Below are positions 1 to 64,000 of a stretch of DNA of 64,000 bases, one piece after another (position 1 is the stretch's first letter; each line of letters begins with the position of its first letter). Source of the DNA: Chloroflexi bacterium TSY. Its GTDB lineage: Bacteria; Chloroflexota; Anaerolineae; Caldilineales; Caldilineaceae. Under the pieces are notes generated by a model that had not been told where the DNA came from, searched no databases, and worked only from the letters and a program-made list of their open reading frames with translations. A program made the position numbers and the translations under genes. The stretch spans positions 1 through 64,000 of the forward strand of contig JAHBNG010000033.1 in the NCBI GenBank assembly GCA_019217005.1. The letters are read 5' to 3'.

Positions 1-983
1 ATGAACTAGGATATACCGAAGCCTGGATTGGCCAACATTTTTCGGTTGCCTGGGAGCCGATTCCATCCAACGACGTTTTTATTGCGAATGTTCTGCCTCG
101 CACCAAAAATATTCGTCTGGGCACGGGCGTTACCATCGTCCAGTATCACCATCCAGTCAATGTAGCTCTGCGGTTGGCCTACCTCGATCATCTTGCGCGC
201 GGGCGCTTGCTGTGTGGCTTTGGTCAGAGCGGCATTTCGACCGACCTCACTCTTTTCGATCTGCCCTCAGACCCGAAGACGTTAGGGTTGATGACCGTAG
301 AAGGAATGGACATGGTGCTCAAACTATGGCAAGAGGACGCCCCATTTGACTTTCAGGGCGATTATTGGCGCATCCACATTGATGAACACGATCCTGATAT
401 TGCCATGGGCACGATTTTAAAACCGTACCAAAAGCCGCATCCGCCCATTGCAATGAGCGTTATGAAAGGCAACTCAATGGCCGCACGCATGGCGGGACAG
501 CGGGGATACATTCCTTTAAGTACAAACCTGGTCCCATCCGCGACCTTGGCTCAACACTGGAAAACTTACTGTGCCGGTGCAGCTGAGGCCGGTCAACCAG
601 AGCCAGACCGTGCGATCTGGCGGATTGGCCGCAACATTTTTGTCGGTGAGACGAACGCAGAAGCACGGGAGCATGCTCTGAACGGTTCATTTGGCCGTTC
701 CTTTGACTATCTGATCAAGCTAATTGGACGTAATACCCTAATTGGGCTGAAAGAAGATCCAGAGATGCCGGATGAGGCGGTCACCGTCGAATACGCTGTC
801 GATAAGCTATCCATTGTCGGCGATGTCGACGAAGTAACGCGGCGGCTTCAGGAAATCTGGGAGATTACGGGTGGCTTTGGCACCCTGCTCATGATTGCTC
901 ATGATTGGGATGATCGGGCGAAGTGGATTCGATCAATGGAACTGCTCGTCAACGAAGTCATTCCTGCGCTGCCGACCGTCTGA
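1..983 (+). CDS. LLM-class flavin-dependent oxidoreductase, 5' end outside window
   Basis: The frame is open from base 3 of the window to the TGA at 981-983, so the gene starts upstream and only its C-terminal 326 residues are seen. The translation has the luciferase-like barrel pattern: EAWIGQH near the window start, then RTKNIRLGTGV, the HHPVNVALRLAYLDHLARGR segment and GFGQSG. This family uses reduced FMN or F420 to oxidise small organic substrates as cytosolic dimers; the substrate cannot be told from sequence. A TTG at 174 could be mistaken for the start, but conserved family sequence continues upstream of it. The next gene begins 455 bases downstream, after a small mobile element. A second luciferase-like gene lies at 48425-49321. 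Confidence 0.87.
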   Translation, partial: ELGYTEAWIGQHFSVAWEPIPSNDVFIANVLPRTKNIRLGTGVTIVQYHHPVNVALRLAYLDHLARGRLLCGFGQSGISTDLTLFDLPSDPKTLGLMTVEGMDMVLKLWQEDAPFDFQGDYWRIHIDEHDPDIAMGTILKPYQKPHPPIAMSVMKGNSMAARMAGQRGYIPLSTNLVPSATLAQHWKTYCAGAAEAGQPEPDRAIWRIGRNIFVGETNAEAREHALNGSFGRSFDYLIKLIGRNTLIGLKEDPEMPDEAVTVEYAVDKLSIVGDVDEVTRRLQEIWEITGGFGTLLMIAHDWDDRAKWIRSMELLVNEVIPALPTV

Positions 984-1051
984 AACACTAATGGGTCTAG
1001 ACCTACACATTCAGTTACTCTCAACACAACCGAAGTGGATATCGATCACCT

Positions 1052-1245
1052 AGGGCAATCGCGTACCTTAAAAAAGTGGCGCGAATCGCCAACCGCCACC
1101 GGTTAAAACCGACGTCTAGCAATCAGAGTACGCTGAAGCGCACTGCCTTTCAACCCGCTTGTGCGGGTTTACGCTGATTAGACCGGCGTTTCTTCGTGCA
1201 ACGGGTGCTTCGCCAACGCTGGGCGACAAAGTACGCGATTGCCCT
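1052..1245. mobile_element. MITE-like element, 194 bp, 11-bp target duplication
   Basis: The ends are a perfect 15-bp inverted repeat, AGGGCAATCGCGTAC at 1052-1066 and its complement at 1231-1245. Directly outside are identical 11-bp copies of ATCGATCACCT at 1041-1051 and 1246-1256, as expected for a target duplication. The interior has no gene. It contains a short palindromic block (1095-1117) nearly identical to one at 48138-48160. The transposase family is unknown to me; a 10-12 bp duplication is typical of IS4-like transposases. The rest of the gap, 1257-1437, holds only a weak inverted repeat (about 1368-1421) and the leader of the next gene. Confidence 0.72.
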
Positions 1246-1437
1246 ATCGATCACCTGCACAGCGGTTGTGCCTTTCTATGTTCGGTGCTATACTTTGAGT
1301 ATCTAGTTCCCATTTCTAACCTGAACAAGGCCGCTTCGCATAAAAGCCAGAACCAAAAATGGATCCACAAAGGGCACGAGGGAACACCAAGAAGAGTCTT
1401 GGGCTTCGTGTATCTTTGGGCTACCAAGGAGAAACCT

Positions 1438-2787
1438 ATGAACAAAATCCAATTATCGCGCCGAACTTTCCTGAAGGGTACAGCCTTGAGCGCTGTTGGA
1501 GTTGCACTTGCTGCTTGTACTGCACCAACTGCTGCTCCTGCGGGTGGAAGTGAAGCTGCCTCTGAAACCAGTACATTGGTTGTGGCCAGCTTCTATCCGG
1601 TTGATCAAACGGCTGGGTGGGATGGTTTGGTCGAACAGTTTGAGGCCGATCATCCAGGTTTGACTGTGGAAACGCAAGTGACACCTTTTAACGAATATTT
1701 GCCCAAGCTACTCACCCAAATTGCATCGAATTCAGTGCCAGATGTATTAGGCGTTGAAAATACACCCTTTATTCAGTTTGTGGATAAGAATGTGCTCCTC
1801 AATTTGAGTCCATTGCTGGAAGATGACCCAGTCTTCAAACCGGAGGATTTCTTCCCCAAACTTATCGGACGGTATACCGTCAATGGAAATATCTACGGTA
1901 TTCCCTATGACGTGCAGCCGATTTGCTGCCTGTTTTATAACAAAGGGCACTTCGATGAAGCGGGCATCGACTACCCCACTGATGAGTGGCGTTGGAACGA
2001 CCTGCTAGAGGCATCGCTGGCGCTGACCAAGACAGAGGGAGATCGGACCACTCAGTATGGTTTCCATACGGGTGGCGATGTGGATCGGAATCTCTTTGTC
2101 TACTCGAATGGCGGTACAGTTGCCGATAGTGTCGAAAACCCAACCAAGGCAACGTTCGACAACCCCAAGACCATCGAAGGTGTACAGTTCTGGGCCGACT
2201 TGATCAATGAACATAAAGTTGCGCCCACGCCTGAGTTCTTGCAAAGTTCTGGTCAAGGTGTGACTGACATGTTTGCAACGGGTCGTCTTTCCTCATTTGT
2301 GGGTGGCTATTGGAGCTTTGTCTTCTCGCCCGATAAATTTAAGCAGGTCGATTTGGGCTTACAGATTGCGCCAGCAGGACCGGAAGGAACACGTGGTTAC
2401 GCAACAGGCGGTACAGCTTACTGTGTTGCAAATGACACCCAGCAGGTTGATGCCGCGTGGGAATTCACCAAATTCTTTATGGGTCAACCGGGCTATGACG
2501 CGGCTTTTTCTGCTGCCACATTAGGAATTATCTATCCGCCCGCCTACATCCCTTCTTATAACTCACATGTCTATTTGGGTCGTGATGAACCACCGATCGA
2601 GAACATGCAGATCAATGGCAACGCAGCCGAATTTGCCTGGTTCACCCCTCATCATCCAGCCTGGGTAGAATTACGCTCAACCACAATTATTCCAACCACG
2701 CAGTTGATTGCCAATGGGGATAAGAGCGTCGAAGAAGGATTAGCAGAAATGCAAGAAGAAGCGCAAAAGGCTTTGGGGGCGGCTTGA
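1438..2787 (+). CDS. sugar ABC transporter substrate-binding lipoprotein (family 1)
   Basis: This 449-residue protein is an extracytoplasmic solute receptor for a carbohydrate importer. The start at 1438 is chosen because AAGGAG lies just upstream and the N-terminus then reads as a Tat-type signal (SRRTFLKG, residues 7-14) ending in a lipobox, LAAC, with Cys27 as the lipidated residue. An Ala/Pro-rich linker follows. The rest fits family 1 binding proteins (FEADHPGLTVE near the N-terminus, GIPYDVQP in the ligand lobe). Two permease genes follow on the same strand after about 210 bases containing a stable hairpin. The ligand is not predictable beyond a sugar or sugar derivative. No MalK-type ATPase is encoded nearby, so a shared ATPase must serve it. 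Confidence 0.92.
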   Translation: MNKIQLSRRTFLKGTALSAVGVALAACTAPTAAPAGGSEAASETSTLVVASFYPVDQTAGWDGLVEQFEADHPGLTVETQVTPFNEYLPKLLTQIASNSVPDVLGVENTPFIQFVDKNVLLNLSPLLEDDPVFKPEDFFPKLIGRYTVNGNIYGIPYDVQPICCLFYNKGHFDEAGIDYPTDEWRWNDLLEASLALTKTEGDRTTQYGFHTGGDVDRNLFVYSNGGTVADSVENPTKATFDNPKTIEGVQFWADLINEHKVAPTPEFLQSSGQGVTDMFATGRLSSFVGGYWSFVFSPDKFKQVDLGLQIAPAGPEGTRGYATGGTAYCVANDTQQVDAAWEFTKFFMGQPGYDAAFSAATLGIIYPPAYIPSYNSHVYLGRDEPPIENMQINGNAAEFAWFTPHHPAWVELRSTTIIPTTQLIANGDKSVEEGLAEMQEEAQKALGAA

Positions 2788-2862
2788 TATGGTCAGTGAG
2801 CGGTGTTGTTTGCGCTCTTCGTCAATGAAGCTGACATAGAACGTGGATAATAGAGCTCCATG

Positions 2863-2901
2863 GAATTTCCGCGGATTTGCCAAACAGATCCGCGGAAATT
2901 C
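2863..2901 (+). promoter_or_regulatory. 14-bp perfect hairpin between binding protein and permeases
   Basis: GAATTTCCGCGGAT at 2863-2876 is perfectly complementary to 2888-2901, with an 11-base loop. There is no T tract, so it is not a classic terminator. Its place between a binding-protein gene and its permease genes matches the position of mRNA-stabilising or attenuating hairpins in malE-malF type operons, where they keep the receptor more abundant than the membrane parts. That role is inferred from position only. Confidence 0.55.
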
Positions 2902-2997
2902 GCTCAATCAATGGAAGCAAAGCGGCATCTGCATTCTATTCGGGAACTGCAAAGATGGTGTTCTCACGCTGAACAAGTATAATTTCTACAATTGACG

Positions 2998-3939
2998 ATG
3001 GCAACTACACAATCCATTTCTGTCCAACATCATACCCGGTCCGCACGGCGCCGCTCTCGTACTTTCTGGCAGCGCACAGTGGCCGGTTATACCTTTATTA
3101 CACCTAATTTTATCGCATTTTTAGTTTTCGTGGCTGGACCTGTGATTGCCGGTCTGCTTTTGAGCTTTACTGAGTGGGATCTGTTGACGCCACCAGTGTT
3201 TATCGGTTTGGATAACTATATCGACCTGCTCACAGATGACAAGCTTTTTTGGCAGAGCCTGACAAATACGCTCTACTACTCCATACTAACAGTGTCCACC
3301 GGTATTGTCGTTTCGCTGGCCCTGGCATTAATGCTCAATCAACCACTCAGCGGAGTACGCTTCTATCGCACGATTTTCTTTATTCCGGTCGTCTCCTCTA
3401 GTGTCGCCGTGGCACTGGTTTGGAAATGGTTCTATAATGGCGAATTTGGTATTTTGAACTGGCTGCTCGATTTGATCAATTTGCCACCACAGAACTGGCT
3501 GACCAGCCAGAGTTGGGCCATGCCTGCGGTGGCGTTGACTGTGGTGTGGAAGGGGATGGGCTATAACATGGTCATCTTCCTGGCCGGGTTGCAGGATGTT
3601 CCGGAATCGCTGCATGAGGCCGCTGCGATCGATGGCGCAAATGCCTGGCAACGATTTTGGCGAATTACGCTACCTTTGCTGCGCCCACATCTCTTTTTTG
3701 TGTTGGTTGTATCAATTATTGGCTCCTTTCAAGCCTTTGACATGGTCTATGTGATGACTGGTGGTGGCCCCGGCAATGCAACACTGGTTTACAATTACCA
3801 TATTTGGCAGAACGCCTTTCAGTTTTTCAAGATGGGGTATGCCTCAGCGATGGCGTATATTCTCTTTTTCCTCATCTTTCTCATTACCTTGATCCAAGTA
3901 CGGCTGCTGGGTCGACGTACATACTATGAGTTGGGCTAG
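2998..3939 (+). CDS. sugar ABC transporter permease (MalF-like)
   Basis: A 313-residue inner-membrane protein with six predicted hydrophobic segments, beginning after a basic N-terminal stretch (residues 15-27). The coupling EAA loop is present and intact (ESLHEAAAIDGANAWQRFW followed by ITLPLLRP), which is where the cytoplasmic ATPase docks. The ATG at 2998 is preferred to the TTG six bases earlier. It pairs with the next permease, whose start lies 3 bases after this stop. Together with the lipoprotein at 1438 they form a carbohydrate uptake (CUT1-type) system. Substrate unknown. Confidence 0.93.
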   Translation: MATTQSISVQHHTRSARRRSRTFWQRTVAGYTFITPNFIAFLVFVAGPVIAGLLLSFTEWDLLTPPVFIGLDNYIDLLTDDKLFWQSLTNTLYYSILTVSTGIVVSLALALMLNQPLSGVRFYRTIFFIPVVSSSVAVALVWKWFYNGEFGILNWLLDLINLPPQNWLTSQSWAMPAVALTVVWKGMGYNMVIFLAGLQDVPESLHEAAAIDGANAWQRFWRITLPLLRPHLFFVLVVSIIGSFQAFDMVYVMTGGGPGNATLVYNYHIWQNAFQFFKMGYASAMAYILFFLIFLITLIQVRLLGRRTYYELG

Positions 3940-3942
3940 CGC

Positions 3943-4833
3943 ATGGGTATTTATTCATCGTCGGAAACAGCGCCAGCCCAAATAGCCACAGTAAAGCAGC
4001 GACGAATGGGTCCAGCAGTGCAATGGATCGCGCTGCAACTCGTGTTAATTTTGGTGGGTATCACCTGCCTCTTGCCCTTTATCTGGATGGTTTCGACCAG
4101 TTTTAAGGAACCGTTCCAAGTCTTTACCTATCCACCTGAATTTATTCCCAATCCATGGACGACAGCAGGGTATAGCCGGCTGGCTGATGTATCGCCCATC
4201 ATGAACTGGGTCATCAACAGCATTGTTGTCTCCACCGTGATCACAGTGAGTCAGCTATTCTTTTCATCGCTGGCTGCCTATTCCTTTGCCCGCATTCGTT
4301 TTCCTGGCCGCGAGTTCATCTTTATGGGCTACCTGGCCACCATGATGATTCCTGGTCAGGTGACATTGATCCCAACCTATATTTTGGTCAAAACCTTTGG
4401 TTGGATCGACACCATGTATGCTCTGACCATGCCCTATCTCTTTGGTAGTGCATTTGGAACGTTTTTACTGCGCCAGTTCTTCTTGACAATTCCGACCGAA
4501 TTGGAGGACGCTGCACGCATCGATGGCGCAGGTTATTTGGGTACTTATTTTCGGATCATTCTGCCTCTTTCCAAGCCAGCGCTCGCAACGCTCGGCGTCT
4601 TCGTTTTTCTCTTTTTCTGGAATGATTTTCTCTGGCCGTTGATTGTGATCAATACGGATGAACACCGCACGTTACCGGTTGGGTTGGCCGTGATCTCGCG
4701 TGGCTATTTTGGCACCGATTGGTCGGCGTTAATGGCCGGAACCGTTATTTCTCTCGTGCCGATCTTAGTGATCTTCTTTATGGCCCAACGATACTTTGTG
4801 CAGGGTATTACATTAACGGGGTTGAAAGGATAA
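3943..4833 (+). CDS. sugar ABC transporter permease (MalG-like)
   Basis: A 296-residue membrane permease, the second half of the translocation channel. It has the MalG/CarB-type signature WMVSTSFKEP after the first transmembrane helix and an intact EAA loop (ELEDAARIDGAGYLGTYF, then ILPLSKPAL). The gene starts 3 bases after the first permease, so the two are translationally linked. The operon ends here: the next gene is convergent, and no ATPase or glycosidase gene follows. Confidence 0.93.
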   Translation: MGIYSSSETAPAQIATVKQRRMGPAVQWIALQLVLILVGITCLLPFIWMVSTSFKEPFQVFTYPPEFIPNPWTTAGYSRLADVSPIMNWVINSIVVSTVITVSQLFFSSLAAYSFARIRFPGREFIFMGYLATMMIPGQVTLIPTYILVKTFGWIDTMYALTMPYLFGSAFGTFLLRQFFLTIPTELEDAARIDGAGYLGTYFRIILPLSKPALATLGVFVFLFFWNDFLWPLIVINTDEHRTLPVGLAVISRGYFGTDWSALMAGTVISLVPILVIFFMAQRYFVQGITLTGLKG

Positions 4834-4859
4834 TCGAGCTAAATACGTTCGTCTACTTT

Positions 4860-5099
4860 TTATAAAGCTTTATCCAAAAGCTCATCCAAGGTTAGTTTCT
4901 TGGCCTCTTTATGCAGCGAGGCATGAAAGTCATTCAACTCATCCAATAATGCCATCAACTGTATCTTCCGCTCATCCGTGAGTTGGCCTCCTATTAGTTC
5001 GACCACCTTGGTGATGTTGGGTAAGGTCGCTTCATACTCCCGACGTCCTCTATAACCAATGCAGACAAGGGGTTTTACTAGATCTGGCGAAAAATCCAA
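4860..5099 (-). CDS. small hypothetical protein, possibly a gene remnant
   Basis: A 79-codon frame starting with TTG; no ATG is available before the upstream in-frame stop near 5121-5123. The predicted product is soluble and helical, rich in Leu, Asp, Glu and Lys in its second half (residues 27-79), with no motif I recognise. It lies convergent to the sugar permease and downstream of the SRPBCC gene on the same strand. The lack of a good start makes it either a weakly supported small gene or the tail of a lost one. Confidence 0.35.
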   Translation of the reverse strand: MDFSPDLVKPLVCIGYRGRREYEATLPNITKVVELIGGQLTDERKIQLMALLDELNDFHASLHKEAKKLTLDELLDKAL

Positions 5100-5103
5100 C
5101 GCT

Positions 5104-5146
5104 CTGGGCTTTCGCCAAGATCATACTGAAAAAGGCGAAAGTCCAG
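5104..5146 (-). terminator. imperfect hairpin downstream of the SRPBCC gene
   Basis: 5104-5116 and 5134-5146 pair over 13 bp with one mismatch (CTGGGCTTTCGCC against its near complement), loop 17 bases. It lies 5 bases beyond the stop of the SRPBCC gene. There is no clear T run, so intrinsic termination is only a possibility. Confidence 0.3.
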
Positions 5147-5150
5147 AAAG

Positions 5151-5609
5151 TTATGTCAGGTTGATAACCTGCCCATCTTGAAGCTGAGTCTGCCCGTTCT
5201 CCAGCAATTCCTTGAGCTTGCCTAAGTTCGCCGCTACTGCTTTGCGAATGCCCCCAACCGCCAAGCGTTCGAGTATACTAGGGTAGCGTGTACGGAGCGA
5301 CATCTGGTCAATCAGGCGTGTACCGTCAACGACGGACTCGAATCGTAGATGACGCTTGAACCCAAGTGAAGAGCCAGGAAGAGACTGGATCGTCAGGCTT
5401 TGCACCGGTTCGTAATGGGTTATCTCATAGCGTTGGTTGTCCGTTTTTCGTGTTTGGTGATAGCGTGCGCCAAGCTTAGGACCGTTCCCACTTTCCTGAA
5501 CTACCCTCATCACAAAATAATTCCATTTGGGTATGTTCCTCATATCGGCAACAAACTCAAAGACAGCGGTAATTGGTGCTTGAATCTCAATCACGTTTTG
5601 AAATTTCAT
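5151..5609 (-). CDS. SRPBCC-family lipid/ligand-binding protein
   Basis: A 152-residue protein with the Bet v1/START-like pattern of the polyketide cyclase/dehydrase group: an N-terminal beta strand with IEIQAPITAVFEFVADMRN (helix-grip entry) followed by W-N at residues 29-30, a run of antiparallel strands, and a long C-terminal helix (about residues 110-145) that normally packs on the ligand cavity. Its ATG overlaps the stop of the upstream hydrolase gene by 4 bases (ATGA), so the two are translationally coupled. It probably binds or modifies the small hydrophobic compound handled by this operon; the compound is unknown. Confidence 0.82.
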   Translation of the reverse strand: MKFQNVIEIQAPITAVFEFVADMRNIPKWNYFVMRVVQESGNGPKLGARYHQTRKTDNQRYEITHYEPVQSLTIQSLPGSSLGFKRHLRFESVVDGTRLIDQMSLRTRYPSILERLAVGGIRKAVAANLGKLKELLENGQTQLQDGQVINLT

Positions 5610-6463
5610 AGTACTTGTCCCTCCAATTCACGGTTCATATTGATGGGGGTGCGATTTTCTAGCCGCCCCTTCGAGCCAGGATCGTGACTTGGGAGGTAAA
5701 TCGTCGGATTCTGATCTGCGTAGGCCAGAATCTTCATATGGGTGTTTTGTTGAGCTTGCGGATCATCGCCAACTCCATCCGTTTTTCGGGCAATGAGCAG
5801 CTCCTCCGTGTAAGATGCATCCCCTGCAAAAACGATGGATAATTCGCCTGCAACCAGAATCACCGACAGATGTCCTGGACTATGTCCGGGTGTCGGTACG
5901 AGATGGATATCCTCTGATTTCGTGAGTGTCTCATGACTGGCAAATGGGCCAAACGGCCCCTGGTCAAAATCAACCAAACGTGGCTGAAACCAATCAGGCC
6001 AACGTTGGTTCAGGTAGCCACCCAACCGCCCTTTGAAGCCGGTAGCGGCGGCCCACTCTCTGCGGGAGACGATGAACTCGGCCTTTGGGAAATGATGTAA
6101 CCCGCCATCATGATCTTGATGCAGATGTGTCATCACTACCCGGCGCACATCATCTGGTGAAAAACCGAGTTGTCGTAGTTGTGGACCGACTTCTTGTTCC
6201 GGGGTCATGTCGAATTTGGCGGCACGCTGCACCAGTGGCATGAAAGGTGGGAACCAGATACGCTTATTAGCGTCCGCCGGAATACCGGTATCGATGACGA
6301 TGAGTCCTTCAGGATGCTCGATCACCCATACATAAATTGGCAACCAATCGGTGAATTCGCTGTCAAACAAGGTATTCATCATGCGCTTGATACCGTCACC
6401 GCGCCCAATCCGCCAGTTTTGGGTAACTTTGACCTTACCAATTTCGAGTGTGTGGATATTCAT
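5606..6463 (-). CDS. metallo-beta-lactamase-fold hydrolase (AHL-lactonase-like subgroup)
   Basis: This 285-residue protein carries the full MBL metal set: HLHQDHDGG with His113, His115, Asp117 and His118, then GHSPGH with His194 and His198, and Asp215 in FAGDAS. The overall arrangement (VIDTGIPAD near residue 57, long insertion before the HxHxDH) is closest to the AttM/AiiA-like lactonase group, but this group also includes other esterases, so quorum quenching is only one possibility. It has no signal peptide. It is the middle gene of the tetR-MBL-SRPBCC operon, 3 bases after the tetR stop and overlapping the SRPBCC gene by 4 bases. Confidence 0.87.
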   Translation of the reverse strand: MNIHTLEIGKVKVTQNWRIGRGDGIKRMMNTLFDSEFTDWLPIYVWVIEHPEGLIVIDTGIPADANKRIWFPPFMPLVQRAAKFDMTPEQEVGPQLRQLGFSPDDVRRVVMTHLHQDHDGGLHHFPKAEFIVSRREWAAATGFKGRLGGYLNQRWPDWFQPRLVDFDQGPFGPFASHETLTKSEDIHLVPTPGHSPGHLSVILVAGELSIVFAGDASYTEELLIARKTDGVGDDPQAQQNTHMKILAYADQNPTIYLPSHDPGSKGRLENRTPINMNRELEGQVL

Positions 6464-6466
6464 GGT

Positions 6467-7180
6467 TTAGCTCTCCTCTTTTGGTGATTTCAGACCAATC
6501 TGTTGTAAAAACTTTTCTATTTCATATTGAAAAAACGCGTCTGTGTCAGCTATAACCGGTTGTATGAGATTGAACAATTCCAGCATGATATGACCGTAAA
6601 TCTTCACCCAAGCAATTGCCGCCAAATACAAGGCAGGCAAGGGAAGGTCATGTCCATCGACCTTGGTCAGCTCATGGAGTGATTGTTCCAGGGCAGGGGG
6701 GAAGTGGCGACATTCAAGGGGTAGGTCGATTTCTCCATTTTCCAGCGCGGCGGCAAATATCCTGGCTCTGACAAGAAAACTGCGCCGCGCGGGCGGATAG
6801 GTGACATCTGTCGGTTGCGTATAATTGGGGATCGGATTGCCATAGAGTAGTTGGAAATCAATCGGATGGGTGAGTGCCCACTGGCGATAAGCGTGGGCAA
6901 CAGCGATGAGCCGTTGGGTGGATGTCTTCCAGGCTGCATCGGCCGCCGCGGCTTCAAGGGTCTCTGCCAATTGTGTGAAAGCATCCTCAATCAACGCCGT
7001 GATGAGATCGTTCAAGCTGGCATAATAATGATACAGAGCTGGGGCGGTCATGCCCATCTGCCTGGCAATGGCCCGTACCGAGAGACCAGCGGTACCCTTT
7101 TCAGCCATCAATTGCCGGGCTGCATCTTTGATTTCTTGGCGTGTGATGTCGAGAATTTTCTCCCGTCGAGTTCGTGCCAT
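6467..7180 (-). CDS. TetR-family transcriptional regulator
   Basis: A 237-residue repressor. The N-terminal helix-turn-helix spans about residues 33-55 (VRAIARQMGMTAPALYHYY), the standard TetR recognition region, and the remaining all-helical part resembles the WHG-type ligand-binding domain. It is the first gene of a three-gene operon with a hydrolase and an SRPBCC protein, so it most likely represses its own operon until the substrate of that pathway binds. The start at 7180 gives the usual MARTRREKIL opening. An AT-rich leader (7200-7260) precedes it; I see no convincing symmetric operator. Confidence 0.9.
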   Translation of the reverse strand: MARTRREKILDITRQEIKDAARQLMAEKGTAGLSVRAIARQMGMTAPALYHYYASLNDLITALIEDAFTQLAETLEAAAADAAWKTSTQRLIAVAHAYRQWALTHPIDFQLLYGNPIPNYTQPTDVTYPPARRSFLVRARIFAAALENGEIDLPLECRHFPPALEQSLHELTKVDGHDLPLPALYLAAIAWVKIYGHIMLELFNLIQPVIADTDAFFQYEIEKFLQQIGLKSPKEES

Positions 7181-7684
7181 AACACCCTTCTTTTTATCGT
7201 CGGTAAAATGAATTTATATATAGTTATTTTATTTTAACACTGTTCAATTGATTTGTCAAGAGGGGTTTTCGAGATGGCAGAGGATTCAGCGTGCAGGATT
7301 AGAGTGAACGGACTTGACAGAGCTATAAAGTATAATTTCCTAGCTATCAGTAGATAAAAGGGTGGCGAGAGTTCAGGTAGCCGAACTGGTCGAACCTTAA
7401 CGTTGGATTTTTCGCCACATCTATAAAAACCCCGACAAGAGCGAATGATTTGTTGACCAACCTAACTCTACTGATAACCCGCTGATTTTGTGCGCGAGGC
7501 TTCTAATTCGCTGTTTTCTGAATTCGTTGTCGTTTGTCTGGAGTGTTTTGGATCAGGAATCAAGCAAGGTACAATAAACAGTATTATATTGGGACACACC
7601 CCCGATACAACACGGATTAAATCCTGAAAATTCTACAGATCTGTGTCCAAAAAGTTTTTTGGGTTTACTTAATAATGTACCTAA
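7181..7684. other. non-coding leader between the tetR operon and an IS701 element
   Basis: No gene is evident. The stretch next to tetR is strongly AT-rich and probably holds the operon promoter. TTGGAT (7548-7553) and TACAAT (7570-7575), spaced 16 bases, could be a plus-strand promoter that once served the PhyH gene, now cut off by the IS at 7685. The last 30 bases are the original leader of that gene. Weak evidence throughout. Confidence 0.3.
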
Positions 7685-9293
7685 TACTACTGTGCATCAA
7701 GTAAAGGCTCGATAATGTTCGATTTTTGCACAAGATAATGCGAGCGTTTAGCGGAAACAAGACGACGTTGCTTGTAGCGAAGGCGCTCGATAGTCTCAGC
7801 GAGTGTCAAGACAGGTTTAGGCAGAACGGCATGGAGAAGTTCAACAACCTGTGGCAAAGTGAGAGCGGGGGCATCATATTTGAGGAAAAACTGAGAACGA
7901 GCCAAGAAACCAAAGGCCAAAATGACTAAGGTCATATGATGATGCCAACCGAGCCAACTGCGAGTTTCATATTCGTTGAGTCCGAGAAACTGCTTGGCTT
8001 GTTCAAAATGGTTTCAATGGGCCAACGCAAAGCAGAAACAGTGGCGAAGTCATCCAAGGAAGTCTCAAGGGGTGCATTGGAGAGAAAGTATTGCAGAGAG
8101 CAATCGGGATTGCGGCGGACGATGAGCCAGAGAGCAGAACCGGGGAGCCCATTGCGGACAGAGACAATGCGGCGACAAGCAATGGAAGCAACGATGAAGC
8201 CCTTGGAGCCCTCTTTGAGAACATGCTGTTGCCACTCATGCTCCTGGAAGGTGTCAGCGAGTTGAGCAACGGTGAGAGGCGTAGGTTCACCAGGCCGGAC
8301 GCGGAGCTTGAGCTTTGCGCCCGCGTCCAGATGATGCGGGCAGATAGGTCTGGGGGCTGGAGGTCCAGACACGAGTCTCTTTGGGCACTTCAGCAAAGTA
8401 GCTGTAAGCGGTTTGGCCATCAATGCAGTCAAGCAGATGAGTATCTTTGCCAAAGGCTTCATCCATAGTGATCCAGCGGATGGGCAACGCACCCAGGGCG
8501 TGCGTCTGCTCAATCATGGACCAAGCCAATTCATTTTTTGTTTGGAAGGTCAGGTCAGTGGGAAGACCGGTTTTGTACCGCTTCTCTGCATACTCATCAC
8601 TAAACCATTCTTGGGGGATATACAACCGACAGTTCAGTAAGGTATAGCCATGAGAGCTATTATATCCCAGGAAGACTCCGGCTTGACAGTTGGCGATCTT
8701 GCCCAGTTCGCCACACCGCTGCCGCTTGACGCCCACTGACTCTTCTCCTTGCTTGGGAATGTCGCTCCCATCCAGGAGTAAGACGCCATTTGCGTCTCCC
8801 AACAACTCACCTGTCTGTCGAGTATGTTCCGCCAGCATCGCTTCACCGCTCCAGCGGCTCTGACCCACAAAGCTTTGCAGGGGGCGTACACCCGATTCTC
8901 CTACTGTCGCCAGCGCGATGTTCTCGGCCGATTTGCGTTTGATTTCGGGGTCTAACAAGCCTCGCATGTAGTGGTACGCATGCTCTCTCTGAGCCACATG
9001 GCTGAAGTATGGACTATATATGGCATGATACTCCTGGAGTTGGTCGGCCAGTGCCGCCAGTTGCTCTTCTGTCAGTTCCAGCAGCGGCGGGCTTTCCAGT
9101 TGGCTGTAGTCATATTGATTGACTGCTTGAGCAAGTTTCATCTTGATTTCCTTTCATCGAAGACTGCTTCATTTTATTGGCTCTTCAGTCTATCTCATTT
9201 TTCCTTTGCATTCTGTTTGCGTTTTGTTAGCAATATGCCCAGAAATATAACGAATTTCCTTTGTGTTTCACAATATATTGCTGCACAGTAGTA
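7685..9293 (-). mobile_element. IS701-family insertion sequence, complete ends
   Basis: The element is 1609 bp. Its ends are perfect 12-bp inverted repeats (TACTACTGTGCA at 7685-7696 and the complement at 9282-9293). Both sides carry CTAA (7681-7684 and 9294-9297), matching the YTAR target duplication known for IS701 elements. The encoded transposase is IS701-like but frameshifted. Removing the element and one CTAA places the former upstream leader directly before GGAGAGG and the ATG of the dioxygenase at 9310, so the IS landed just 5' of that gene's ribosome-binding site. Confidence 0.93.
7687..9141 (-). pseudogene. IS701-family DDE transposase, two frameshifts
   Basis: The first frame (9141 to about 8310) has the family landmarks: LLDGSDIPKQGEESVG containing the first catalytic Asp, then CGELGKIANCQAGVFLGY. 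After SGRGRKAQ the reading continues in a second frame (VRPGEPTPLTVAQLAD to SALRWPIET), and near 8015 it moves to a third (FEQAKQFLGLNEYETRSW, then HHHMTLVILAFGFL) ending at 7687 inside the terminal repeat. RWPIE carries the catalytic Glu region. Two indels therefore separate otherwise well-preserved segments. The copy should be inactive unless complemented in trans, yet its ends are intact and could still be mobilised. Confidence 0.9.
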
Positions 9294-9309
9294 CTAAGGA
9301 GAGGCAAGA

Positions 9310-10134
9310 ATGTCTGTCGAAACAAAATCTTTAACAGACGAGCAGATCCAACAATTCAAAGATGAAGGATATGTTGCAATCCCCGATTTCTTTGGACAAG
9401 AGGAAACCACCGCAATGCTGGTCGAACTCGAACGGTTCAAGCAGGAAGGATTGGGGCGCAATGTTGCAACTGATGGCGATGGAAAGACCCACTCCACAAC
9501 CAAGATCAACTATCAGATCATCCCCTTAAACGACAAAAGTCCTCTCTTCCGCGCCATGCCATTTCACCCCAAAATCATCCATTGCGTTGGTGAATTAATT
9601 GGGACACCGTTTGTACGCCAACTCGATCAGATTTTTCTGAAACCCGCTCGCACTGGGGCAGGCACTGATTGGCACACCGATAACGCCTACTTCAAGATCA
9701 GCGACCCCACCAAAGCGACCGGTATGTGGATTGCGCTGCACGACGCAACACTCGCCAATGGCACCTTGCGTGTGGTTCCGGGGAGCTACAAACAGCGCTT
9801 TGAGCATGTGCGCGATCCAAAGAGTGATCACCATATTCATACCAAAGTGGATGATTCTCAAGCCGTTGCCGTAGAACTGCCCGCAGGAGGCGCTATCTTC
9901 TTTAACTATGGGACGGCGCACGGCACACGCGCCAACAACACCGATCAAGAGCGAGCTGGTCTGGCTTTTCACTTTTTACGCACGGACTACATACCGGACA
10001 GTTATAGCACAGAGCAGCGTTGGCAAATGATCCATCTGACTGGAGAACAAGCAACAGGTGGTCAAACAGAATATGGCCAACGAATCGAAGGTACTTGGGA
10101 GTGCGAAGTAGAGAAATTGCTGAATGGTGGGTAA
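9310..10134 (+). CDS. phytanoyl-CoA dioxygenase (PhyH) family oxygenase
   Basis: A 274-residue Fe(II)/2-oxoglutarate-dependent oxygenase. The iron triad is visible as His122-x-Asp124 (WHTDNAYF) and distal His204 (GTAHGTR), with conserved Arg residues shortly after for 2-oxoglutarate. The middle has the family's LHDATLANGTLRVVPGSY segment. Members hydroxylate diverse small molecules, so the substrate is open. AAGGAGAGG precedes the ATG by 6 bases. The IS701 element ends only 16 bases before the start, so transcription must begin in or beyond the IS. The gene converges with the ABC-2 permease gene, separated by a palindromic repeat. Confidence 0.92.
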   Translation: MSVETKSLTDEQIQQFKDEGYVAIPDFFGQEETTAMLVELERFKQEGLGRNVATDGDGKTHSTTKINYQIIPLNDKSPLFRAMPFHPKIIHCVGELIGTPFVRQLDQIFLKPARTGAGTDWHTDNAYFKISDPTKATGMWIALHDATLANGTLRVVPGSYKQRFEHVRDPKSDHHIHTKVDDSQAVAVELPAGGAIFFNYGTAHGTRANNTDQERAGLAFHFLRTDYIPDSYSTEQRWQMIHLTGEQATGGQTEYGQRIEGTWECEVEKLLNGG

Positions 10135-10144
10135 ACTCTAAGTG

Positions 10145-10214
10145 CTATCCGAAAAGCTTTGTGACGATACGTTTTGCATGGAATAGGTTGGGCTCACAGT
10201 CACTTTTCGGATAG
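10145..10214. repeat. 70-bp inverted-repeat element, copy 1
   Basis: CTATCCGAAAAG at 10145-10156 is mirrored by its exact complement at 10203-10214. A closely related unit lies at 49459-49530, with the same GTGACGATAC and GG.CTCACA blocks inside. Here it sits between two convergent genes and could act as a bidirectional transcription stop; it may also be a small transposon-derived palindrome. Confidence 0.65.
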
Positions 10215-10217
10215 GTA

Positions 10218-11003
10218 TTAAGCCTGCTGCCAATTCATCTTTCTGCCAACTAACCACAGAAAAAAGAAGGACATTCCGAGTAGGACGGCTACATCAATCA
10301 CAAGCTGTGGGGTGAGTGGTCCAATCACCGTTTGGCGCAGGGCAGAAGCCGCATAGGTTGCAGGGCTTAGTCGCCCCAGATAGAGTACAATGTCTGGCAG
10401 GCGATCTGGCGGGATCATAACGGGTCCAACGCTTGTCATTAAAAAGGTAAGCACTGTACTGATGGTGCCACCTTCGGCACGTGTGCGGCAGGTAATGCCA
10501 ACGAGTGCTCCGACCCCCGCCAAGGGTACGGCACAGAGGGGCACGATCAACAAGAGCCACGGCGTCAATTGAATGGGGATCTGTAACCAGAATGTGCCAG
10601 CCACAATGGGTACCAAGACCGAGGGCAGCGAAAAGAGCAGAAAGGACGCAACCATTGCAAGCACAAACATATATCGTTGTACAGGCAACGTTGCGTAAAA
10701 TTCCAGACCACCTGCAAAGCGCAGCCACTCAACTCGACTCTCCACGCTATTCATTGTGCCAAAAAGCAGGCTCATAACGATGTTGCCCGTCAAGATATAG
10801 GCCAATGCTTCGGGACCAGAATCACGCGCAAATGTCCCAAACATGAAAATACCAAACAAGGGGGATATGGCTCCAAAGATTAGCATGTGACGCCACGACC
10901 ATCGGCGATTGGTTAGTTCCATCAAAAACAGATCGAGTAACTGGCTCAGCGCGTTATGTTTTTGGCGTTGATCAAGCGGGAGTTTGGTCAATGTAATGGA
11001 CAT
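10218..11003 (-). CDS. ABC-2 type exporter permease
   Basis: A 261-residue integral membrane protein with about six hydrophobic segments and the ABC-2 layout: a cytoplasmic N-terminal helix (residues 1-40), membrane block, and the LSPATYAASALRQ motif near residue 225 typical of the last extracellular loop of this family. It overlaps the ATPase gene by 32 bases on the same strand. Together they form a drug/polymer-type exporter in a padR-controlled operon. Substrate unknown. Confidence 0.88.
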   Translation of the reverse strand: MSITLTKLPLDQRQKHNALSQLLDLFLMELTNRRWSWRHMLIFGAISPLFGIFMFGTFARDSGPEALAYILTGNIVMSLLFGTMNSVESRVEWLRFAGGLEFYATLPVQRYMFVLAMVASFLLFSLPSVLVPIVAGTFWLQIPIQLTPWLLLIVPLCAVPLAGVGALVGITCRTRAEGGTISTVLTFLMTSVGPVMIPPDRLPDIVLYLGRLSPATYAASALRQTVIGPLTPQLVIDVAVLLGMSFFFLWLVGRKMNWQQA

Positions 11004-11886
11004 ACAAATCCTCTAACGTTGCCGAATTGAGACGGAAGTCATCTACTTGGGCCATATCCAATCGATTCAAGACAGCACCTACCTCCTCACGATCGATCCA
11101 GGTCAGCCAACGCCCAGGTTGTAATTCGTGGCTCTCAACCCTCGTGAGAAGTTCTGGGGCGTTGTCTGGCGCACAAAGGATTTCCAACCGCAATTTCTGA
11201 TCCACCTGTGCTTTGAGTTCACTGGGCCGACCCACGGCGACTAACTCTCCTTCGCGCAGGATGCCCACTCGCTGAATGATCTTCTCGGCTTCAATCGCAT
11301 CATGGGTGATGAAGACAATTGTCGTATTGCGCTCGGCATTGACTTGACGCAAGATGTCCCAGACCAACCTCCGTCTTTGGGGAGCCAGATCATTGGTTGG
11401 TTCATCAAGAATGAGTACTGGCAGCAGCCCAGCCATCGCCACGGCCAATCGAAGCAGCCGTCTTTGACCGCCCGAAAGCTGCAAACTATACTGATCGCGC
11501 AATGCTTCCATCTGCCACAGTGCCAACAGTGCATCTCGCTCCCGACGCGCATCATTGCGGCTGAGGCCGCGCAGGTGTGCAGTGAAGTAGAGCACTTCGC
11601 CCACTGACAGGTTGTTCAACGCCTCAGCATCTTGAGGCATATAGCCCACATGATTTGGCACAAAAAGCGGATCGTTGTTTACGCGTTGTCCAAAGAGTGA
11701 TACAGATCCGGATGTCGGTTGCAGCAGATTGACCATTTGGCGTACCAATGTACTCTTGCCTGCGCCATTGTCTCCCAACAGCCCAAATATCTCGCCTTCC
11801 TGAATCTGTAAATTGATCCCTTTGTTGGCTGGTTTCGATTGTCTGGGATAGACTTTTGTGAGGTTTTGAATATCGTAGACGACCAT
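10972..11886 (-). CDS. ABC exporter ATP-binding protein
   Basis: A 304-residue ATPase with Walker A GDNGAGKST (residues 38-46), Q-loop in YMPQDAE, signature LSGGQRR, Walker B LPVLILDEPTND and a switch His in TIVFITHDA. The C-terminal 80 residues are the extra domain common in DrrA/CcmA-type exporters. It overlaps the permease gene downstream and starts 3 bases after the stop of the sugar-transferase-like gene upstream, so all four genes of the padR operon are likely co-transcribed. Confidence 0.93.
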   Translation of the reverse strand: MVVYDIQNLTKVYPRQSKPANKGINLQIQEGEIFGLLGDNGAGKSTLVRQMVNLLQPTSGSVSLFGQRVNNDPLFVPNHVGYMPQDAEALNNLSVGEVLYFTAHLRGLSRNDARRERDALLALWQMEALRDQYSLQLSGGQRRLLRLAVAMAGLLPVLILDEPTNDLAPQRRRLVWDILRQVNAERNTTIVFITHDAIEAEKIIQRVGILREGELVAVGRPSELKAQVDQKLRLEILCAPDNAPELLTRVESHELQPGRWLTWIDREEVGAVLNRLDMAQVDDFRLNSATLEDLYVHYIDQTPA

Positions 11887-11889
11887 AAG

Positions 11890-12552
11890 TTACTTTGGCA
11901 TATGGGGCCGTGGCCCAATCACGCTCATTTCCCCTTTGAGAATATTGAAGAGCTGAGGCAATTCATCCACGCTAAATTTACGTAAGATTTTCCCGACCCT
12001 TGTGATGTCGCGTTTAGACTCGCCACTTTCCGCAGTCATGGAACGGAACTTGTATATGATATAAGATTGCCCATCTATACCAATGCGGAGTTGACGGTAT
12101 ATGACTGGACCTGCTGAATCCAACCGTATCAACACCATTATGATCGGAATGAGAGGCGACAGCAACAGAAGCCAAAAGCTTGCAAACAATAAGTCGAACA
12201 GGCGATGAACAAGCGGATTTCGTTCAATCAGAACAGCCATCGCGGGAGACATGATCGCAATTTTTTCTTGTGGCAGCATACCCGGTCTTGAGCGCTGAAT
12301 GGATCGCTGTCGAGTAATATAGCGAGCAATGGATTGCTGTAGCCAGAGCCAATGCTCCCTTAGCATACATGTGGGCCAATCACGCATTTCACGCCAACAA
12401 AGAGTAAATAAGAGCATATAACTGTTTGCATCCGCCACCATCTCGGCAAACGTTTCGGCGATCTCATCCTCAAACTCGGCGCGATAGTGAGCGGGATAGA
12501 GTTGTAAAAACGCAGCGTGAAGTCGAATGACGACTTGCTTGAATTGATTCAT
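11890..12552 (-). CDS. sugar-transferase-like membrane protein with unusual N-terminal domain
   Basis: This 220-residue protein joins two parts. Residues 1-90 (LYPAHYRAEFEDEIAETFAE) look like the short prefix domain found before permeases in many padR-linked operons. Residues about 105-220 are a bacterial sugar transferase of the WcaJ/undecaprenyl-phosphate phosphosugar transferase type: a hydrophobic hairpin, GPVIYRQLRIG, YKFRSM and VDELPQLFNILKGEMSVIGP. The usual segment after GPRP (about 40 residues) is absent, so it may be truncated or non-catalytic. Its start overlaps padR by 4 bases (ATGA). A role in cell-envelope glycolipid change together with the exporter is inferred. Confidence 0.75.
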   Translation of the reverse strand: MNQFKQVVIRLHAAFLQLYPAHYRAEFEDEIAETFAEMVADANSYMLLFTLCWREMRDWPTCMLREHWLWLQQSIARYITRQRSIQRSRPGMLPQEKIAIMSPAMAVLIERNPLVHRLFDLLFASFWLLLLSPLIPIIMVLIRLDSAGPVIYRQLRIGIDGQSYIIYKFRSMTAESGESKRDITRVGKILRKFSVDELPQLFNILKGEMSVIGPRPHMPK

Positions 12553-12899
12553 GACAAACCCTCCAGGGTGGGCAATTGAGCCGCACTGACCAGTAACTCC
12601 AGCCGACGGACTTCAGCATTTAACATCGTACGCCCCAACTCTGTTAACGCATATGCCTTGCGTTGTCGTGCCGATTCGGCACCGCTTTGCGTCTCTAGCG
12701 GTGAACCCTCCACCCGCTCAATCCATTTCTGGGCCAAGAGTCGTTTCAATGCCCCATACAGAGTGCCAGTACTCAACTCCACTCGTCCTTGGCTCAAAAT
12801 TTCCACGTCCTTCATGATGGCATAACCATGTTTGGGTTTGGGAGCGAGACTCAGCAGGATAAAAAACGTTGCCTCGGTTAATGGGAGATTTGTTGACAT
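12549..12899 (-). CDS. PadR-family transcriptional regulator
   Basis: A 116-residue winged-helix protein: LTEATFFILLSL, then KHGYAIMKDVE and ELSTGTLYGALKRLLAQKWIERVE, the PadR DNA-binding fold, with a short C-terminal dimer helix. The start at 12899 gives MSTNLPLTE; the frame is open further upstream, but that sequence is not family-like. It is the first gene of the operon with the sugar-transferase-like protein and the ABC-2 exporter. A 31-bp palindrome with PadR-type half sites lies 169 bases upstream in the divergent intergenic region and is its likely operator. Confidence 0.9.
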   Translation of the reverse strand: MSTNLPLTEATFFILLSLAPKPKHGYAIMKDVEILSQGRVELSTGTLYGALKRLLAQKWIERVEGSPLETQSGAESARQRKAYALTELGRTMLNAEVRRLELLVSAAQLPTLEGLS

Positions 12900-12972
12900 G
12901 AATATCTCTGTGAACCTCCAAGTGGAAGTTTTTTGCCTCACTTTATTAAAGATGACAAGGATCAAGAACGTA

Positions 12973-13025
12973 GGACGCGGATGAACACGGAGCATCTCAG
13001 AATAAATCCGTGTTCATCCGTGTCC
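12973..13025. repeat. 18-bp inverted repeat in the padR leader
   Basis: 12973-12990 and 13008-13025 pair over 18 bp with one mismatch (core CGGATGAACACGG), loop 17 bases. The sequence resembles widespread small intergenic repeats built on TCCGTGTTCATCCGTGTCC. It may be a mobile remnant or a leader hairpin. No gene is evident elsewhere in 12900-13332. Confidence 0.55.
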
Positions 13026-13067
13026 GAATTTCAAGCTCTGCCATGTCCATTGAGAGTACGTTAGATG

Positions 13068-13098
13068 ATACAATATGTCGTCACACGACATATTGTAT
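13068..13098. promoter_or_regulatory. perfect palindromic operator, probable PadR site
   Basis: ATACAATATGTCGT (13068-13081), a 3-base spacer CAC, and the exact complement (13085-13098) form a perfect 14-bp dyad. Its centre, ATGTCGT-CAC-ACGACAT, matches the ATGT...ACAT layout known for PadR operators. It lies between the padR operon and the divergent monooxygenase gene, so one bound dimer could control both. A hairpin in RNA is an alternative reading, but the short loop and the divergent position favour protein binding. Confidence 0.68.
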
Positions 13099-13332
13099 TA
13101 CAACCTATTTCGTCTGTCAAATTGCCATCCGGTCATTGTCCTCTAATTCTCCTCGCTGCTCTTTGTCCATCGGATCTCCCATTATTTTCTCAATTTCAAG
13201 AAGATCATCAAGTTGTTGACAAAATTATATCCCAAGATCAAGAGCGCAATGGATTCTATTTTTATACTAAGTTGGGTCAACCGTCAGCGACAGGTGACTG
13301 AATAACTGAAGATAAAATCGGAAACAAAACTA

Positions 13333-14772
13333 ATGAATCATCTATATAAAAACACAAATCAAACTGAGCACGCCATCGTCATCGGTGGCAGCATTGCGGG
13401 TCTTTTAACCGCCCGTGTATTAGCGAATTTTTTCGCGAACGTCACGGTAATAGAACGAGACATTCTGCCAGAGACGCCTACCTTTCGCAAGGGCGCGCCG
13501 CAAGCTCGTCACGCTCATGGGCTGCTCGTCCGTGGCCAAATGATCATGGAAGAATTTTTTCCGGGTTTGACAGATGAACTGATCGTGAATGGTGCCATAC
13601 CGACCAATATGGGCAGCGAAGCGGCACTTTACTTTGGTGGCAAACGACTCCGGCCCTTTGTCTCTGCCTTGAATCCTATCGGTTGTAGCCGTGCCCTCAT
13701 TGAGCATCAACTTTATCAGCGGCTTCGGCGCTATCCACAAGTCGACTTCCTGCAAGGACACGTAGTAGACAGCATCTGTACCGATTCAGCACAGACTCAT
13801 GTGACCGCTGTCCGCGTGCGCAACCGTCATCAGCCACAGGATGTACTGAAAATCATTTCAGCATCGCTGGTGGTTGATGCCAGTGGCCGCAACTCTGCCA
13901 TGCCCCAGTGGTTGGCGCAACTGGGCTACACTCCACCTGCGGAAATCACTGTCGATGCAAAAGCGGGCTATGCAACTCGTGTCTACCGTCGTCCGGCCCA
14001 TGCACCGGACTGGAAGGTGATGTACTACTTGGCCGAAGCGCCCGCCCAATCCCGTGGCGGCCTCATCATTCCGTTTGAAGCAAATGAGGAGGGCGAGCGC
14101 TGGATGGTGACGCTGGTCGGACTCAATGGCGACCATCCTCCTACCGACGAAGCGGGCTTTTTGCAATTTGCACGTAGCCTGCCTGTGCCCGATTTCTATG
14201 CCGCTATCGCAAACGCTGAACCGTTAAGCGCCCCTTATGGCTATCAACGTGCGGCGAATCGATTGCGTAAATATGATCAACTGCCCCGGTATCTTGATGG
14301 TTTGCTGGCCATTGGTGATGCTGTCTATGCATTGAACCCTGTTTATGGACAGGGCATGACGGTTGCGGCGCTGGGAGCCAAAACGGTGCAACAGGTACTG
14401 GGTGCCCACCGCCGCCGTCATGCCGTCACAGACCAATCCGGGTTGGCCAAACGTTTTCAGCGAGAACTGGCCAAAGTCGTTGCCGGACCCTGGCAACTCG
14501 CCACTGGACAGGATCTGCGTTGGCCCGTCACAGCTTCTGAACACAAGACGGGCTTCATGGAACGTCTTGTACAGCGTTATTTCGATGCAGTCATTCGCAC
14601 GATGGCTGACGATGCAACCATAGCAGAAGCTTTTTTCCATGTACAAAATATGCTTCATTCACCAACAACTCTCTTCTATCCCAAAATTATCCGTCGGGTT
14701 TGGCAACACCAGTCGCGGCCAGCGGTTCCGTATCGACGTCCTGTCACACGCATCAAAATGAGCACGAAATAA
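13333..14772 (+). CDS. FAD-dependent monooxygenase/oxidoreductase (PHBH-like)
   Basis: A 479-residue flavoprotein. The N-terminal Rossmann motif is IVIGGSIAGLLTARVL (residues 15-30) followed by VIERD, which binds the ADP-ribose of FAD. The second FAD motif is LAIGDAVYALNPVYGQGM, typical of aromatic hydroxylases and geranylgeranyl-reductase-like oxidoreductases. No signal peptide. It is divergent from the padR exporter operon and shares its operator region, so the enzyme and exporter may belong to one response, for example modification and export of a toxic or secondary compound. The next gene starts 32 bases downstream. Confidence 0.9.
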   Translation: MNHLYKNTNQTEHAIVIGGSIAGLLTARVLANFFANVTVIERDILPETPTFRKGAPQARHAHGLLVRGQMIMEEFFPGLTDELIVNGAIPTNMGSEAALYFGGKRLRPFVSALNPIGCSRALIEHQLYQRLRRYPQVDFLQGHVVDSICTDSAQTHVTAVRVRNRHQPQDVLKIISASLVVDASGRNSAMPQWLAQLGYTPPAEITVDAKAGYATRVYRRPAHAPDWKVMYYLAEAPAQSRGGLIIPFEANEEGERWMVTLVGLNGDHPPTDEAGFLQFARSLPVPDFYAAIANAEPLSAPYGYQRAANRLRKYDQLPRYLDGLLAIGDAVYALNPVYGQGMTVAALGAKTVQQVLGAHRRRHAVTDQSGLAKRFQRELAKVVAGPWQLATGQDLRWPVTASEHKTGFMERLVQRYFDAVIRTMADDATIAEAFFHVQNMLHSPTTLFYPKIIRRVWQHQSRPAVPYRRPVTRIKMSTK

Positions 14773-14804
14773 ATTTCATATCCAATACATACAAGGATAT
14801 CTTA

Positions 14805-17800
14805 ATGAACATAAAAACAAAACCTATCCTATTCATCAAAATATTCTTTTTTATGTGCGTAACTAGTTTGCTAGTTGCTGACAATACCACCATTTACGCT
14901 CAGGAAAAGAGTGACCAATCCGCAACGATATCTCAAATGACCGAAACCATCTATCTACCATTGATTAACGGTGGCGGCACGGGCGGTACAGGTGACAAGG
15001 AGAATGTAACACCCACAGCGACCCCAACGGCAACCCCGCTGGTGACTGTAACACCAACTCCGACCCTGAACAGCACACCCGGCCCTCTCAGCCAACCGTT
15101 GCCCAATGCCGATCGAGGCGAGATAGTCCATCCACAAGATGGCGTCTGCGCACCAGGGACACATGCCGTTCATATCCGCCACGGTTGGCCTAATTTCCCG
15201 GCTGAAGATGACGAAGGCCAGGGATTCACCGACAGCGACTACCGCTGCGAACCCGATGAAAGTCTAACCGATGCCCAGTGTAGCGACCACGGCACATCTG
15301 TCTTGGTGGGCGGTCTTGCGGCTTGTCAATGTGACACAGGGTATGCGGGAGCGACTTGCAATGTCTGTGAAGCAGGCTATGCTCTGAATGAGGCAACCCA
15401 TAGCTGCGAAGCGGTGACGCCTTTGCCCACGGTTGCGGTGTCCGGAATCGAACAATCGGTGGAAGCGGGCGCATCGACCGTCTTCATTGCCAAGGGTGAG
15501 GCCAATCATCCAGTCACCGCCGTTTGGACGCTCGGTCTGCCTTCGGATGAAAGTCAAATTAGTGCGGCGACTGCAGCGGACTTTGCGTCAACAGGCTGTC
15601 TGTTCTCCTTGAGCGGCGATCAGAGTTGCCAAGAAAGCGTCCAGGGGTATCGGGTCGGTTACCGTGCTCCGGAAACATTGCCAGAGGGTAGCGAGGTCCA
15701 GATGGTGCAGGTCAATATCAATCCGCTCAACAATCCCAATTTGGGCTTGACGACCCAAAGTGTCGTGATCATCGGTGCGGGAGGAATACCCATCACGGGT
15801 CATGGTGATCCCAGGATGCAACCAGTGCTGAACAATGTGGCCCGCTATATGCGCCAACGCTGTATCGGGGCGGCCAGTCTGGGGATCTCGCGTTACGGGT
15901 ATCCGCTGGCTGTCTATGGTTTTGGTCGGGAAGCTGGACGGGCTGCCGCCAATTGGCATGATTATTGTGGCGATGACGAGAGCAAACCGCTTGCTGAGCC
16001 AATTGATCACAAAACGCCTTTCCGCTATGGCAGCGCCAACAAGCCTATCAGCTTTGCCACACTGCGTTACGTGTTGAAAGAGCGACTGGCCGATCATGAC
16101 CCTGATTTGGCGGTGACGGCAATTACCGAATCTCGCTTTGTGACTGCCCAGCGTCGCCATCCTGGCCAGGTACGGTTGGCCGTGTGGGACATAGACGCCA
16201 AGGGTGAGTTAATCGCAGGTGATGTAGATGATTTTGACCTGACGAATTTTGGTGTCGAAAACGTTGTCCGCGACCTCGCTCTAGCGACATTGTCCAATGG
16301 GAACATCGTTCTCGCCGTCCGCGATCATGAAAACAGAGCGCGTTTTGGACTTTGGACGATTCAGGATAACAATGGTTCGCAACTGGCGCAGCTCACTACT
16401 GGAACATTGGGGGCGGCTGGTTTTATCCAAGAGAATGTTGTCGATGTGGAGCTGCTGGCCTTGCGCGCCAATCTGATTGGAGCAAACCGCTTTGTCATCG
16501 GCATACGCACGACTCATGGTGGCGTGCACCTCTATGTTTTGCAGCAGACCGATGGTGATTCTGTGCAGCTCGTCGGGTACCTGACACACGCCGATGCGCG
16601 AGCAAGAATGTTATCGCTAGCGGATGTCTCCGGCGCAACGGGTTCGCGGCTGGCCCTTGGCTATGCCGATGGAGCGGGCAAACTGGCGCTGCGAACCTAT
16701 GATGTTCCAGAGAACGGCGAAATGGTCCAAGTGGGAAGCGCTGCTGCTGGGATCACCTCGGCTCTGGATCTGGCTGCTTTTGGGACCAATCGCCTGATCA
16801 CGGGTGTCCGCACCGCGGAAGGTGAACTGAAACTGATTAGCTGGAAGATTAATGGACACGGGCCAATCACCCGACTGAAAGATATCACGGCAGATCCTGT
16901 ACTCGATCTCGATCTGACGATGGTCGGGCTTGATCAGGTCATGGGGATTATGCGCCTGACCGCCAACGGGACTCTCAAGTTGGCGACCTGGAACCTGGCA
17001 GACGATGGTGGCTTTACCTTGATCCATGAAGATAGTGCTGGTGGTGTTTCGGCACTGGCCGTGCAGGCACTATCCGGTCAACGGGCAGCCGTTGCTGTGC
17101 GGACGCAAGAGAATTTCCTGAAAGCAATCGTTTGGGAGTTGGATCAAGGCCATCTGACCAGACGAGGTGGCGCCACCGGATTAAAGAATCCTGATTCTGT
17201 TTGGAAAGAAAACGATATTGAGCGCATGCGTCTGACGGGCTTTGACCTGCCAGAGTTGCTGATGCCGACCAAAGTTCATGCCATCTACAATGGTGACGTT
17301 GAGCCGCCCGTTCTGTTGCCAGCAGTGACGAAGGATGGTGTGGAGCTTTGCCCTGCCCTAACCCAATATGCTGAACCTGAGTGGCGACAGATGACGGTTG
17401 GGCATATTCTCGGACATCGCACCGGTCTGCCAAAGAGTGCGCCGGGCCTGACGACTCGGATGGAAAATTTGCATCTGTTGCGCAACCTCAACAATCAGAA
17501 CGCGTTTGCACAACAAGAAGCACAACTACGCGCCGAGTTTGGCAACAGCACCGTAGACAATGGCAAAAACCTACTTGGTTATGGTGGAGCCACGGTTTAT
17601 GTGGTACCGCCATCGACCATTGAGGAGACCTTTATATTGGTTGCTGGACGTTGTCTGCCCTATCCAGTAGGCAAATCCAAATATTCCAACACAAGCGCTT
17701 CGTTGAGCGGTTTTATTGTGGAGCATTTGGTTGGTCGCTTCGCTGCCAAGCAGGGATACCCAGCCACCCATGAAGGGTCGGGATTGGATCTCTTTTTCGC

Positions 17801-19532
17801 CAACACGTTGGGCATCGAGACCAGCGCGAACCGTGGAGCCTTTAACCCACAGCGCGTCGTCAATCTGCCTGGCTATGACCACCGCACACCGCGGCTACGA
17901 GCCTGGAAGGAGTCTATCGCAAGCTACGATCAGTTCTGGTATGATGGCAAGCGGCCACATTGTGTTTGGACCGGTAACAGTTGTGATTTCAGTGACTGGT
18001 TGGCGGCGGTCGAATCAAAAATAGCGCTTCAACCACACGGGGCGTTACAGTGGCCGTGGCAGACCAATCAACAGCTGCCCTTTCAATTTGCTGGTGCCAG
18101 TTCAGGGGCAGGGGCATCGGGTAATTTGGGGCTTGAACCAGGTGTCTTTCTGCGCTATCTGAGCAGCTATTGGGTAAACAACCATTCGTACTCCAGCAAT
18201 GATCTCGATCAGACGCCATCAATTGGCGAACCGCGCGATGGTGTTTGGAACTCATTCCGTACACACAATGGTGCCGCGGGCGGAACAAAGGGAAGAGCGA
18301 TTCAATATGGTCCCGTTGACATGGATAGGGTTCACTGGGATATGCCACGCACGGCGCAGTCTGGTTACTTGCCCATAACAGCGGCTGATACCTTTACGAA
18401 GACAAAACCTGGCTACTTTATCGCCCACAGCGCAACAGGTCGCATTATCACGTACAATCCAGATGGGCAACCAGCAGGGGCGCTCGATGTCGGCTATGCA
18501 GTGGGAGATGTCTTTGTTATCGGGCAAAACGGTTTCCATAGAGTACCCGACTCGTTCTATGTTGCACGGCCCGCGACAGGTGTTGTTGACATCTACAAGC
18601 CTTGGACTGGCGAGCAACGTTCCTATGATATCGACTTCGGCGCAGGCGATGCGTTTATCGTCGATGACCTTTCGCAGTCAACTATCTATGATGAGGTGAT
18701 TGTTGGCGATGTGAGTAGCGGTCAAGTGCGTGTCTATCCAGCGTGGCCCATCGCGATCAATGGCAACGTACCGCCCATTGCCGTGTTGAATCTGAATTTT
18801 GCTGAAGGGGATAAGCTGGGAGTGGGTGATGTTGGCGGCAATGGCACGCATGAACTTTATATTGCCCGAGCCGCCACCGGGCAGATCGACATCTATTCTG
18901 CGAGTGAACTCTTGGCCAACGGGAGCGGCACACCGATCCTCAGTGCGAACGTAGGCTACAGTGCTGGAGATGGTTTTGCTGTTGGCAACGTGATCGGCAC
19001 CATCGATAAGGATGATATCGTCCTTGGGCGGGCCGATAGCGGGATGATGGAGGTCTACAACTATAGCAGCAGCGACTATCAACTCTACACATCGTTCTTT
19101 GTGCAGTATCAGGCCAACCGTCGTCTGGCCGTCAATGATCTCGGCTATGGGACGATTCTCAACGAAGTCCTGGTTAGCATACCTGGCATTGGGGCGGTGG
19201 TCTTAAAGGCGGCCAAGAACGATGATGGTGACGACTATCAGTTTGGCTTACAGATGCTCTTCCCTGGCGCAGAAAGTTCCATCAGTTTGGAGGATGACCT
19301 CGCCGCTGGTTATTGGAGTGGCTTGCATCGCACAACCTGCGCCTATGGTGCAACAGGCATTCGCCAAAATCTGCCAGACGGAGTAGACTTGGTCTTCTCG
19401 ATTAACACCAGTGCCGACAAGCAATGTAGTGAGGAGAACAGTTGTGACAGCTATTTGGGAACCATCCGGATGAATATGCTCAATCACGGAATTTGCCGAG
19501 TCAATTGGAACAATGTGATCCCAAACCCGTAG
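14805..19532 (+). CDS. giant secreted beta-lactamase-fold serine hydrolase with repeat-domain insertion
   Basis: 1575 residues from the ATG at 14805 (AAGGAT just upstream; the N-terminus is then a signal peptide, MNIKTKPILFIKIFFF). A Thr/Pro-rich linker follows, then a Cys-rich EGF-like region (about residues 145-205). The class C beta-lactamase/DD-peptidase motifs are spread unusually far apart: Ser410-x-x-Lys413 (GSANKP), Tyr960-x-Asn962 (KYSN) and a candidate third motif at His1154 (HNGAAGG). In ordinary members SxxK and YxN are under 120 residues apart; here 550 residues lie between them, mostly beta-strand repeats of propeller type (about 430-830). A second repeat block with FG-GAP-like units (YFIAHSATGRI, LYIARAATGQI) follows from about 1190. 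It acts outside the cell; the substrate may be a peptide or ester. Confidence 0.85.
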   Translation: MNIKTKPILFIKIFFFMCVTSLLVADNTTIYAQEKSDQSATISQMTETIYLPLINGGGTGGTGDKENVTPTATPTATPLVTVTPTPTLNSTPGPLSQPLPNADRGEIVHPQDGVCAPGTHAVHIRHGWPNFPAEDDEGQGFTDSDYRCEPDESLTDAQCSDHGTSVLVGGLAACQCDTGYAGATCNVCEAGYALNEATHSCEAVTPLPTVAVSGIEQSVEAGASTVFIAKGEANHPVTAVWTLGLPSDESQISAATAADFASTGCLFSLSGDQSCQESVQGYRVGYRAPETLPEGSEVQMVQVNINPLNNPNLGLTTQSVVIIGAGGIPITGHGDPRMQPVLNNVARYMRQRCIGAASLGISRYGYPLAVYGFGREAGRAAANWHDYCGDDESKPLAEPIDHKTPFRYGSANKPISFATLRYVLKERLADHDPDLAVTAITESRFVTAQRRHPGQVRLAVWDIDAKGELIAGDVDDFDLTNFGVENVVRDLALATLSNGNIVLAVRDHENRARFGLWTIQDNNGSQLAQLTTGTLGAAGFIQENVVDVELLALRANLIGANRFVIGIRTTHGGVHLYVLQQTDGDSVQLVGYLTHADARARMLSLADVSGATGSRLALGYADGAGKLALRTYDVPENGEMVQVGSAAAGITSALDLAAFGTNRLITGVRTAEGELKLISWKINGHGPITRLKDITADPVLDLDLTMVGLDQVMGIMRLTANGTLKLATWNLADDGGFTLIHEDSAGGVSALAVQALSGQRAAVAVRTQENFLKAIVWELDQGHLTRRGGATGLKNPDSVWKENDIERMRLTGFDLPELLMPTKVHAIYNGDVEPPVLLPAVTKDGVELCPALTQYAEPEWRQMTVGHILGHRTGLPKSAPGLTTRMENLHLLRNLNNQNAFAQQEAQLRAEFGNSTVDNGKNLLGYGGATVYVVPPSTIEETFILVAGRCLPYPVGKSKYSNTSASLSGFIVEHLVGRFAAKQGYPATHEGSGLDLFFANTLGIETSANRGAFNPQRVVNLPGYDHRTPRLRAWKESIASYDQFWYDGKRPHCVWTGNSCDFSDWLAAVESKIALQPHGALQWPWQTNQQLPFQFAGASSGAGASGNLGLEPGVFLRYLSSYWVNNHSYSSNDLDQTPSIGEPRDGVWNSFRTHNGAAGGTKGRAIQYGPVDMDRVHWDMPRTAQSGYLPITAADTFTKTKPGYFIAHSATGRIITYNPDGQPAGALDVGYAVGDVFVIGQNGFHRVPDSFYVARPATGVVDIYKPWTGEQRSYDIDFGAGDAFIVDDLSQSTIYDEVIVGDVSSGQVRVYPAWPIAINGNVPPIAVLNLNFAEGDKLGVGDVGGNGTHELYIARAATGQIDIYSASELLANGSGTPILSANVGYSAGDGFAVGNVIGTIDKDDIVLGRADSGMMEVYNYSSSDYQLYTSFFVQYQANRRLAVNDLGYGTILNEVLVSIPGIGAVVLKAAKNDDGDDYQFGLQMLFPGAESSISLEDDLAAGYWSGLHRTTCAYGATGIRQNLPDGVDLVFSINTSADKQCSEENSCDSYLGTIRMNMLNHGICRVNWNNVIPNP

Positions 19533-19636
19533 GGAGGCTGTACGCTGGATTCAAGTAGCAGAGAACCAAAATAAAACCGCGAAAGGAAGGAATGTCTGGC
19601 TCTTCTTCAATTCCTTCACTCCCTTCATTGAAGAAC

Positions 19637-19678
19637 AAACAGTCCGTAAAAGGTCGTAGATCTTTCTACGGACTGTTT
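19637..19678 (+). terminator. 12-bp hairpin downstream of the giant hydrolase gene
   Basis: AAACAGTCCGTA (19637-19648) pairs exactly with 19667-19678. The loop itself holds a small palindrome around CGTAGATCTTTCTACG. It lies about 105 bases after the stop codon and just before the repeat array. It may terminate the transcript or be a minimal form of the element at 20225, whose ends it resembles (GTAAAAGGTCGTAG). Confidence 0.4.
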
Positions 19679-19839
19679 ATTCTATAGATCTGTCGTAGCG
19701 CAAACAGCTTGTTTGCGCATGCTTCGTCTACCTAGAATCATCCAAGCTGAGCAAAGAAGCGGATCTGCGAGCCAATCAGTCAACCGACTGCATTCGGAAC
19801 AAGGTACCTGTTCCGTCGAAGAGCATGAACAAACAGGCT
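19675..19839. repeat. 165-bp long repeat, unit 1
   Basis: The unit recurs at 20060-20224 with only a few differences, and its first ~42 bases recur at 20440. It contains a perfect 9-bp hairpin with 3-base loop (GCGCAAACA, 19698-19718) and a near-palindrome around GGTACC, and ends in AAACAGGCT. No reading frame is conserved between units. Units 1 and 2 are each followed by a different inverted-repeat element at the terminal AGGCT. Confidence 0.8.
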
Positions 19840-20054
19840 CAGTAGATCCAAATTTCAGGTTTTGAGAGAGAATTCTGGCTAAACAGTTGACATAAATACA
19901 AATTTGCCGGTCGATATCTAGTTTTTGCGTTAGATTTGGGCGATTTTCAGATATGAAATAGGTTGTTTTCTGTAACCGAAATCTGAATAAATGACTCCAA
20001 AATCCCTGCAATCTCGACTGAAAATCGCCAAAAACGCCAAATTTGGATCTACTG
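19840..20054. mobile_element. 215-bp MITE family B, copy 1
   Basis: The ends are CAGTAGATCCAAATTT and its complement, and the flanks are AGGCT on both sides (19835-19839, 20055-20059). A second copy in opposite orientation lies at 52707-52921; by eye the two differ at one position in 215. No transposase is encoded. Here it sits at the end of repeat unit 1; removing it with one AGGCT gives the same joint seen in undisturbed copies (AAACAGGCTGTTT). Confidence 0.88.
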
Positions 20055-20059
20055 AGGCT

Positions 20060-20224
20060 GTTTATTCTACAGATCTGTCGTAGCGCAAACAGCTTGTTTG
20101 CGCATGCTTCGTCTACCTAGAATCATCCAAGCTGAGCAAAGAAGCGGGTCTGCGAGCCAACCGGTCAACCAACTGCATTCGAAACAAGGTACCTGTTCCG
20201 TCGAAGAGCATGAACAAACAGGCT
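20060..20224. repeat. 165-bp long repeat, unit 2
   Basis: Near-identical to 19675-19839, in the same orientation and of the same length. It keeps the internal hairpin and the AAACAGGCT end. It is followed by a different palindromic element at 20225. Confidence 0.8.
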
Positions 20225-20434
20225 GTAGAAAGTCGTAGGACTTTCCCCCCTTTTGGTCACAAAGTCTTACCCCCCTTTCAGAGTAAGGTAGTGAGCAACT
20301 AGGATTCGTACCATAAATTGCTCGACTAAATACGGGCTTGTTCAGGTCAGTTCTCGTCGCACCGACTTGAAGCTCTCGAGCAGGTGGGGTAAGACTTCGT
20401 GACTAGATCGGGGTAAAGTCCTACGACCATTTAC
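20225..20434. mobile_element. 210-bp long-armed palindromic element flanked by AGGCT
   Basis: The ends GTAGAAAGTCGTAGGACTTT and the complement at 20415-20434 match at 17 of 20 positions. An inner pair (20256-20274 with 20386-20403, GTCAC.AAGTCTTACCCC) extends the stem. AGGCT flanks both sides (20220-20224, 20435-20439). No gene inside. Probably a MITE unrelated to family B that used the same target sequence. Confidence 0.65.
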
Positions 20435-20439
20435 AGGCT

Positions 20440-20481
20440 GTTTGTTCTACAGATCTGTCGTAACGCAAACAGCTTGTTTGC
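20440..20481. repeat. 165-bp repeat, truncated unit 3
   Basis: About 42 bases match the start of units 1 and 2, including most of the AAACAGCTTGTTT hairpin, and then similarity stops. The remaining bases to 20561 hold no recognisable feature and lie just beyond the stop of the convergent sulfatase pseudogene. Confidence 0.65.
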
Positions 20482-20561
20482 TCAGCCTCACCAACAACTA
20501 GTCTTGCCATTTGGACGAAACAATGATTAAGGCCAGAAACAGGAAGTTTATCGATAATCCA

Positions 20562-21698
20562 TTAGTGTCGCACATCGACATCATAATACTCGGTGTGATA
20601 ACCTGGCCAACTCTGATTGCGTCGATCCGCAACCGATTCATCTGGCTCTGGATGTTCCACCCATGCACCATCTTTTACGGCCGGCGAGTTGCGTTCTGTA
20701 TGGCGATGAATGAGTTCTTGCTTCAGCTTTTCCTGCCTGACCGCATGTTTCGCCTGGCCGGCCAAATTGACCAACTCGTGAGGATCGGATGCCAGATCAA
20801 AGAGCTGTTCCTTGCCGCCCACGGGATACCAGATGTACTTCCACTGACCGTCAGTAATCCCACAATAACCAGGTGCCTCCACTGAGCCATTCATCGCCTC
20901 TAGATATTGGCGTGGCTGGGTCAATTCGCCACGAACCAACGCCGTCAGATCTTGGCTGTCGATAATGATCTCCGGTGGTACGAGATCAAACGATTGTTTT
21001 TCGCGTAGTAATCAAAAGGCATAGGGACAATCCTCTCCTTCGCTCCAGTCACCAAAGAATGGCTCTGGAATGGGACAGTTGCGATACATGGAGTAGTAGG
21101 GTTCTGGTGGATCAAGTGGTGGGTGAGGCTTGGAGAAGGAACTCCAGAGGAAGAAAGGCAGAGTGGGGTCACGTCGTTCACGGATGTACTCGACACACTG
21201 TTCGGCTGTCCATGCCGTCAGCGTCTGGCTTTCAGGGACAGTCGCCATCCCAGGATAGAGTTCATTCTGACCAAGACCGTGCCGCATCGGCTGCACGTCA
21301 TAGCCCATTCTGCCCATGTGACGATAGTAATCTTCGGGCAAGATCATCTCTTGAAATCCATGACGAGCGCGCTGAGGCGTGAAGTGCATCTTGCCAATTG
21401 CGGCAGTCTGATAGCCCAACGCATTCAAGCAACTGGGCAACGTATTCTCGTTACTTGGAATCGCTCTGGACGATGGCCCATTGCCTGGCATCCCGTGATT
21501 GACTACGTACTTGCCCGTCATGATTGACATGCGCGACGGCACACAGATGGGACAGTCAGCATAGGCTCGGCGAAAGGTGATTCCTTCACGACAGAGATGG
21601 TCAAAGTGAGGCGTACGCATAAAGGATGGGGCCGCGTAGCCAGCAGCGTCAAAGCGTTGTTGGTCGGTGGTGATCAGAAGGATGTTGGGCTGATTCAT
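20562..21698 (-). pseudogene. sulfatase pseudogene: central deletion and in-frame TGA
   Basis: The N-terminal part (from the ATG at 21698) is a type I sulfatase: NILLITTDQQRFD with the first metal-binding Asp, and CVPSR with Cys52 as the residue converted to formylglycine. Reading stops at TGA 21012-21014 after CPYAF, but the same frame continues to 20562 with clear sulfatase C-terminal sequence (LFDLASDPHELVNLAG). Only about 25 codons separate the halves, where family members have well over 100, including the second metal site (usually an SDHGE-type motif), which is missing. So a large internal deletion plus a stop have inactivated it. It is followed upstream by two small genes and a second sulfatase. 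Confidence 0.87.
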
Positions 21699-21731
21699 AT
21701 GGTATTGTCCGATTAAACATACCAATAGACG

Positions 21732-22109
21732 TCATCTTTTACAATTAATAGTAGATTCAGGCAATTGCGCCTGAATGGGGACCGTTTCTGGTGTTGAGCT
21801 ATATACGTATTTGTTGCGGAGAATTTTGCGGATTGCAGCAGCACTTTCACCTTCAACGATGCAAATTTCAGGAAGCAAACGATAGTTATGAGCATATTCA
21901 CCAAAAGCTGTATGATAATTTTCAAGCGTTAGCTTTTGCTCTTTGACGCGTTGCATGATTATGGACCAAATTGCTGTGCTGACTGTATGCTGAACGCTTC
22001 CTTGAAGCCTCATATGTGGAGGCTCTGATTCCCAGTATGTAATCGCTCCAACTGTTTCCCATTCACCATCTTGTTTTATCTCTTGAAGGATGCGATATTT
22101 GACTTTCAT
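21732..22109 (-). CDS. hypothetical protein, second gene of a small pair
   Basis: A 125-residue protein I do not recognise. The N-terminal half is predicted beta-rich (VKYRILQEIKQDGEW, AITYWESEPPHMRL) and the middle helical; the C-terminus is basic. There is no signal peptide or membrane segment. Its ATG follows the stop of the upstream small gene by 1 base (TAAAATG), so the two are co-translated. The pair lies between two sulfatase genes on the same strand. A toxin-antitoxin or regulator pair is possible from size and coupling only. Confidence 0.6.
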   Translation of the reverse strand: MKVKYRILQEIKQDGEWETVGAITYWESEPPHMRLQGSVQHTVSTAIWSIIMQRVKEQKLTLENYHTAFGEYAHNYRLLPEICIVEGESAAAIRKILRNKYVYSSTPETVPIQAQLPESTINCKR

Positions 22110-22110
22110 T

Positions 22111-22374
22111 TTACGTCTTCCCTTGTCTACGTAGCTTGGCTAATAGTTTTTCCGCCTCGAAAATTTCCTCTTCTGAAGGCGCGACAAAAGGTAGATTCGT
22201 CTCAAAAAGATCGTCCCAATCACCAGTCTGAATATCATCCCATGTTCCTATATCAAGATGAGATTGCATTGCTTGCAGATACGTGTAAACATTAGTTAAG
22301 TCGTTTTCCGTGATTGCATATTCTACTATGAGCTGTGGATCAAAGTCTTCTAATCTTACATTGAAGCTAGCCAT
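22111..22374 (-). CDS. small acidic hypothetical protein, first gene of a pair
   Basis: 87 residues from the ATG at 22374 (a TTG at 22386 is also open). The product is strongly acidic, with many Asp and Glu in the middle (GTWDDIQTGDWDDLFE) and a helical C-terminus rich in Lys and Glu (EEEIFEAEKLLAKLRRQ). I do not recognise the family. It is tightly coupled to the 125-residue gene that follows. Size and charge would fit an antitoxin, but no DNA-binding motif is visible. Confidence 0.58.
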   Translation of the reverse strand: MASFNVRLEDFDPQLIVEYAITENDLTNVYTYLQAMQSHLDIGTWDDIQTGDWDDLFETNLPFVAPSEEEIFEAEKLLAKLRRQGKT

Positions 22375-22454
22375 GTATGAATCCAATTTACGATTCTGAG
22401 ATTTCTGGCTGATAAGTATCAGATGAGGCGGTGTAGCTTATGGAAATTGGATTG

Positions 22455-24096
22455 TCAAGACTTCATTTTAGCTTCAAAATAGTTCATTGTTTCGTTGATG
22501 TTTAAACTATGTTTACCATCATCGGATCGTAATACATTATCCCCCGCAATAACGTTAGCCTCTTCGTCTACATGAACCGGACTCGGTTGTTCAAAGAGGA
22601 CCCAATTTAGTAGACTCTGACGTAAAGCAAGAATCTCATCTTGGTAAGCTGGCTCGTCATAAAGATTGACCATTTCCAGTGGATCTGCTGCCAAATCGAA
22701 AAATTGTGATTGTTCCGGATTGGCGCAAAGAAGTAGCTTACGCGTCTGTGTACGCACCATGTATTCGGAGCCTCGCCCTGCTTCGGCAAAGACGACATCT
22801 CTTTGTTGACTCTCATCGAGCAGATCCATACCGGCAAAGGTCTTTGGAATCTCGCAGTCTGCGCAATTGAGCATTGTTGGTCCCAGGTCCGTACTGTTGA
22901 CGAATCGATTGCTCACCTGATCTACCTGAATCTGACCGGGGTATTTTACAATGAGCGGCACCTTGATCAGTGGATCGTACATGTAGTTCCCTTTGAGCAA
23001 GAGATGGTGAAAACCCAGGTACTCCCCATGATCGCTGTTGTAGACGATTAGCGTATTCTCATAAAGGCCGCGCGCTTTTAGTGTCGCAATCATACGCCCA
23101 ACATGGTGGTCGATCTGTGAGATTGTGGCGTAATAATAAGCCATTCCCTGACGTAGTTGGGCTTCGGTCATTGCTTCGTATGAGAAATAGCCAGGATGGT
23201 AGGCGAGATCCTGTGGCAGAGGTTCGCAGATCCATCCTGGTAGCAACGTCAGCACATTGGGATCATACATTTCGCTCCAGGGCGCGGGCGGATCAAAGGG
23301 ATGATGAGGCTTAATAAAGCTTGCCATCAGCAAGTTTGGTTGATTGACATCCCAGGATTGCAGCGCTTCGACGGCCCGATCACCGATCCAAGTGGTTGAA
23401 TGATGAGCTTCATCCAAGTTCGATTCCATTGCACCGAAAGAACACCAATATTCCTCTGGCGCATTCTGACGATATTGGCGCTCCTGATCAATCAGATCAA
23501 TGGTATCTGCCAATCCCTCTGAACGCAACCAACGATGGTAGTCATCTTCATAACGGCCTGGACCATTCTGTTCAGCCAGCACCATCTCATCGAAACCCAC
23601 ATCCAAATAGGTAGGGGTAAAGTGCATTTTGCCCACAGCTTTGGTGCGATAGCCTGCCTTCTGCAATTCACGCGGAAAGGTCGGTAAGCCAGCCGGTAAC
23701 GTGGCATAGTTGCTACCCGCCAGATGTTGGCGTACGTAAAGACTGGTCAAAAACGAATAACGGGAGGGCGTACAGACGGGATAGGGGCAAAAGCTATTCG
23801 TGTAGCGAATCCCATTGGCAGCAAGACCGTCGATATAAGGTGTCTGTACATCTGCGTTTCCATAGGCACCAATGGGGGTGGTTCAGAATTAGGTTTACAC
23901 TTTTGATACATAGATAAAAATCTATATGAGGTCATTTTCTGCCTGAGCATGGCTCAAAGTAGAAAATATAAACATCTTTTCTCTTTGCAAAAATGTAAAC
24001 CTAATTGTCCGCCTAAAATGAACCACCCCCACCAATGCAGTCAAAACGATGCTGGTCGGCTTGGATGATCAGAATATTGGGGCGGCTGTTATTCAT
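22455..24096 (-). pseudogene. type I sulfatase interrupted by a 155-bp MITE
   Basis: From the ATG at 24096 the protein begins MNNSRPNILIIQADQHRFDC, is cut after codon 22 by the element at 23875-24029, and resumes with GAYGNADVQTPYIDG. Removing the element and one 8-bp duplication gives one frame of 492 residues. That product has all the sulfatase signals: CTPSR with Cys54 as the formylglycine precursor, SDHGEYLG with the second metal site, and a Lys in LLLKGNY. It would cleave sulfate esters from a polysaccharide or small molecule. The damage is a single recent insertion; otherwise the gene is intact. The 3' fragment alone (from 23750) lacks the catalytic Cys. Confidence 0.92.
23875..24029. 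mobile_element. 155-bp MITE family C, copy 1
   Basis: The terminal repeats are GGGGTGGTTCA (23875-) and its complement ending at 24029. An 8-bp target duplication, CACCAATG, is present at 23867-23874 and 24030-24037. The copy at 41501-41655 has the same length, lies in opposite orientation and differs at about two positions. It has no coding capacity. Internal segments ATTAGGTTTACA and TGTAAACCTAAT also pair. Confidence 0.93.
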
Positions 24097-24340
24097 TGAT
24101 GACTCTTCAATTGTGGATATCTGTTAAAATTCAGTATAATAGACTGTTCGAATCTGTCAATTGTCGATTGAAATTTGCGAGATGCATCACTTACTGGGCA
24201 AATATCTTCACGAGTTTTTCACAAGATGGTCATATTTGTTGCGTATACTGATCAGGCCACAAAGCGAGGCTATTCCAAAGAATTATGGCTCAAGGGACAT
24301 ACGTGTTGCGTATTGCGTGATACAAGTCGAGAATAACGAT

Positions 24341-26155
24341 ATGGATTTGATACCTATGTATATCTACCGTACTTTGCTACCCATTCTCTTTTTACTGTTC
24401 TTATTGTTACAAATTGTGACCAATACATCTCAAAAAGCAGTACTCGGCGCACCGCTGGCTCAAGGCGGTGAGGGTACCTGGGATGAGCGCTTTACATTGC
24501 CCGGTATGGAGTGAGATACGCTGACGAATTTGGCCTTTGTGAGCGCGCTGACCAGAGATGGAGACGACCTATATGCCGTCGGTCGTTTTACCACTGGCAG
24601 CCAGCATGAGGCCAATTATGTGGGGCGATGGGATGGGCGACGCTGGCACGCTTTAGGGGAGGGGCTGGATGAGCGCGCCTTTGCTGTTGCTGTGGAAGGC
24701 AATCGAGTCTATGTTGGTGGCCAGTTTACAAAAGCGGCCAACAAAACCGTCAATGGCATTGCGATGTGGGATGGCGCGCAATGGACCGCGTTGGGCAACA
24801 GTCAGACTATGGGTGTAGCTGTGGATGACCGCAACAAGCCAGAGTGGGTCAACACGATTGCTGTAGATGGGAACAATGTCTATATTGGTGGTCAGTTTGC
24901 CAGTGTGGATGGCGTACGGGCCCAGAATCTTGCCATGTGGGACGGCGCTCGTTGGTCCGCGGTTGGCGGTGGGACGGATGCAGAGGTAGAAGTGTTGCTA
25001 TTTCACGATGGGACACTCTATGTAGGTGGCGACTTTACACAGGTGGGGGCGTTGAATGCAAATGGGATTGCCACGTGGGATGGCGCAGCGTGGTCCCCAT
25101 TGGGGCAAGGGGTGGAGAGCAACTTTGATGGAACGACGGTCTACACCATCATGGTCGATGATTCCGTGAACGATGGGGATGTCTATGTGGGTGGTTATTT
25201 TCAGCGCGCTGGCGGTCGAGTTGCTAACTCAGTGGCGAGATGGGACGGCGCTCAGTGGCACTCGCTGGACACAGGAGCATTAATCGATGATGAATTTCTG
25301 GGCAGAGTCTATAGTCTGTCGAGGAACAACGGCAAAATCTATGCCGGTGGTGATTTTAACTCTGTAGGCAATGTTGGTGCACACAACATTGCCGCATGGG
25401 ATGGTAACGAATGGAACCTTCTTGGCGGAACAGATGGCCCCGTTTTTACTGTGGCTGCACGCCCGGGCAGAGGTGTCTACCTTGGCGGAAATTTTGAAAA
25501 ATCGGGCGGGCTCTATACATACAACATTGCCCAATTCAATGATCCTGGCTGGCGCGCCTTCGGGCAGGGCGTTGCCAATCAGACCATCGCGGGGACCGTC
25601 CATGCTGCGGCACGTGATGCACAAAACCAGCTATTTGTGGGTGGCTTTATCAGGCGTGTAGGTGGTTTACCTGTTTCCCATATCGCCATGTGGGATGGCG
25701 AGACCTGGTCAGCATTGGGGGACGGCGTCAATGGGCGTGTTCGTACAATTGCTGTCGATGGGGATAATGTTTATGTGGGTGGCGATTTTTCACAGGCTGG
25801 AGGAATTAGCGCCAAGAGCATTGCCGTGTGGAACAAGGTGGAGGAAACGTGGTCCCCGTTGGGGAGTGGTACCAATGATGATGTACATGTGTTGTTTGTT
25901 CACAATGGCTGGCTCTATGCGGGTGGCAAATTTACCAGCGCGGGCACTGTCAGCTCTATGTATGTTGCACGTTGGGATGGAGCAAGGTGGCATCGTCTAG
26001 GCCAGCAACCCTATTCTTTTGTTTGTCGTAGCTCGATAGGCTCGGTAACGCATGGTGTGCGTGACATTGCCGTCATGGGCAGTCGGATTTTTTTTGCCGG
26101 TCAATTTATCCGGATGAGCTTTGACGAGACCTGTATTAACTTTACTTTCTGGTAA
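24341..26155 (+). pseudogene. secreted beta-propeller repeat protein with premature TGA, 3' end cut by IS
   Basis: The ATG at 24341 gives a signal peptide (LLPILFLLFLLLQIVT). At codon 58 an in-frame TGA (24512-24514) follows LPGME, and the same frame then runs to 26155 with about ten repeats of 45-50 residues carrying VYVGGQFT and NGIAMWDGAQWTALG patterns. Repeats of this kind form extracellular beta-propellers, often for binding. The final stop codon (26153-26155) lies inside the terminal repeat of the IS starting at 26139, so the natural C-terminus is lost as well. TGA is used as a normal stop by neighbouring genes, so recoding is unlikely. Confidence 0.83.
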
Positions 26156-27637
26156 AAGAAAAGAGATGAGGTGAGAAATGTGACAAAAAGCGGTTAGCAG
26201 TTCATCCTAAAGGTAGAGAACCCAAAAAGGAGGAAGGAATGCTAACCGCGCCAGAAATAACTATAGCAGTACTGATGAATGTATTGCAAGTAACGCCGAT
26301 GGGAACAAACGTAAATGTAATGCGTCTGATGTGGGCAATGCTGAATGGGTCGTTTCTGAAAAGTCGAGGAGCAATCCATAGCGCATTGAAAGAAAGCGGG
26401 TTTGAAGATGAGGAGCTCCGGCGAAGCTGGTGGAGCTTTCGATATGGATCATGGGATATCACAAGTCTGCTGGGGTCGTGGCAAGAAGAAGTGGAAAGGG
26501 GGAATGGGAGGCAAAAAAGTTAGAAGGGTACCGAGTGAAAAGCATAGATATCACAGGGTTCTGGCGACCGAAGCTGCAAGGGAAAGTGAACCGACTCTAT
26601 AACTCAACGGCTCGTCGGGCATTGCCCGCGCTCATCTTTGGAGTGATGATAAGCTCGGGGGAGATAGGCGGGAAGCGAGTGCCACTGCTCAAGGCAATCA
26701 TGAGATGCACGGTTGGAACAAAGGAAAGTGAGTTTCGGAAAAAGCTGCTGACAGAGACGAAGAAATCACTGGAGTCAGACGAAGTGGCGGTGGTCGATGC
26801 CGGGTTTACAATCAGAGAAATGCTAGAAAGCGGCATAGACCGATTTGTCCTGCGGGAAGCGATTAACTGCACAGTGCGCCGCAATGAGTTCCCCAAACGC
26901 AAAGAAAAAGGCAGACCACCTGAATATGGTGATATTGTGCGACCGCTCTCGCAGCTATAAGGAAAGCGACTCGAGGCTACAACTCCGGACTCGTCTGGTC
27001 GCTTTCTCTATAGTGGTCGCCTGATTTGCTATCAAGCATGGCACAATCTCGTCCCCAGAACAACCAAGGTGGATACAGCCAACCGTACCTACTCGATTTA
27101 CGTCATTCAGGATCCGGCCTACAACACACCTTTGGTTTTGGCGACCGTTATGACTTTGCAGCCTGAAACCATTTATCTTGTCTACCTGGAACGCTGGCCT
27201 GTTGAACCTCCCCCCTTGGCTTCCAAGCAGATGATTGGCTTACATCGTCAATTTGTTCATGCCGATGAGGCTTGTTTCCGCTTACCTGAACTGGGGCTGC
27301 TGGCTGGCAATCTTCTTTCCCATTTAGCCGCTTCTCTTCCTCCCATACCGACTGGCTACTGGGATCGAGAGCCTCAATCCACTCCCGGCAGGCTGCGCCG
27401 TGTTCTCTCGAGTGCTCTTTTTCCAACTCCTGACCAACTCGACCCTGACTTTCGGAAAAAGGCCTCGGTTTCACACCATTTCCCTAAAGGCGTTCTCGCT
27501 CATCGCCGCCTCAATGCCGCTGCTTAAACTAGCCGAGCACTATTTTTACATTTTATCCCGTTTTTTCAGGGTGGATTCTTTTTTCCGCCCCTTTCGGTTT
27601 GCCCTTTGTCACTCAAGCCTTTACCAGAAAGTAAAGT
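26139..27637 (+). mobile_element. insertion sequence with 18-bp terminal repeats
   Basis: ACTTTACTTTCTGGTAAA (26139-26156) is perfectly complementary to 27620-27637, giving a 1499-bp element. It holds one DDE-type transposase gene on the plus strand, now broken. I see no convincing target duplication, so one side may have been rearranged after insertion. It ends 145 bases before the TauD-like gene and truncates the beta-propeller gene on its left. Confidence 0.85.
26239..27527 (+). pseudogene. DDE transposase, frameshift and premature stop
   Basis: AGGAAGGA precedes the ATG at 26239. The first frame (LTAPEITIAVLMNVLQ to LLGSWQEEVE) shifts near 26500 into the frame carrying KSIDITGFWRP (first Asp candidate) and VAVVDAGFTIREML (second Asp). 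A TAA at 26958-26960 interrupts, and the same frame continues as RLEATTPDSSGRF to ERWPVEPPPLASKQM, which holds the catalytic Glu candidate (RWPVE). The pattern places it in the IS4-like clan of DDE transposases; I cannot name the family. One indel and one nonsense change make it inactive. Confidence 0.78.
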
Positions 27638-27782
27638 ACAAATGGAATCAGCTAATCGATCTGGTACAACAGCATTTGCCATAGGCTTTTTGTCGAATGG
27701 CCCATCTCCGATGGAACCTACGATTAGCTGGTTCTTTCGATTCCAGTGCTTTAGGAGAAATCCAGAGGAGAAAAGCTCGGTG

Positions 27783-28694
27783 ATGAACCAGCAAGATCAA
27801 ATGAGTGTTACGCCCCTGTCGATCCACATTGGAGCCGAAATTGGCGGCGTAGATCTCACGCAACCACTGACCGACAAGGAAATTGCCGACATTCGGGCTG
27901 CTCTATTGAAATGGAAAGTGGTCTTCTTTCGCGAACAATTTCTTTCGCATGAACAGCATGTGCAATTTGCGCAACAATTTGGTGAACCCACCCCGGGCCA
28001 TGTTGTGTTTGGGAGCGATGCAGAGTATCCAGAGGTCTATTCCATCGCCAAACATCGCACCGCCAATCAGGGAAAACCAGGTATCAAGCGTAGTTGGACC
28101 GGTTGGCACGCTGACATCACGGCGGCAGTCAATCCTCCCTTTGCCTCCATTCTGCGTGGTGTCACCGTACCCCCTTATGGCGGTGATACCCAGTGGACCA
28201 ATCTTGCCGTCGCCTATACTGATCTGTCGCCAACAATGCGTGGCTTTCTGGATCAGTTGCGAGCAATCCATCGCTATAACAATCCTATCAAAGGATCGGA
28301 GGCGAACGAGTATCATGAGAAACTGAGCCAAAACAATCTCATTGCCGAACACCCCCTGGTCAGAGTCCACCCAGAAACAGACGAGCGGGTGCTCTATGTG
28401 AGCCCCAACTTTGTCAAGTCGATTGTCGGGTTGACACCAAGCGAAAGCCAGGCGTTGCTCGAAATGCTGTGGGAACATTCCGTGCGCCCAGAATATACTG
28501 TGCGCTTTAAGTGGGAACCAGGTAGCGTTGCCTTTTGGGACAATCGCACCACGGCACACTTAGCACCGTCTGATATCTATGCCACAGATTTTGATCGCCA
28601 ATTCTATCGTGTGACGCTCAATGGAGATATCCCAGTTGGCATAGACGGCAATCCGTCCACACTCATTTCTGGTCAGATGATCCAGCCCATCTGA
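27783..28694 (+). CDS. TauD/TfdA-family Fe(II)/2-oxoglutarate dioxygenase
   Basis: 303 residues from the ATG at 27783 (GAGGAG upstream); longer in-frame extensions are not family-like. The TauD fold is clear: IHIGAEIGGVDLTQPLTD at the N-terminus, iron ligands His109-x-Asp111 (GWHADI) and His259 (TAHLAPSD), and Arg residues in DRQFYRVT that hold 2-oxoglutarate. Related enzymes release sulfite from taurine or cleave aryloxyalkanoates; the substrate here is unknown. It sits alone between the IS and the Rieske remnant, with a possible terminator 22 bases after the stop. Confidence 0.92.
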   Translation: MNQQDQMSVTPLSIHIGAEIGGVDLTQPLTDKEIADIRAALLKWKVVFFREQFLSHEQHVQFAQQFGEPTPGHVVFGSDAEYPEVYSIAKHRTANQGKPGIKRSWTGWHADITAAVNPPFASILRGVTVPPYGGDTQWTNLAVAYTDLSPTMRGFLDQLRAIHRYNNPIKGSEANEYHEKLSQNNLIAEHPLVRVHPETDERVLYVSPNFVKSIVGLTPSESQALLEMLWEHSVRPEYTVRFKWEPGSVAFWDNRTTAHLAPSDIYATDFDRQFYRVTLNGDIPVGIDGNPSTLISGQMIQPI

Positions 28695-28715
28695 GGCGAT
28701 TCCAAAAAATAAAGG

Positions 28716-28787
28716 ATCCACAGATAAACAGGATTTACAGGATTAGAAGAGAAAAATCCAGGCAATCCCGCAATCTGTGGATTTTTT
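28716..28787 (+). terminator. long-loop hairpin with T run after the TauD-like gene
   Basis: ATCCACAGAT (28716-28725) pairs with ATCTGTGGAT (28773-28782), followed by TTTTTT. The 47-base loop is large for an intrinsic terminator and contains the common intergenic repeat word ACAGGATTTACAGGATT, so it may instead be a degraded repeat. Confidence 0.4.
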
Positions 28788-28853
28788 AAAAATTGGATTG
28801 GCTCAATAATTGAGTTCGTATGACCTCTTCCGAGATGGTTCTGTTCCACTTTA

Positions 28854-28983
28854 GAGGGTGTTTTAAAAGTGCCAAAGCGTGTCATTCTGAGCGGAGGAAC
28901 GGAGCGAAGAATCTTCTTTTTGCGCTTGGAACCATGGATTCTTCGTCTCAAAGCCTCCTCAGAATGACTTTTAAAACACCCTC
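28854..28983. mobile_element. 130-bp MITE family D, TTA target duplication
   Basis: GAGGGTGTTTTAAAAGT (28854-28870) and its complement (28967-28983) are the ends, flanked by TTA at 28851-28853 and 28984-28986. Inner segments GTCATTCTGAG and CTCAGAATGAC also pair. A 3-bp TNA duplication is typical of some IS5-group transposases. It lies just upstream of the Rieske remnant. A degraded piece of the same element is at 51166-51190. Confidence 0.78.
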
Positions 28984-29005
28984 TTAGAGAGAAGGAGAGT
29001 GTGGG

Positions 29006-29128
29006 ATGTCTGATAATGTACACGTAATTGAACGAGCGTTACATCCACGTTATTATATCCAGGCTGATCTTTTTGAACAGGAAAAGGATCGGATTTTCTT
29101 CCGTAACTGGCTCTACGTTCTCGAGTGA
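29006..29128 (+). pseudogene. N-terminal remnant of a Rieske aromatic-ring dioxygenase alpha subunit
   Basis: A 40-codon frame preceded by GGAGAG. The product reads LHPRYYIQADLFEQEKDRIF followed by FRNWLYV, the standard opening of ring-hydroxylating dioxygenase large subunits just before the Rieske [2Fe-2S] domain. It ends abruptly at TGA 29126-29128, where sequence resembling a MITE fragment (GAAACGAAGAATCT) begins. The Rieske and catalytic domains are gone. Translation may still occur but no activity can be expected. Confidence 0.72.
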
Positions 29129-29210
29129 AACGAAGAATCTATGTTGGAGTTATTCTTTTACAAAACCTAAGACGATCATTCCAACTATAGTTGGATTATG
29201 TAAAATAAGG

Positions 29211-30338
29211 ATGAACATGACGCTCCCCAACACAATGATCGCGGCCGTTTTAACAGGGTATGGTGGCCTTGATAAACTTGAAATCCGGAATGATTACCCT
29301 GTACCGCAGCCGCAACTGGGTGAAGTAATGATTCGTGTGGCAGCCTGTGGTGTCAATAATACGGACATTAACACCCGCATTGGCTGGTACAATGACAATG
29401 TGGCCACCGGTACAAACGAAAGCGGCGTCAGAGGGTTCCACGATGTTGCGCATGAATCGGCTGGCGGCTGGAGTGGAACGATCCAATTTCCTCGCATTCA
29501 GGGAGCAGATATATGTGGACATGTGGTTGCAACGGGAGCAGGTGTGCCAGATGAGTGGCTCGGAACTCGCGTGATCAATGATCCGTGGCTGCGTGATTGG
29601 GATGAACCGCTCAATTTGGAAAAAACGGGCTACATAGGGAGTGAATGTGATGGCGGTTTTGCCCAATACGTCGCTCTGCCCATTACCAATCTAGGACGCA
29701 TTCAGTCCGACTGGAGCGATGCCGAGTTGGCCACGCTCTCTTGCGCCTATACCACCGCAGAAAATATGCTGAATCGGGCGCGGGTTTCGACCGACGATAG
29801 TGTGCTCGTGACGGGAGCATCCGGTGGCGTTGGATCCGCTCTCATCCAATTAGCCAAACGCCGCGAGGCCACGGTGATTGCACTCACAAATGAGTCCAAA
29901 GCAGAGCAGGTTCAGGCAATTGGTCCTGATGCTCTTATCTGTAGAGGATTGGATAATTGGGAAGAGGTCATTCGCTCTGTTACTGGCTCTGCTAAGGTCA
30001 ACGTGGCAGCAGACGTGGTTGGTGGACCTGTCTTTCAGCAATTGATGAACGTATTGGCCCGTCGGGGTCGTTACGTCACTTCTGGCGCCATCGGTGGAAA
30101 GACGGCGGAGATCGATCTGAGCCATCTTTATCTCAACGATTGGAGCTTGATTGGCTCGACGGTGACGGAGACCAATGTTTTTCCAGATCTGATCCGCTAT
30201 GTGGAGAACAATGAAATCCGTCCTTTAGTGGCAGGAACTTATCCATTGGAGGAAATTCATCAGGCACAAATGGATTTTTTGGAGAAGAAACATGTGGGGA
30301 AGTTGGTGTTGGTGCCACCAGTGACTGAGGTTGATTAA
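29211..30338 (+). CDS. zinc-type alcohol dehydrogenase/quinone oxidoreductase (MDR family)
   Basis: 375 residues from the ATG at 29211 (AATAAGG upstream). N-terminal GroES-like domain: GEVMIRVAACGVNNTDINTR and IQGADICGHVVATG. The nucleotide-binding domain has VTGASGGVGSALIQLAKRR (around residues 200-218), the AxxGxxG pattern of NADPH-binding members. The zinc ligands of classic alcohol dehydrogenases are mostly absent, so a quinone-oxidoreductase-like activity is more likely. It followed the lost Rieske oxygenase and might have acted in the same catabolic route; that link is inference. Confidence 0.88.
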   Translation: MNMTLPNTMIAAVLTGYGGLDKLEIRNDYPVPQPQLGEVMIRVAACGVNNTDINTRIGWYNDNVATGTNESGVRGFHDVAHESAGGWSGTIQFPRIQGADICGHVVATGAGVPDEWLGTRVINDPWLRDWDEPLNLEKTGYIGSECDGGFAQYVALPITNLGRIQSDWSDAELATLSCAYTTAENMLNRARVSTDDSVLVTGASGGVGSALIQLAKRREATVIALTNESKAEQVQAIGPDALICRGLDNWEEVIRSVTGSAKVNVAADVVGGPVFQQLMNVLARRGRYVTSGAIGGKTAEIDLSHLYLNDWSLIGSTVTETNVFPDLIRYVENNEIRPLVAGTYPLEEIHQAQMDFLEKKHVGKLVLVPPVTEVD

Positions 30339-30340
30339 GG

Positions 30341-30415
30341 GTGTGTACCACAAAGTGTGTAAATGGAGCAGGCTCTCTGACTGAGCGGTCTCCATTTACG
30401 CACTTTGGGACACAC
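30341..30415 (+). repeat. long imperfect hairpin after the MDR gene
   Basis: 30341-30368 and 30390-30415 pair over about 26 positions with a few mismatches (GTAAATGGAG against CTCCATTTAC at the inner end, GTGTGT against ACACAC at the outer end), loop 21 bases. It starts 2 bases after the stop codon. It could terminate or stabilise the transcript, or be a small palindromic element. Confidence 0.5.
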
Positions 30416-30469
30416 TGTCGAGTTTAACTGAAGATTTCATTCAGCTCAAGTCAATTAAGAACAAAAATC

Positions 30470-30988
30470 ATGGCAGATACAATCATAACACCAGGCTACA
30501 ATGAATACATCCGCAACTGGCCAGGTAATGCACGTTCGGATTTGACACATTTGCTTTCTCAACCTGACGTCTTTGCAAGACTGATCGAAGACCTGGCATC
30601 GCCATTTATCGATGAGAAGATTACGCATGTGGCGACAGTGGATGCTGGAGGCTTTCCGCTCGGCGGTGGCATCGCACATCGATTGCGAGCGGGTCTGGTG
30701 ATGATTCGCAAAGGTGGTCGAATCGACTGGTCATCAGAGACAATCGTCTGTGTCGACTTTAGCGGTCTTGAGAAACAGCTCGAGATAACGAGTGACGCCG
30801 TGACAAAATCAGATCGGGTATTGGTGGTCGATGATTGGTCGGAGACAGGGGGACAGTTGCGTGCTGCAATACAATTGGTGGAACGGCTCGGCGCAGAGGT
30901 GGTCGGTGCCGCCTGTCTCCATATCGATGAACGTGTACGTAAAGATCCAAAGATGGCAAAGTACCGCCTACGATATGTGATAGAGTGA
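30470..30988 (+). CDS. phosphoribosyltransferase (adenine PRTase-like)
   Basis: A 172-residue type I PRTase. The PRPP-binding loop is VLVVDDWSETGGQLRAA (about residues 121-137), with the two acidic residues and the glycine-rich turn. The hood and early strand (THVATVDAGGFPLGGGIAHR) resemble adenine or xanthine phosphoribosyltransferases. It would transfer ribose-5-phosphate from PRPP to a base in salvage. It is convergent with the ABC exporter, 10 bases from its stop. Confidence 0.85.
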   Translation: MADTIITPGYNEYIRNWPGNARSDLTHLLSQPDVFARLIEDLASPFIDEKITHVATVDAGGFPLGGGIAHRLRAGLVMIRKGGRIDWSSETIVCVDFSGLEKQLEITSDAVTKSDRVLVVDDWSETGGQLRAAIQLVERLGAEVVGAACLHIDERVRKDPKMAKYRLRYVIE

Positions 30989-30998
30989 TACCATCTTA

Positions 30999-32786
30999 TT
31001 ACGACTGACTTTCCCACAAATGACGCATCTCCGTACTGCACCTCAACAAATCATTCAGTGACCCCTCTGCACAAACTTCTCCATCTTTCAAGACCAGAAT
31101 GTCGTCAGCACGCCGCAATGCTGCTCGACGATGCGAAACAACTAGACAGGTTGGAACCGCACCATCTTTGCCTGTGAAAAGACGTTCCCAAAGGAGGCGC
31201 TCCGTCTCCACATCCAACGCGCTGGACAAATCGTCAAAGACGAGCAATTCGGCATTGCGGACAAACATGCGTGCCGCCGCTGTGCGCTGTACTTGACCAC
31301 CAGATAGCTTGACGCCACGTGGACCAACAATTGTGGCCAATCCATTGGCTAATTCGGTGATATCTTGTTCTAAAATTGCCGAATGAATGGCCCGATCAAG
31401 CCGCCTTCCATCATTGTCTTCCTCTGGCAAGCCCATGAGAATATTGTCTCGTAACGGCTCACTAAACAGGCGCGGCACCTGGGGTGTATACGCGCAACGA
31501 GGCGGTACTAAGAAGCTTGCCGGATCGGCTATAAGTTGGTCATTCCAGCGGATTTCACCCTTTTCCAATGGCACCAAACCGAGCAATGTGCGCAACAACG
31601 TGCTTTTGCCGGCCCCCACGCGACCAGTAATGACCGTGAATGTTCCCGGGCGAATTCGCAGATTGATATTTGTGATCCCCTGCTCTGTGCCGGGGTAATG
31701 AAAGGTCAGGTCAGAAACGTGGAGCGTTTGTAACTGCATTTCAGCACTTATTTGGATATGGCGCAGCGCCGGCGGCTCACTGTTGAGATAGATTGGACGT
31801 TTGACCAACAGACTCTTCTCCGCCTTTTCCTGCGCTAATTCTTCCAAGCGCTGAATAGAAACGGTTTGAGTCTGGTAGTCACCGATGAATGCTCCCAGAT
31901 TGGTAAAGAGATCGGCCACCATCCAAATGTAGTACATAAAGAGCGCAAAATCACCCACCGTAAACGTGCCGTTGCGAATTGCGCTACCCGCCAGCAACAG
32001 TGTCAGACCAATCCCTATCTGCGTCCCCTGTTCGCCAGCAGATTCACAGAGCGTGTGGAGTAGCTTGGTTTTGATTTCGGCCTTGCGTCGCTCTTCATTG
32101 CGCCTGTGTAGATGACTGATGGCATCTTCTTCAGCATCGGCAATCTTGAGCGCCTGCACTGCACCAAAAATTTCGCCCAAGAAACCTTGGACAGCATCAC
32201 GTGCCCGACTGCTGTTGTTGTAGGCGACGCGGAGGCGAGGCCAGGCTATCTTTGTGATCGCCAGGGCACTGATGCCGGGAAGCACCGCGAGAAGCGTAAT
32301 CCACGGATGGATGCGCCACATGATGATACAAGCGACCAGTGCAAAGGCAAAGCGTCCCAGCATGTGGGGATACCACATCGGGAAGTCAGTCACTTCACCA
32401 ACATCATCACCAAAGCGGCTAATCGCCTCACCTGTTGTGACGGGCAATCCCTGTGCCCCCGGCCGCTTGAAGATGCTGACCATGACATTCTGCTGCAATA
32501 GTGCTCGCAGCGGTTCTTGAAAGAGGAGGTTGCCAACGCGCGTTCCGTAGCGCGCGAACACGCGTACGATTTCCACCGTCAGCATAAATGCCAGTAGAGT
32601 CCACACGCTCTCCGTTGCAGGGGCACTACCGGTCAATGTGTCGAAGATGCGCTTTTGGAGCAAACCCGGTACAAGATACAAAAGGTCGAAGCCAACTGTG
32701 CCCAAGCTGAAAAGTAACAACTGCCAGAAGCGTATTCGAACCTGTTTCCACATGAATTTGGGCGTTGAGATGGTTGCTTTGTTCAT
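30999..32786 (-). CDS. heterodimeric ABC exporter half, degenerate catalytic base
   Basis: A 595-residue fused exporter half: six transmembrane helices (residues about 15-320), then an ATPase domain with Walker [10 protein letters not shown], signature LSGGQVQR and Walker [14 protein letters not shown]. The residue after Walker B is Asp in place of the catalytic Glu, as in the inactive site of heterodimeric exporters such as TM287/288. Its start overlaps the partner gene's stop by 4 bases. The partner supplies the Glu, so the pair would have one working and one degenerate ATP site. Exported compound unknown. Confidence 0.92.
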
Positions 32787-34591
32787 CCTGTTCCCTCCAG
32801 ACCTGTTTGGAGTAAATGGGCAAAATGTGAATCTGGATCGTTGGCCAGTTGTTCCCGTGGACCATGCTCGTGGATGCGTCCTTCGTGTAAAACCATGATT
32901 TCGTCGGCACGTTGGACCGTTCCCAATCGGTGGGCAATCATGATGCTCGTTCGATTTTGCAACAGGCGGTCGATGGCGCGTTCAAGCAATTGCTCCGTAG
33001 CCGGATCCAAACGTGATGAGGCTTCGTCGAGGATCACCAGACCAGGATCCTTCAAGAAGACACGAACAAAGGTCAACAGTTGCGCCTCGCCAGCGGAGAA
33101 TCCGCTGCCGTTTGCGGCTAACCGTGTGTCCAGACCATTGGGCTGGGCCTGAAACCATTCTGATAGACCTAACTCGTCAAACACATCCAGAATCTGCCGA
33201 TCATGAATTTGGGAATTGAAGAGCGTCACGTTCTCGCGCAAAGTGGCCTGAAATAGCTGCACCTCTTGTGTCACCATGCCAATGCGTTGGCGCAAATCGT
33301 GAAGATTCAGCGTCTGAATATCCTGACCGCCGAGCCGGATACTTCCTTGCGATGGTTTGTAAAGGCGAAAAAGCAGTCGCGTGAGCGAAGTTTTGCCACT
33401 ACCTGTGCGTCCAAGCAGCCCCAAGACCTTACCTGCCTCGATTCGAAAACTAATATCATGCAACACCGTTGGTTGTCCCTCCTGTTTTTGATCAACGTCT
33501 TCATTGCCACCGCGCTTATTTGACTCATACTGAAACGATACCTGATCAAAATCCACCGATAGACTTCCATTCGACAGACGTTGTGGAAGTTTGGGCAAAT
33601 TATGCGGAATACGTTCCGTTGCGGCCGGTTGTAAAGAAAAGAGTTGACCGATTCGGCTGATGCTGGCCGTGCTCTGCTGTAACTCCGCAACCTGATCGCG
33701 GATCTGCTCCAAGGGCCACTGAAGCAAACTCAGGTAGTAGAGGACAAGGTAGAGGGTGCCGATGGTGGTCTGACCATTGAGAAAGAGATAGACGCCGATA
33801 GAAAATGCACCAACGGTCGCCAGTGCAAAGAGCAAATGCGTCAGCGAAAAGGTAAAGACACCCATCATCTGTGCCCGCCATTTTGCGCTGTAGGTTTTGC
33901 GCTGTAGGAGAGCGAATTGGCGTAGCACGTAGGATTCACCGCCATTCGCACGAATATCTTCCGTGCCCGCCATTCGCTCTTCCAAAAATCCATTTTGGGC
34001 TGCACTCGCCGCACGCTGTTGTCTCCATAGAGTCACTGTGCGATTTTGTACAGCTTGCAAAATAACGACTGTGAGCAATGCATAGAGAGTCGTGGCCAGA
34101 CCCATGCGCCAATCCTCGCGGTAGAGCATTAGAATGACGCCGACCAGTAGGAGGAAATTGCTCAAAACGTTGAGCACGAGATGCGAGAAGAAATTGGCCA
34201 GCTCACTGACATCGCCGTCAACACGCTCGATGAGTTCGCCCGGTGTAGAGGTATTGTGGAATCCCATGTCCAAGTGCAGACAGTGTAGAGCCAGGTCTGA
34301 GCGCAATGCGTTTGTTGCTGACCAGCTCACATTTTCACCTATATAGGTCGAGGCAAAGGTCATCGTAGTGTGGGTCAAACCAAGAAGGATAAAGAGTGCA
34401 GCGGCCAGGAGTAGCTGACGTTGCGAAGCGCCGCTTTGCGCCGTATCGAGCACATAGCGAACAAGCTGAGGGTTGAGCAATTGTAGCCCAATGCTGCCGA
34501 AAAGCAGGAAGGCTAGTCGCAACACGCGTAACCACTGTGGTCGAAAATAAGTCGCCAAAAGGGAAAGATTTTGATAAAAATAGGAGTTCAT
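32783..34591 (-). CDS. heterodimeric ABC exporter half, catalytic partner
   Basis: 602 residues from the ATG at 34591 ([11 protein letters not shown]); the upstream in-frame extension lacks family sequence. Transmembrane domain to about residue 330, a linker, and an ATPase domain with Walker [10 protein letters not shown], a degenerate signature FSAGEAQ and Walker [15 protein letters not shown] with the catalytic Glu. The degenerate signature complements the partner's normal LSGGQ, giving the expected asymmetric heterodimer. First gene of the two-gene operon; a symmetric palindrome lies 175 bases upstream. Confidence 0.92.
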
Positions 34592-34653
34592 TGCTCTTGC
34601 TCCATATGTGGCTGGACAATTCACTGCCATCTACAAGTGCGTGCATTGCCATA

Positions 34654-34758
34654 TCGTAGGTCACACATCCCTGTGTGACTGCCGTCAAGAACCTCAGATC
34701 ATCAATTGAAACAGGTCACGTTCTTGGCTGCATGTCCCGCCAGAGACGGGACCTACGA
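34654..34758. repeat. 105-bp inverted-repeat element with hairpin arms
   Basis: The outer ends TCGTAGGTC (34654-34662) and complement (34750-34758) frame two arms, each holding its own small hairpin (GTCACACA with TGTGTGAC; TCCCG with CGGGA) and a shared CAAGAAC/GTTCTTG pair. It resembles widespread intergenic palindromes. The rest of 34592-35246, apart from the palindrome at 34766, shows no gene. Confidence 0.5.
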
Positions 34759-34765
34759 GAAACTG

Positions 34766-34788
34766 GTATCATGTCTACGACATGATAC
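34766..34788. promoter_or_regulatory. perfect 10-bp dyad, possible operator
   Basis: GTATCATGTC-TAC-GACATGATAC is perfectly symmetric around a 3-base centre. The ATGTC...GACAT core resembles the probable PadR operator at 13068. It lies between the divergent ABC exporter and peptide-binding-protein genes, so a regulator could act on either. No regulator gene is adjacent. Confidence 0.42.
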
Positions 34789-35246
34789 TGAATGATGTCT
34801 AGGCTAGTGAAAGTGAAATTCTATCCGAGGAATGCTGGTCTATTCATGATTCGGAACACGCATCACCAGAATTGCGGCTTGCAAGTACGGAAGAATTGTG
34901 CGCCCACACGCATTTGACCTGATGCGACCAATGCCTGACATTGACGGCGATCAAGCAAAATACGCCAAGGGACGAACTATAACCAGTGGATAGATTGTTA
35001 GAAGATTTTCTGTCTGAGCAAGAGTTTGTATCTGTTGAAAGATCAAATTGTCGTGACACATAACACATATACTTAGCCTCTTTTATCGCCAACATTGCTG
35101 ATAAATGAAGCTTGTATATTGTATAGAATAACATGGCGACATAAGAGGTGTCAAACAACTTGAATGTATTGTTCAAACTGGCCGATTATGGTATTCTGTT
35201 CTGGACCCACCAATCAACAGATTCATTCAGACAAAGGAGAAACCGC

Positions 35247-37259
35247 ATGAATCGACGCACCCCACTCGTCACTATTTTGTTGATGTTCACTCTATTGCTA
35301 TCGGCTTGTGGCGGAGCAGCACCAGCTGCAGAAGAAACGGCACCGGATGCCGCTGATCAGTCCACAGAACAAACTGCATCCGAATCGGGAGAAAGTGAGG
35401 CAGCAGCACCGGCTGCCCCTGGTACTTACAATGAATCCCCCATGCTCGCCGAGCAAGTTTCTGCCGGTACCTTACCACCAGTTGATGAGCGGTTGCCTCA
35501 AGAGCCTTTGGTGATCGAACCCGTCGAAGAGACCGGTCAATACGGCGGTACCTGGCGAGCGGTTGACAGCGATAGTCTGGGATGGACACGTCAGACGATT
35601 ATGGTCGAGCCATTTCTAAAATGGGAGCGTGACGTCAATGGAATGCGCCCCAATCTTCTCGAAAGTTGGGAATGGAACGAAGATGCGACGGAACTGGTGG
35701 TACACTTCCGCAAAGGTATCAGATGGTCCGATGGCGAGCCGTTGACCGCGGATGACTATCTTTTCTGGTGGAACGACATGGTCCTCAATGAGGATGTTCC
35801 GGTTGGCCCGCCCGGTGGAACCACTGTTGGTGGTCAGGCGATGCAGGTTGAAAAGGTAGACGATTTTAGCCTCAAATATACCTTTGCCGCGCCCAACCCA
35901 CTCTTTTTGGAAAATCACTCACGAGGCCACTATCATTCATCGGCCTTTGTGGTACCCTCTCACTACTTGGAGCAGTTTCATCCTGCCTATAACGATGTTG
36001 TGGAAGACGCCAACGATCTCGTCGATCGCTACAATGTGGGTAGTCGCCTTCACTACCCTGACATGCCGACTTTTAACGCCTGGATGTTGGTCGAGTATCA
36101 GTCTGGACAACGCGCCGTTTTTGAGCGAAATCCCTACTACTGGAAGGTCGATTCCGCGGGCAATCAGCTTCCCTACATTGATCGCATGGAGGTTGAGATT
36201 ACCGAGGGCAACCCGACTGAGCTTGTCGCACTCAAGGCAATTGCTGGCGAATTAGACATTCAGGTCCGTGACCTGTCTCTGCAAGATGTTCCACTCGTCA
36301 TGGAAAACGCCGAAGCCGGTGACTATCGTGTGATTATGTGGAATCGCGGTGACTACGCTTGGCCGTGGCTCATTCTCATGTATGACTATCCTGATGAGGG
36401 CATAGTTGATCTGATGTATACGCAAGCGTTCCGACAAGCCCTTTCCCATGCGATTGATCGCGACCGCATCAACAATATCGCCGCTCTGGGATTAGCAAAG
36501 GCACGTCAATTTGCTCTCAGTCCAGAGAGTCCCGAATTCCAGAGCGAATCTGGTCGAGCCACCTACGAAGCCTGGGAGAGCTCGTATGCGAATCATGATC
36601 CGGCGCAGGCTGAGTCTCTGCTTGATGAGATTGGGGTGGTTGATGCGGATGGCGACGGCTGGCGCGACCGACCAGACGGCACGGAGCTGGAATTGATTGT
36701 TGACATGATCGCAAATGATACCAAGACCGTGGACTCGATGGATTTGGTCAAGGAAGATTGGGAGACCATTGGTCTGAAAACTGCTCTAAACCCCATTGCT
36801 GGAGACGTCATGAACCAGCGCGCCCAGGCAGGTGAGATCATGATCCGGGCTTGGGGCAGCGCAGCTGCTTGGGGTTTGATCTCTGCTGCGACTGTATGGA
36901 CACCTGTCGAAGGCGTCACCTATGCCCTTGGCGGCGTGCGCATCGGTCAATCCTATGTGAATGCTGATGCAGAAAATGCGGTCGAGCCACGCCCTGGCTC
37001 TATGCTTGAGAAACTTCAGGACGCTTACACCGAGCTCGTGTCGACTGTCGATCCGGCGGAGCGCGAAGCCAAGTTGCTAGAAGCCTACCAGATTCACATT
37101 GACGAAGGTCCAATCAGTATCGGGACTGTCGGCGAGCATGTCAGCCCAGTGATTGTCAAGAACAATGTACGCAATGTTCAGGATACTGGACTGGTTGCCG
37201 GGTGGGATCTGGGCTTCCCCGGTTCTGCCGATCCAGAACAGTTTTTCTTTGCAGAGTAG
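35247..37259 (+). CDS. peptide/nickel-type ABC substrate-binding lipoprotein (family 5)
   Basis: 670 residues from the ATG at 35247 (AAAGGAG upstream). A lipoprotein signal ends at LLSAC with Cys21 lipidated, then a long Ala/Glu/Pro-rich linker. The mature part is a family 5 receptor (ELVVHFRKGIRWSDGEPLTADD, RQALSHAIDRDRI), used for oligopeptides, nickel or sugars. Two permeases follow on the same strand. The receptor and first permease look intact, but the second permease and both ATPases of this system are damaged, so uptake is probably lost unless ATPases are shared. Confidence 0.93.
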   Translation: MNRRTPLVTILLMFTLLLSACGGAAPAAEETAPDAADQSTEQTASESGESEAAAPAAPGTYNESPMLAEQVSAGTLPPVDERLPQEPLVIEPVEETGQYGGTWRAVDSDSLGWTRQTIMVEPFLKWERDVNGMRPNLLESWEWNEDATELVVHFRKGIRWSDGEPLTADDYLFWWNDMVLNEDVPVGPPGGTTVGGQAMQVEKVDDFSLKYTFAAPNPLFLENHSRGHYHSSAFVVPSHYLEQFHPAYNDVVEDANDLVDRYNVGSRLHYPDMPTFNAWMLVEYQSGQRAVFERNPYYWKVDSAGNQLPYIDRMEVEITEGNPTELVALKAIAGELDIQVRDLSLQDVPLVMENAEAGDYRVIMWNRGDYAWPWLILMYDYPDEGIVDLMYTQAFRQALSHAIDRDRINNIAALGLAKARQFALSPESPEFQSESGRATYEAWESSYANHDPAQAESLLDEIGVVDADGDGWRDRPDGTELELIVDMIANDTKTVDSMDLVKEDWETIGLKTALNPIAGDVMNQRAQAGEIMIRAWGSAAAWGLISAATVWTPVEGVTYALGGVRIGQSYVNADAENAVEPRPGSMLEKLQDAYTELVSTVDPAEREAKLLEAYQIHIDEGPISIGTVGEHVSPVIVKNNVRNVQDTGLVAGWDLGFPGSADPEQFFFAE

Positions 37260-37420
37260 GAGTTATACAGTTGAGCAATAGGGAGTAGAAGATCAGCATC
37301 CGGTATTACAATTGGTGAATTCCAGCAAAAGTACCTGATTGTCAAAAGGTGAATTGCTGAATTGTTGAACTGTCAATGTGAATCCCTATGATTGATGCCC
37401 AAAAGCACTAGAATGAGTTT

Positions 37421-38404
37421 ATGACCCAGTACGTCATCCGCCGCTTCCTCTCTGCGATTCCTACCCTCTTTTTTATTACTGTAGTCGGTTTTGGCATTAT
37501 GGAACTGCCACCAGGCGACTATGTTGATATTTATATCCTACAACAAGAGGCGCAAGGCGACCGCTCCGCGCGCGATCAAGAAGCAGAACTTCGTTCGCGC
37601 TTTGGTTTGGATAGACCCATTCACGTTCGCTTTGCGACTTGGTTGACTGATTTTGTGCAGGGCGATTTTGGCGATTCTTTTGTACAGCGCCGCCCCGTAC
37701 GTCAAGTCTTGGCCGAGCGATTGCCTCTGACATTGGCGGTTTCGATTGGCGCCTTCATCCTCTCCTGGGGAATCGGTATCCCCCTGGGAATCTACTCGGC
37801 TACGCATCAATATTCACGGGGTGACCATTTTCTTACGACGGTTGCTTTTGTGGGATTGGGGTTGCCCGATTTTCTTCTGGCCCTGGCTTTTCTGGTCTTG
37901 GCCTGGATTCTTTCTGGCGAAGTACTCACTGGACTCTTTTCATCTGAATATATTTCCGCACCCTGGTCCTTTGCCAAGTTCCTAGATCTGCTTAAGCACG
38001 TCTGGATTGGTGTGCTGGCCGTCATTGCTACAGGAACGGCGTGGGTCATGCGCGTGATGCGTGGAAACTTGCTAAACGTACTTGGCTCCAATTACATTTT
38101 AGCCGCTCGTGCCAAGGGGATTCCCGAACGGGTGGTCATCTGGAAGCACGGCGTACGGAATGCGTTGCATCCGCTGGTTATGGCCTTAGGTACCACACTG
38201 GCGTGGCTCATTAATGGCTTTACCATCACCAGTGTGGTATTAGATCTGCCCACCATCCAAACCGTCTATTTGAATGCCACCTTGCAACAGGATGTCTTCT
38301 TGGGGGGGACGATCCTCATCTTGATTGGCGTGCTTGTTCTTATCGGGACACTGTTGGCCGATATTTTGCTGGCTTGGTTGGATCCACGTATTCGGTTTGA
38401 GTGA
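37421..38404 (+). CDS. dipeptide-type ABC permease (DppB-like)
   Basis: A 327-residue permease with the DppB pattern: MTQYVIRRFLSAIPTLFFI first helix, RSRFGLDRPIHVRF loop and LVQGDFG-like FVQGDFGDSF. The EAA coupling loop is intact (YILAARAKGIPERVVIWKHG, then VRNAL). It sits in the inner membrane and pairs with the next gene. Spacing of 161 bases from the binding-protein gene, with no obvious terminator. Confidence 0.92.
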   Translation: MTQYVIRRFLSAIPTLFFITVVGFGIMELPPGDYVDIYILQQEAQGDRSARDQEAELRSRFGLDRPIHVRFATWLTDFVQGDFGDSFVQRRPVRQVLAERLPLTLAVSIGAFILSWGIGIPLGIYSATHQYSRGDHFLTTVAFVGLGLPDFLLALAFLVLAWILSGEVLTGLFSSEYISAPWSFAKFLDLLKHVWIGVLAVIATGTAWVMRVMRGNLLNVLGSNYILAARAKGIPERVVIWKHGVRNALHPLVMALGTTLAWLINGFTITSVVLDLPTIQTVYLNATLQQDVFLGGTILILIGVLVLIGTLLADILLAWLDPRIRFE

Positions 38405-38541
38405 GCGAAGCTCTTCAGGGTAAATAGTTTACGCAGTGCACATAGCGAGAAACGAAAGGATGCGGGTGGTTCAAATAGAAGCTGGAGATATTACTGACTT
38501 TCTTGAATTGACCCGCTGCTTAAGAATTCAGGAGTCTATGT

Positions 38542-39639
38542 ATGAGCGTGGCAGTTGATACACGTGCTGCACCGACGACAACACTTGATACTGCGACAAA
38601 AGTCGACGTTCTCTCCATTCGTCAGTTGATGTGGCTGCGCTTCAAACGTAATCGTTTGGCGCTCTTTGGCGCGCGCTTCCTCATATTCATGTACCTGGTT
38701 GCACTCTTTGCCAGCTTTTTGGCACCCTACGCCGTGCGTACAACCCATGATGAGTATGCCAGCGCTGCGCCCCACGTTCCGCGTTTTTTCGACGAGGAGG
38801 GAAATTTCCACCCGCGACCATTTGTCTATGGTCTGCAACCGTCGATTGATCCCAAAACCTTCCGCAAAATTTATACCCCCCTGCCTGAAGAGATTTATCC
38901 ACTTCGTTTTTTTGCCAAGGGTATCCCGTACAAATTCCTGGGCCTATTTAAGACCGACTACCATCTTTTTACAGTTGAGGAACCGGGCAAAATTTTTCTC
39001 CTCGGCACGGATCGACAGGGGCGTGATCTCTTTTCGCGTATCCTCTTTGGTGCCCAAGTCTCACTCACGGTTGGGCTGGTTGGTGTGCTGCTCAGTCTGG
39101 TGATTGGCACCATTCTGGGCGTCGCCTCTGGATACTTTGGCGGTGCCTTCGATAGTATTGTGCAACGCGTGATCGAGGTAATGCTCGCTTTTCCACAGAT
39201 CCCGCTCTGGCTCGCATTGGCCTCGCTGGTGCCACCAACCTGGTCATCGGTGCAAGTCTTCTTCGGGATCTCGGTTGTCCTCTCTTTGGTGAATTGGGGC
39301 GGACTGGCAAGGCAGGTACGCGGGATGGTCTATGCGCTGCGTGAGGAGGATTATGTCACGCGGCATCTATTGCCCAATACACTGAGCCACGTGTTGGTTG
39401 TGGCGACGCTTTCCATTCCCAGCATGATCTTGGGCGAGACCGCACTGAGCTTTCTTGGATTGGGAATTCGTCCACCCATGACTAGTTGGGGGTTACTGTT
39501 GAATGAGGCCCAACATGTGCGCGTGCTCTTACAACAACCCTGGCTATTAACACCAGCGATCTTTGTGGTGGCGACGATTATTTCGTTTAACTTTTTGGGG
39601 GATGGATTGCGGGATGCGGCGGATCCATTTTCGAATTGA
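38542..39639 (+). CDS. dipeptide-type ABC permease (DppC-like) lacking the EAA loop
   Basis: A 365-residue permease with DppC features: an N-terminal cytoplasmic tail, a large periplasmic insertion, LLGTDRQGRDLFSRILFGA, and a C-terminal membrane block. AGGAG lies before the ATG at 38542. In the family, REEDYV is normally followed by about 15 residues of the EAA motif (pattern xAARAxGASxxRII) before RHLLPN. Here REEDYVT runs straight into RHLLPNTLSH, so the helix that docks the ATPase is missing in-frame. The protein can be made but is unlikely to couple to its ATPase. Confidence 0.88.
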   Translation: MSVAVDTRAAPTTTLDTATKVDVLSIRQLMWLRFKRNRLALFGARFLIFMYLVALFASFLAPYAVRTTHDEYASAAPHVPRFFDEEGNFHPRPFVYGLQPSIDPKTFRKIYTPLPEEIYPLRFFAKGIPYKFLGLFKTDYHLFTVEEPGKIFLLGTDRQGRDLFSRILFGAQVSLTVGLVGVLLSLVIGTILGVASGYFGGAFDSIVQRVIEVMLAFPQIPLWLALASLVPPTWSSVQVFFGISVVLSLVNWGGLARQVRGMVYALREEDYVTRHLLPNTLSHVLVVATLSIPSMILGETALSFLGLGIRPPMTSWGLLLNEAQHVRVLLQQPWLLTPAIFVVATIISFNFLGDGLRDAADPFSN

Positions 39640-39762
39640 CAACATACATAAGTTTGAAGATGACTTTCATACTTGAACTGTGCTAATTTTATCATTCCGT
39701 TCGAGAATGATAAGATTGCGGGCAACTATCTATCGGAAGTACATTCAGGTGTCAAGGGCATT

Positions 39763-42577
39763 GTGAAATTCTGTTTACTTGGTTCGTTTACGATCTCACT
39801 TGACGGTGAGCAGGTCGTGTCGCTCAAAGGAAAGGATGCGCAAAGGCTCTTCGCCTATCTTCTGCTTCATCCCCAGCAAGCACACCTACGCAGCTATCTG
39901 GTGGGCCTATTCTGGCCTGACCTTCCGGAAGTGAAGACCCGTCGCCGTTTGACTCGAGCGCTTAGTACAATCCGCAGTCAGCCACGACTGAGTTCTCTTC
40001 TTTATGCAGATAGCCATACGATCGAGCTGTCCTTGTCTGATCAAGTCTGGATCGACTACTATGCGTTTCATCAACTGGTTGAACCCCATCTACACAACAA
40101 TCCTCCTCAACATGAGGCAGCAGATGAACTTGCAAAGGCCATTGAACTCTATCAAGGACATCTTCTGCCTGGTCTTTATGATGATTGGTTGCTGCCACTA
40201 CAGCAGAGAACCGAACAACTTTGTCGCGTAGCCCTCGCACGACTCCAAAGCATCCATAAAAGCAAGGGGCAGTATCAATCTGCACTGACCTATGCACTTC
40301 GTTTGAGTCAGATAGACTCGTTCGACGAGGCCAATCAGCGCGAAATTATGCGATTGTATATGGCCCTAGCAGAACCTCAAGCTGCTCAAAAACAATACCG
40401 CACTTATTGCCAGAATTTACGCTCAGAAATAGGAGGCGAACCGGAAACAGAAACGCAAGCCCTCTTCCAACAGCTAGAGCAGCATATCGTACAAAATCAA
40501 CTTGCCCAAGTTCATGATGTCAAAGGACATCTGCCACAGCCTCCTCATCCTTTGCCACCTTTGATCTACGGAGACCTCTCGAAACTTCCGTTGGTTGGGC
40601 GTGAGGCTGAGCGACAACAGCTGCTGACACATCTACACATGCTCTTTGATGATGAACTGGCGATGAGTGGGATCATTTTGGTAGATGGGAACGCAGGGGT
40701 CGGCAAGACGCGGCTTGTGCAAGCAGTTATGCAAGATTTAGCTTGGCGTGGCGCACAAGTTGTTTGGCACGACGCCGTGATCGATGCTCCAAATATGCCT
40801 TATGCTCCATATGTGCATGTACTAGAAGCTGGACTGACCGAATTGCAAGCGAGGCAGCTCGCAAATCTAATCGCTCCTCAGTGGCTTCAAGATCTCACCC
40901 AACTGTTGCCCTGTGTAGAACAATGGATAGCTAATTTTCAACCCTCTGTAGAACGCGAAAGTTTACATTTAGAAGAGCTGCGGTTTGTTGAAGCATATGC
41001 CCAAATTTTGATCACTTGGTCGCAACTGACCCCTCTAATCCTCGTTTTTGACAATCTTGCTCATTGGACTGCTGACTGTCTGCATGTGCTCAATCTCCTT
41101 ATGCATCGAGTGATGGAAGCCCCCCTGATTCTTGTTGGAATCTACGAAAAAGAAGTGGCCCGCGAGAAACAGGGGATCTGGGAACACATTCAACGACTGG
41201 TAGACATTCACCTCTTCACCCAAATGACAGTGATGCCATTAACAGAACAAGCAACCGCTGCGCTGATCCGAACCACGCTGGCAACAGTCACCCCCATGCC
41301 AGGTTTTGAAGCGCGCATCTATCAGGAAACAGCGGGCGAACCTCTTGTCATCCTCGAATTGATATCGGCGCTTTATCGTGAGGAGCTGTTGATATACAGC
41401 GAGGATAGCCGATGGCATACACCACTTGAGGAAGAGGGGTCAATGGAGATGATGCTTCCTGATTCCTCGTCCTTGCAATCGCTTTTTGAAAAGAGATTCG
41501 GGGGTGGTTCATTTTAGGCGGACAATTAGGTTTACATTTTTGCAAAGAGAAAAGATGTTTATATTTTCTAATTTGAGCCATGCTCAGGCAGAAAATGACC
41601 TCATATAGATTTTTGTCTATGTATCAAAAGTGTAAACCTAATTCTGAACCACCCCGAGATTCGCGCTATTTACGACAGATGAAAGAACGATCTTAAATTG
41701 TGCAGTCATTTGGGGGATTCGTTTTGATGTCGCTCGAGTTGTAGAGTTGGCACAGCAACCGGAGGATAAGGTTTTGGCTATCCTTGCTCAGTTTGAGGAT
41801 GTTGGTGTAATTGAAGCGCGTACACCAGGCTATCTATTTCGACAGAATCTCTTTCGCCAGACAGTTTATGCGACGATGGACAGCAACGTGCGTTGTAACC
41901 TTCACCAATGCGCCTTCCGTTTGCTAATATGTGATCAGAAGACACCATCGATCAAACTATTTCATCATGCGATTCGTGGAGAATTGTGGGCTGAGGCAGT
42001 TCGTTATGCCATGCAGGCGGCAGAAGAAATGAAAGAGAGCTATGCATATGAGACTGCATTATCTCATTTAGCACAAGCATACGAACTTCTCGACACATAT
42101 GTGCTGTTCAGTGATGACCAACAGGCGCGGCTTCGCGACGAGGTTCTGGCCAGTCAGCAGGTATTACAAACGGAAATATTGTCTCGCAAACAGATGGTAC
42201 CCCCGGCTGAGAACGACAATGAGCTTCCCCAGACAGCCCATACGCCACCTACTCCGCGTAAAAAGGCCGAAACTCTCACAATCTTGCTAGCCAAAGAGAG
42301 TGCCCCAGCCTCTGGACGTGCTCTGCGCAATAATGAAAAACAAACGGTAACTTGGACGCTGCATTGCCCAGAAGACGCGACCATTCAAGGCAAAAGAGCA
42401 TTGCGCCAACATCGACTCATGCGCTTGGTTCAAGAAGCCCAAGACCAGGGGGCCATCCCTACCGTAGAACAACTAGCAGCAGCACTTGGTGTCAGTGACA
42501 AAACCATCCAGCGCGATCTCCGACAATTACGGCAGCAAGACGTGTATCTTTCCACCCGCGGCTCACGCGAACAATAG
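39763..42577 (+). pseudogene. BTAD/AAA transcriptional regulator interrupted by a 155-bp MITE
   Basis: The GTG at 39763 (MKFCLLGSF) is preferred to a TTG at 39673. Order: OmpR/SARP-like winged helix (residues about 1-90), BTAD tetratricopeptide domain (about 95-245), AAA ATPase with Walker A GNAGVGKT (309-316), long helical region, and a C-terminal DeoR/DUF1670-like helix-turn-helix (LAAALGVSDKTIQRDLRQL). At about codon 579, after EKRF, the MITE at 41501-41655 introduces a stop. Removing it with one GAGATTCG gives a single 883-residue frame (EKRFALFTTDERTIL). It is a signal-integrating activator; its place inside a peptide-transport cluster suggests control of that cluster, but no target is proven. 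Confidence 0.9.
41501..41655. mobile_element. 155-bp MITE family C, copy 2
   Basis: The ends are GGGGTGGTTCA and complement, with a perfect 8-bp duplication GAGATTCG at 41493-41500 and 41656-41663. Same length as copy 1 (23875-24029) and inverted relative to it, with about 2 differences. Inserted in the regulator gene. Confidence 0.93.
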
Positions 42578-42873
42578 ATATCAATCATAACAATTAAATA
42601 CGATTTAGTATAGAACAGATACAAATAAGCATTGAACCTTCACGCAAACTGCCCTATCATGTTCTCTGTAAGCTGTTGCAACAAAATACAATCCACCATC
42701 CACAAGACTAGACTCATTTGTACAAACTTTCCCAAATGACAATGCTTGGTGCCCAAAATGTCCAGACACTTGCCGAATTGTCCCATTGAGATAGGACTTT
42801 TCTGGCATATCTCCATGCTATAGTTCTGAGTAGAACCTCTAATTTTAATCCAATTCAGGATCAAGGAGAAAAA

Positions 42874-44337
42874 ATGTCGTTTGCAAACAAAATCACATTG
42901 ATTATTGCTGTGGTGGTCATTGCGAGCCTGATTGTTGTGGCCTGTCAGACAATACCGATGCCAGCCGATGCTAGCCACGATGCACCTACGCTTGCCGAGA
43001 GTTACTTCGAGATCAACGACCAGGGTGAATTGCTACGCCCTGATTTTGACTTTCGAGAGACGTGGATCTATATCGGTACACCCCTTACCCCGAATGATCT
43101 CAATGATGGACAGGCCCCTTTCCCAGAGTTCCACAACGTCTATATCGATCCGGTCAGCTTCAAAGCCTATAAGGAAACGGGTGAGTTTCCCGAAAGAACC
43201 ATCCTGATCAAAGAATTGATCAGCGTCGGTGACAAAAGTGCACCCAGCGGGAACGGTTATTTCATGGGAGATTTTATCGGTCTCGAAGCAACCATTAAAA
43301 GCGCTGAATACTTCCCCAATGAGCCAGGCAATTGGGCCTACTTCAGCTTTACCAATACGGAGGAGCATGGGGACCCCTTAGCCGATACAGCGACTGCATT
43401 CCCCACCGATTCATGTAATGCATGTCATGAACTCTTTGCGGGCGAGACAGATTTTGTCTTTGCTGCGTATTACCCCGTACTACGAGCCGCAAACCCAAAC
43501 ATCGATATCGACGACAGTGAGGCAATATCTGGTGGCGCAATGTCTAGCGATGATGCACAGTCATCCAGTGAAGAAGCGAATCAGACAATCGCAACGGGGT
43601 CGGCCGTCATGCTTGGTGGAACTGACGCGCTTGGTGGGTTCCTCGTCGACAGCAATGGAATGACCCTTTATCTCTTTGCAGAGGATGAACCCGGCATTAG
43701 CAAATGCGACGCCAACTGTTTATTGATTTGGCCACCGCTGCTGACAGATGGTGAACCAGTCGCAGGAGAAGGAGTTGACGCTGCTTTACTGGGAACGACT
43801 ACGCTGGCGAATGGCGCAACGCAGGTAACGTATAATGGTTGGCCGCTCTACTATTTTGCACGCGATGTGAATCCCGGCGATACAGCCGGTCAAGAACGAG
43901 GTGATGTCTGGTTTGTCATTACGGCTGAAGGTGAAGGCGTATTCGGAGAATCTGCTGAGAATGAAAATGCAGCAGTAGATTCAGCATCGGCAGTCACGCT
44001 GGAAGTTCGGGCAGGCGATCTATATTTTGGTGAAGCGGGCAGCAACAATTTAGTCGATCCGCCTGTTTGGACCGTGCCAAGCGGTGCAGTCGTCACTTTA
44101 ACCTTTATCAATGAGGGGAAAGTGCAGCACAACTGGGCAATTATCAACTTGGGGGAAGAAGTCCCCGTGCCCTACATCGAGGACATTAGCATTGCATATT
44201 ATACATCTCCGCTTGTTGATGGCGGTACCGAACAAGAATTCACATTCACAGCACCATCTGAGCCGGGTGAATATATTGTGATATGCACGCCGCCGGGACA
44301 TTATCCACTCATGCAGGGTCGCCTAGTAGTGGAATGA
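42874..44337 (+). CDS. three-domain redox lipoprotein: cytochrome P460 / Y-x4-D repeat / cupredoxin
   Basis: 487 residues; AAGGAG before the ATG. The signal peptide ends in VVAC (Cys24), so it is an anchored lipoprotein. Domain 1 (about 40-215) is cytochrome P460-like with a c-type haem motif CNACH (Cys181, Cys184, His185). Domain 2 (about 238-360) is the COG4315 type with MTLYLFAEDEPGISKC and WPPLL and GWPLYYFARD segments. Domain 3 (about 368-487) is a cupredoxin with a complete type 1 copper set: His419 (VQHNW), Cys471, His476 and Met480 (CTPPGHYPLM). A haem centre and a blue-copper centre in one chain suggest extracytoplasmic electron transfer. The partner is unknown. It lies between the regulator and the broken ATPase gene. 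Confidence 0.88.
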   Translation: MSFANKITLIIAVVVIASLIVVACQTIPMPADASHDAPTLAESYFEINDQGELLRPDFDFRETWIYIGTPLTPNDLNDGQAPFPEFHNVYIDPVSFKAYKETGEFPERTILIKELISVGDKSAPSGNGYFMGDFIGLEATIKSAEYFPNEPGNWAYFSFTNTEEHGDPLADTATAFPTDSCNACHELFAGETDFVFAAYYPVLRAANPNIDIDDSEAISGGAMSSDDAQSSSEEANQTIATGSAVMLGGTDALGGFLVDSNGMTLYLFAEDEPGISKCDANCLLIWPPLLTDGEPVAGEGVDAALLGTTTLANGATQVTYNGWPLYYFARDVNPGDTAGQERGDVWFVITAEGEGVFGESAENENAAVDSASAVTLEVRAGDLYFGEAGSNNLVDPPVWTVPSGAVVTLTFINEGKVQHNWAIINLGEEVPVPYIEDISIAYYTSPLVDGGTEQEFTFTAPSEPGEYIVICTPPGHYPLMQGRLVVE

Positions 44338-44375
44338 ACATTTGTAGGGAGCAGAGCAACCTTCTACACAAGTCT

Positions 44376-44757
44376 CAGTAGATCCAAAATATGTCTATGA
44401 ACCGTGGCGAGAGCATTCTCTATTACACGAAGTAACGCGTGGCGCATTCCGGGAAAGTGCCATGACCAGTCTGGGCATACAGAGTACGACAGGCGCTTTC
44501 CCGGAATGCTTTCGTCCACGCTCTCTGGTCGATCTACTGCGTGTAATCTCTCATGCGGCTTTACTCGGCTGGAACCGGCATTCTCTATTACACGCAGTAG
44601 ACATAATCCTGCACTTCTCAGTCAAAACAGACTCGAGCGGGCCAAATGGTCCGAGATTCTCTACTGCGTCTTTTTTCGCCATTTGAACGCTCTACCTCTG
44701 AGAAATCCTACTGCGTGTAATAGAGAACGCCTCCTCCTCCGGAATTTGGATCGACTG
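44376..44757. mobile_element. 382-bp MITE related to family B, with nested inverted repeats
   Basis: The ends CAGTAGATCCAAA and, as complement, CAGTCGATCCAAATT match family B ends; AGTCT flanks both sides (44371-44375, 44758-44762), again a 5-bp AGNCT duplication. The interior differs from the 215-bp copies: a 20-bp perfect pair (44581-44600 with 44708-44727, TTCTCTATTACACGCAGTAG), related arms at 44414 and 44534, and a 14-bp pair (44444-44457 with 44496-44509). No gene. The rest of 44338-44904 holds only the leader of the next gene. Confidence 0.82.
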
Positions 44758-44904
44758 AGTCTCGTTTGAGCGGTTGTAACTTAGGAGATTTCTATTTTGG
44801 CGCCATCGTTCTATTGCATGATAGAACGATGGCGTTATACATTTGTAGAAAGTGAGTAGACGGCGCATAATATAATAAGGGCTAGACAAATAGCTTTTGA
44901 GAGG

Positions 44905-45907
44905 ATGGATAATAGACAATTGACTGAATTATTGCTACAAGTCAACAATCTCCAAACCCACTTCTTTCTCGATGAAGGGATCGTACGCGCCGTCGATGGC
45001 GTTAGCTTTCAAGTACAGCGAGGCCAGACGCTGGGCGTATTGGGAGAGAGTGGCTGTGGTAAATCGGTCACGGGCTATTCGATCCTGCGGTTGGTTCGCG
45101 CACCAGGGCAGATTGTCGGAGGCGAGATCTGGTTTTACAATGGCATCGATCACCATCACATGGGGAATGAGAGCACAATCAGTTCCGAGGATCCAGACAC
45201 AAACGGTGCCATTGATCTGGCTGTCTGCGATCCCTTTGGTCATCAAATTCGCCGAGTGCGTGGAGCCGAGATTGCCATGATCTTTCAAGAGCCGATGACC
45301 TCGTTGGATCCCGTCTATACCATTGGTGATCGAGATGCTGCGGCGTGTAGGTCTCCCTCAGCCCGAAGAATTTGTCGATAAGTATCCTCACCAACTATCG
45401 GGTGGCATGCGCCAACGGGTGATGATCGCCATGGCGCTTATCCTGCGCCCTCGTCTGCTGATTGCGGATGAACCGACCACCGCGCTGGATGTAACCACTG
45501 AAGCCCAGATTCTAGAATTGCTCAAAGATCTGCAAGAGGAATTGGGCATGGCCATCCTATTTGTGACGCACGACTTGGGCGTGATTGCGGAGATGGCGCA
45601 GGAAGTTATCGTCATGTATCTGGGCAGAGTAGTGGAGCAGGCCGATATCAAAACGCTTTTTCGAGACTCCAAGCACCCTTATACTCAGGCATTGATGCGC
45701 TCTGTGCCACGCTTGGGTGATAGAGAACGTAGCCGTCTCAAAACGATTGAGGGCATGGTTCCTACACCGAGCGATATTCCCAACGGGTGCCCTTTTCATC
45801 CACGCTGTTCCGAAGCGATTCCAGGTATATGTGATGTGCGAGAGCCGCCCGTTGTTGATTTTGGCAAGGGGCATTGGGCACGCTGTGTGTTATACGAGAT
45901 AGGGTAG
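44905..45907 (+). pseudogene. oligopeptide ABC ATPase (DppD/OppD-like), internal deletion with frameshift
   Basis: Frame 1 (44905-45381) carries Walker A GESGCGKS (residues 47-54) and Q-loop IFQEPMTSLDPVYTIGD, then loses homology. Frame 2 (to 45907) resumes at VIEMLRRVGLPQP and has signature LSGGMRQR, Walker [13 protein letters not shown] and the oligopeptide C-terminal zone (NGCPFHPRC). In the family about 20 residues lie between TIGDQ and IEMLRRVG; these are missing here and the frame is lost. The deletion separates the two halves of the ATP site. Confidence 0.9.
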
Positions 45908-45950
45908 GTAGAGCATAATTTTCCTAACATGTGAGCGAGATATCAACCTC

Positions 45951-46805
45951 ATGAACCATGATGAACGCACAGAGATTTGGCAGCAGTTAACTGGGTTGCA
46001 TGAAGCGATAGCAGAACTGATTCAGATACAGCGTACAACAGTTGCGGCGAACCCACAAGCGGAGGGGAAGACAGAGTCCGAGATTGCTCAAATCTCAATA
46101 CAGCTTGAGCAATTGCACGAACGATTACAACCCTTGCGCGAGATGGCAGAACAGCCTCGTCAGGAACGAGACGAGGCGAAGCAGCACTTTGTTGAGATTG
46201 ATGTCGAGCGCATCAATGTGGTCGAAGCAGATGGTACGATCCGTATGGCTCTCGCCAATGCGCACCGCATGGCCGATCCAGTCGTCGATGGGGAAGTGCT
46301 TGGAGAGCGCGAAGGAAGCGATGGGTTTGCGGGGATCATCTTTTTTAATGCGGAAGGCGACGAGTGCGGTGGCTTGGGATACACTGGACAACGCACTGAA
46401 GAAGGCTACACGTCGGCTGGATTGCTCACATTTGATCAGTTCAAGCAAGACCAAGTTGTGTGGATGAATCATTTCGAGGAAAACGGAAATCGAACGGGCG
46501 GTCTTCATGTGTGGGATCGTCCCGATATGCCTTTGCCAGAATTGATTGCAAGTATTGAAGCAGTTGAAAAGCTGCCTGATGAGGAAGCACGCAGAGCAGC
46601 CTTTCAGCAAATGCGAGAAGAAGGTAAATTAGCCGCGCGACGTATTTTTGTGGGAAAAACTGTTGACAAAGATGCCGTGCTCAATTTATGTGATGCGCAA
46701 GGACGCATCCGGGCCCGTCTTGTGGTCGAGGCGGAGGGCACCGCCAAGTTGGAATTTATGGATGAAGGTGGAGCAGTGGTTGCCAGCCTCCCCGAAACCC
46801 CATAA
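45951..46805 (+). CDS. conserved hypothetical protein with N-terminal coiled coil
   Basis: 284 residues, soluble, no signal peptide. Residues about 5-85 form a Gln/Glu-rich coiled coil ([20 protein letters not shown]). The rest is predicted beta-rich with repeating -ADGTIRMAL-, [20 protein letters not shown] and [22 protein letters not shown] segments that look like a twice-repeated small domain. I do not recognise a family name. It lies between the two damaged ATPase genes of the peptide transporter and is itself intact. Confidence 0.78.
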
Positions 46806-46923
46806 CCTCCTTCAATTCCTTCAGTGCCTTCATGGTTCGTTTCTTGTCTCAACCCCCCGAAATCCTGTTGAACCACCATGTTATCATCACAATCGCAATA
46901 TAGAAGCGAGTCAAAAGAGCAAG

Positions 46924-47968
46924 ATGTCTGAATCAAATCATCAGCTTCCCATCCTTGAAGTGCGCAATCTAAAAAAATATTTTCCAGTGACCAAGGGCAT
47001 CTTGCGTCGCACGGTTGGGCATGTCAAAGCGGTAGATGGCGTCAGCTTTGCTGTCCCTGCTGGACAAACACTGGGATTGGTGGGTGAGAGCGGTTGTGGC
47101 AAGACCACCACTGGCCACTGCATCATGCGTGGACTTGAGCCAACCGATGGCGAAATTCTCTTTCAAGATCCGGAATTGGGCCAAGTAGACGTAGCGAGTG
47201 CCGAGCAGCAGACGCTTTACCAAGTGCGGCGCAACATGCAGATGGTCTTTCAAGATCCCTTTTCTTCGCTTAACCCACGAATGACGGTGCTCGATATCGT
47301 GGGAGAGCCACTCGTCGTTAATGGGATTGTGAGAGGGAAGGAGGTCGAAGAGCGTGTGGCCTACTTGCTTCAGTTGGTCGGTCTATCACCCACCTATATG
47401 CGGCGTTTTCCGCATGCTTTTAGCGGCGGGCAACGCCAGCGGATTGTGATTGCCCGAGCACTGGCTCTCAATCCCAAAGTGATCGTGGCCGACGAGCCGG
47501 TCTCGGCGCTTGATGTATCAATCCAGGCCCAAACACTCAATCTTTTGCGCGATTTACAAGACGAGTTGCAGCTTTCCTACATTTTTATCGCCCACGATCT
47601 CAGCGTTGTCGAACATATTAGCGACGTTGTTGCTGTGATGTATGTGGGGCGGATTGTGGAGATGGCCGAAACTGACAAAGTTTACTTCACCCCCAAGCAT
47701 CCATATACAGAAGCACTTCTCTCCAGCGCTCCCCGATCCCTTCACGGAGAAGGCGCGGATTGTCCTAAAAGGCGAAGTTCCTAGCCCTGCTAATCCGCTC
47801 TCTGGCTGCACATTCCATCCCCGTTGTCCCTATGCACAGGAAATCTGTCATCAGCAAGAGCCGCCTTTAGTTGAAGCGTCACCAGGTCACATGGTCAGTT
47901 GTCACTTTGTCGACGAATTGGAGCTACGCGGCGTTACTGAATTTAATTCGAGCAGAATTGAAGATTGA
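46924..47968 (+). pseudogene. oligopeptide ABC ATPase (DppF/OppF-like), frameshift near the C-terminus
   Basis: From the ATG at 46924 the protein has Walker [10 protein letters not shown] (residues 54-62), Q-loop [13 protein letters not shown], signature FSGGQRQR and Walker [13 protein letters not shown]. After [12 protein letters not shown] (near 47730) the frame ends 16 residues later, at 47784. The family's C-terminal zone continues in another frame to 47968 ([20 protein letters not shown], then GCTFHPRC). One indel separates them. The truncated form keeps the whole nucleotide-binding core and could in principle retain activity. Confidence 0.9.
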
Positions 47969-48022
47969 GTGATTCTATAGATGTTCAGATAATGTTTTTC
48001 CACGCGAAACAGCAGCTTGTCA

Positions 48023-48080
48023 GCATTGCAGCCGGTCAGCTGGTCAGCTCTCTGGCTGACCAGCTGACCGGCTGCAATGC
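48023..48080. repeat. 26-bp perfect hairpin
   Basis: 48023-48048 and 48055-48080 are perfectly complementary over 26 bp around a 6-base loop (TCTCTG). The arms contain internal repetition of GGTCAGCTGGTCAG. It begins about 55 bases after the DppF stop. No T tract follows. Such a stem is far stronger than a normal terminator and may be a transposon-derived palindrome or a cruciform/protein site. Confidence 0.75.
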
Positions 48081-48113
48081 CATCAACGACAGGAAAAGAT
48101 TTTCGGCTCTTTT

Positions 48114-48364
48114 GGATCTCATGTGGTTGACAAAACGGCCACCGGTTGAAACCGGCGTCTGCCACGGGAAACCTGCTTATGAAGATTCAAAATTAAGTTC
48201 GGTAATCGTTCAGCGAGCACGCCCCGTGCGGGTCTTGACGGGACGCCACCCGCACGAGGCGTGCTGACTGGATTTTTTTTGCCGGATTATTTTCTTAATG
48301 TCCATAAGCAGGTTTGGTTTAACAGGCGTCGAATTCATTCGATGCTGTCAACCACATGAGATCC
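48114..48364. repeat. 251-bp composite inverted repeat
   Basis: The ends GGATCTCATGTGGTTGACA (48114-48132) and exact complement (48346-48364) are 19-bp repeats; an inner pair, AAACCTGCTTATG and CATAAGCAGGTTT (about 48303-48315), lines up as well. The arms look like diverged copies of one sequence in opposite orientation. Between them lie the palindromic block at 48138-48160, also found at 1095-1117, and the terminator-like hairpin. No gene. MITE-like. Confidence 0.62.
48211..48280 (+). terminator. GC-rich hairpin followed by eight T
   Basis: CAGCGAGCACGCCCCGTGCG (48211-48230, continuing to 48233) pairs with 48247-48266 with small bulges, and GGA plus TTTTTTTT (48273-48280) follows. This is a good intrinsic terminator on the plus strand for the peptide-transport cluster, although it is embedded in a repeat element. 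Confidence 0.55.
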
Positions 48365-48424
48365 TGTTGAACCAAGATTTTCCTGAAAGGCTATAAAAAG
48401 TCAGGATTGGATGAAATGCTTGAT

Positions 48425-49321
48425 CTACTCACCTCGATAAAGTTGAATGGCGGCAGTCACTCGCTCCAGAGCAGGTAGGCTGTAGGGACTTACATTAAGA
48501 GGTAGATGGTCAACTCCTGCTTCTTCATAGGCTGCAAATGCCTGGGCCAACTCATGCGTCGAGCCGCTGAGGGGTTCCTTGGCAAAGGTGTTTGTTTCGC
48601 CTAGATCGGGGAAAGCGATCGATACACCGACAGTAATCGTCAAAGTGGTGGGGTCTCGGTTTACCTCGGCGCAAGCATTCTGGATGCCTTCCAGTCGTTC
48701 CCCTAACTCTTGTGGATCGCCCAACCAGGCGGTGTTCCATTGATCGGCATAGCGGGCAGTAAGACGCAACATGCGCGGCCCGAATGAGGCAACCAAGAGT
48801 GGCACTCCTTCTGTTCGGGGGCCTAATGGGGTGATTTCACAATTTTGAACTTGGTAATGAGTCCCTGCGAAATCGACCGGTTCTCCCTGCAAAAGAGGTT
48901 TCATAATCTGAAGGGCTTCCTCAAAACGACCTACTCGACGATCAAAGGGAAAGCCAAAGGCATCAAACTCAGGTTGATGCCAACCTGCTCCGACTCCTAG
49001 AATCAGCCGACCTTGGCTCACCTCATCCAAGGTATGTGCCATCTTGGCCAACAGGGCCGGGTTGCGAAAAGGATTGCACAAGACCAATGTTCCCAATTCG
49101 ACGCGTTCGGTCGCTTCCGCCAATGCAGATAGCAACGTCCAGCACTCCCAGATCCCGGCCGTCTCCTCGCCCTCAAACCGGAAGAAGAGATGATCGACAA
49201 GCCAAATCGAATCAAATCCATGTGCCTCAACTACTTGAGCCATTTCCCGTATTTCAGCATAGGTCGGGATTACACCCGTTACAGGATCTTTCATGTGATT
49301 TACGAGGAAACCAATTTTCAT
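48425..49321 (-). CDS. LLM-class F420/FMN-dependent oxidoreductase
   Basis: A 298-residue luciferase-like protein: HGFDSIWLVDHLFF, VELGTLVLCNPFRNPALLAKM, LDEVSQGRLILGVGAGWH and FGPRMLRLTARYADQWN are all landmarks of the F420-dependent class. It is cytosolic and probably oxidises or reduces a small substrate. It is complete, unlike the one at the window start. It stands alone on the minus strand; a palindromic repeat lies about 140 bases before its start. Confidence 0.92.
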   Translation of the reverse strand: MKIGFLVNHMKDPVTGVIPTYAEIREMAQVVEAHGFDSIWLVDHLFFRFEGEETAGIWECWTLLSALAEATERVELGTLVLCNPFRNPALLAKMAHTLDEVSQGRLILGVGAGWHQPEFDAFGFPFDRRVGRFEEALQIMKPLLQGEPVDFAGTHYQVQNCEITPLGPRTEGVPLLVASFGPRMLRLTARYADQWNTAWLGDPQELGERLEGIQNACAEVNRDPTTLTITVGVSIAFPDLGETNTFAKEPLSGSTHELAQAFAAYEEAGVDHLPLNVSPYSLPALERVTAAIQLYRGE

Positions 49322-49458
49322 GACACGTCATCCTTTCTTGTATTATAGGAAAGTATAAAAATCAGCCACGAAACATGGCCAGATTCTGACTGTCCACGAA
49401 GTGGTCGCTTCGACCTAGCTGACGGCTGATTCGCTGAAAGCTTTTTTATCTTAGTGCT

Positions 49459-49530
49459 TATCCGAAAAGCTCTGTGACGATACATTCTCGCTCGAGAAGC
49501 TGGTCGGACTCACAACCACTTTTCGGATAG
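49459..49530. repeat. inverted-repeat element, copy 2 of the 10145 element
   Basis: TATCCGAAAAG (49459-49469) and its complement (49519-49529) are the ends; the GTGACGATAC and GGACTCACA internal blocks match the copy at 10145-10214. It sits between the MFS gene stop and the LLM gene start, both on the minus strand. Confidence 0.65.
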
Positions 49531-49584
49531 GTTGTTGTTGGCAATTACGTATGCCTTTTTTTACACTGTTCGATGGGGTCTTCG

Positions 49585-50883
49585 TCAAACGAACCGCGGA
49601 TCTTTTACCCAAAAGCGTAACATCAAAACCGCAGCAAAACTCGTCAGCATGCTGGCGATAAAGACCCACGAATAGCCGATCGTTACCAAGCCAGCACCGA
49701 AAAGCGGTGCCACCATGCTCCCAATACCAGTCAACGTATTCGCCAAACCGATGTAGGTCGGTCGTTTTTCGGGCGTACAGAACTCTAAGACGACTAGCAT
49801 GCTGGAGACCATCCGTACACCCCTAAAAAGCCCCATCAAAAAGAAGACTGCTATAAACCAACCTGGATCAGGTGCAAGCCACGCCATACCAAATGCCAAG
49901 GCTGAGAGAAATGCCGAAATTTCCAATGAGAGTCGATGGCCATAACGATCGGAGAGAAAGCCGCCAAATAGACTCCCAGTAGTTTGACCGATGAGCGTGG
50001 CGGTTGTAAATGTTGCGACCATGCCGTCCGAGATATCCCAAGCAACGATGGCAGCAATGGTCAGAAAGTTGCGAAAGTTGGGATCAGCTCGGATCACGTT
50101 GGGCAGTTGGGCCAAATATGCCCGCGTAGAAACATGTGTCGCGTTGGCAGCTTCCACAGGTTCACGCGTTTGGGCCAGAAAGATCCAACTAATCAGAATG
50201 CTAGCGCCCGCGGCGCCAAAGATGTAGGCGAAATTCAGAGGGAAAGTGGTCGTCTCTAAAAATATGCCTGCAAGGCTAGCAGCTCCCACCCCGAGCAGGG
50301 TACCGATAAATGTATTGACACCAAAGAAGCGCCCACGTCGTGTCACAGGAAAGCAGCGAGCAATCAGTTCTTGCCAGGCTGTCGAAACGGCTCCACCTCC
50401 TAATCTGAACCAACAGTAAAAAAGGAGAAACAGGATCAGAGCAAGGCTCGGAGAACGGAAAGCAGCCAACGGTGCCAAGATCAACAGAATTGCAGGCAAA
50501 CGCTCGGTCAAAAAACCGAGATTCACCACAACGGGTTTCTTGCGATCCAGCCTCTCAATAAAATTGGCTGTAAATAGTTGGGGCAGAAAATGTCCTCCTT
50601 GCGAAAGCATCGCCAGGAACGCCAGCAAAATGGCGCTGTCGGTGAACTTACTAACAAAGAGGGGAAGAATCGTCGTAGGAGATAGAAGGCTGACGGCAAC
50701 CATAAAGAAGATGACGTCAAACGAATTGAAAAAGAGATTCCAGCCAAAGTTGCGGTCACGGTCGACTTCTGCCTCAGCCGCGTTGAGAATCTGTATTGGT
50801 TGATCGAGCTGCAATAAATGTCGCAGGGTTAATGAATTCATGAAGGCGGAATGATCTTCTTGGCATATACTGAGTATTGCCAT
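49585..50883 (-). CDS. MFS transporter
   Basis: 432 residues with about 12 hydrophobic helices in the major-facilitator arrangement. Between helices 2 and 3 is a loop with ERLDRKKPVV, and FGGFLSDRYGHRLSLE in the second half is the repeated A-motif (GxxxDRxG). The start at 50883 gives a 40-residue cytoplasmic tail; an internal ATG at 50841 is also possible, and neither has a strong ribosome-binding site. Substrate unknown: a drug or sugar exporter or importer. Confidence 0.87.
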   Translation of the reverse strand: MAILSICQEDHSAFMNSLTLRHLLQLDQPIQILNAAEAEVDRDRNFGWNLFFNSFDVIFFMVAVSLLSPTTILPLFVSKFTDSAILLAFLAMLSQGGHFLPQLFTANFIERLDRKKPVVVNLGFLTERLPAILLILAPLAAFRSPSLALILFLLFYCWFRLGGGAVSTAWQELIARCFPVTRRGRFFGVNTFIGTLLGVGAASLAGIFLETTTFPLNFAYIFGAAGASILISWIFLAQTREPVEAANATHVSTRAYLAQLPNVIRADPNFRNFLTIAAIVAWDISDGMVATFTTATLIGQTTGSLFGGFLSDRYGHRLSLEISAFLSALAFGMAWLAPDPGWFIAVFFLMGLFRGVRMVSSMLVVLEFCTPEKRPTYIGLANTLTGIGSMVAPLFGAGLVTIGYSWVFIASMLTSFAAVLMLRFWVKDPRFV

Positions 50884-51259
50884 AAACTTAAAATAAATTT
50901 GACCGTTTTTAGTCGAGTAGAATCGGCGGATTTATTTAAGCTTATGAGCTAGTGCAGTATTTTTAGGAGATGAGCGTGATCCTGATCCCCTCTCGATGCC
51001 TCCCTTCACAGACAGAACCTATCGACAATGAGACGATCTTACGCTATACTTTTCTGGACCTACTGATTCTATCACAGTTTCTAGCTATGTGGATAACGTT
51101 TGATTCCAAGTAACTGTAATGGTGACGAACGTGCCGGGGACTTTAGGATGTGAGGGCCTCAAAACCCCCTCAGAATGACTTTTAAAGCACGATTTAAGTC
51201 TGAAGAGTTACGTTTCCAGAGTTTATATCCGATATGGAAACGGGGGAAGATAGAAATTC
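50884..51259. other. intergenic region with a degraded MITE fragment
   Basis: No gene seen. CCCTCAGAATGACTTTTAAA (51166-51185, similarity to about 51190) matches the right end of the family D element at 28967, so an old copy once sat here. The divergent promoters of the MFS and hydrolase genes must lie in this stretch; none is clear. Confidence 0.45.
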
Positions 51260-53219
51260 ATGATAAACATTGATGAGCGAATGAAGGACTTAGTTGCGCA
51301 GGCACCTGATATTTGGCAGTTAGACGCCTGTGGGGTTACCCGCACTGGACGGACAATTCCCTTTCTGTTACACCGCTCTGCCCATCGAACCACGACCCAT
51401 CAGAGAAAGGTCATTTTGATTGGTGGGTTGTCAGGATTGTCCGAAGACGTAGAATTGGCGCTGCAAGCACTGAAGACGTATAGCACAGGTTCTGCTCAGC
51501 TGCTCGCTCGTGTCGAGTTAAGCGCCGCACCTTGCTGCAATCCAGATGGACTGGCCTCGGGCACCGTGCCTTCCGAGCAGGCACGAGATAATTCTGCATC
51601 AGAAAACGGCGCCGATCGCAATCCAAGCATCGAATACCCGCCAAAGGGTGGTTTTTTCTATGCCCCAATCAATCCAGAAGCTCACTATCTCTGGCGATGG
51701 ATCAGCTTTCAGTCACCCGATCTGGTCTTGGAAGTTCGTGCGGGCGAGATCACAATCTGGGAGGTATCCACGCCGCTTTTGAGTCACATCCCCCAATTAT
51801 CTGCCGATTTGAACGCATCCGCGTTGCCAAGCGATGATTCTTTGCTTGGTGCCTTGGCGGTGGGAACACCAAATGACCTGCCTCCAGTTTCTTGTCTCAG
51901 GTTAACCTGTTCCGCTGACGCTTTGGAAACAGAGTTCAATAGATTGTGGTCAATCTTATTACAGCCAACGACTGACAATCATTCCGCGGTGCGTCGTGCG
52001 CTGGAAGATCGCGCATCCCGTTCTCCATTGGCGATTTCCCATTTGCTTGCGTCAACCTATGGCTATCAACTCGATCCAATTGTCTACACACAAGGCGTTG
52101 CCATCAGCGGACGCTTACGGTTGGCAAAACTGGATCCGACTGGACCAAATCCTGTACCGGATATCGTCACCTTGGTCGAACCGTGTATGACCAAATTGGG
52201 AGAACTCTTTGGTGGTCAAGATGGTGGCGCAAACTTGGCAGGTTTGGTCTGGGCCGATGAGCTAGCTGCTGCGACTGGCGACAATCGCTACGCTGATCTA
52301 TTGATCCTGACTGCTGACCGCTATGCAACCTCTCACGATAATGGTGTGCCAATACCATCGGATCCTGATTATCGCGTAGAGGATATGTTCTTCAGCGGGA
52401 CTGTGCTGGGACGTGCATTCCAGTTGACTGGCAACGAAGCGTACCTGAACATCCAAACGCAATTTCTGCTGAATGCCAACGTTCAACAAGAAGATGGACT
52501 CTTCTGGCACGCCAGATCGGTGCCCTTTTATTGGGGGCGCGGCAATGGTTTTGCCGCCTTGGGCTTTACCGAAACACTTACCTACTTGCCCGCCGCTCAC
52601 CCCGACAGAACAGCCTTGGTCGCAATCCATCTTCTCCATTTGGATGCGCTCTGCCGAACGCAACACCCAAGCGGTATGTGGCGACAAGTGATCGACTTTC
52701 CAGGCTCAGTAGATCCAAATTTGGCGTTTTTGGCTATTTTCAGTCGAGATTGCAGGGATTTTGGAGTCATTTATTCAGATTTCGGTTACAGAAAACAACC
52801 TATTTCATATCTGAAAATCGCCCAAATCTAACGCAAAAACTAGATATCGACCGGCAAATTTGTATTTATGTCAACTGTTTAGCCAGAATTCTCTCTCAAA
52901 ACCTGAAATTTGGATCTACTGAGGCTCCTACTTGGAGATGTCCGCCACCTGTATGATTGGCTACGCTATGGCCCGCGGAATGCGGATGGGCTGGCTCGAT
53001 GCAAGCTACCGAGACGCCCTAATGCAAGCGTGGCGCGGCGTCGCCATGCGGCTCGACGACGATGGTGGATTGGTTGATACCTGTACTGGCACCGGTCCTC
53101 AGCAAAGCCTACGTGACTACTTAGATCGACCAGCCATCTTCGGACCTGATGAGCGAGGCGGTGCATTGGCTCTCTGGTTTGCTGTTGAGATGGAGTATTT
53201 CTTGCGAGAATATGGCTAA
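51260..53219 (+). pseudogene. GH88/GH105-type hydrolase with carboxypeptidase-like N-terminus, interrupted by a MITE
   Basis: The restored protein has 579 residues. Residues about 1-240 resemble an M14 peptidase core (VILIGGLSGLSEDVELALQA, AAPCCNPDG), probably without activity. Residues about 270-579 are an unsaturated uronyl/rhamnogalacturonyl hydrolase domain of the GH88/105 (alpha/alpha)6 barrel type: DYRVEDMFFSGTVLGRA, FYWGRGNGFAALGFTETL, and SGMWRQVIDFPGS/YLEMSATCMIGYA, the last split by the element at 52707. It removes unsaturated sugars left by polysaccharide lyases. The signature motif around the catalytic site is thus cut after codon 482; without insertion the gene is intact. Confidence 0.88.
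52707..52921. mobile_element. 215-bp MITE family B, copy 2
   Basis: Ends CAGTAGATCCAAATTT and complement; AGGCT on both sides (52702-52706, 52922-52926). It is inverted relative to copy 1 at 19840-20054 with one visible difference in 215. Removing it plus one AGGCT joins the hydrolase codons as P-G-S-Y-L-E in frame. Confidence 0.93.
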
Positions 53220-53278
53220 AATGCACGCGGCAGGCTGGTTGTCTCCAATCGGGGTTGGCGTTTGAGAAATCGGTATAG

Positions 53279-54634
53279 TCAAGTCTTTTTTACACGTTCG
53301 CCTTGTACGATCGAAACGACTCCGGCTCCATCCGCCGACTGACAACCAAAGATCATGGCTTGCCGATTTGTTTGCTTCTGGTACGTTGTCTCAACATGTT
53401 GTTGAAACGTTGGAACTGCGTCTGTCTGTACCAGTGCAACCATACACCCACCCCACCCAGCGCCCGTTAGCCGGGCCCCAACAACGCCATCAACGTCACG
53501 AGCAACGTTGACCAACACTTCTAACTCAGGGCAGCTAATCTCATAATCGTCGCGAGCGCTCTCGTGGGCTTTGTTCATGAATTGCCCAAATTTTCCCACA
53601 TCGTTCTGGTGCATGGCCTCGATGGCTTGAAGGACACGTCGATTTTCGCTCCAGACGTGACGACAGCGGGCGCGGATCTTCAAGGCGGCATTCAAATCAA
53701 GGCCAGGGATTTCACCAAGATCGATTCCGTTTCTCTGCAGTTCGCTTGCTGTCGTGACCTCGGGTAAGTGCGGTTCTAATTCGGACCAGGAGATCGCTTC
53801 AACATCGCGCAAATGCGTGATATTTGGATAGGCTTTCTGTAAATAGCTGACGCCAGCACGGCAAGCCGCAACGCGTTGATTGAATTCGCCCCGTACGTTA
53901 CGATGGTGAACGCCGCTATCAACGATGAGTACGCTGTATCCTTGTGGCAGCGGGATCTGTTCGGTCTGGAAACGGTTGCCCTCAGCCGGTCGACAATCGA
54001 GAAAGAGCGCATGATTGCATTGTCCCAAAAGCGAGGCAAACTGGTCCATGAGACCACCCCGCGTGCCAACGTACCACTCGGCGTCAGAACAGAGATGGGC
54101 CATCTTGGCTGCCGTCGGCTGAAAGCGAGCAAAGTAGGCAAGTGCCATCGCTGTGACAACGGTCAAGGCCGTGGATGAGCTGAGACCTGCACCTTTTGGG
54201 ACCCCAAACGGTGCCGATCCAGCGACAAGGATGTCGAGTCCTGTGACTGGTCTGTCTAGATGCTGGGCGAGAACTTGGGCTGCGCCACGTACATAATTGC
54301 TCCAGTCACCAGTCGATGCACGGGGGATTTCGGAGTCAATTCTGAATTCAACGGGAGAGTATGTTGCTTCGACGTTGTGCAAGCGAATTGTTTGGTCCTG
54401 ACGCGGGCGCGCCAACAAGACAACATCTTTATCCAAAGCTACAGGCAGTACATAACCGTGGTTATAATCTGTGTGCTCACCGATCAGATTCACGCGACCT
54501 GGTGCCCGAAAGACAAAAATTTCGCCAGCGCCATATTGTGCATAAAAGGCCGAAATCGCTTCTCTGTAGCGGGAGAATTGCTGTTGTGCGTTATCTCCAT
54601 AGATGGAGGCAAGTGAATCGTAGAGTTGTTCCAT
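53279..54634 (-). CDS. galK: galactokinase
   Basis: A 451-residue GHMP kinase that phosphorylates galactose at C1 with ATP, the entry to the Leloir pathway. The galactokinase signature is complete: GRVNLIGEHTDY (residues 46-57), the ATP-binding GAGLSSSTAL (148-157), and the third GHMP motif LTGAGWGGC near residue 400. It is somewhat longer than the usual ~390 residues because of an extended N-terminus and C-terminus. The start lies 8 bases after the response-regulator stop, so it belongs to the operon running from the Nudix regulator at 59550. No galT or galE is nearby. Confidence 0.95.
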   Translation of the reverse strand: MEQLYDSLASIYGDNAQQQFSRYREAISAFYAQYGAGEIFVFRAPGRVNLIGEHTDYNHGYVLPVALDKDVVLLARPRQDQTIRLHNVEATYSPVEFRIDSEIPRASTGDWSNYVRGAAQVLAQHLDRPVTGLDILVAGSAPFGVPKGAGLSSSTALTVVTAMALAYFARFQPTAAKMAHLCSDAEWYVGTRGGLMDQFASLLGQCNHALFLDCRPAEGNRFQTEQIPLPQGYSVLIVDSGVHHRNVRGEFNQRVAACRAGVSYLQKAYPNITHLRDVEAISWSELEPHLPEVTTASELQRNGIDLGEIPGLDLNAALKIRARCRHVWSENRRVLQAIEAMHQNDVGKFGQFMNKAHESARDDYEISCPELEVLVNVARDVDGVVGARLTGAGWGGCMVALVQTDAVPTFQQHVETTYQKQTNRQAMIFGCQSADGAGVVSIVQGERVKKT

Positions 54635-55116
54635 GTTATAGATTATGCATACCCATGACGCCGTGCAATGTCTGCTGCTTGCGTACGGTTCTCCGCCTGG
54701 AGTTTGCCCAATATATTGGAGACGTGATTTTTGACTGTTCCTCTGGTAATCACCAGTGCGTCGGCAATTTCTTGGTTGGATGCACCCTGAGCCAAAAGCA
54801 TGAGTACCTCTTGCTCCCGTTCAGAGAGAGGCTCAACCGGCGTAAATTGGGGGCGGATCTGCTCACGCAACATCCGAGAAGCAATTTCGGGCTGGATGAA
54901 GACGACACCTTCATGCACACTGCGAATAGTCTGTATCAGGTTATCCATTGGCGCATCTTTCAATAGAAATCCCAACGCACCAGCGCGCACAGCCTGAAAG
55001 ACATAGTCGTCGCGATTAAAGGTTGTCAGAACAATTACCTTGGCCTCTGGCCACTGAGCACAGATTGCCCGCGTTGCTGCAACGCCGTCCATCTTGGGCA
55101 TCTGGACATCCAATAA

Positions 55117-56337
55117 GGCCAATCCAAAAAATAAAATATACGCGAGAAGGTGTTAAACTAGCTCTCCAAAAGGAGCAAAAATGACAATCTCGCCAGAAAT
55201 GGTTGAAGTCTTGAAAGAGACGAAGGCCATGTTAAGTGGATACGAAAGAAGGCACTTCATGGCCCAAACGGTCAAAACGATATGCGAAGGGAGTCCGACG
55301 AAAGCAGAACGAGAGTTGGGCTGGAATCGGGCGACGATAGCCGAAGACCATATCCCCACTTTACTGGCCGATATGGTTGAAATCGCCGATCAATTCAGCC
55401 AGACCGATCCCACCTTTCGACCCCCCAATTGTACACTCGACTAACCGCCGCCGAAATGCGTACCCAGCTCATCGAGCAGAAAGGATACACAGATGAGGAA
55501 TTGCCTGGCGAAGAGGCCATCCGCTTGAAGCTCAATGAGTTAGGCTATGGCTCAAACCGGGTCAAAAAAAGTCAACCAGTGAAAAAGATCCCAGAGACCG
55601 ATGCGATCTTTGATAGAATTCATCAGATCAATCAAGAAGCGGATGCAGACGAGACGGTTCTGCGCCTCTTGGGATGCCAAAGCGACGATTTTACTTGACC
55701 GTTTCTCGAGAGAAGGGATAAGTCGAGTGGTTGTCAAAGCGCTCGATCATGACTTTCAAGATAAGAAGACCGAGAAAGTCACTCCTTGGCATTTACCTCC
55801 CTTCAACCAAGGAACTCTTTCTTTACTTGACTCAGTCGAAAGTGACGAGTGACTGTATTGTCGACTGCCTGATTGATTTTGGGAAAGCGTACGTGAACAC
55901 TTTCCTCACGTCAAGACCCTCGTGATCAATCAGGACAATGGTCCCGAAAATCATACCCGTCGGACTCAGTTTATGTATCGTCTCACTCAGTTTGTTGAGC
56001 ACTATCGTCTCTATTCAGCTCGCCTGCTACCCTCCTTATCACAGTAAATACAACCCCATCGAACGGGTTTGGGGCCATCTTGAAAAACACTGGAACGGTT
56101 CTCTTCTCGATTCTCTTGAGACCGTTCTCAATTTTGCCCGTTCTTTTCGCTTTAACCAACTACAACCCTTCGTTCACCTGAATTCCACTCTTTATGAGAC
56201 CGGCGTCAAACTCACTCAGAAAGAGATGGACCGTTTGGCACAACGCTTCCAACGTTTACCTGGTTTAGAAAAATGGTTTGTCCTTATTCCCCCTCTCCAT
56301 TCTCTCGTTCGCGTATAATTATTTTTTTGGTTTAGCC
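55117..56337 (+). mobile_element. ISAzo13-family insertion sequence, 1221 bp
   Basis: The ends GGCCAATCCAAAAAATAAAA and, as complement, GGCTAAACCAAAAAAATAA pair over about 28 bp with a few mismatches and share TATACGCGA at the inner side. TAA flanks both sides (55114-55116, 56338-56340), a 3-bp duplication. The encoded transposase belongs to the ISAzo13 (DDE) family and is badly damaged. It interrupts the response regulator gene. Confidence 0.88.
55181..56318 (+). pseudogene. ISAzo13-family transposase, several frameshifts and a deletion
   Basis: Fragments in order: ERRHFMAQTVKTICEG and KAERELGWNRATI (N-terminus), QTDPTFR, RLTAAEMRTQLIEQKGYTDE with LPGEEAIRLKLNELGYG, KKIPETDAIFDRIHQINQEA, then shifted frames around 55680-55930 (DAKATILLDRFSREG, VTSDCIVDCLIDFGK, INQDNGPENHTR), and finally YYPPYHSKYNP or its shifted form with WGHLEKHWNGSLLDSLETV to 56318. 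About 25 residues after WNR are absent relative to the family. The DNGPE and PVER/PIERVWG regions carry catalytic residues. Not functional. Confidence 0.87.
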
Positions 56338-56604
56338 TAAGATAATATCGGGACGCTGATGAAGAGCTTTTTGAAGACCAATTTTTCCATTCTCTGCCTC
56401 GTCAATGACCTTCATCCCTTCTTCAAGATCGAGAACAGTCCGCAGCCCCTGGCGCATCATTGTCTGATCTTCTACAAGTAAGACGCGAATCTCTTCTGTC
56501 ATGAGAGCTAATCTACCTTGAGTTTATGCTTTTCCGACAATTAAATTCCCTAATTTGATCTGGAAAAGCTCATGCCAGAGAAATCGACTCGGCAAATCAG
56601 GATT

Positions 56605-57894
56605 TTACTTCTCTGGAATGGCCTTATGCTGTGCGCTGTGACCGTTTTGCGTCTGAAATATCGGGGTTGGCGTGATGACGAGAGGAATCGAGGCCACAAT
56701 CGTGGGTCCTTGCTCTAATTGACTCTTTATATCTAGCGTACCGCCCAAGCCTTCCAACCGTTCAATCATCCCTTTTAGACCAAAACGAGCGGGTCGGTTC
56801 ATATCTTCCTGAGATAGACCGACGCCATCATCCTCAATCTCCAATATGACGCGTTGCGCTCCAAAGCGTAATGAGAGCTTCACTTGTTGTGCATCAGCAT
56901 GTTTTTGGATATTGTTCAGGCTCTCTTGGGCGACCCGCCAGAGCGCCTCCGCTGTCGGGCGTGGCAGCTGATTGGCGTAATCACCAATCGTACATTTGAC
57001 TTGGAGTCCTGTCCGTTCGCTGAATTCATGGCAAAGTGAGCGCAAGGCTGTCACCAATTCTCTCTCGCCCAGCCCAGGTGCCCGCAATCCAGAGAGCGTG
57101 CGTCGTAGCGAATCCATGCTTTCACGAACGGTCTCTTGAAGTGCGTCGATCATGGCTGACGCCTTTTCCGGAGCCACGGGATAGAGCCGCTGAATCGCTT
57201 CCAATTGCACTGATAATCCTACAAGTGTATGTCCAAGACCATCGTGCATGTCTCTGGCGAGCCGCGCTCTCTCTCGTAAGACCGCCAACTCAGCATTTTT
57301 ATCGCGTTCCTCTTCAAGCTGCTGAGTGGTCTCTTCCAGTTCTGCAATGAGTTTCCCCCGCTGCTGGCTGGCTCGAAATAATTGATAAGTATAGAATCCT
57401 GAAATGGACATAAAGATCCAGTAGGTGAGCGCTCCGCTTAAGTTCTGGATCGTCCACGTCTGAGTATCGATTCCATTGATCAGTAAGAGCAGCAACGCCA
57501 ATGTCGCTGCGGCCATTGGAAGGGCAATCTGAAAGGCCAATAAACCAAACATCTGACCCATGTAGGGCCACAAGAGCCAAAACAGCTCGTCATGAAAGAG
57601 CCATGCCATGCAGACTAATGCGATATTGATGATAAAGTATGTTGCCATTGAACTGAGAGGAATCGGCCACCCATAACGACGGGGCATTATTAGAAAAAAG
57701 CGGACGTAACCGACAAATTGAGCCGCAACCGCCAAAGCTGCGAGGTATGAATTGGGGAAGATGCCCGTCGGTGGCTCCCTGAGTGCTTGAACGACGCCAA
57801 GAAGCAGCACGATCACATATGCTATGTGAAAGAGGATCGTCCACTTGAAAAATTGCCCTTGCGGAAGTGGAAGTTTTGGGGTTGTCGATGGCAT
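56605..57894 (-). CDS. sensor histidine kinase (DesK/NarX type)
   Basis: 429 residues. The N-terminal half has six predicted membrane helices (about residues 18-170), then a coiled coil (183-210), the HisKA_3 box RLARDMHDGLGHTL with phosphorylated His217, and an ATPase domain with N-box AQESLNNIQKHA and G-box EIEDDGVGL and FGLKGMIERLEGLGG. It senses through its membrane domain; the signal is unknown. Its partner response regulator follows 102 bases downstream but is split by an IS, so the pathway is probably broken unless another regulator takes over. Confidence 0.92.
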   Translation of the reverse strand: MPSTTPKLPLPQGQFFKWTILFHIAYVIVLLLGVVQALREPPTGIFPNSYLAALAVAAQFVGYVRFFLIMPRRYGWPIPLSSMATYFIINIALVCMAWLFHDELFWLLWPYMGQMFGLLAFQIALPMAAATLALLLLLINGIDTQTWTIQNLSGALTYWIFMSISGFYTYQLFRASQQRGKLIAELEETTQQLEEERDKNAELAVLRERARLARDMHDGLGHTLVGLSVQLEAIQRLYPVAPEKASAMIDALQETVRESMDSLRRTLSGLRAPGLGERELVTALRSLCHEFSERTGLQVKCTIGDYANQLPRPTAEALWRVAQESLNNIQKHADAQQVKLSLRFGAQRVILEIEDDGVGLSQEDMNRPARFGLKGMIERLEGLGGTLDIKSQLEQGPTIVASIPLVITPTPIFQTQNGHSAQHKAIPEK

Positions 57895-57917
57895 GTCTCA
57901 GATTATTTTAGTTGTTT

Positions 57918-58787
57918 TCATTGAAGATTTGTTGCCTCAGCCCATGCATTTTGTAACATCGCCACACTTTTGGGCATCGCCGTTTCCGCTGCTTCAGCAC
58001 CCTCCATCTCAATTGAGACATAGCCAGAGAATCCCGCGTCCAGTAGAGAACGGAAGACCCGTGCATAATCCAGATCAAGCGTATACCATGTACCACCGCC
58101 AGGATATGTTTTGGCATGAGCCAACCAGACATAGGGTGCCAGCGTCTTCATCGCGGCATACATATCATCTTCAAAGTAGAAGTTCCCCATATCAAGGATT
58201 GCCTTGAGCCAAGGAGAGTTCACGCTCTCGATGATCTGGACCATATCGTCGACAAAAGTCGTGAGCCCCCAGTGATTTTCAAGCAAGAGCATGACGCCAC
58301 GCCGCTCAGCATGGGGTAGGCAAGCTTCTATGGCATCTACACACCATTTGACCCCCTCGTCTTTCGTGTAGCCATCCCAGGGTTCCACCCAACCTTTTGC
58401 TGCAATGAGATCATCAAAACTGCCCTGCTTGCGCCATCCACCAGAATTCACGCGGATCGAGCCAATCCCCATCTCATGAGCCAGATCGATACAGCGAACG
58501 GTGTGATCAATGTGCTTCTGCCGCTCTTCGGTCTCGGCCCAAACGAAATCCTGGTGGATGCTCAAATTGTAGATATCGAGCCCCAACCGAAATGCGTGAC
58601 GCTTCAATTTTTGGAGATATGCGTTTTCCTCGCTCTCCATTTGGCGATGAAGAATCTCGACACCCGACAATCCAATCTTGTGCGCTTCATCCAGCACCGC
58701 TTCAAGCGGTACCTTTTCTGGTGTGAAGTGCCAATAAGAATAAGTAGAGGTGCCAAGGCGCAAGAAAGGGGTGTTTAGTGTTGTCAT
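57918..58787 (-). CDS. sugar phosphate isomerase/epimerase (xylose isomerase-like TIM barrel)
   Basis: 289 residues of the AP_endonuc_2/xylose-isomerase-like fold: GLSGVEILHRQMES, IGSIRVNSGGWR, GVMLLLENHWGLTT with metal-binding Glu, ILDMGNFYFEDD and YVSIEMEGAEA with further carboxylate ligands. Members isomerise or epimerise sugars and inositols, or degrade keto-sugars. It lies in the operon with a Nudix-type regulator upstream (22-base gap) and the kinase downstream (23-base gap). Substrate not predictable. Confidence 0.88.
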   Translation of the reverse strand: MTTLNTPFLRLGTSTYSYWHFTPEKVPLEAVLDEAHKIGLSGVEILHRQMESEENAYLQKLKRHAFRLGLDIYNLSIHQDFVWAETEERQKHIDHTVRCIDLAHEMGIGSIRVNSGGWRKQGSFDDLIAAKGWVEPWDGYTKDEGVKWCVDAIEACLPHAERRGVMLLLENHWGLTTFVDDMVQIIESVNSPWLKAILDMGNFYFEDDMYAAMKTLAPYVWLAHAKTYPGGGTWYTLDLDYARVFRSLLDAGFSGYVSIEMEGAEAAETAMPKSVAMLQNAWAEATNLQ

Positions 58788-58809
58788 ATTTTGGATCCTT
58801 ATTTGGGTT

Positions 58810-59550
58810 TTACGGAAACCGCCGCCGCACCTGTTCTAACTCAATTGCCTTTGCCGTGAATCGATAAAGCTTGGCTGGACGATGGTCACCTTCACGGTAA
58901 TTCCCCGTTTCTTCCAAGACCGCTTCATTCTGTGAGGTCGCAGCAAGCATTTTACGCCGGAAATTGCGTTTGTCTAGTGGGTGATCTAAGACAGTTTCAT
59001 AAACTTTTTGTACCTCTGATAAGGTAAACTCATCAGGCAACAGCAAGAAACCGAGCGCTGTCCATTCGAGCTTCCATCGCAATCGTTGCAGGGCATAGTC
59101 GAGGATTCGTTGATGGTCAAAGGCTAGCTCTGGCAAATCATAGTAATTCCACCAGCGGGCATCGCCTGCGTCGTCACCAGCGTGGACAACTTGCTTCGCT
59201 GCCTGATCAAGACTGAGCAATGCAAAGTACGCGATTGTAATCACGCGGCTGCGTGGATCACGATTCGGTTCGCCAAAGGTGTAAAGTTGCTCTAGATAGA
59301 CATCAGTAATGCCCGTCTCTTCTTGAAGTTCTCGTCGCGCACCGTCTTCTAATGGTTCATCAATTTCGATAAAGCCACCCGGCAGGGCCCATTTGTTGAC
59401 AAATGGGTCGCGGTTGCGCTGTATGAGCAGTACTTGAAGTGTATCCTCTCGAAACGTAAAAACAATTACATCGACTGTAACAGCGGGACGTGGATATTCA
59501 TAACTATATTGTTTGCGTTGATTCTGTTGAAGGCCATTCAATTCAGTCAT
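58810..59550 (-). CDS. Nudix domain protein with winged-helix C-terminus (NrtR/AraR-like regulator)
   Basis: 246 residues. The N-terminal Nudix box is complete (GGFIEIDEPLEDGARRELQE, then ETGI, about residues 57-80), so ADP-ribose-like binding or hydrolysis is possible. The C-terminal third (TALGFLLLPDEFTLSEVQKV and DHPLDKRNFRRKMLA) is the winged-helix domain characteristic of NrtR-type repressors and of Nudix-type sugar regulators such as AraR. First gene of the operon with a sugar isomerase/epimerase, a two-component system and galK, so it is more likely a sugar-catabolic repressor than an NAD regulator; that is inference. Confidence 0.88.
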   Translation of the reverse strand: MTELNGLQQNQRKQYSYEYPRPAVTVDVIVFTFREDTLQVLLIQRNRDPFVNKWALPGGFIEIDEPLEDGARRELQEETGITDVYLEQLYTFGEPNRDPRSRVITIAYFALLSLDQAAKQVVHAGDDAGDARWWNYYDLPELAFDHQRILDYALQRLRWKLEWTALGFLLLPDEFTLSEVQKVYETVLDHPLDKRNFRRKMLAATSQNEAVLEETGNYREGDHRPAKLYRFTAKAIELEQVRRRFP

Positions 59551-59828
59551 TAGTTGGGATCACAAGATTACGAGAGATGAATGATTCCGTATGTTGCATC
59601 GTGATTAGGTGAATCTAGAATAAAAATGTGGACATCTGTTTTGCCTTATCGTAAATTCGACGCTGGGATTTGTCAAGCAGAAGAGGTCTTCCAAATTTCG
59701 AATAAATATTGTCATCGTGATAGAGTATTGAGACTTGGATAATTGTGAGTGATGAATCCCAAATGGGTTCGCGTCGTTTGTTGTTTGTAGCGAATTATTC
59801 AAGACACGGAGCGAATAATGAATAACGC

Positions 59829-60803
59829 ATGAAGATCCAACGAAGTCTGTCTATTGTTCAACCTGTGATCGTTGTACTGGCTTGCGGTTTTGTGGCATTT
59901 CTTTTAATGAACCAATGGGAGCAGCTCAAGAATCAGGCTTGGCGAATAGACACTGGATGGCTGGTTCTGTCAACGTTCTTTTTGGGACTGAGTTGGATGT
60001 TTGAGGTACTCATTTGGCAACGATTATTGAGGACCCTTGGTGGATATGTGGCTTACTGGACAGGAATGCGCATTTGGTTTTTGAGTGCAATTGCACGCTA
60101 TATTCCAGGCAATATCTGGCAACCATTGAGTATGACAATTCGTTGTCAAGAGCATGGCATTCGTGCCGAGGTTACGTTAACAAGCATTTTGCTTTACCAA
60201 GTCGTCATTTTACTTGCCGCTGCACCGATTGGGGTGATCTATATCTGGTTAACGGGCAATTGGGGCTTGCTTTCTGACTGGTTTAACAGTGAGCGTATTC
60301 GGATCATTGGCCCCTGGCTGTTCGGTGCGACACTGATTCCGGTTCTACTTTTTCTGCTTTATCCAGCCATCTTTATTGCCGTGCTCAATTGGGGCTTGCA
60401 GATGATTCGACGTTCAGCTCTGGATGTGACACTTTCTCGTCAGCAGGTTCTCTTGCTGCTGGTCCTTGCAATATTTGATTGGTTTCTGTGGGGAACTTCT
60501 TTTGCGGCGATGGCGTTTGCTCTCGCGGACTATTCAGTCGCAGAACAGGGACGTTTGTTCCCACATCTTGTTGCATCTTATTCGATGGCTTATGCGATCG
60601 GCTTTCTGAGCTTTATTACACCCAGTGGATTTGGCGTGCGTGAGGGGGCATTTTATCTTTTTCTGGCGCCGAATATGGGCGGTGGAGCTGTGACCATTTT
60701 GGCCATTGCAATGCGTATCTGGACGACAGTAGGAGAAGTCGTTGTGGCTCTCTTGTCAGCGTTCACTGACCAGCGTATACGTTTACATGAATCGAATCAT
60801 TAA
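59829..60803 (+). CDS. integral membrane flippase-like protein (LPG synthase TM-region/UPF0104 family)
   Basis: 324 residues, eight or so transmembrane helices and no soluble domain. The region RYIPGNIWQP and LSFITPSGFGVREGAFYLFL match the lysylphosphatidylglycerol-synthase membrane-domain/AglD group, thought to move lipid-linked sugars or lipids. Its stop overlaps the glycosyltransferase gene by 17 bases, so the two probably act together in transfer of lipid-linked sugars to the outer face of the membrane. Confidence 0.87.
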   Translation: MKIQRSLSIVQPVIVVLACGFVAFLLMNQWEQLKNQAWRIDTGWLVLSTFFLGLSWMFEVLIWQRLLRTLGGYVAYWTGMRIWFLSAIARYIPGNIWQPLSMTIRCQEHGIRAEVTLTSILLYQVVILLAAAPIGVIYIWLTGNWGLLSDWFNSERIRIIGPWLFGATLIPVLLFLLYPAIFIAVLNWGLQMIRRSALDVTLSRQQVLLLLVLAIFDWFLWGTSFAAMAFALADYSVAEQGRLFPHLVASYSMAYAIGFLSFITPSGFGVREGAFYLFLAPNMGGGAVTILAIAMRIWTTVGEVVVALLSAFTDQRIRLHESNH

Positions 60804-63800
60804 CTCGTCTTCCCATTCATCAGCCATACGAACACATTCTTTTCTGATACGATGGTCTATGCTCGGTCTGCTCCTTTTCGCTTTCGGTCTACGGATGGTA
60901 CGCCTCGATCATCAAAGTCTTTGGTACGACGAAGGCGTAACGGCAACCATTGCTCAGCGTTCATTGACTGAGTTGACGACATGGACGGCGCGCGATATAC
61001 AGCCTCCACTCTATTATTACCTTGTTGCATTTTGGGGTCGCTTTGCCGGCTGGAGTGAATGGAGCTTGCGCTTTCCCTCTCTGTTTTGGGGGGTGCTGAC
61101 TCTTCCATTACTTGGCGCGCTGACAAAATTCTTGACGCGGAATCATTGGGCTACTCTATTTGCTCTGATCTTGGCTGCTCCCCATCCACTCCTTCTCTAC
61201 TACAGCCAGGAAGCGCGTATGTACGCCATGTTAACAGCACTTGGTCTTCTATGTGGATATTGTCTGTTGAAGGGGACAGAGTATCTGCTGATTCGCGAGA
61301 GTGGGGTCGATCACGAGGTTAACAACAATAAGCGCTCAACGATTCGTTGGTCGGTTGCATATGTCCTAGTCTCAACAGCTGCCGTCTATACACACTATTT
61401 CGCCTTTTTTCTCTTGCTGGCTTTGAATCTGTCTATTTTGATTAGACAACCGATCTGGAGTAGAGCGAATCAATTCGATAACTTTTTAATGCAACCGAAG
61501 TGGGGCCAGCTCCTTGGTTATCTTGCTTTGACGAACGGAACCGTCTTGGCTCTCTACTTACCCTGGATCATGGTAATGGTCACACAGCTAACCACCGATG
61601 CCAGCTATTGGGAAGGTGTGCTTAAAGTAGACGAAGCCGTTCGCCGGGTCATCATCAGTTTCGTCTATGGAGAAACAGGTCTGGAATCGGATATACAGGT
61701 CACTCTTGTCCCGATTGTGCTCATTACTTTGTTGCTGTTCTTGGCTTTATTGCCAAATCGTGCCCAGGGATTAGAGACCCGCCAGCGTTCTTGGAGGATG
61801 ATCTCGTTCGGTCTGCTCTGGTTTGTGGCGCCGGTCACGATTACATTGCTTCTGGCCATTTTTGTGCCTAAGTTTAATGCTCGCTACGTAATGATTGCAC
61901 TCCCCGGTCTGCTGATTTTATGGAGCGCCGGACTGGCGGCCCTGATGGCGCTCGAATCCAATGACCCAAGTTTAACACAAACCAAATGGAGCTGGTTTCG
62001 TCGTTCATTGGGGGCTATCTGCGTTCTAGTTATGCTGGGTGTCTTTTTGCAAGCTGATTATAACCTATTTATTGAACCATCATTTGTCAAGTCTCAATGG
62101 CGCGAGGCTGTTCATCACATCCGCAAGCGTTTACGCGCCGAAGAGACTGTCATGCTCGTTAGCGGACACGCTTGGCCCGTCTGGGACTACTATGCACCAG
62201 ACATCCCTGCCGCTCGCCTGCCTGATTTAGAGATCATAGACGTCAACGCCGTGTTAGATTATGAGACATCGGCCCAGTTGATTGTCCAAGCGTTAACCAA
62301 AGACGCTGCTAACATAAAAGATCGGGCATGGTTGATTAGCTGGCAAGATGAAGTGGTCGATCCGATGGGTGTTGTGGGGCTACACCTGGAACAAGCCAGT
62401 TTTGAAAAAATTGTGGAAAAGGATTTCTGGCATCTGAATGTGCGTCGTTTTCGGGATATTGATCTGGATATTGTGCGAAGTGCATTGGAGCAGAACACAC
62501 GCTCTGCGACAGCTCTATTGTCTTCTGTGCATCTGGCAGGAAATAGTTTATGGAATGCCGGATTCGTGGATGTCGACGTGAACTTTGGCCGTCAAGTTGT
62601 GTTAGAGCGTTATACTGTCGGTCCAAAAGGCGATCTTCTTCTTTTTTGGCGAACAGATTCGAATGGCCAACAAGGAACAGCGGATCTGCGGTTAATGCTT
62701 GAGACGCTGACGATAGAGGGAGTTCGCTATGCAAAGGCACCAGATCAGAGACCATCCAACTATCGCTATCCTACTTTCCGCTGGCTGCCTGACCAAACCA
62801 TTGTTGGACGGGTGGCCGTTGCAGATTGGGCTGGTTCCGGTGCCATTCCAGGGCAATATCAGATTCGCTTGGGCATGTATGATATCGAAGATAATGAGAC
62901 CCAACTCGACATTGTGGCCGCCGATGGCACATTACAAGGGAAAGAGACCACGCTCGCTGTTACGTTGCCTGTCACCACAACAGGTGTATGGAACGCCTCC
63001 CTTCGCACAACATCTCTTTCGCCAGAGCTGGAGGTACAGACATCGCTGTCGACCTCAACCGCAACACTTGGACAGCCCTTACTCCTCCAACTTTTATGGC
63101 ACGTAACAAATGTTGTGCATGACGATTTTGATCTTGAATTAACCTGGCGTAGACAAGAGGAAGATCAAATTGTTCATCAAGAGATGTTGCCACTTGCGCC
63201 GGATTTTCCAACCAGTCGATGGTCTGCCAATTCAGTTTTGCGGACAGTTCACACGTTGCGAGTCCCGACGATGAACACCCATCGCGGTTGCGACGGGAAC
63301 GTGGCGTTTGCAGCCATTATACCAAAAGAAGAAGAATCATGTTCTCCCGCCGCGGGACTTCGCTTAATTGAGGGTGACTACCGGCTAGATATCGGGCTAG
63401 TAGATGATTCTGTAATGACCGATGAACAGACGACTGCCCAGCTCGGCCTAACACTTGTTGAGAATGATATTCGTTATGATGCACCTCAATTGGCTATACC
63501 ACTCAATATACTTTTTGGGAACGAATTGAGTTTGCTCGGTTTGGTCGATGCACTTCCGACAGAATTATCTCCGGAAGACGAGTATTCATTCCGACTATTT
63601 TGGTCAGCAGTGCGGATACCAATGGTTGATTACAGCGTGACGGTTCAATGGCTGAATCATGAGGGCGCGCCCGCAAGTCAAGTTGATAGTCGCCTAGCGA
63701 ATGGATCGAGCAATTGGCTGGAGCGACAAGTGGTAGAACAAACGCTCAGTGTATCAGCGCCAAAGCAGCCAGGACAATACCGTTTGATTGTAGCTCTGTA

Positions 63801-63885
63801 TGACCATAATCAGCCTGAATTTCCCCGTTTATTGACAGAAGATGGTCGCGATTTTGTCGAAATTGGGCGGATTGTGGTGGAATAG
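60787..63885 (+). CDS. GT39/ArnT-like membrane glycosyltransferase with long C-terminal domain
   Basis: 1032 residues from the ATG at 60787 (a GTG at 60742 is also open). The first ~430 residues are a multi-membrane glycosyltransferase of the dolichyl/polyprenyl-phosphate-sugar type: the luminal acidic motif in LDHQSLWYDEGV near residue 42, IQPPLYYYLVAFWGR and HPLLLYYSQEARMYAM are typical of PMT_2/ArnT members. Residues about 440-1032 are soluble, beta-rich, with repeated LRLGMYD/YRLDIGLVDD/YRLIVALYDHN units that look like carbohydrate- or surface-binding modules on the outer face. It uses a lipid-linked sugar, probably delivered by the upstream flippase-like protein. Confidence 0.9.
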   Translation: MNRIINSSSHSSAIRTHSFLIRWSMLGLLLFAFGLRMVRLDHQSLWYDEGVTATIAQRSLTELTTWTARDIQPPLYYYLVAFWGRFAGWSEWSLRFPSLFWGVLTLPLLGALTKFLTRNHWATLFALILAAPHPLLLYYSQEARMYAMLTALGLLCGYCLLKGTEYLLIRESGVDHEVNNNKRSTIRWSVAYVLVSTAAVYTHYFAFFLLLALNLSILIRQPIWSRANQFDNFLMQPKWGQLLGYLALTNGTVLALYLPWIMVMVTQLTTDASYWEGVLKVDEAVRRVIISFVYGETGLESDIQVTLVPIVLITLLLFLALLPNRAQGLETRQRSWRMISFGLLWFVAPVTITLLLAIFVPKFNARYVMIALPGLLILWSAGLAALMALESNDPSLTQTKWSWFRRSLGAICVLVMLGVFLQADYNLFIEPSFVKSQWREAVHHIRKRLRAEETVMLVSGHAWPVWDYYAPDIPAARLPDLEIIDVNAVLDYETSAQLIVQALTKDAANIKDRAWLISWQDEVVDPMGVVGLHLEQASFEKIVEKDFWHLNVRRFRDIDLDIVRSALEQNTRSATALLSSVHLAGNSLWNAGFVDVDVNFGRQVVLERYTVGPKGDLLLFWRTDSNGQQGTADLRLMLETLTIEGVRYAKAPDQRPSNYRYPTFRWLPDQTIVGRVAVADWAGSGAIPGQYQIRLGMYDIEDNETQLDIVAADGTLQGKETTLAVTLPVTTTGVWNASLRTTSLSPELEVQTSLSTSTATLGQPLLLQLLWHVTNVVHDDFDLELTWRRQEEDQIVHQEMLPLAPDFPTSRWSANSVLRTVHTLRVPTMNTHRGCDGNVAFAAIIPKEEESCSPAAGLRLIEGDYRLDIGLVDDSVMTDEQTTAQLGLTLVENDIRYDAPQLAIPLNILFGNELSLLGLVDALPTELSPEDEYSFRLFWSAVRIPMVDYSVTVQWLNHEGAPASQVDSRLANGSSNWLERQVVEQTLSVSAPKQPGQYRLIVALYDHNQPEFPRLLTEDGRDFVEIGRIVVE

Positions 63886-64000
63886 GCAAGATTTATGATT
63901 TTGGATTAGAGAAATTATTGTGCAACGAGATCAACTTTCCACCATCCACTCTACACGACTAGTCTATCGGAGGCAGCACGTCTCTGAAAGGCTAGGGCGA

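What the first reader, a model, noticed from the sequence alone, without database searches (positions are those of the whole stretch)
41493..41663. Second copy of the same 155-bp MITE disrupts a large BTAD/AAA regulator
Same ends and length, opposite orientation, about 2 differences from copy 1, with its own perfect 8-bp duplication GAGATTCG. Removal restores a single 883-residue frame. Two near-identical copies in two genes imply recent mobility and a source of transposase acting in trans.
Basis: seen in the sequence. Interest (0 to 1): 0.78.

Follow-up and report, generated by a model that had tools for sequence, protein, structure and literature searches.

The report
Small mobile element splits two genes
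A 155-letter stowaway DNA element with no gene of its own has jumped into two genes of a Chloroflexota bacterium, and its footprint turns up in a third gene of Chloroflexi bacterium TSY; it is a new example of an ordinary kind of mobile element, and the enzyme that moves it was not found.

Summary
Window 41501-41655 is a 155-bp element with perfect 11-bp inverted ends (GGGGTGGTTCA) between exact 8-bp duplications, GAGATTCG. A second copy at 23875-24029, in the opposite orientation, has its own 8-bp duplication, CACCAATG, and differs at 2 of 155 positions. Removing the element from the BTAD/AAA gene reopens one 883-residue frame; three homologues (52-57% identical) run straight through the site. 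Copy 1 splits a sulfatase gene. A third insertion was found: a 79-aa protein of 'Chloroflexi bacterium TSY' ends in 35 residues identical to the copy-1 element's reading frame. This is a MITE, a non-autonomous transposon presumably moved by a transposase acting in trans. The parent was not found: no whole genome is held for the window, and the patterns and searches used on species genomes, viral contigs, plasmids and phages gave no related element. An IS1595-type parent is a guess. New member of a known kind. A second, unrelated 215-bp MITE-like family splits a GH88-family gene in the same window.

The parts
41501..41655 (+). MITE copy 2, 155 bp, no complete gene
41493..41500 (.). left 8-bp target-site duplication GAGATTCG of copy 2
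41656..41663 (.). right 8-bp target-site duplication GAGATTCG of copy 2
41501..41511 (+). left terminal inverted repeat GGGGTGGTTCA of copy 2
41645..41655 (-). right terminal inverted repeat GGGGTGGTTCA of copy 2
41524..41542 (+). left inner repeat AATTAGGTTTACATTTTTG, 12 nt from the tip
   Evidence: 18 of 19 positions match the right inner repeat
41625..41643 (-). right inner repeat AATTAGGTTTACACTTTTG, 1 nt from the tip
23875..24029 (-). MITE copy 1, 155 bp, 2 differences from copy 2
23867..23874 (.). 8-bp target-site duplication CACCAATG of copy 1 (low-coordinate side)
24030..24037 (.). 8-bp target-site duplication CACCAATG of copy 1 (high-coordinate side)
39763..41500 (+). BTAD/AAA_16 part of the split regulator; in the split state the frame stops inside the element at 41515-41517
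41664..42577 (+). C-terminal part of the split regulator (DUF1670 / HTH_DeoR region)
24030..24096 (-). N-terminal stub (about 22 codons) of the sulfatase gene split by copy 1
   Evidence: no Pfam match of its own
22455..23874 (-). remainder of the sulfatase gene (Sulfatase, SGSH_C)

Best explanation
A MITE. The 155-bp unit appears to hold only transposase-recognition ends: an 11-bp GGGGTGGTTCA tip plus an inner AATTAGGTTTACA repeat at each end. A DDE-type transposase made elsewhere in the genome by an insertion sequence with the same ends cuts the unit at the GGGG tips and joins it to target DNA cut with an 8-base stagger, which gives the 8-bp duplications. Shown here: ends, duplications, near-identical copies at separate sites, empty sites in homologues of one host gene, and a protein that records a third insertion. 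Inferred: movement in trans, the DDE chemistry, the roles of tip and inner repeat, and the parent. Effect: each insertion adds 163 bp (not a multiple of 3) and the host reading frame ends inside the element, so the regulator is separated from its C-terminal part and the sulfatase from its N-terminal start.
For: Two copies with 153 of 155 identical positions, perfect ends and distinct perfect 8-bp duplications. Frames reopen on removal. P0001-P0003 (57, 53, 52% identical) are continuous across the regulator site. Joined, the sulfatase matches the Pfam Sulfatase model over positions 1-300 of 301 (E 1.3e-51); the piece behind the element alone matches 17-300 (E 1.3e-47). Third insertion: P0121, Chloroflexi bacterium TSY, 35 of 35 tail residues equal to copy 1 and 34 of 35 to copy 2. 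Hairpin-forming, z about -7. Both split genes have no other stop in frame, so the insertions look recent.
Against: No autonomous element with these ends was found. Only two copies are seen as DNA; the third is known only from a protein, so its right part and its target duplication are unread. A second peptide of the element (minus strand) found no protein at all. The window's own genome could not be searched.
Confidence: 0.94

Rival explanations
1. A narrower version: the parent is an IS1595-family element of the IS1016 type or a near group, which supplies the transposase.
For: ISApl4 (IS1016 group of IS1595) has GGGGCTGTACTAGA ends and 8-bp repeats (PMC12561309 passages). IS1595 members usually have 8-bp duplications, and the related Merlin elements have GG tips and 8- or 9-bp duplications (PMC8101967 passages). 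Against GGGGTGGTTCA, 7 of the first 10 letters agree by eye.
Against: Of 30 IS1595 transposase loci from genomes of the phylum of G001 (the genome of a Planctomycetota MAG), 8 gave an end/duplication pair and none has a GGGG tip. Other families also make 8-bp duplications (recalled; two ISL3 pairs). No parent seen.
Confidence: 0.3
2. The unit is kept for an RNA or regulatory role (hairpin RNA, terminator, promoter) rather than being a mobile element.
For: Strong hairpin. One promoter-like match on the minus strand at 41636-41609, against 0.7 expected in shuffles.
Against: Both copies break coding frames; no Rfam match at gathering threshold in the window and no terminator-like site in 41450-41750. 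The predicted central fold is rearranged between the two copies while the ends stay fixed. The target duplications are not explained.
Confidence: 0.03
3. Old, fixed insertions inherited by a whole lineage.
For: Only a few copies known; DNA of close relatives could not be read.
Against: Three regulator homologues lack the insertion, though at 52-57% identity they are distant. Duplications are perfect and host frames otherwise open.
Confidence: 0.05

Closest known systems
Bacterial MITEs in general (example seen only in a search listing: MITEAba12, PMC6382973)
   Same: short, non-autonomous, IS-derived element
   Different: host differs; ends and interior were not compared; no sequence relative of the present unit was found in the collections searched
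IS1595 family, IS1016 group (ISApl4; PMC12561309, passages read)
   Same: GGGG tip and 8-bp duplication
   Different: the unit has no transposase; the tip agrees only in part (GGGGCTGTACTAGA against GGGGTGGTTCA); no parent seen
164-bp palindromic unit in a Planctomycetota MAG (L002 674-837)
   Same: GGGGTGGTTCAG tips on both ends, similar length
   Different: different interior and no 8-bp duplication by eye; no second paired copy among the 5 matches in that genome

Membership tests
MITE (non-autonomous DNA transposon) | short element without its own transposase gene | tested here: met
   155 bp; longest stretch open in one frame within it is about 41 codons
MITE (non-autonomous DNA transposon) | terminal inverted repeats | tested here: met
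   11 of 11 bp perfect, plus inner repeat 18 of 19
MITE (non-autonomous DNA transposon) | target-site duplication of fixed length | tested here: met
   8 bp exact at 2 of 2 DNA copies
MITE (non-autonomous DNA transposon) | several near-identical copies at unrelated sites | tested here: met
   2 in the window, 1 inferred from protein P0121
MITE (non-autonomous DNA transposon) | shares ends with an autonomous element | tested here: inconclusive
   no parent found; the host genome is not held
IS1595 family | 8-bp target duplication and GG tip | tested here: met
   family description from passages (GG tip stated there for Merlin relatives)
IS1595 family | DDE_Tnp_IS1595 transposase with the same ends | not testable with these tools
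   no parent sequence; in other genomes 0 of 8 resolved IS1595 end pairs (from 30 loci) resemble the tip

The most novel reading that the evidence does not exclude
The GGGGTGGTTCA elements belong to an undescribed insertion-sequence family limited to a sponge-associated Chloroflexota lineage. Each end has a cleavage tip and an inner binding repeat, set 12 nt apart on the left and 1 nt apart on the right. The 11-nt difference is about one helical turn, so it could force pairing of one left with one right end.
Probability: 0.12. Interest if true: 0.45.

Novelty: new member of a known kind. Interest (0 to 1): 0.3.

Why it matters
It documents a recently mobile, gene-breaking element in a poorly sampled Chloroflexota lineage, with ready-made markers (empty and filled sites) for strain comparison. 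With the second family it suggests that short non-autonomous elements are a source of gene loss in this genome. It does not change how MITEs are understood.

Tried and rejected
Other copies. GGGGTGGTTCA paired at 140-170 bp gave 2 stretches in genome contigs and 1 in viral contigs; read by eye, none shares the interior. Single-end and inner-repeat patterns in viral contigs gave 0, 0 and 1 stretch; in the last (L160) the 501 bases read show no paired end. Plasmids and phages: no match at E 0.01. A minus-strand peptide of the element found no homologue. Parent in the window: remnants at about 7682-9296 (clear IS701-family match) and 26139-27637 (weak IS701-family match, below its cut-off) have different ends; rejected.

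End survey. Five transposase families, 149 genomes of the phylum of G001 each; 150 loci taken; a best end pair was reported for 39 of 150 (8 IS1595, 12 DDE_Tnp_1, 1 IS256, 12 IS1182-type, 6 ISL3). Some pairs are probably chance, and two places are counted under two families. Best agreement with the tip is 7 of 11 (one locus); the others reach 6 or less. The tip itself, with up to 1 mismatch, occurs 5 times in those loci, once exactly (L076, an IS256 locus), in no opposed pair. A relaxed rerun of the 30 IS1595 loci printed at most three pairs a locus; none starts GGGG. The 12-mer GGGGTGGTTCAG in 294 genomes: 146 have a match; the list of places was cut, and in the part shown I saw by eye no opposed pair close together on one contig (the known pair of L002 is not in that part). 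A PF13546 search of the L002 genome had no match. Both variable positions are unpaired in the fold of copy 2 but paired in that of copy 1, so no case for RNA structure was made.

Literature. Searches listed no paper that by title or start of abstract is about this element; two lists were cut (20 of 30, 20 of 106), and the library lacks most subscription journals.

A mend made on checking: the first Pfam scan of the sulfatase piece used an ORF that starts late, so its match from position 58 is not the effect of the element; one search is the fair comparison.

Full report
What is there. Window 41501-41655 is a 155-bp unit that begins GGGGTGGTTCA and ends with its reverse complement. It is flanked on both sides by GAGATTCG. 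The same unit, inverted, lies at 23875-24029 between two copies of CACCAATG. The copies differ at positions 71 and 115 only. Within the window the perfect 11-mer tip occurs only at these four ends. The unit is AT-rich, 35% G+C against 50% for the window.

Anatomy. Behind the 11-bp tip lies a second inverted repeat, AATTAGGTTTACA, one variable base and TTTTG (18 of 19 positions match). It starts 12 nt after the tip on the left and 1 nt after it on the right. That the tip is the cleavage site and the inner repeat the binding site is suggested by general knowledge of DDE elements (recalled), not shown here. The strand folds into a long hairpin (z -7.2 RNA, -7.3 DNA). The centre is predicted to fold differently in the two copies while the ends stay the same, which fits selection on DNA ends rather than on an RNA.

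Host genes. Copy 2 cuts a regulator with BTAD and AAA_16 domains from its C-terminal DUF1670/HTH part. The split frame stops at 41515-41517. Taking out the unit and one duplication leaves 883 residues from GTG 39763 without an internal stop. The three closest proteins in the large protein set (P0001 57%, P0002 53%, P0003 52% identical over 95, 95 and 99% of the query) carry the BTAD, AAA_16 and DUF1670 domains in one chain and run through the site. Copy 1 cuts a sulfatase about 22 codons after its likely start. The joined protein matches the Pfam Sulfatase model over positions 1-300 of 301 (E 1.3e-51); the whole piece behind the element matches 17-300 (E 1.3e-47), and the 22-residue stub gives no match of its own. 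So the break is close to the start of the domain.

A third insertion. The peptide read through the first 105 bases of the element in frame 1 was used as a query inside a window ORF. One candidate came back: P0121, 79 aa, hypothetical protein KFU94_64745 of Chloroflexi bacterium TSY, on a contig of 36,068 bp. Its last 35 residues equal the copy-1 translation exactly and that of copy 2 in 34 of 35. Its first 44 residues are not from either host gene here: pairwise comparison of the whole protein gave only chance-level matches to one and none to the other. A weak Pfam match, below the cut-off, is to a FitA-like ribbon-helix-helix (E 0.0069). So a near-identical unit, at least over its left two thirds, sits in a third gene. 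A second peptide, from the minus strand, found nothing. TSY is an unclassified Chloroflexota. A conference abstract describes filamentous microbiota 'from TSY', a yellow sponge, with the Chloroflexi member 'Poriflexus aureus' (passage, PMC7024214); other papers place that bacterium in Theonella swinhoei chemotype Y (passage, PMC10227082) and give its genome as about 14 Mbp (passage, PMC12858407). That the TSY genome record is that symbiont, and that the window is from it or close kin, is my inference and was not tested. The window's own regulator fragment is not among the 120 of 122 rows shown.

No whole genome is held for the window, and no Chloroflexota genome could be used as a centre. It would miss copies with a mutated tip or another length. 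Viral contigs, plasmids and phages gave nothing related.

Parent. Unknown. The GGGG tip and 8-bp duplication are shared with ISApl4 of the IS1016 group of IS1595. But in another phylum none of the 8 resolved IS1595 end pairs (of 30 loci), and none of the 39 end pairs found in 150 loci of five families, resembles the tip well; the best agrees in 7 of 11 letters. I put IS1595 at 0.3.

Age. Two differences in 155, perfect duplications, host frames otherwise open and empty sites in regulator homologues all point to recent insertion. No rate is known, so no date is given.

A wider picture. The window also holds a second MITE-like family: 215 bp, CAGTAGATCC ends, copies at 19840-20054 and 52707-52921 with 1 difference in 215 and AGGCT on both sides of each. 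The second copy splits a gene with a Glyco_hydro_88 match. Thus in 64 kb three genes are split by two kinds of short element, and two transposon remnants, one clearly and one weakly IS701-like, lie in the same window.

Verdict. It is a new member of a known kind.

Noticed in passing
window 19840-20054 and 52707-52921: Second MITE-like family: 215 bp, CAGTAGATCCAAATTT ends, inverted relative to each other, 1 difference in 215, AGGCT on both sides of each copy; the second copy splits a GH88-family gene (51260-53219). No paired-end match in viral contigs.
   Followed up: partly
window 19650-20484: Three diverged repeats around TTCTACAGATCTGTCGTAGCGCAAACAGCTTGTTTGCGCA, spaced 385 and 380 nt; one 215-bp element sits inside this array.
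   Followed up: no
window 7682-9296: Broken IS701-family transposase (two ORFs) with 19-nt, 89% complementary ends around TACTACTGTGCA.
   Followed up: partly
window 26139-27637: Degraded element with perfect 18-bp inverted ends ACTTTACTTTCTGGTAAA and a weak IS701-family match.
   Followed up: partly
L002 674-837: 164-bp palindromic unit with GGGGTGGTTCAGGACC ends in a Planctomycetota MAG; single paired copy in that genome, no 8-bp duplication by eye.
   Followed up: partly
window 44905-45907: An ABC-transporter ATPase appears, from the translations, split into two overlapping ORFs (44905-45381 and 45323-45907), perhaps by a frameshift.
   Followed up: no
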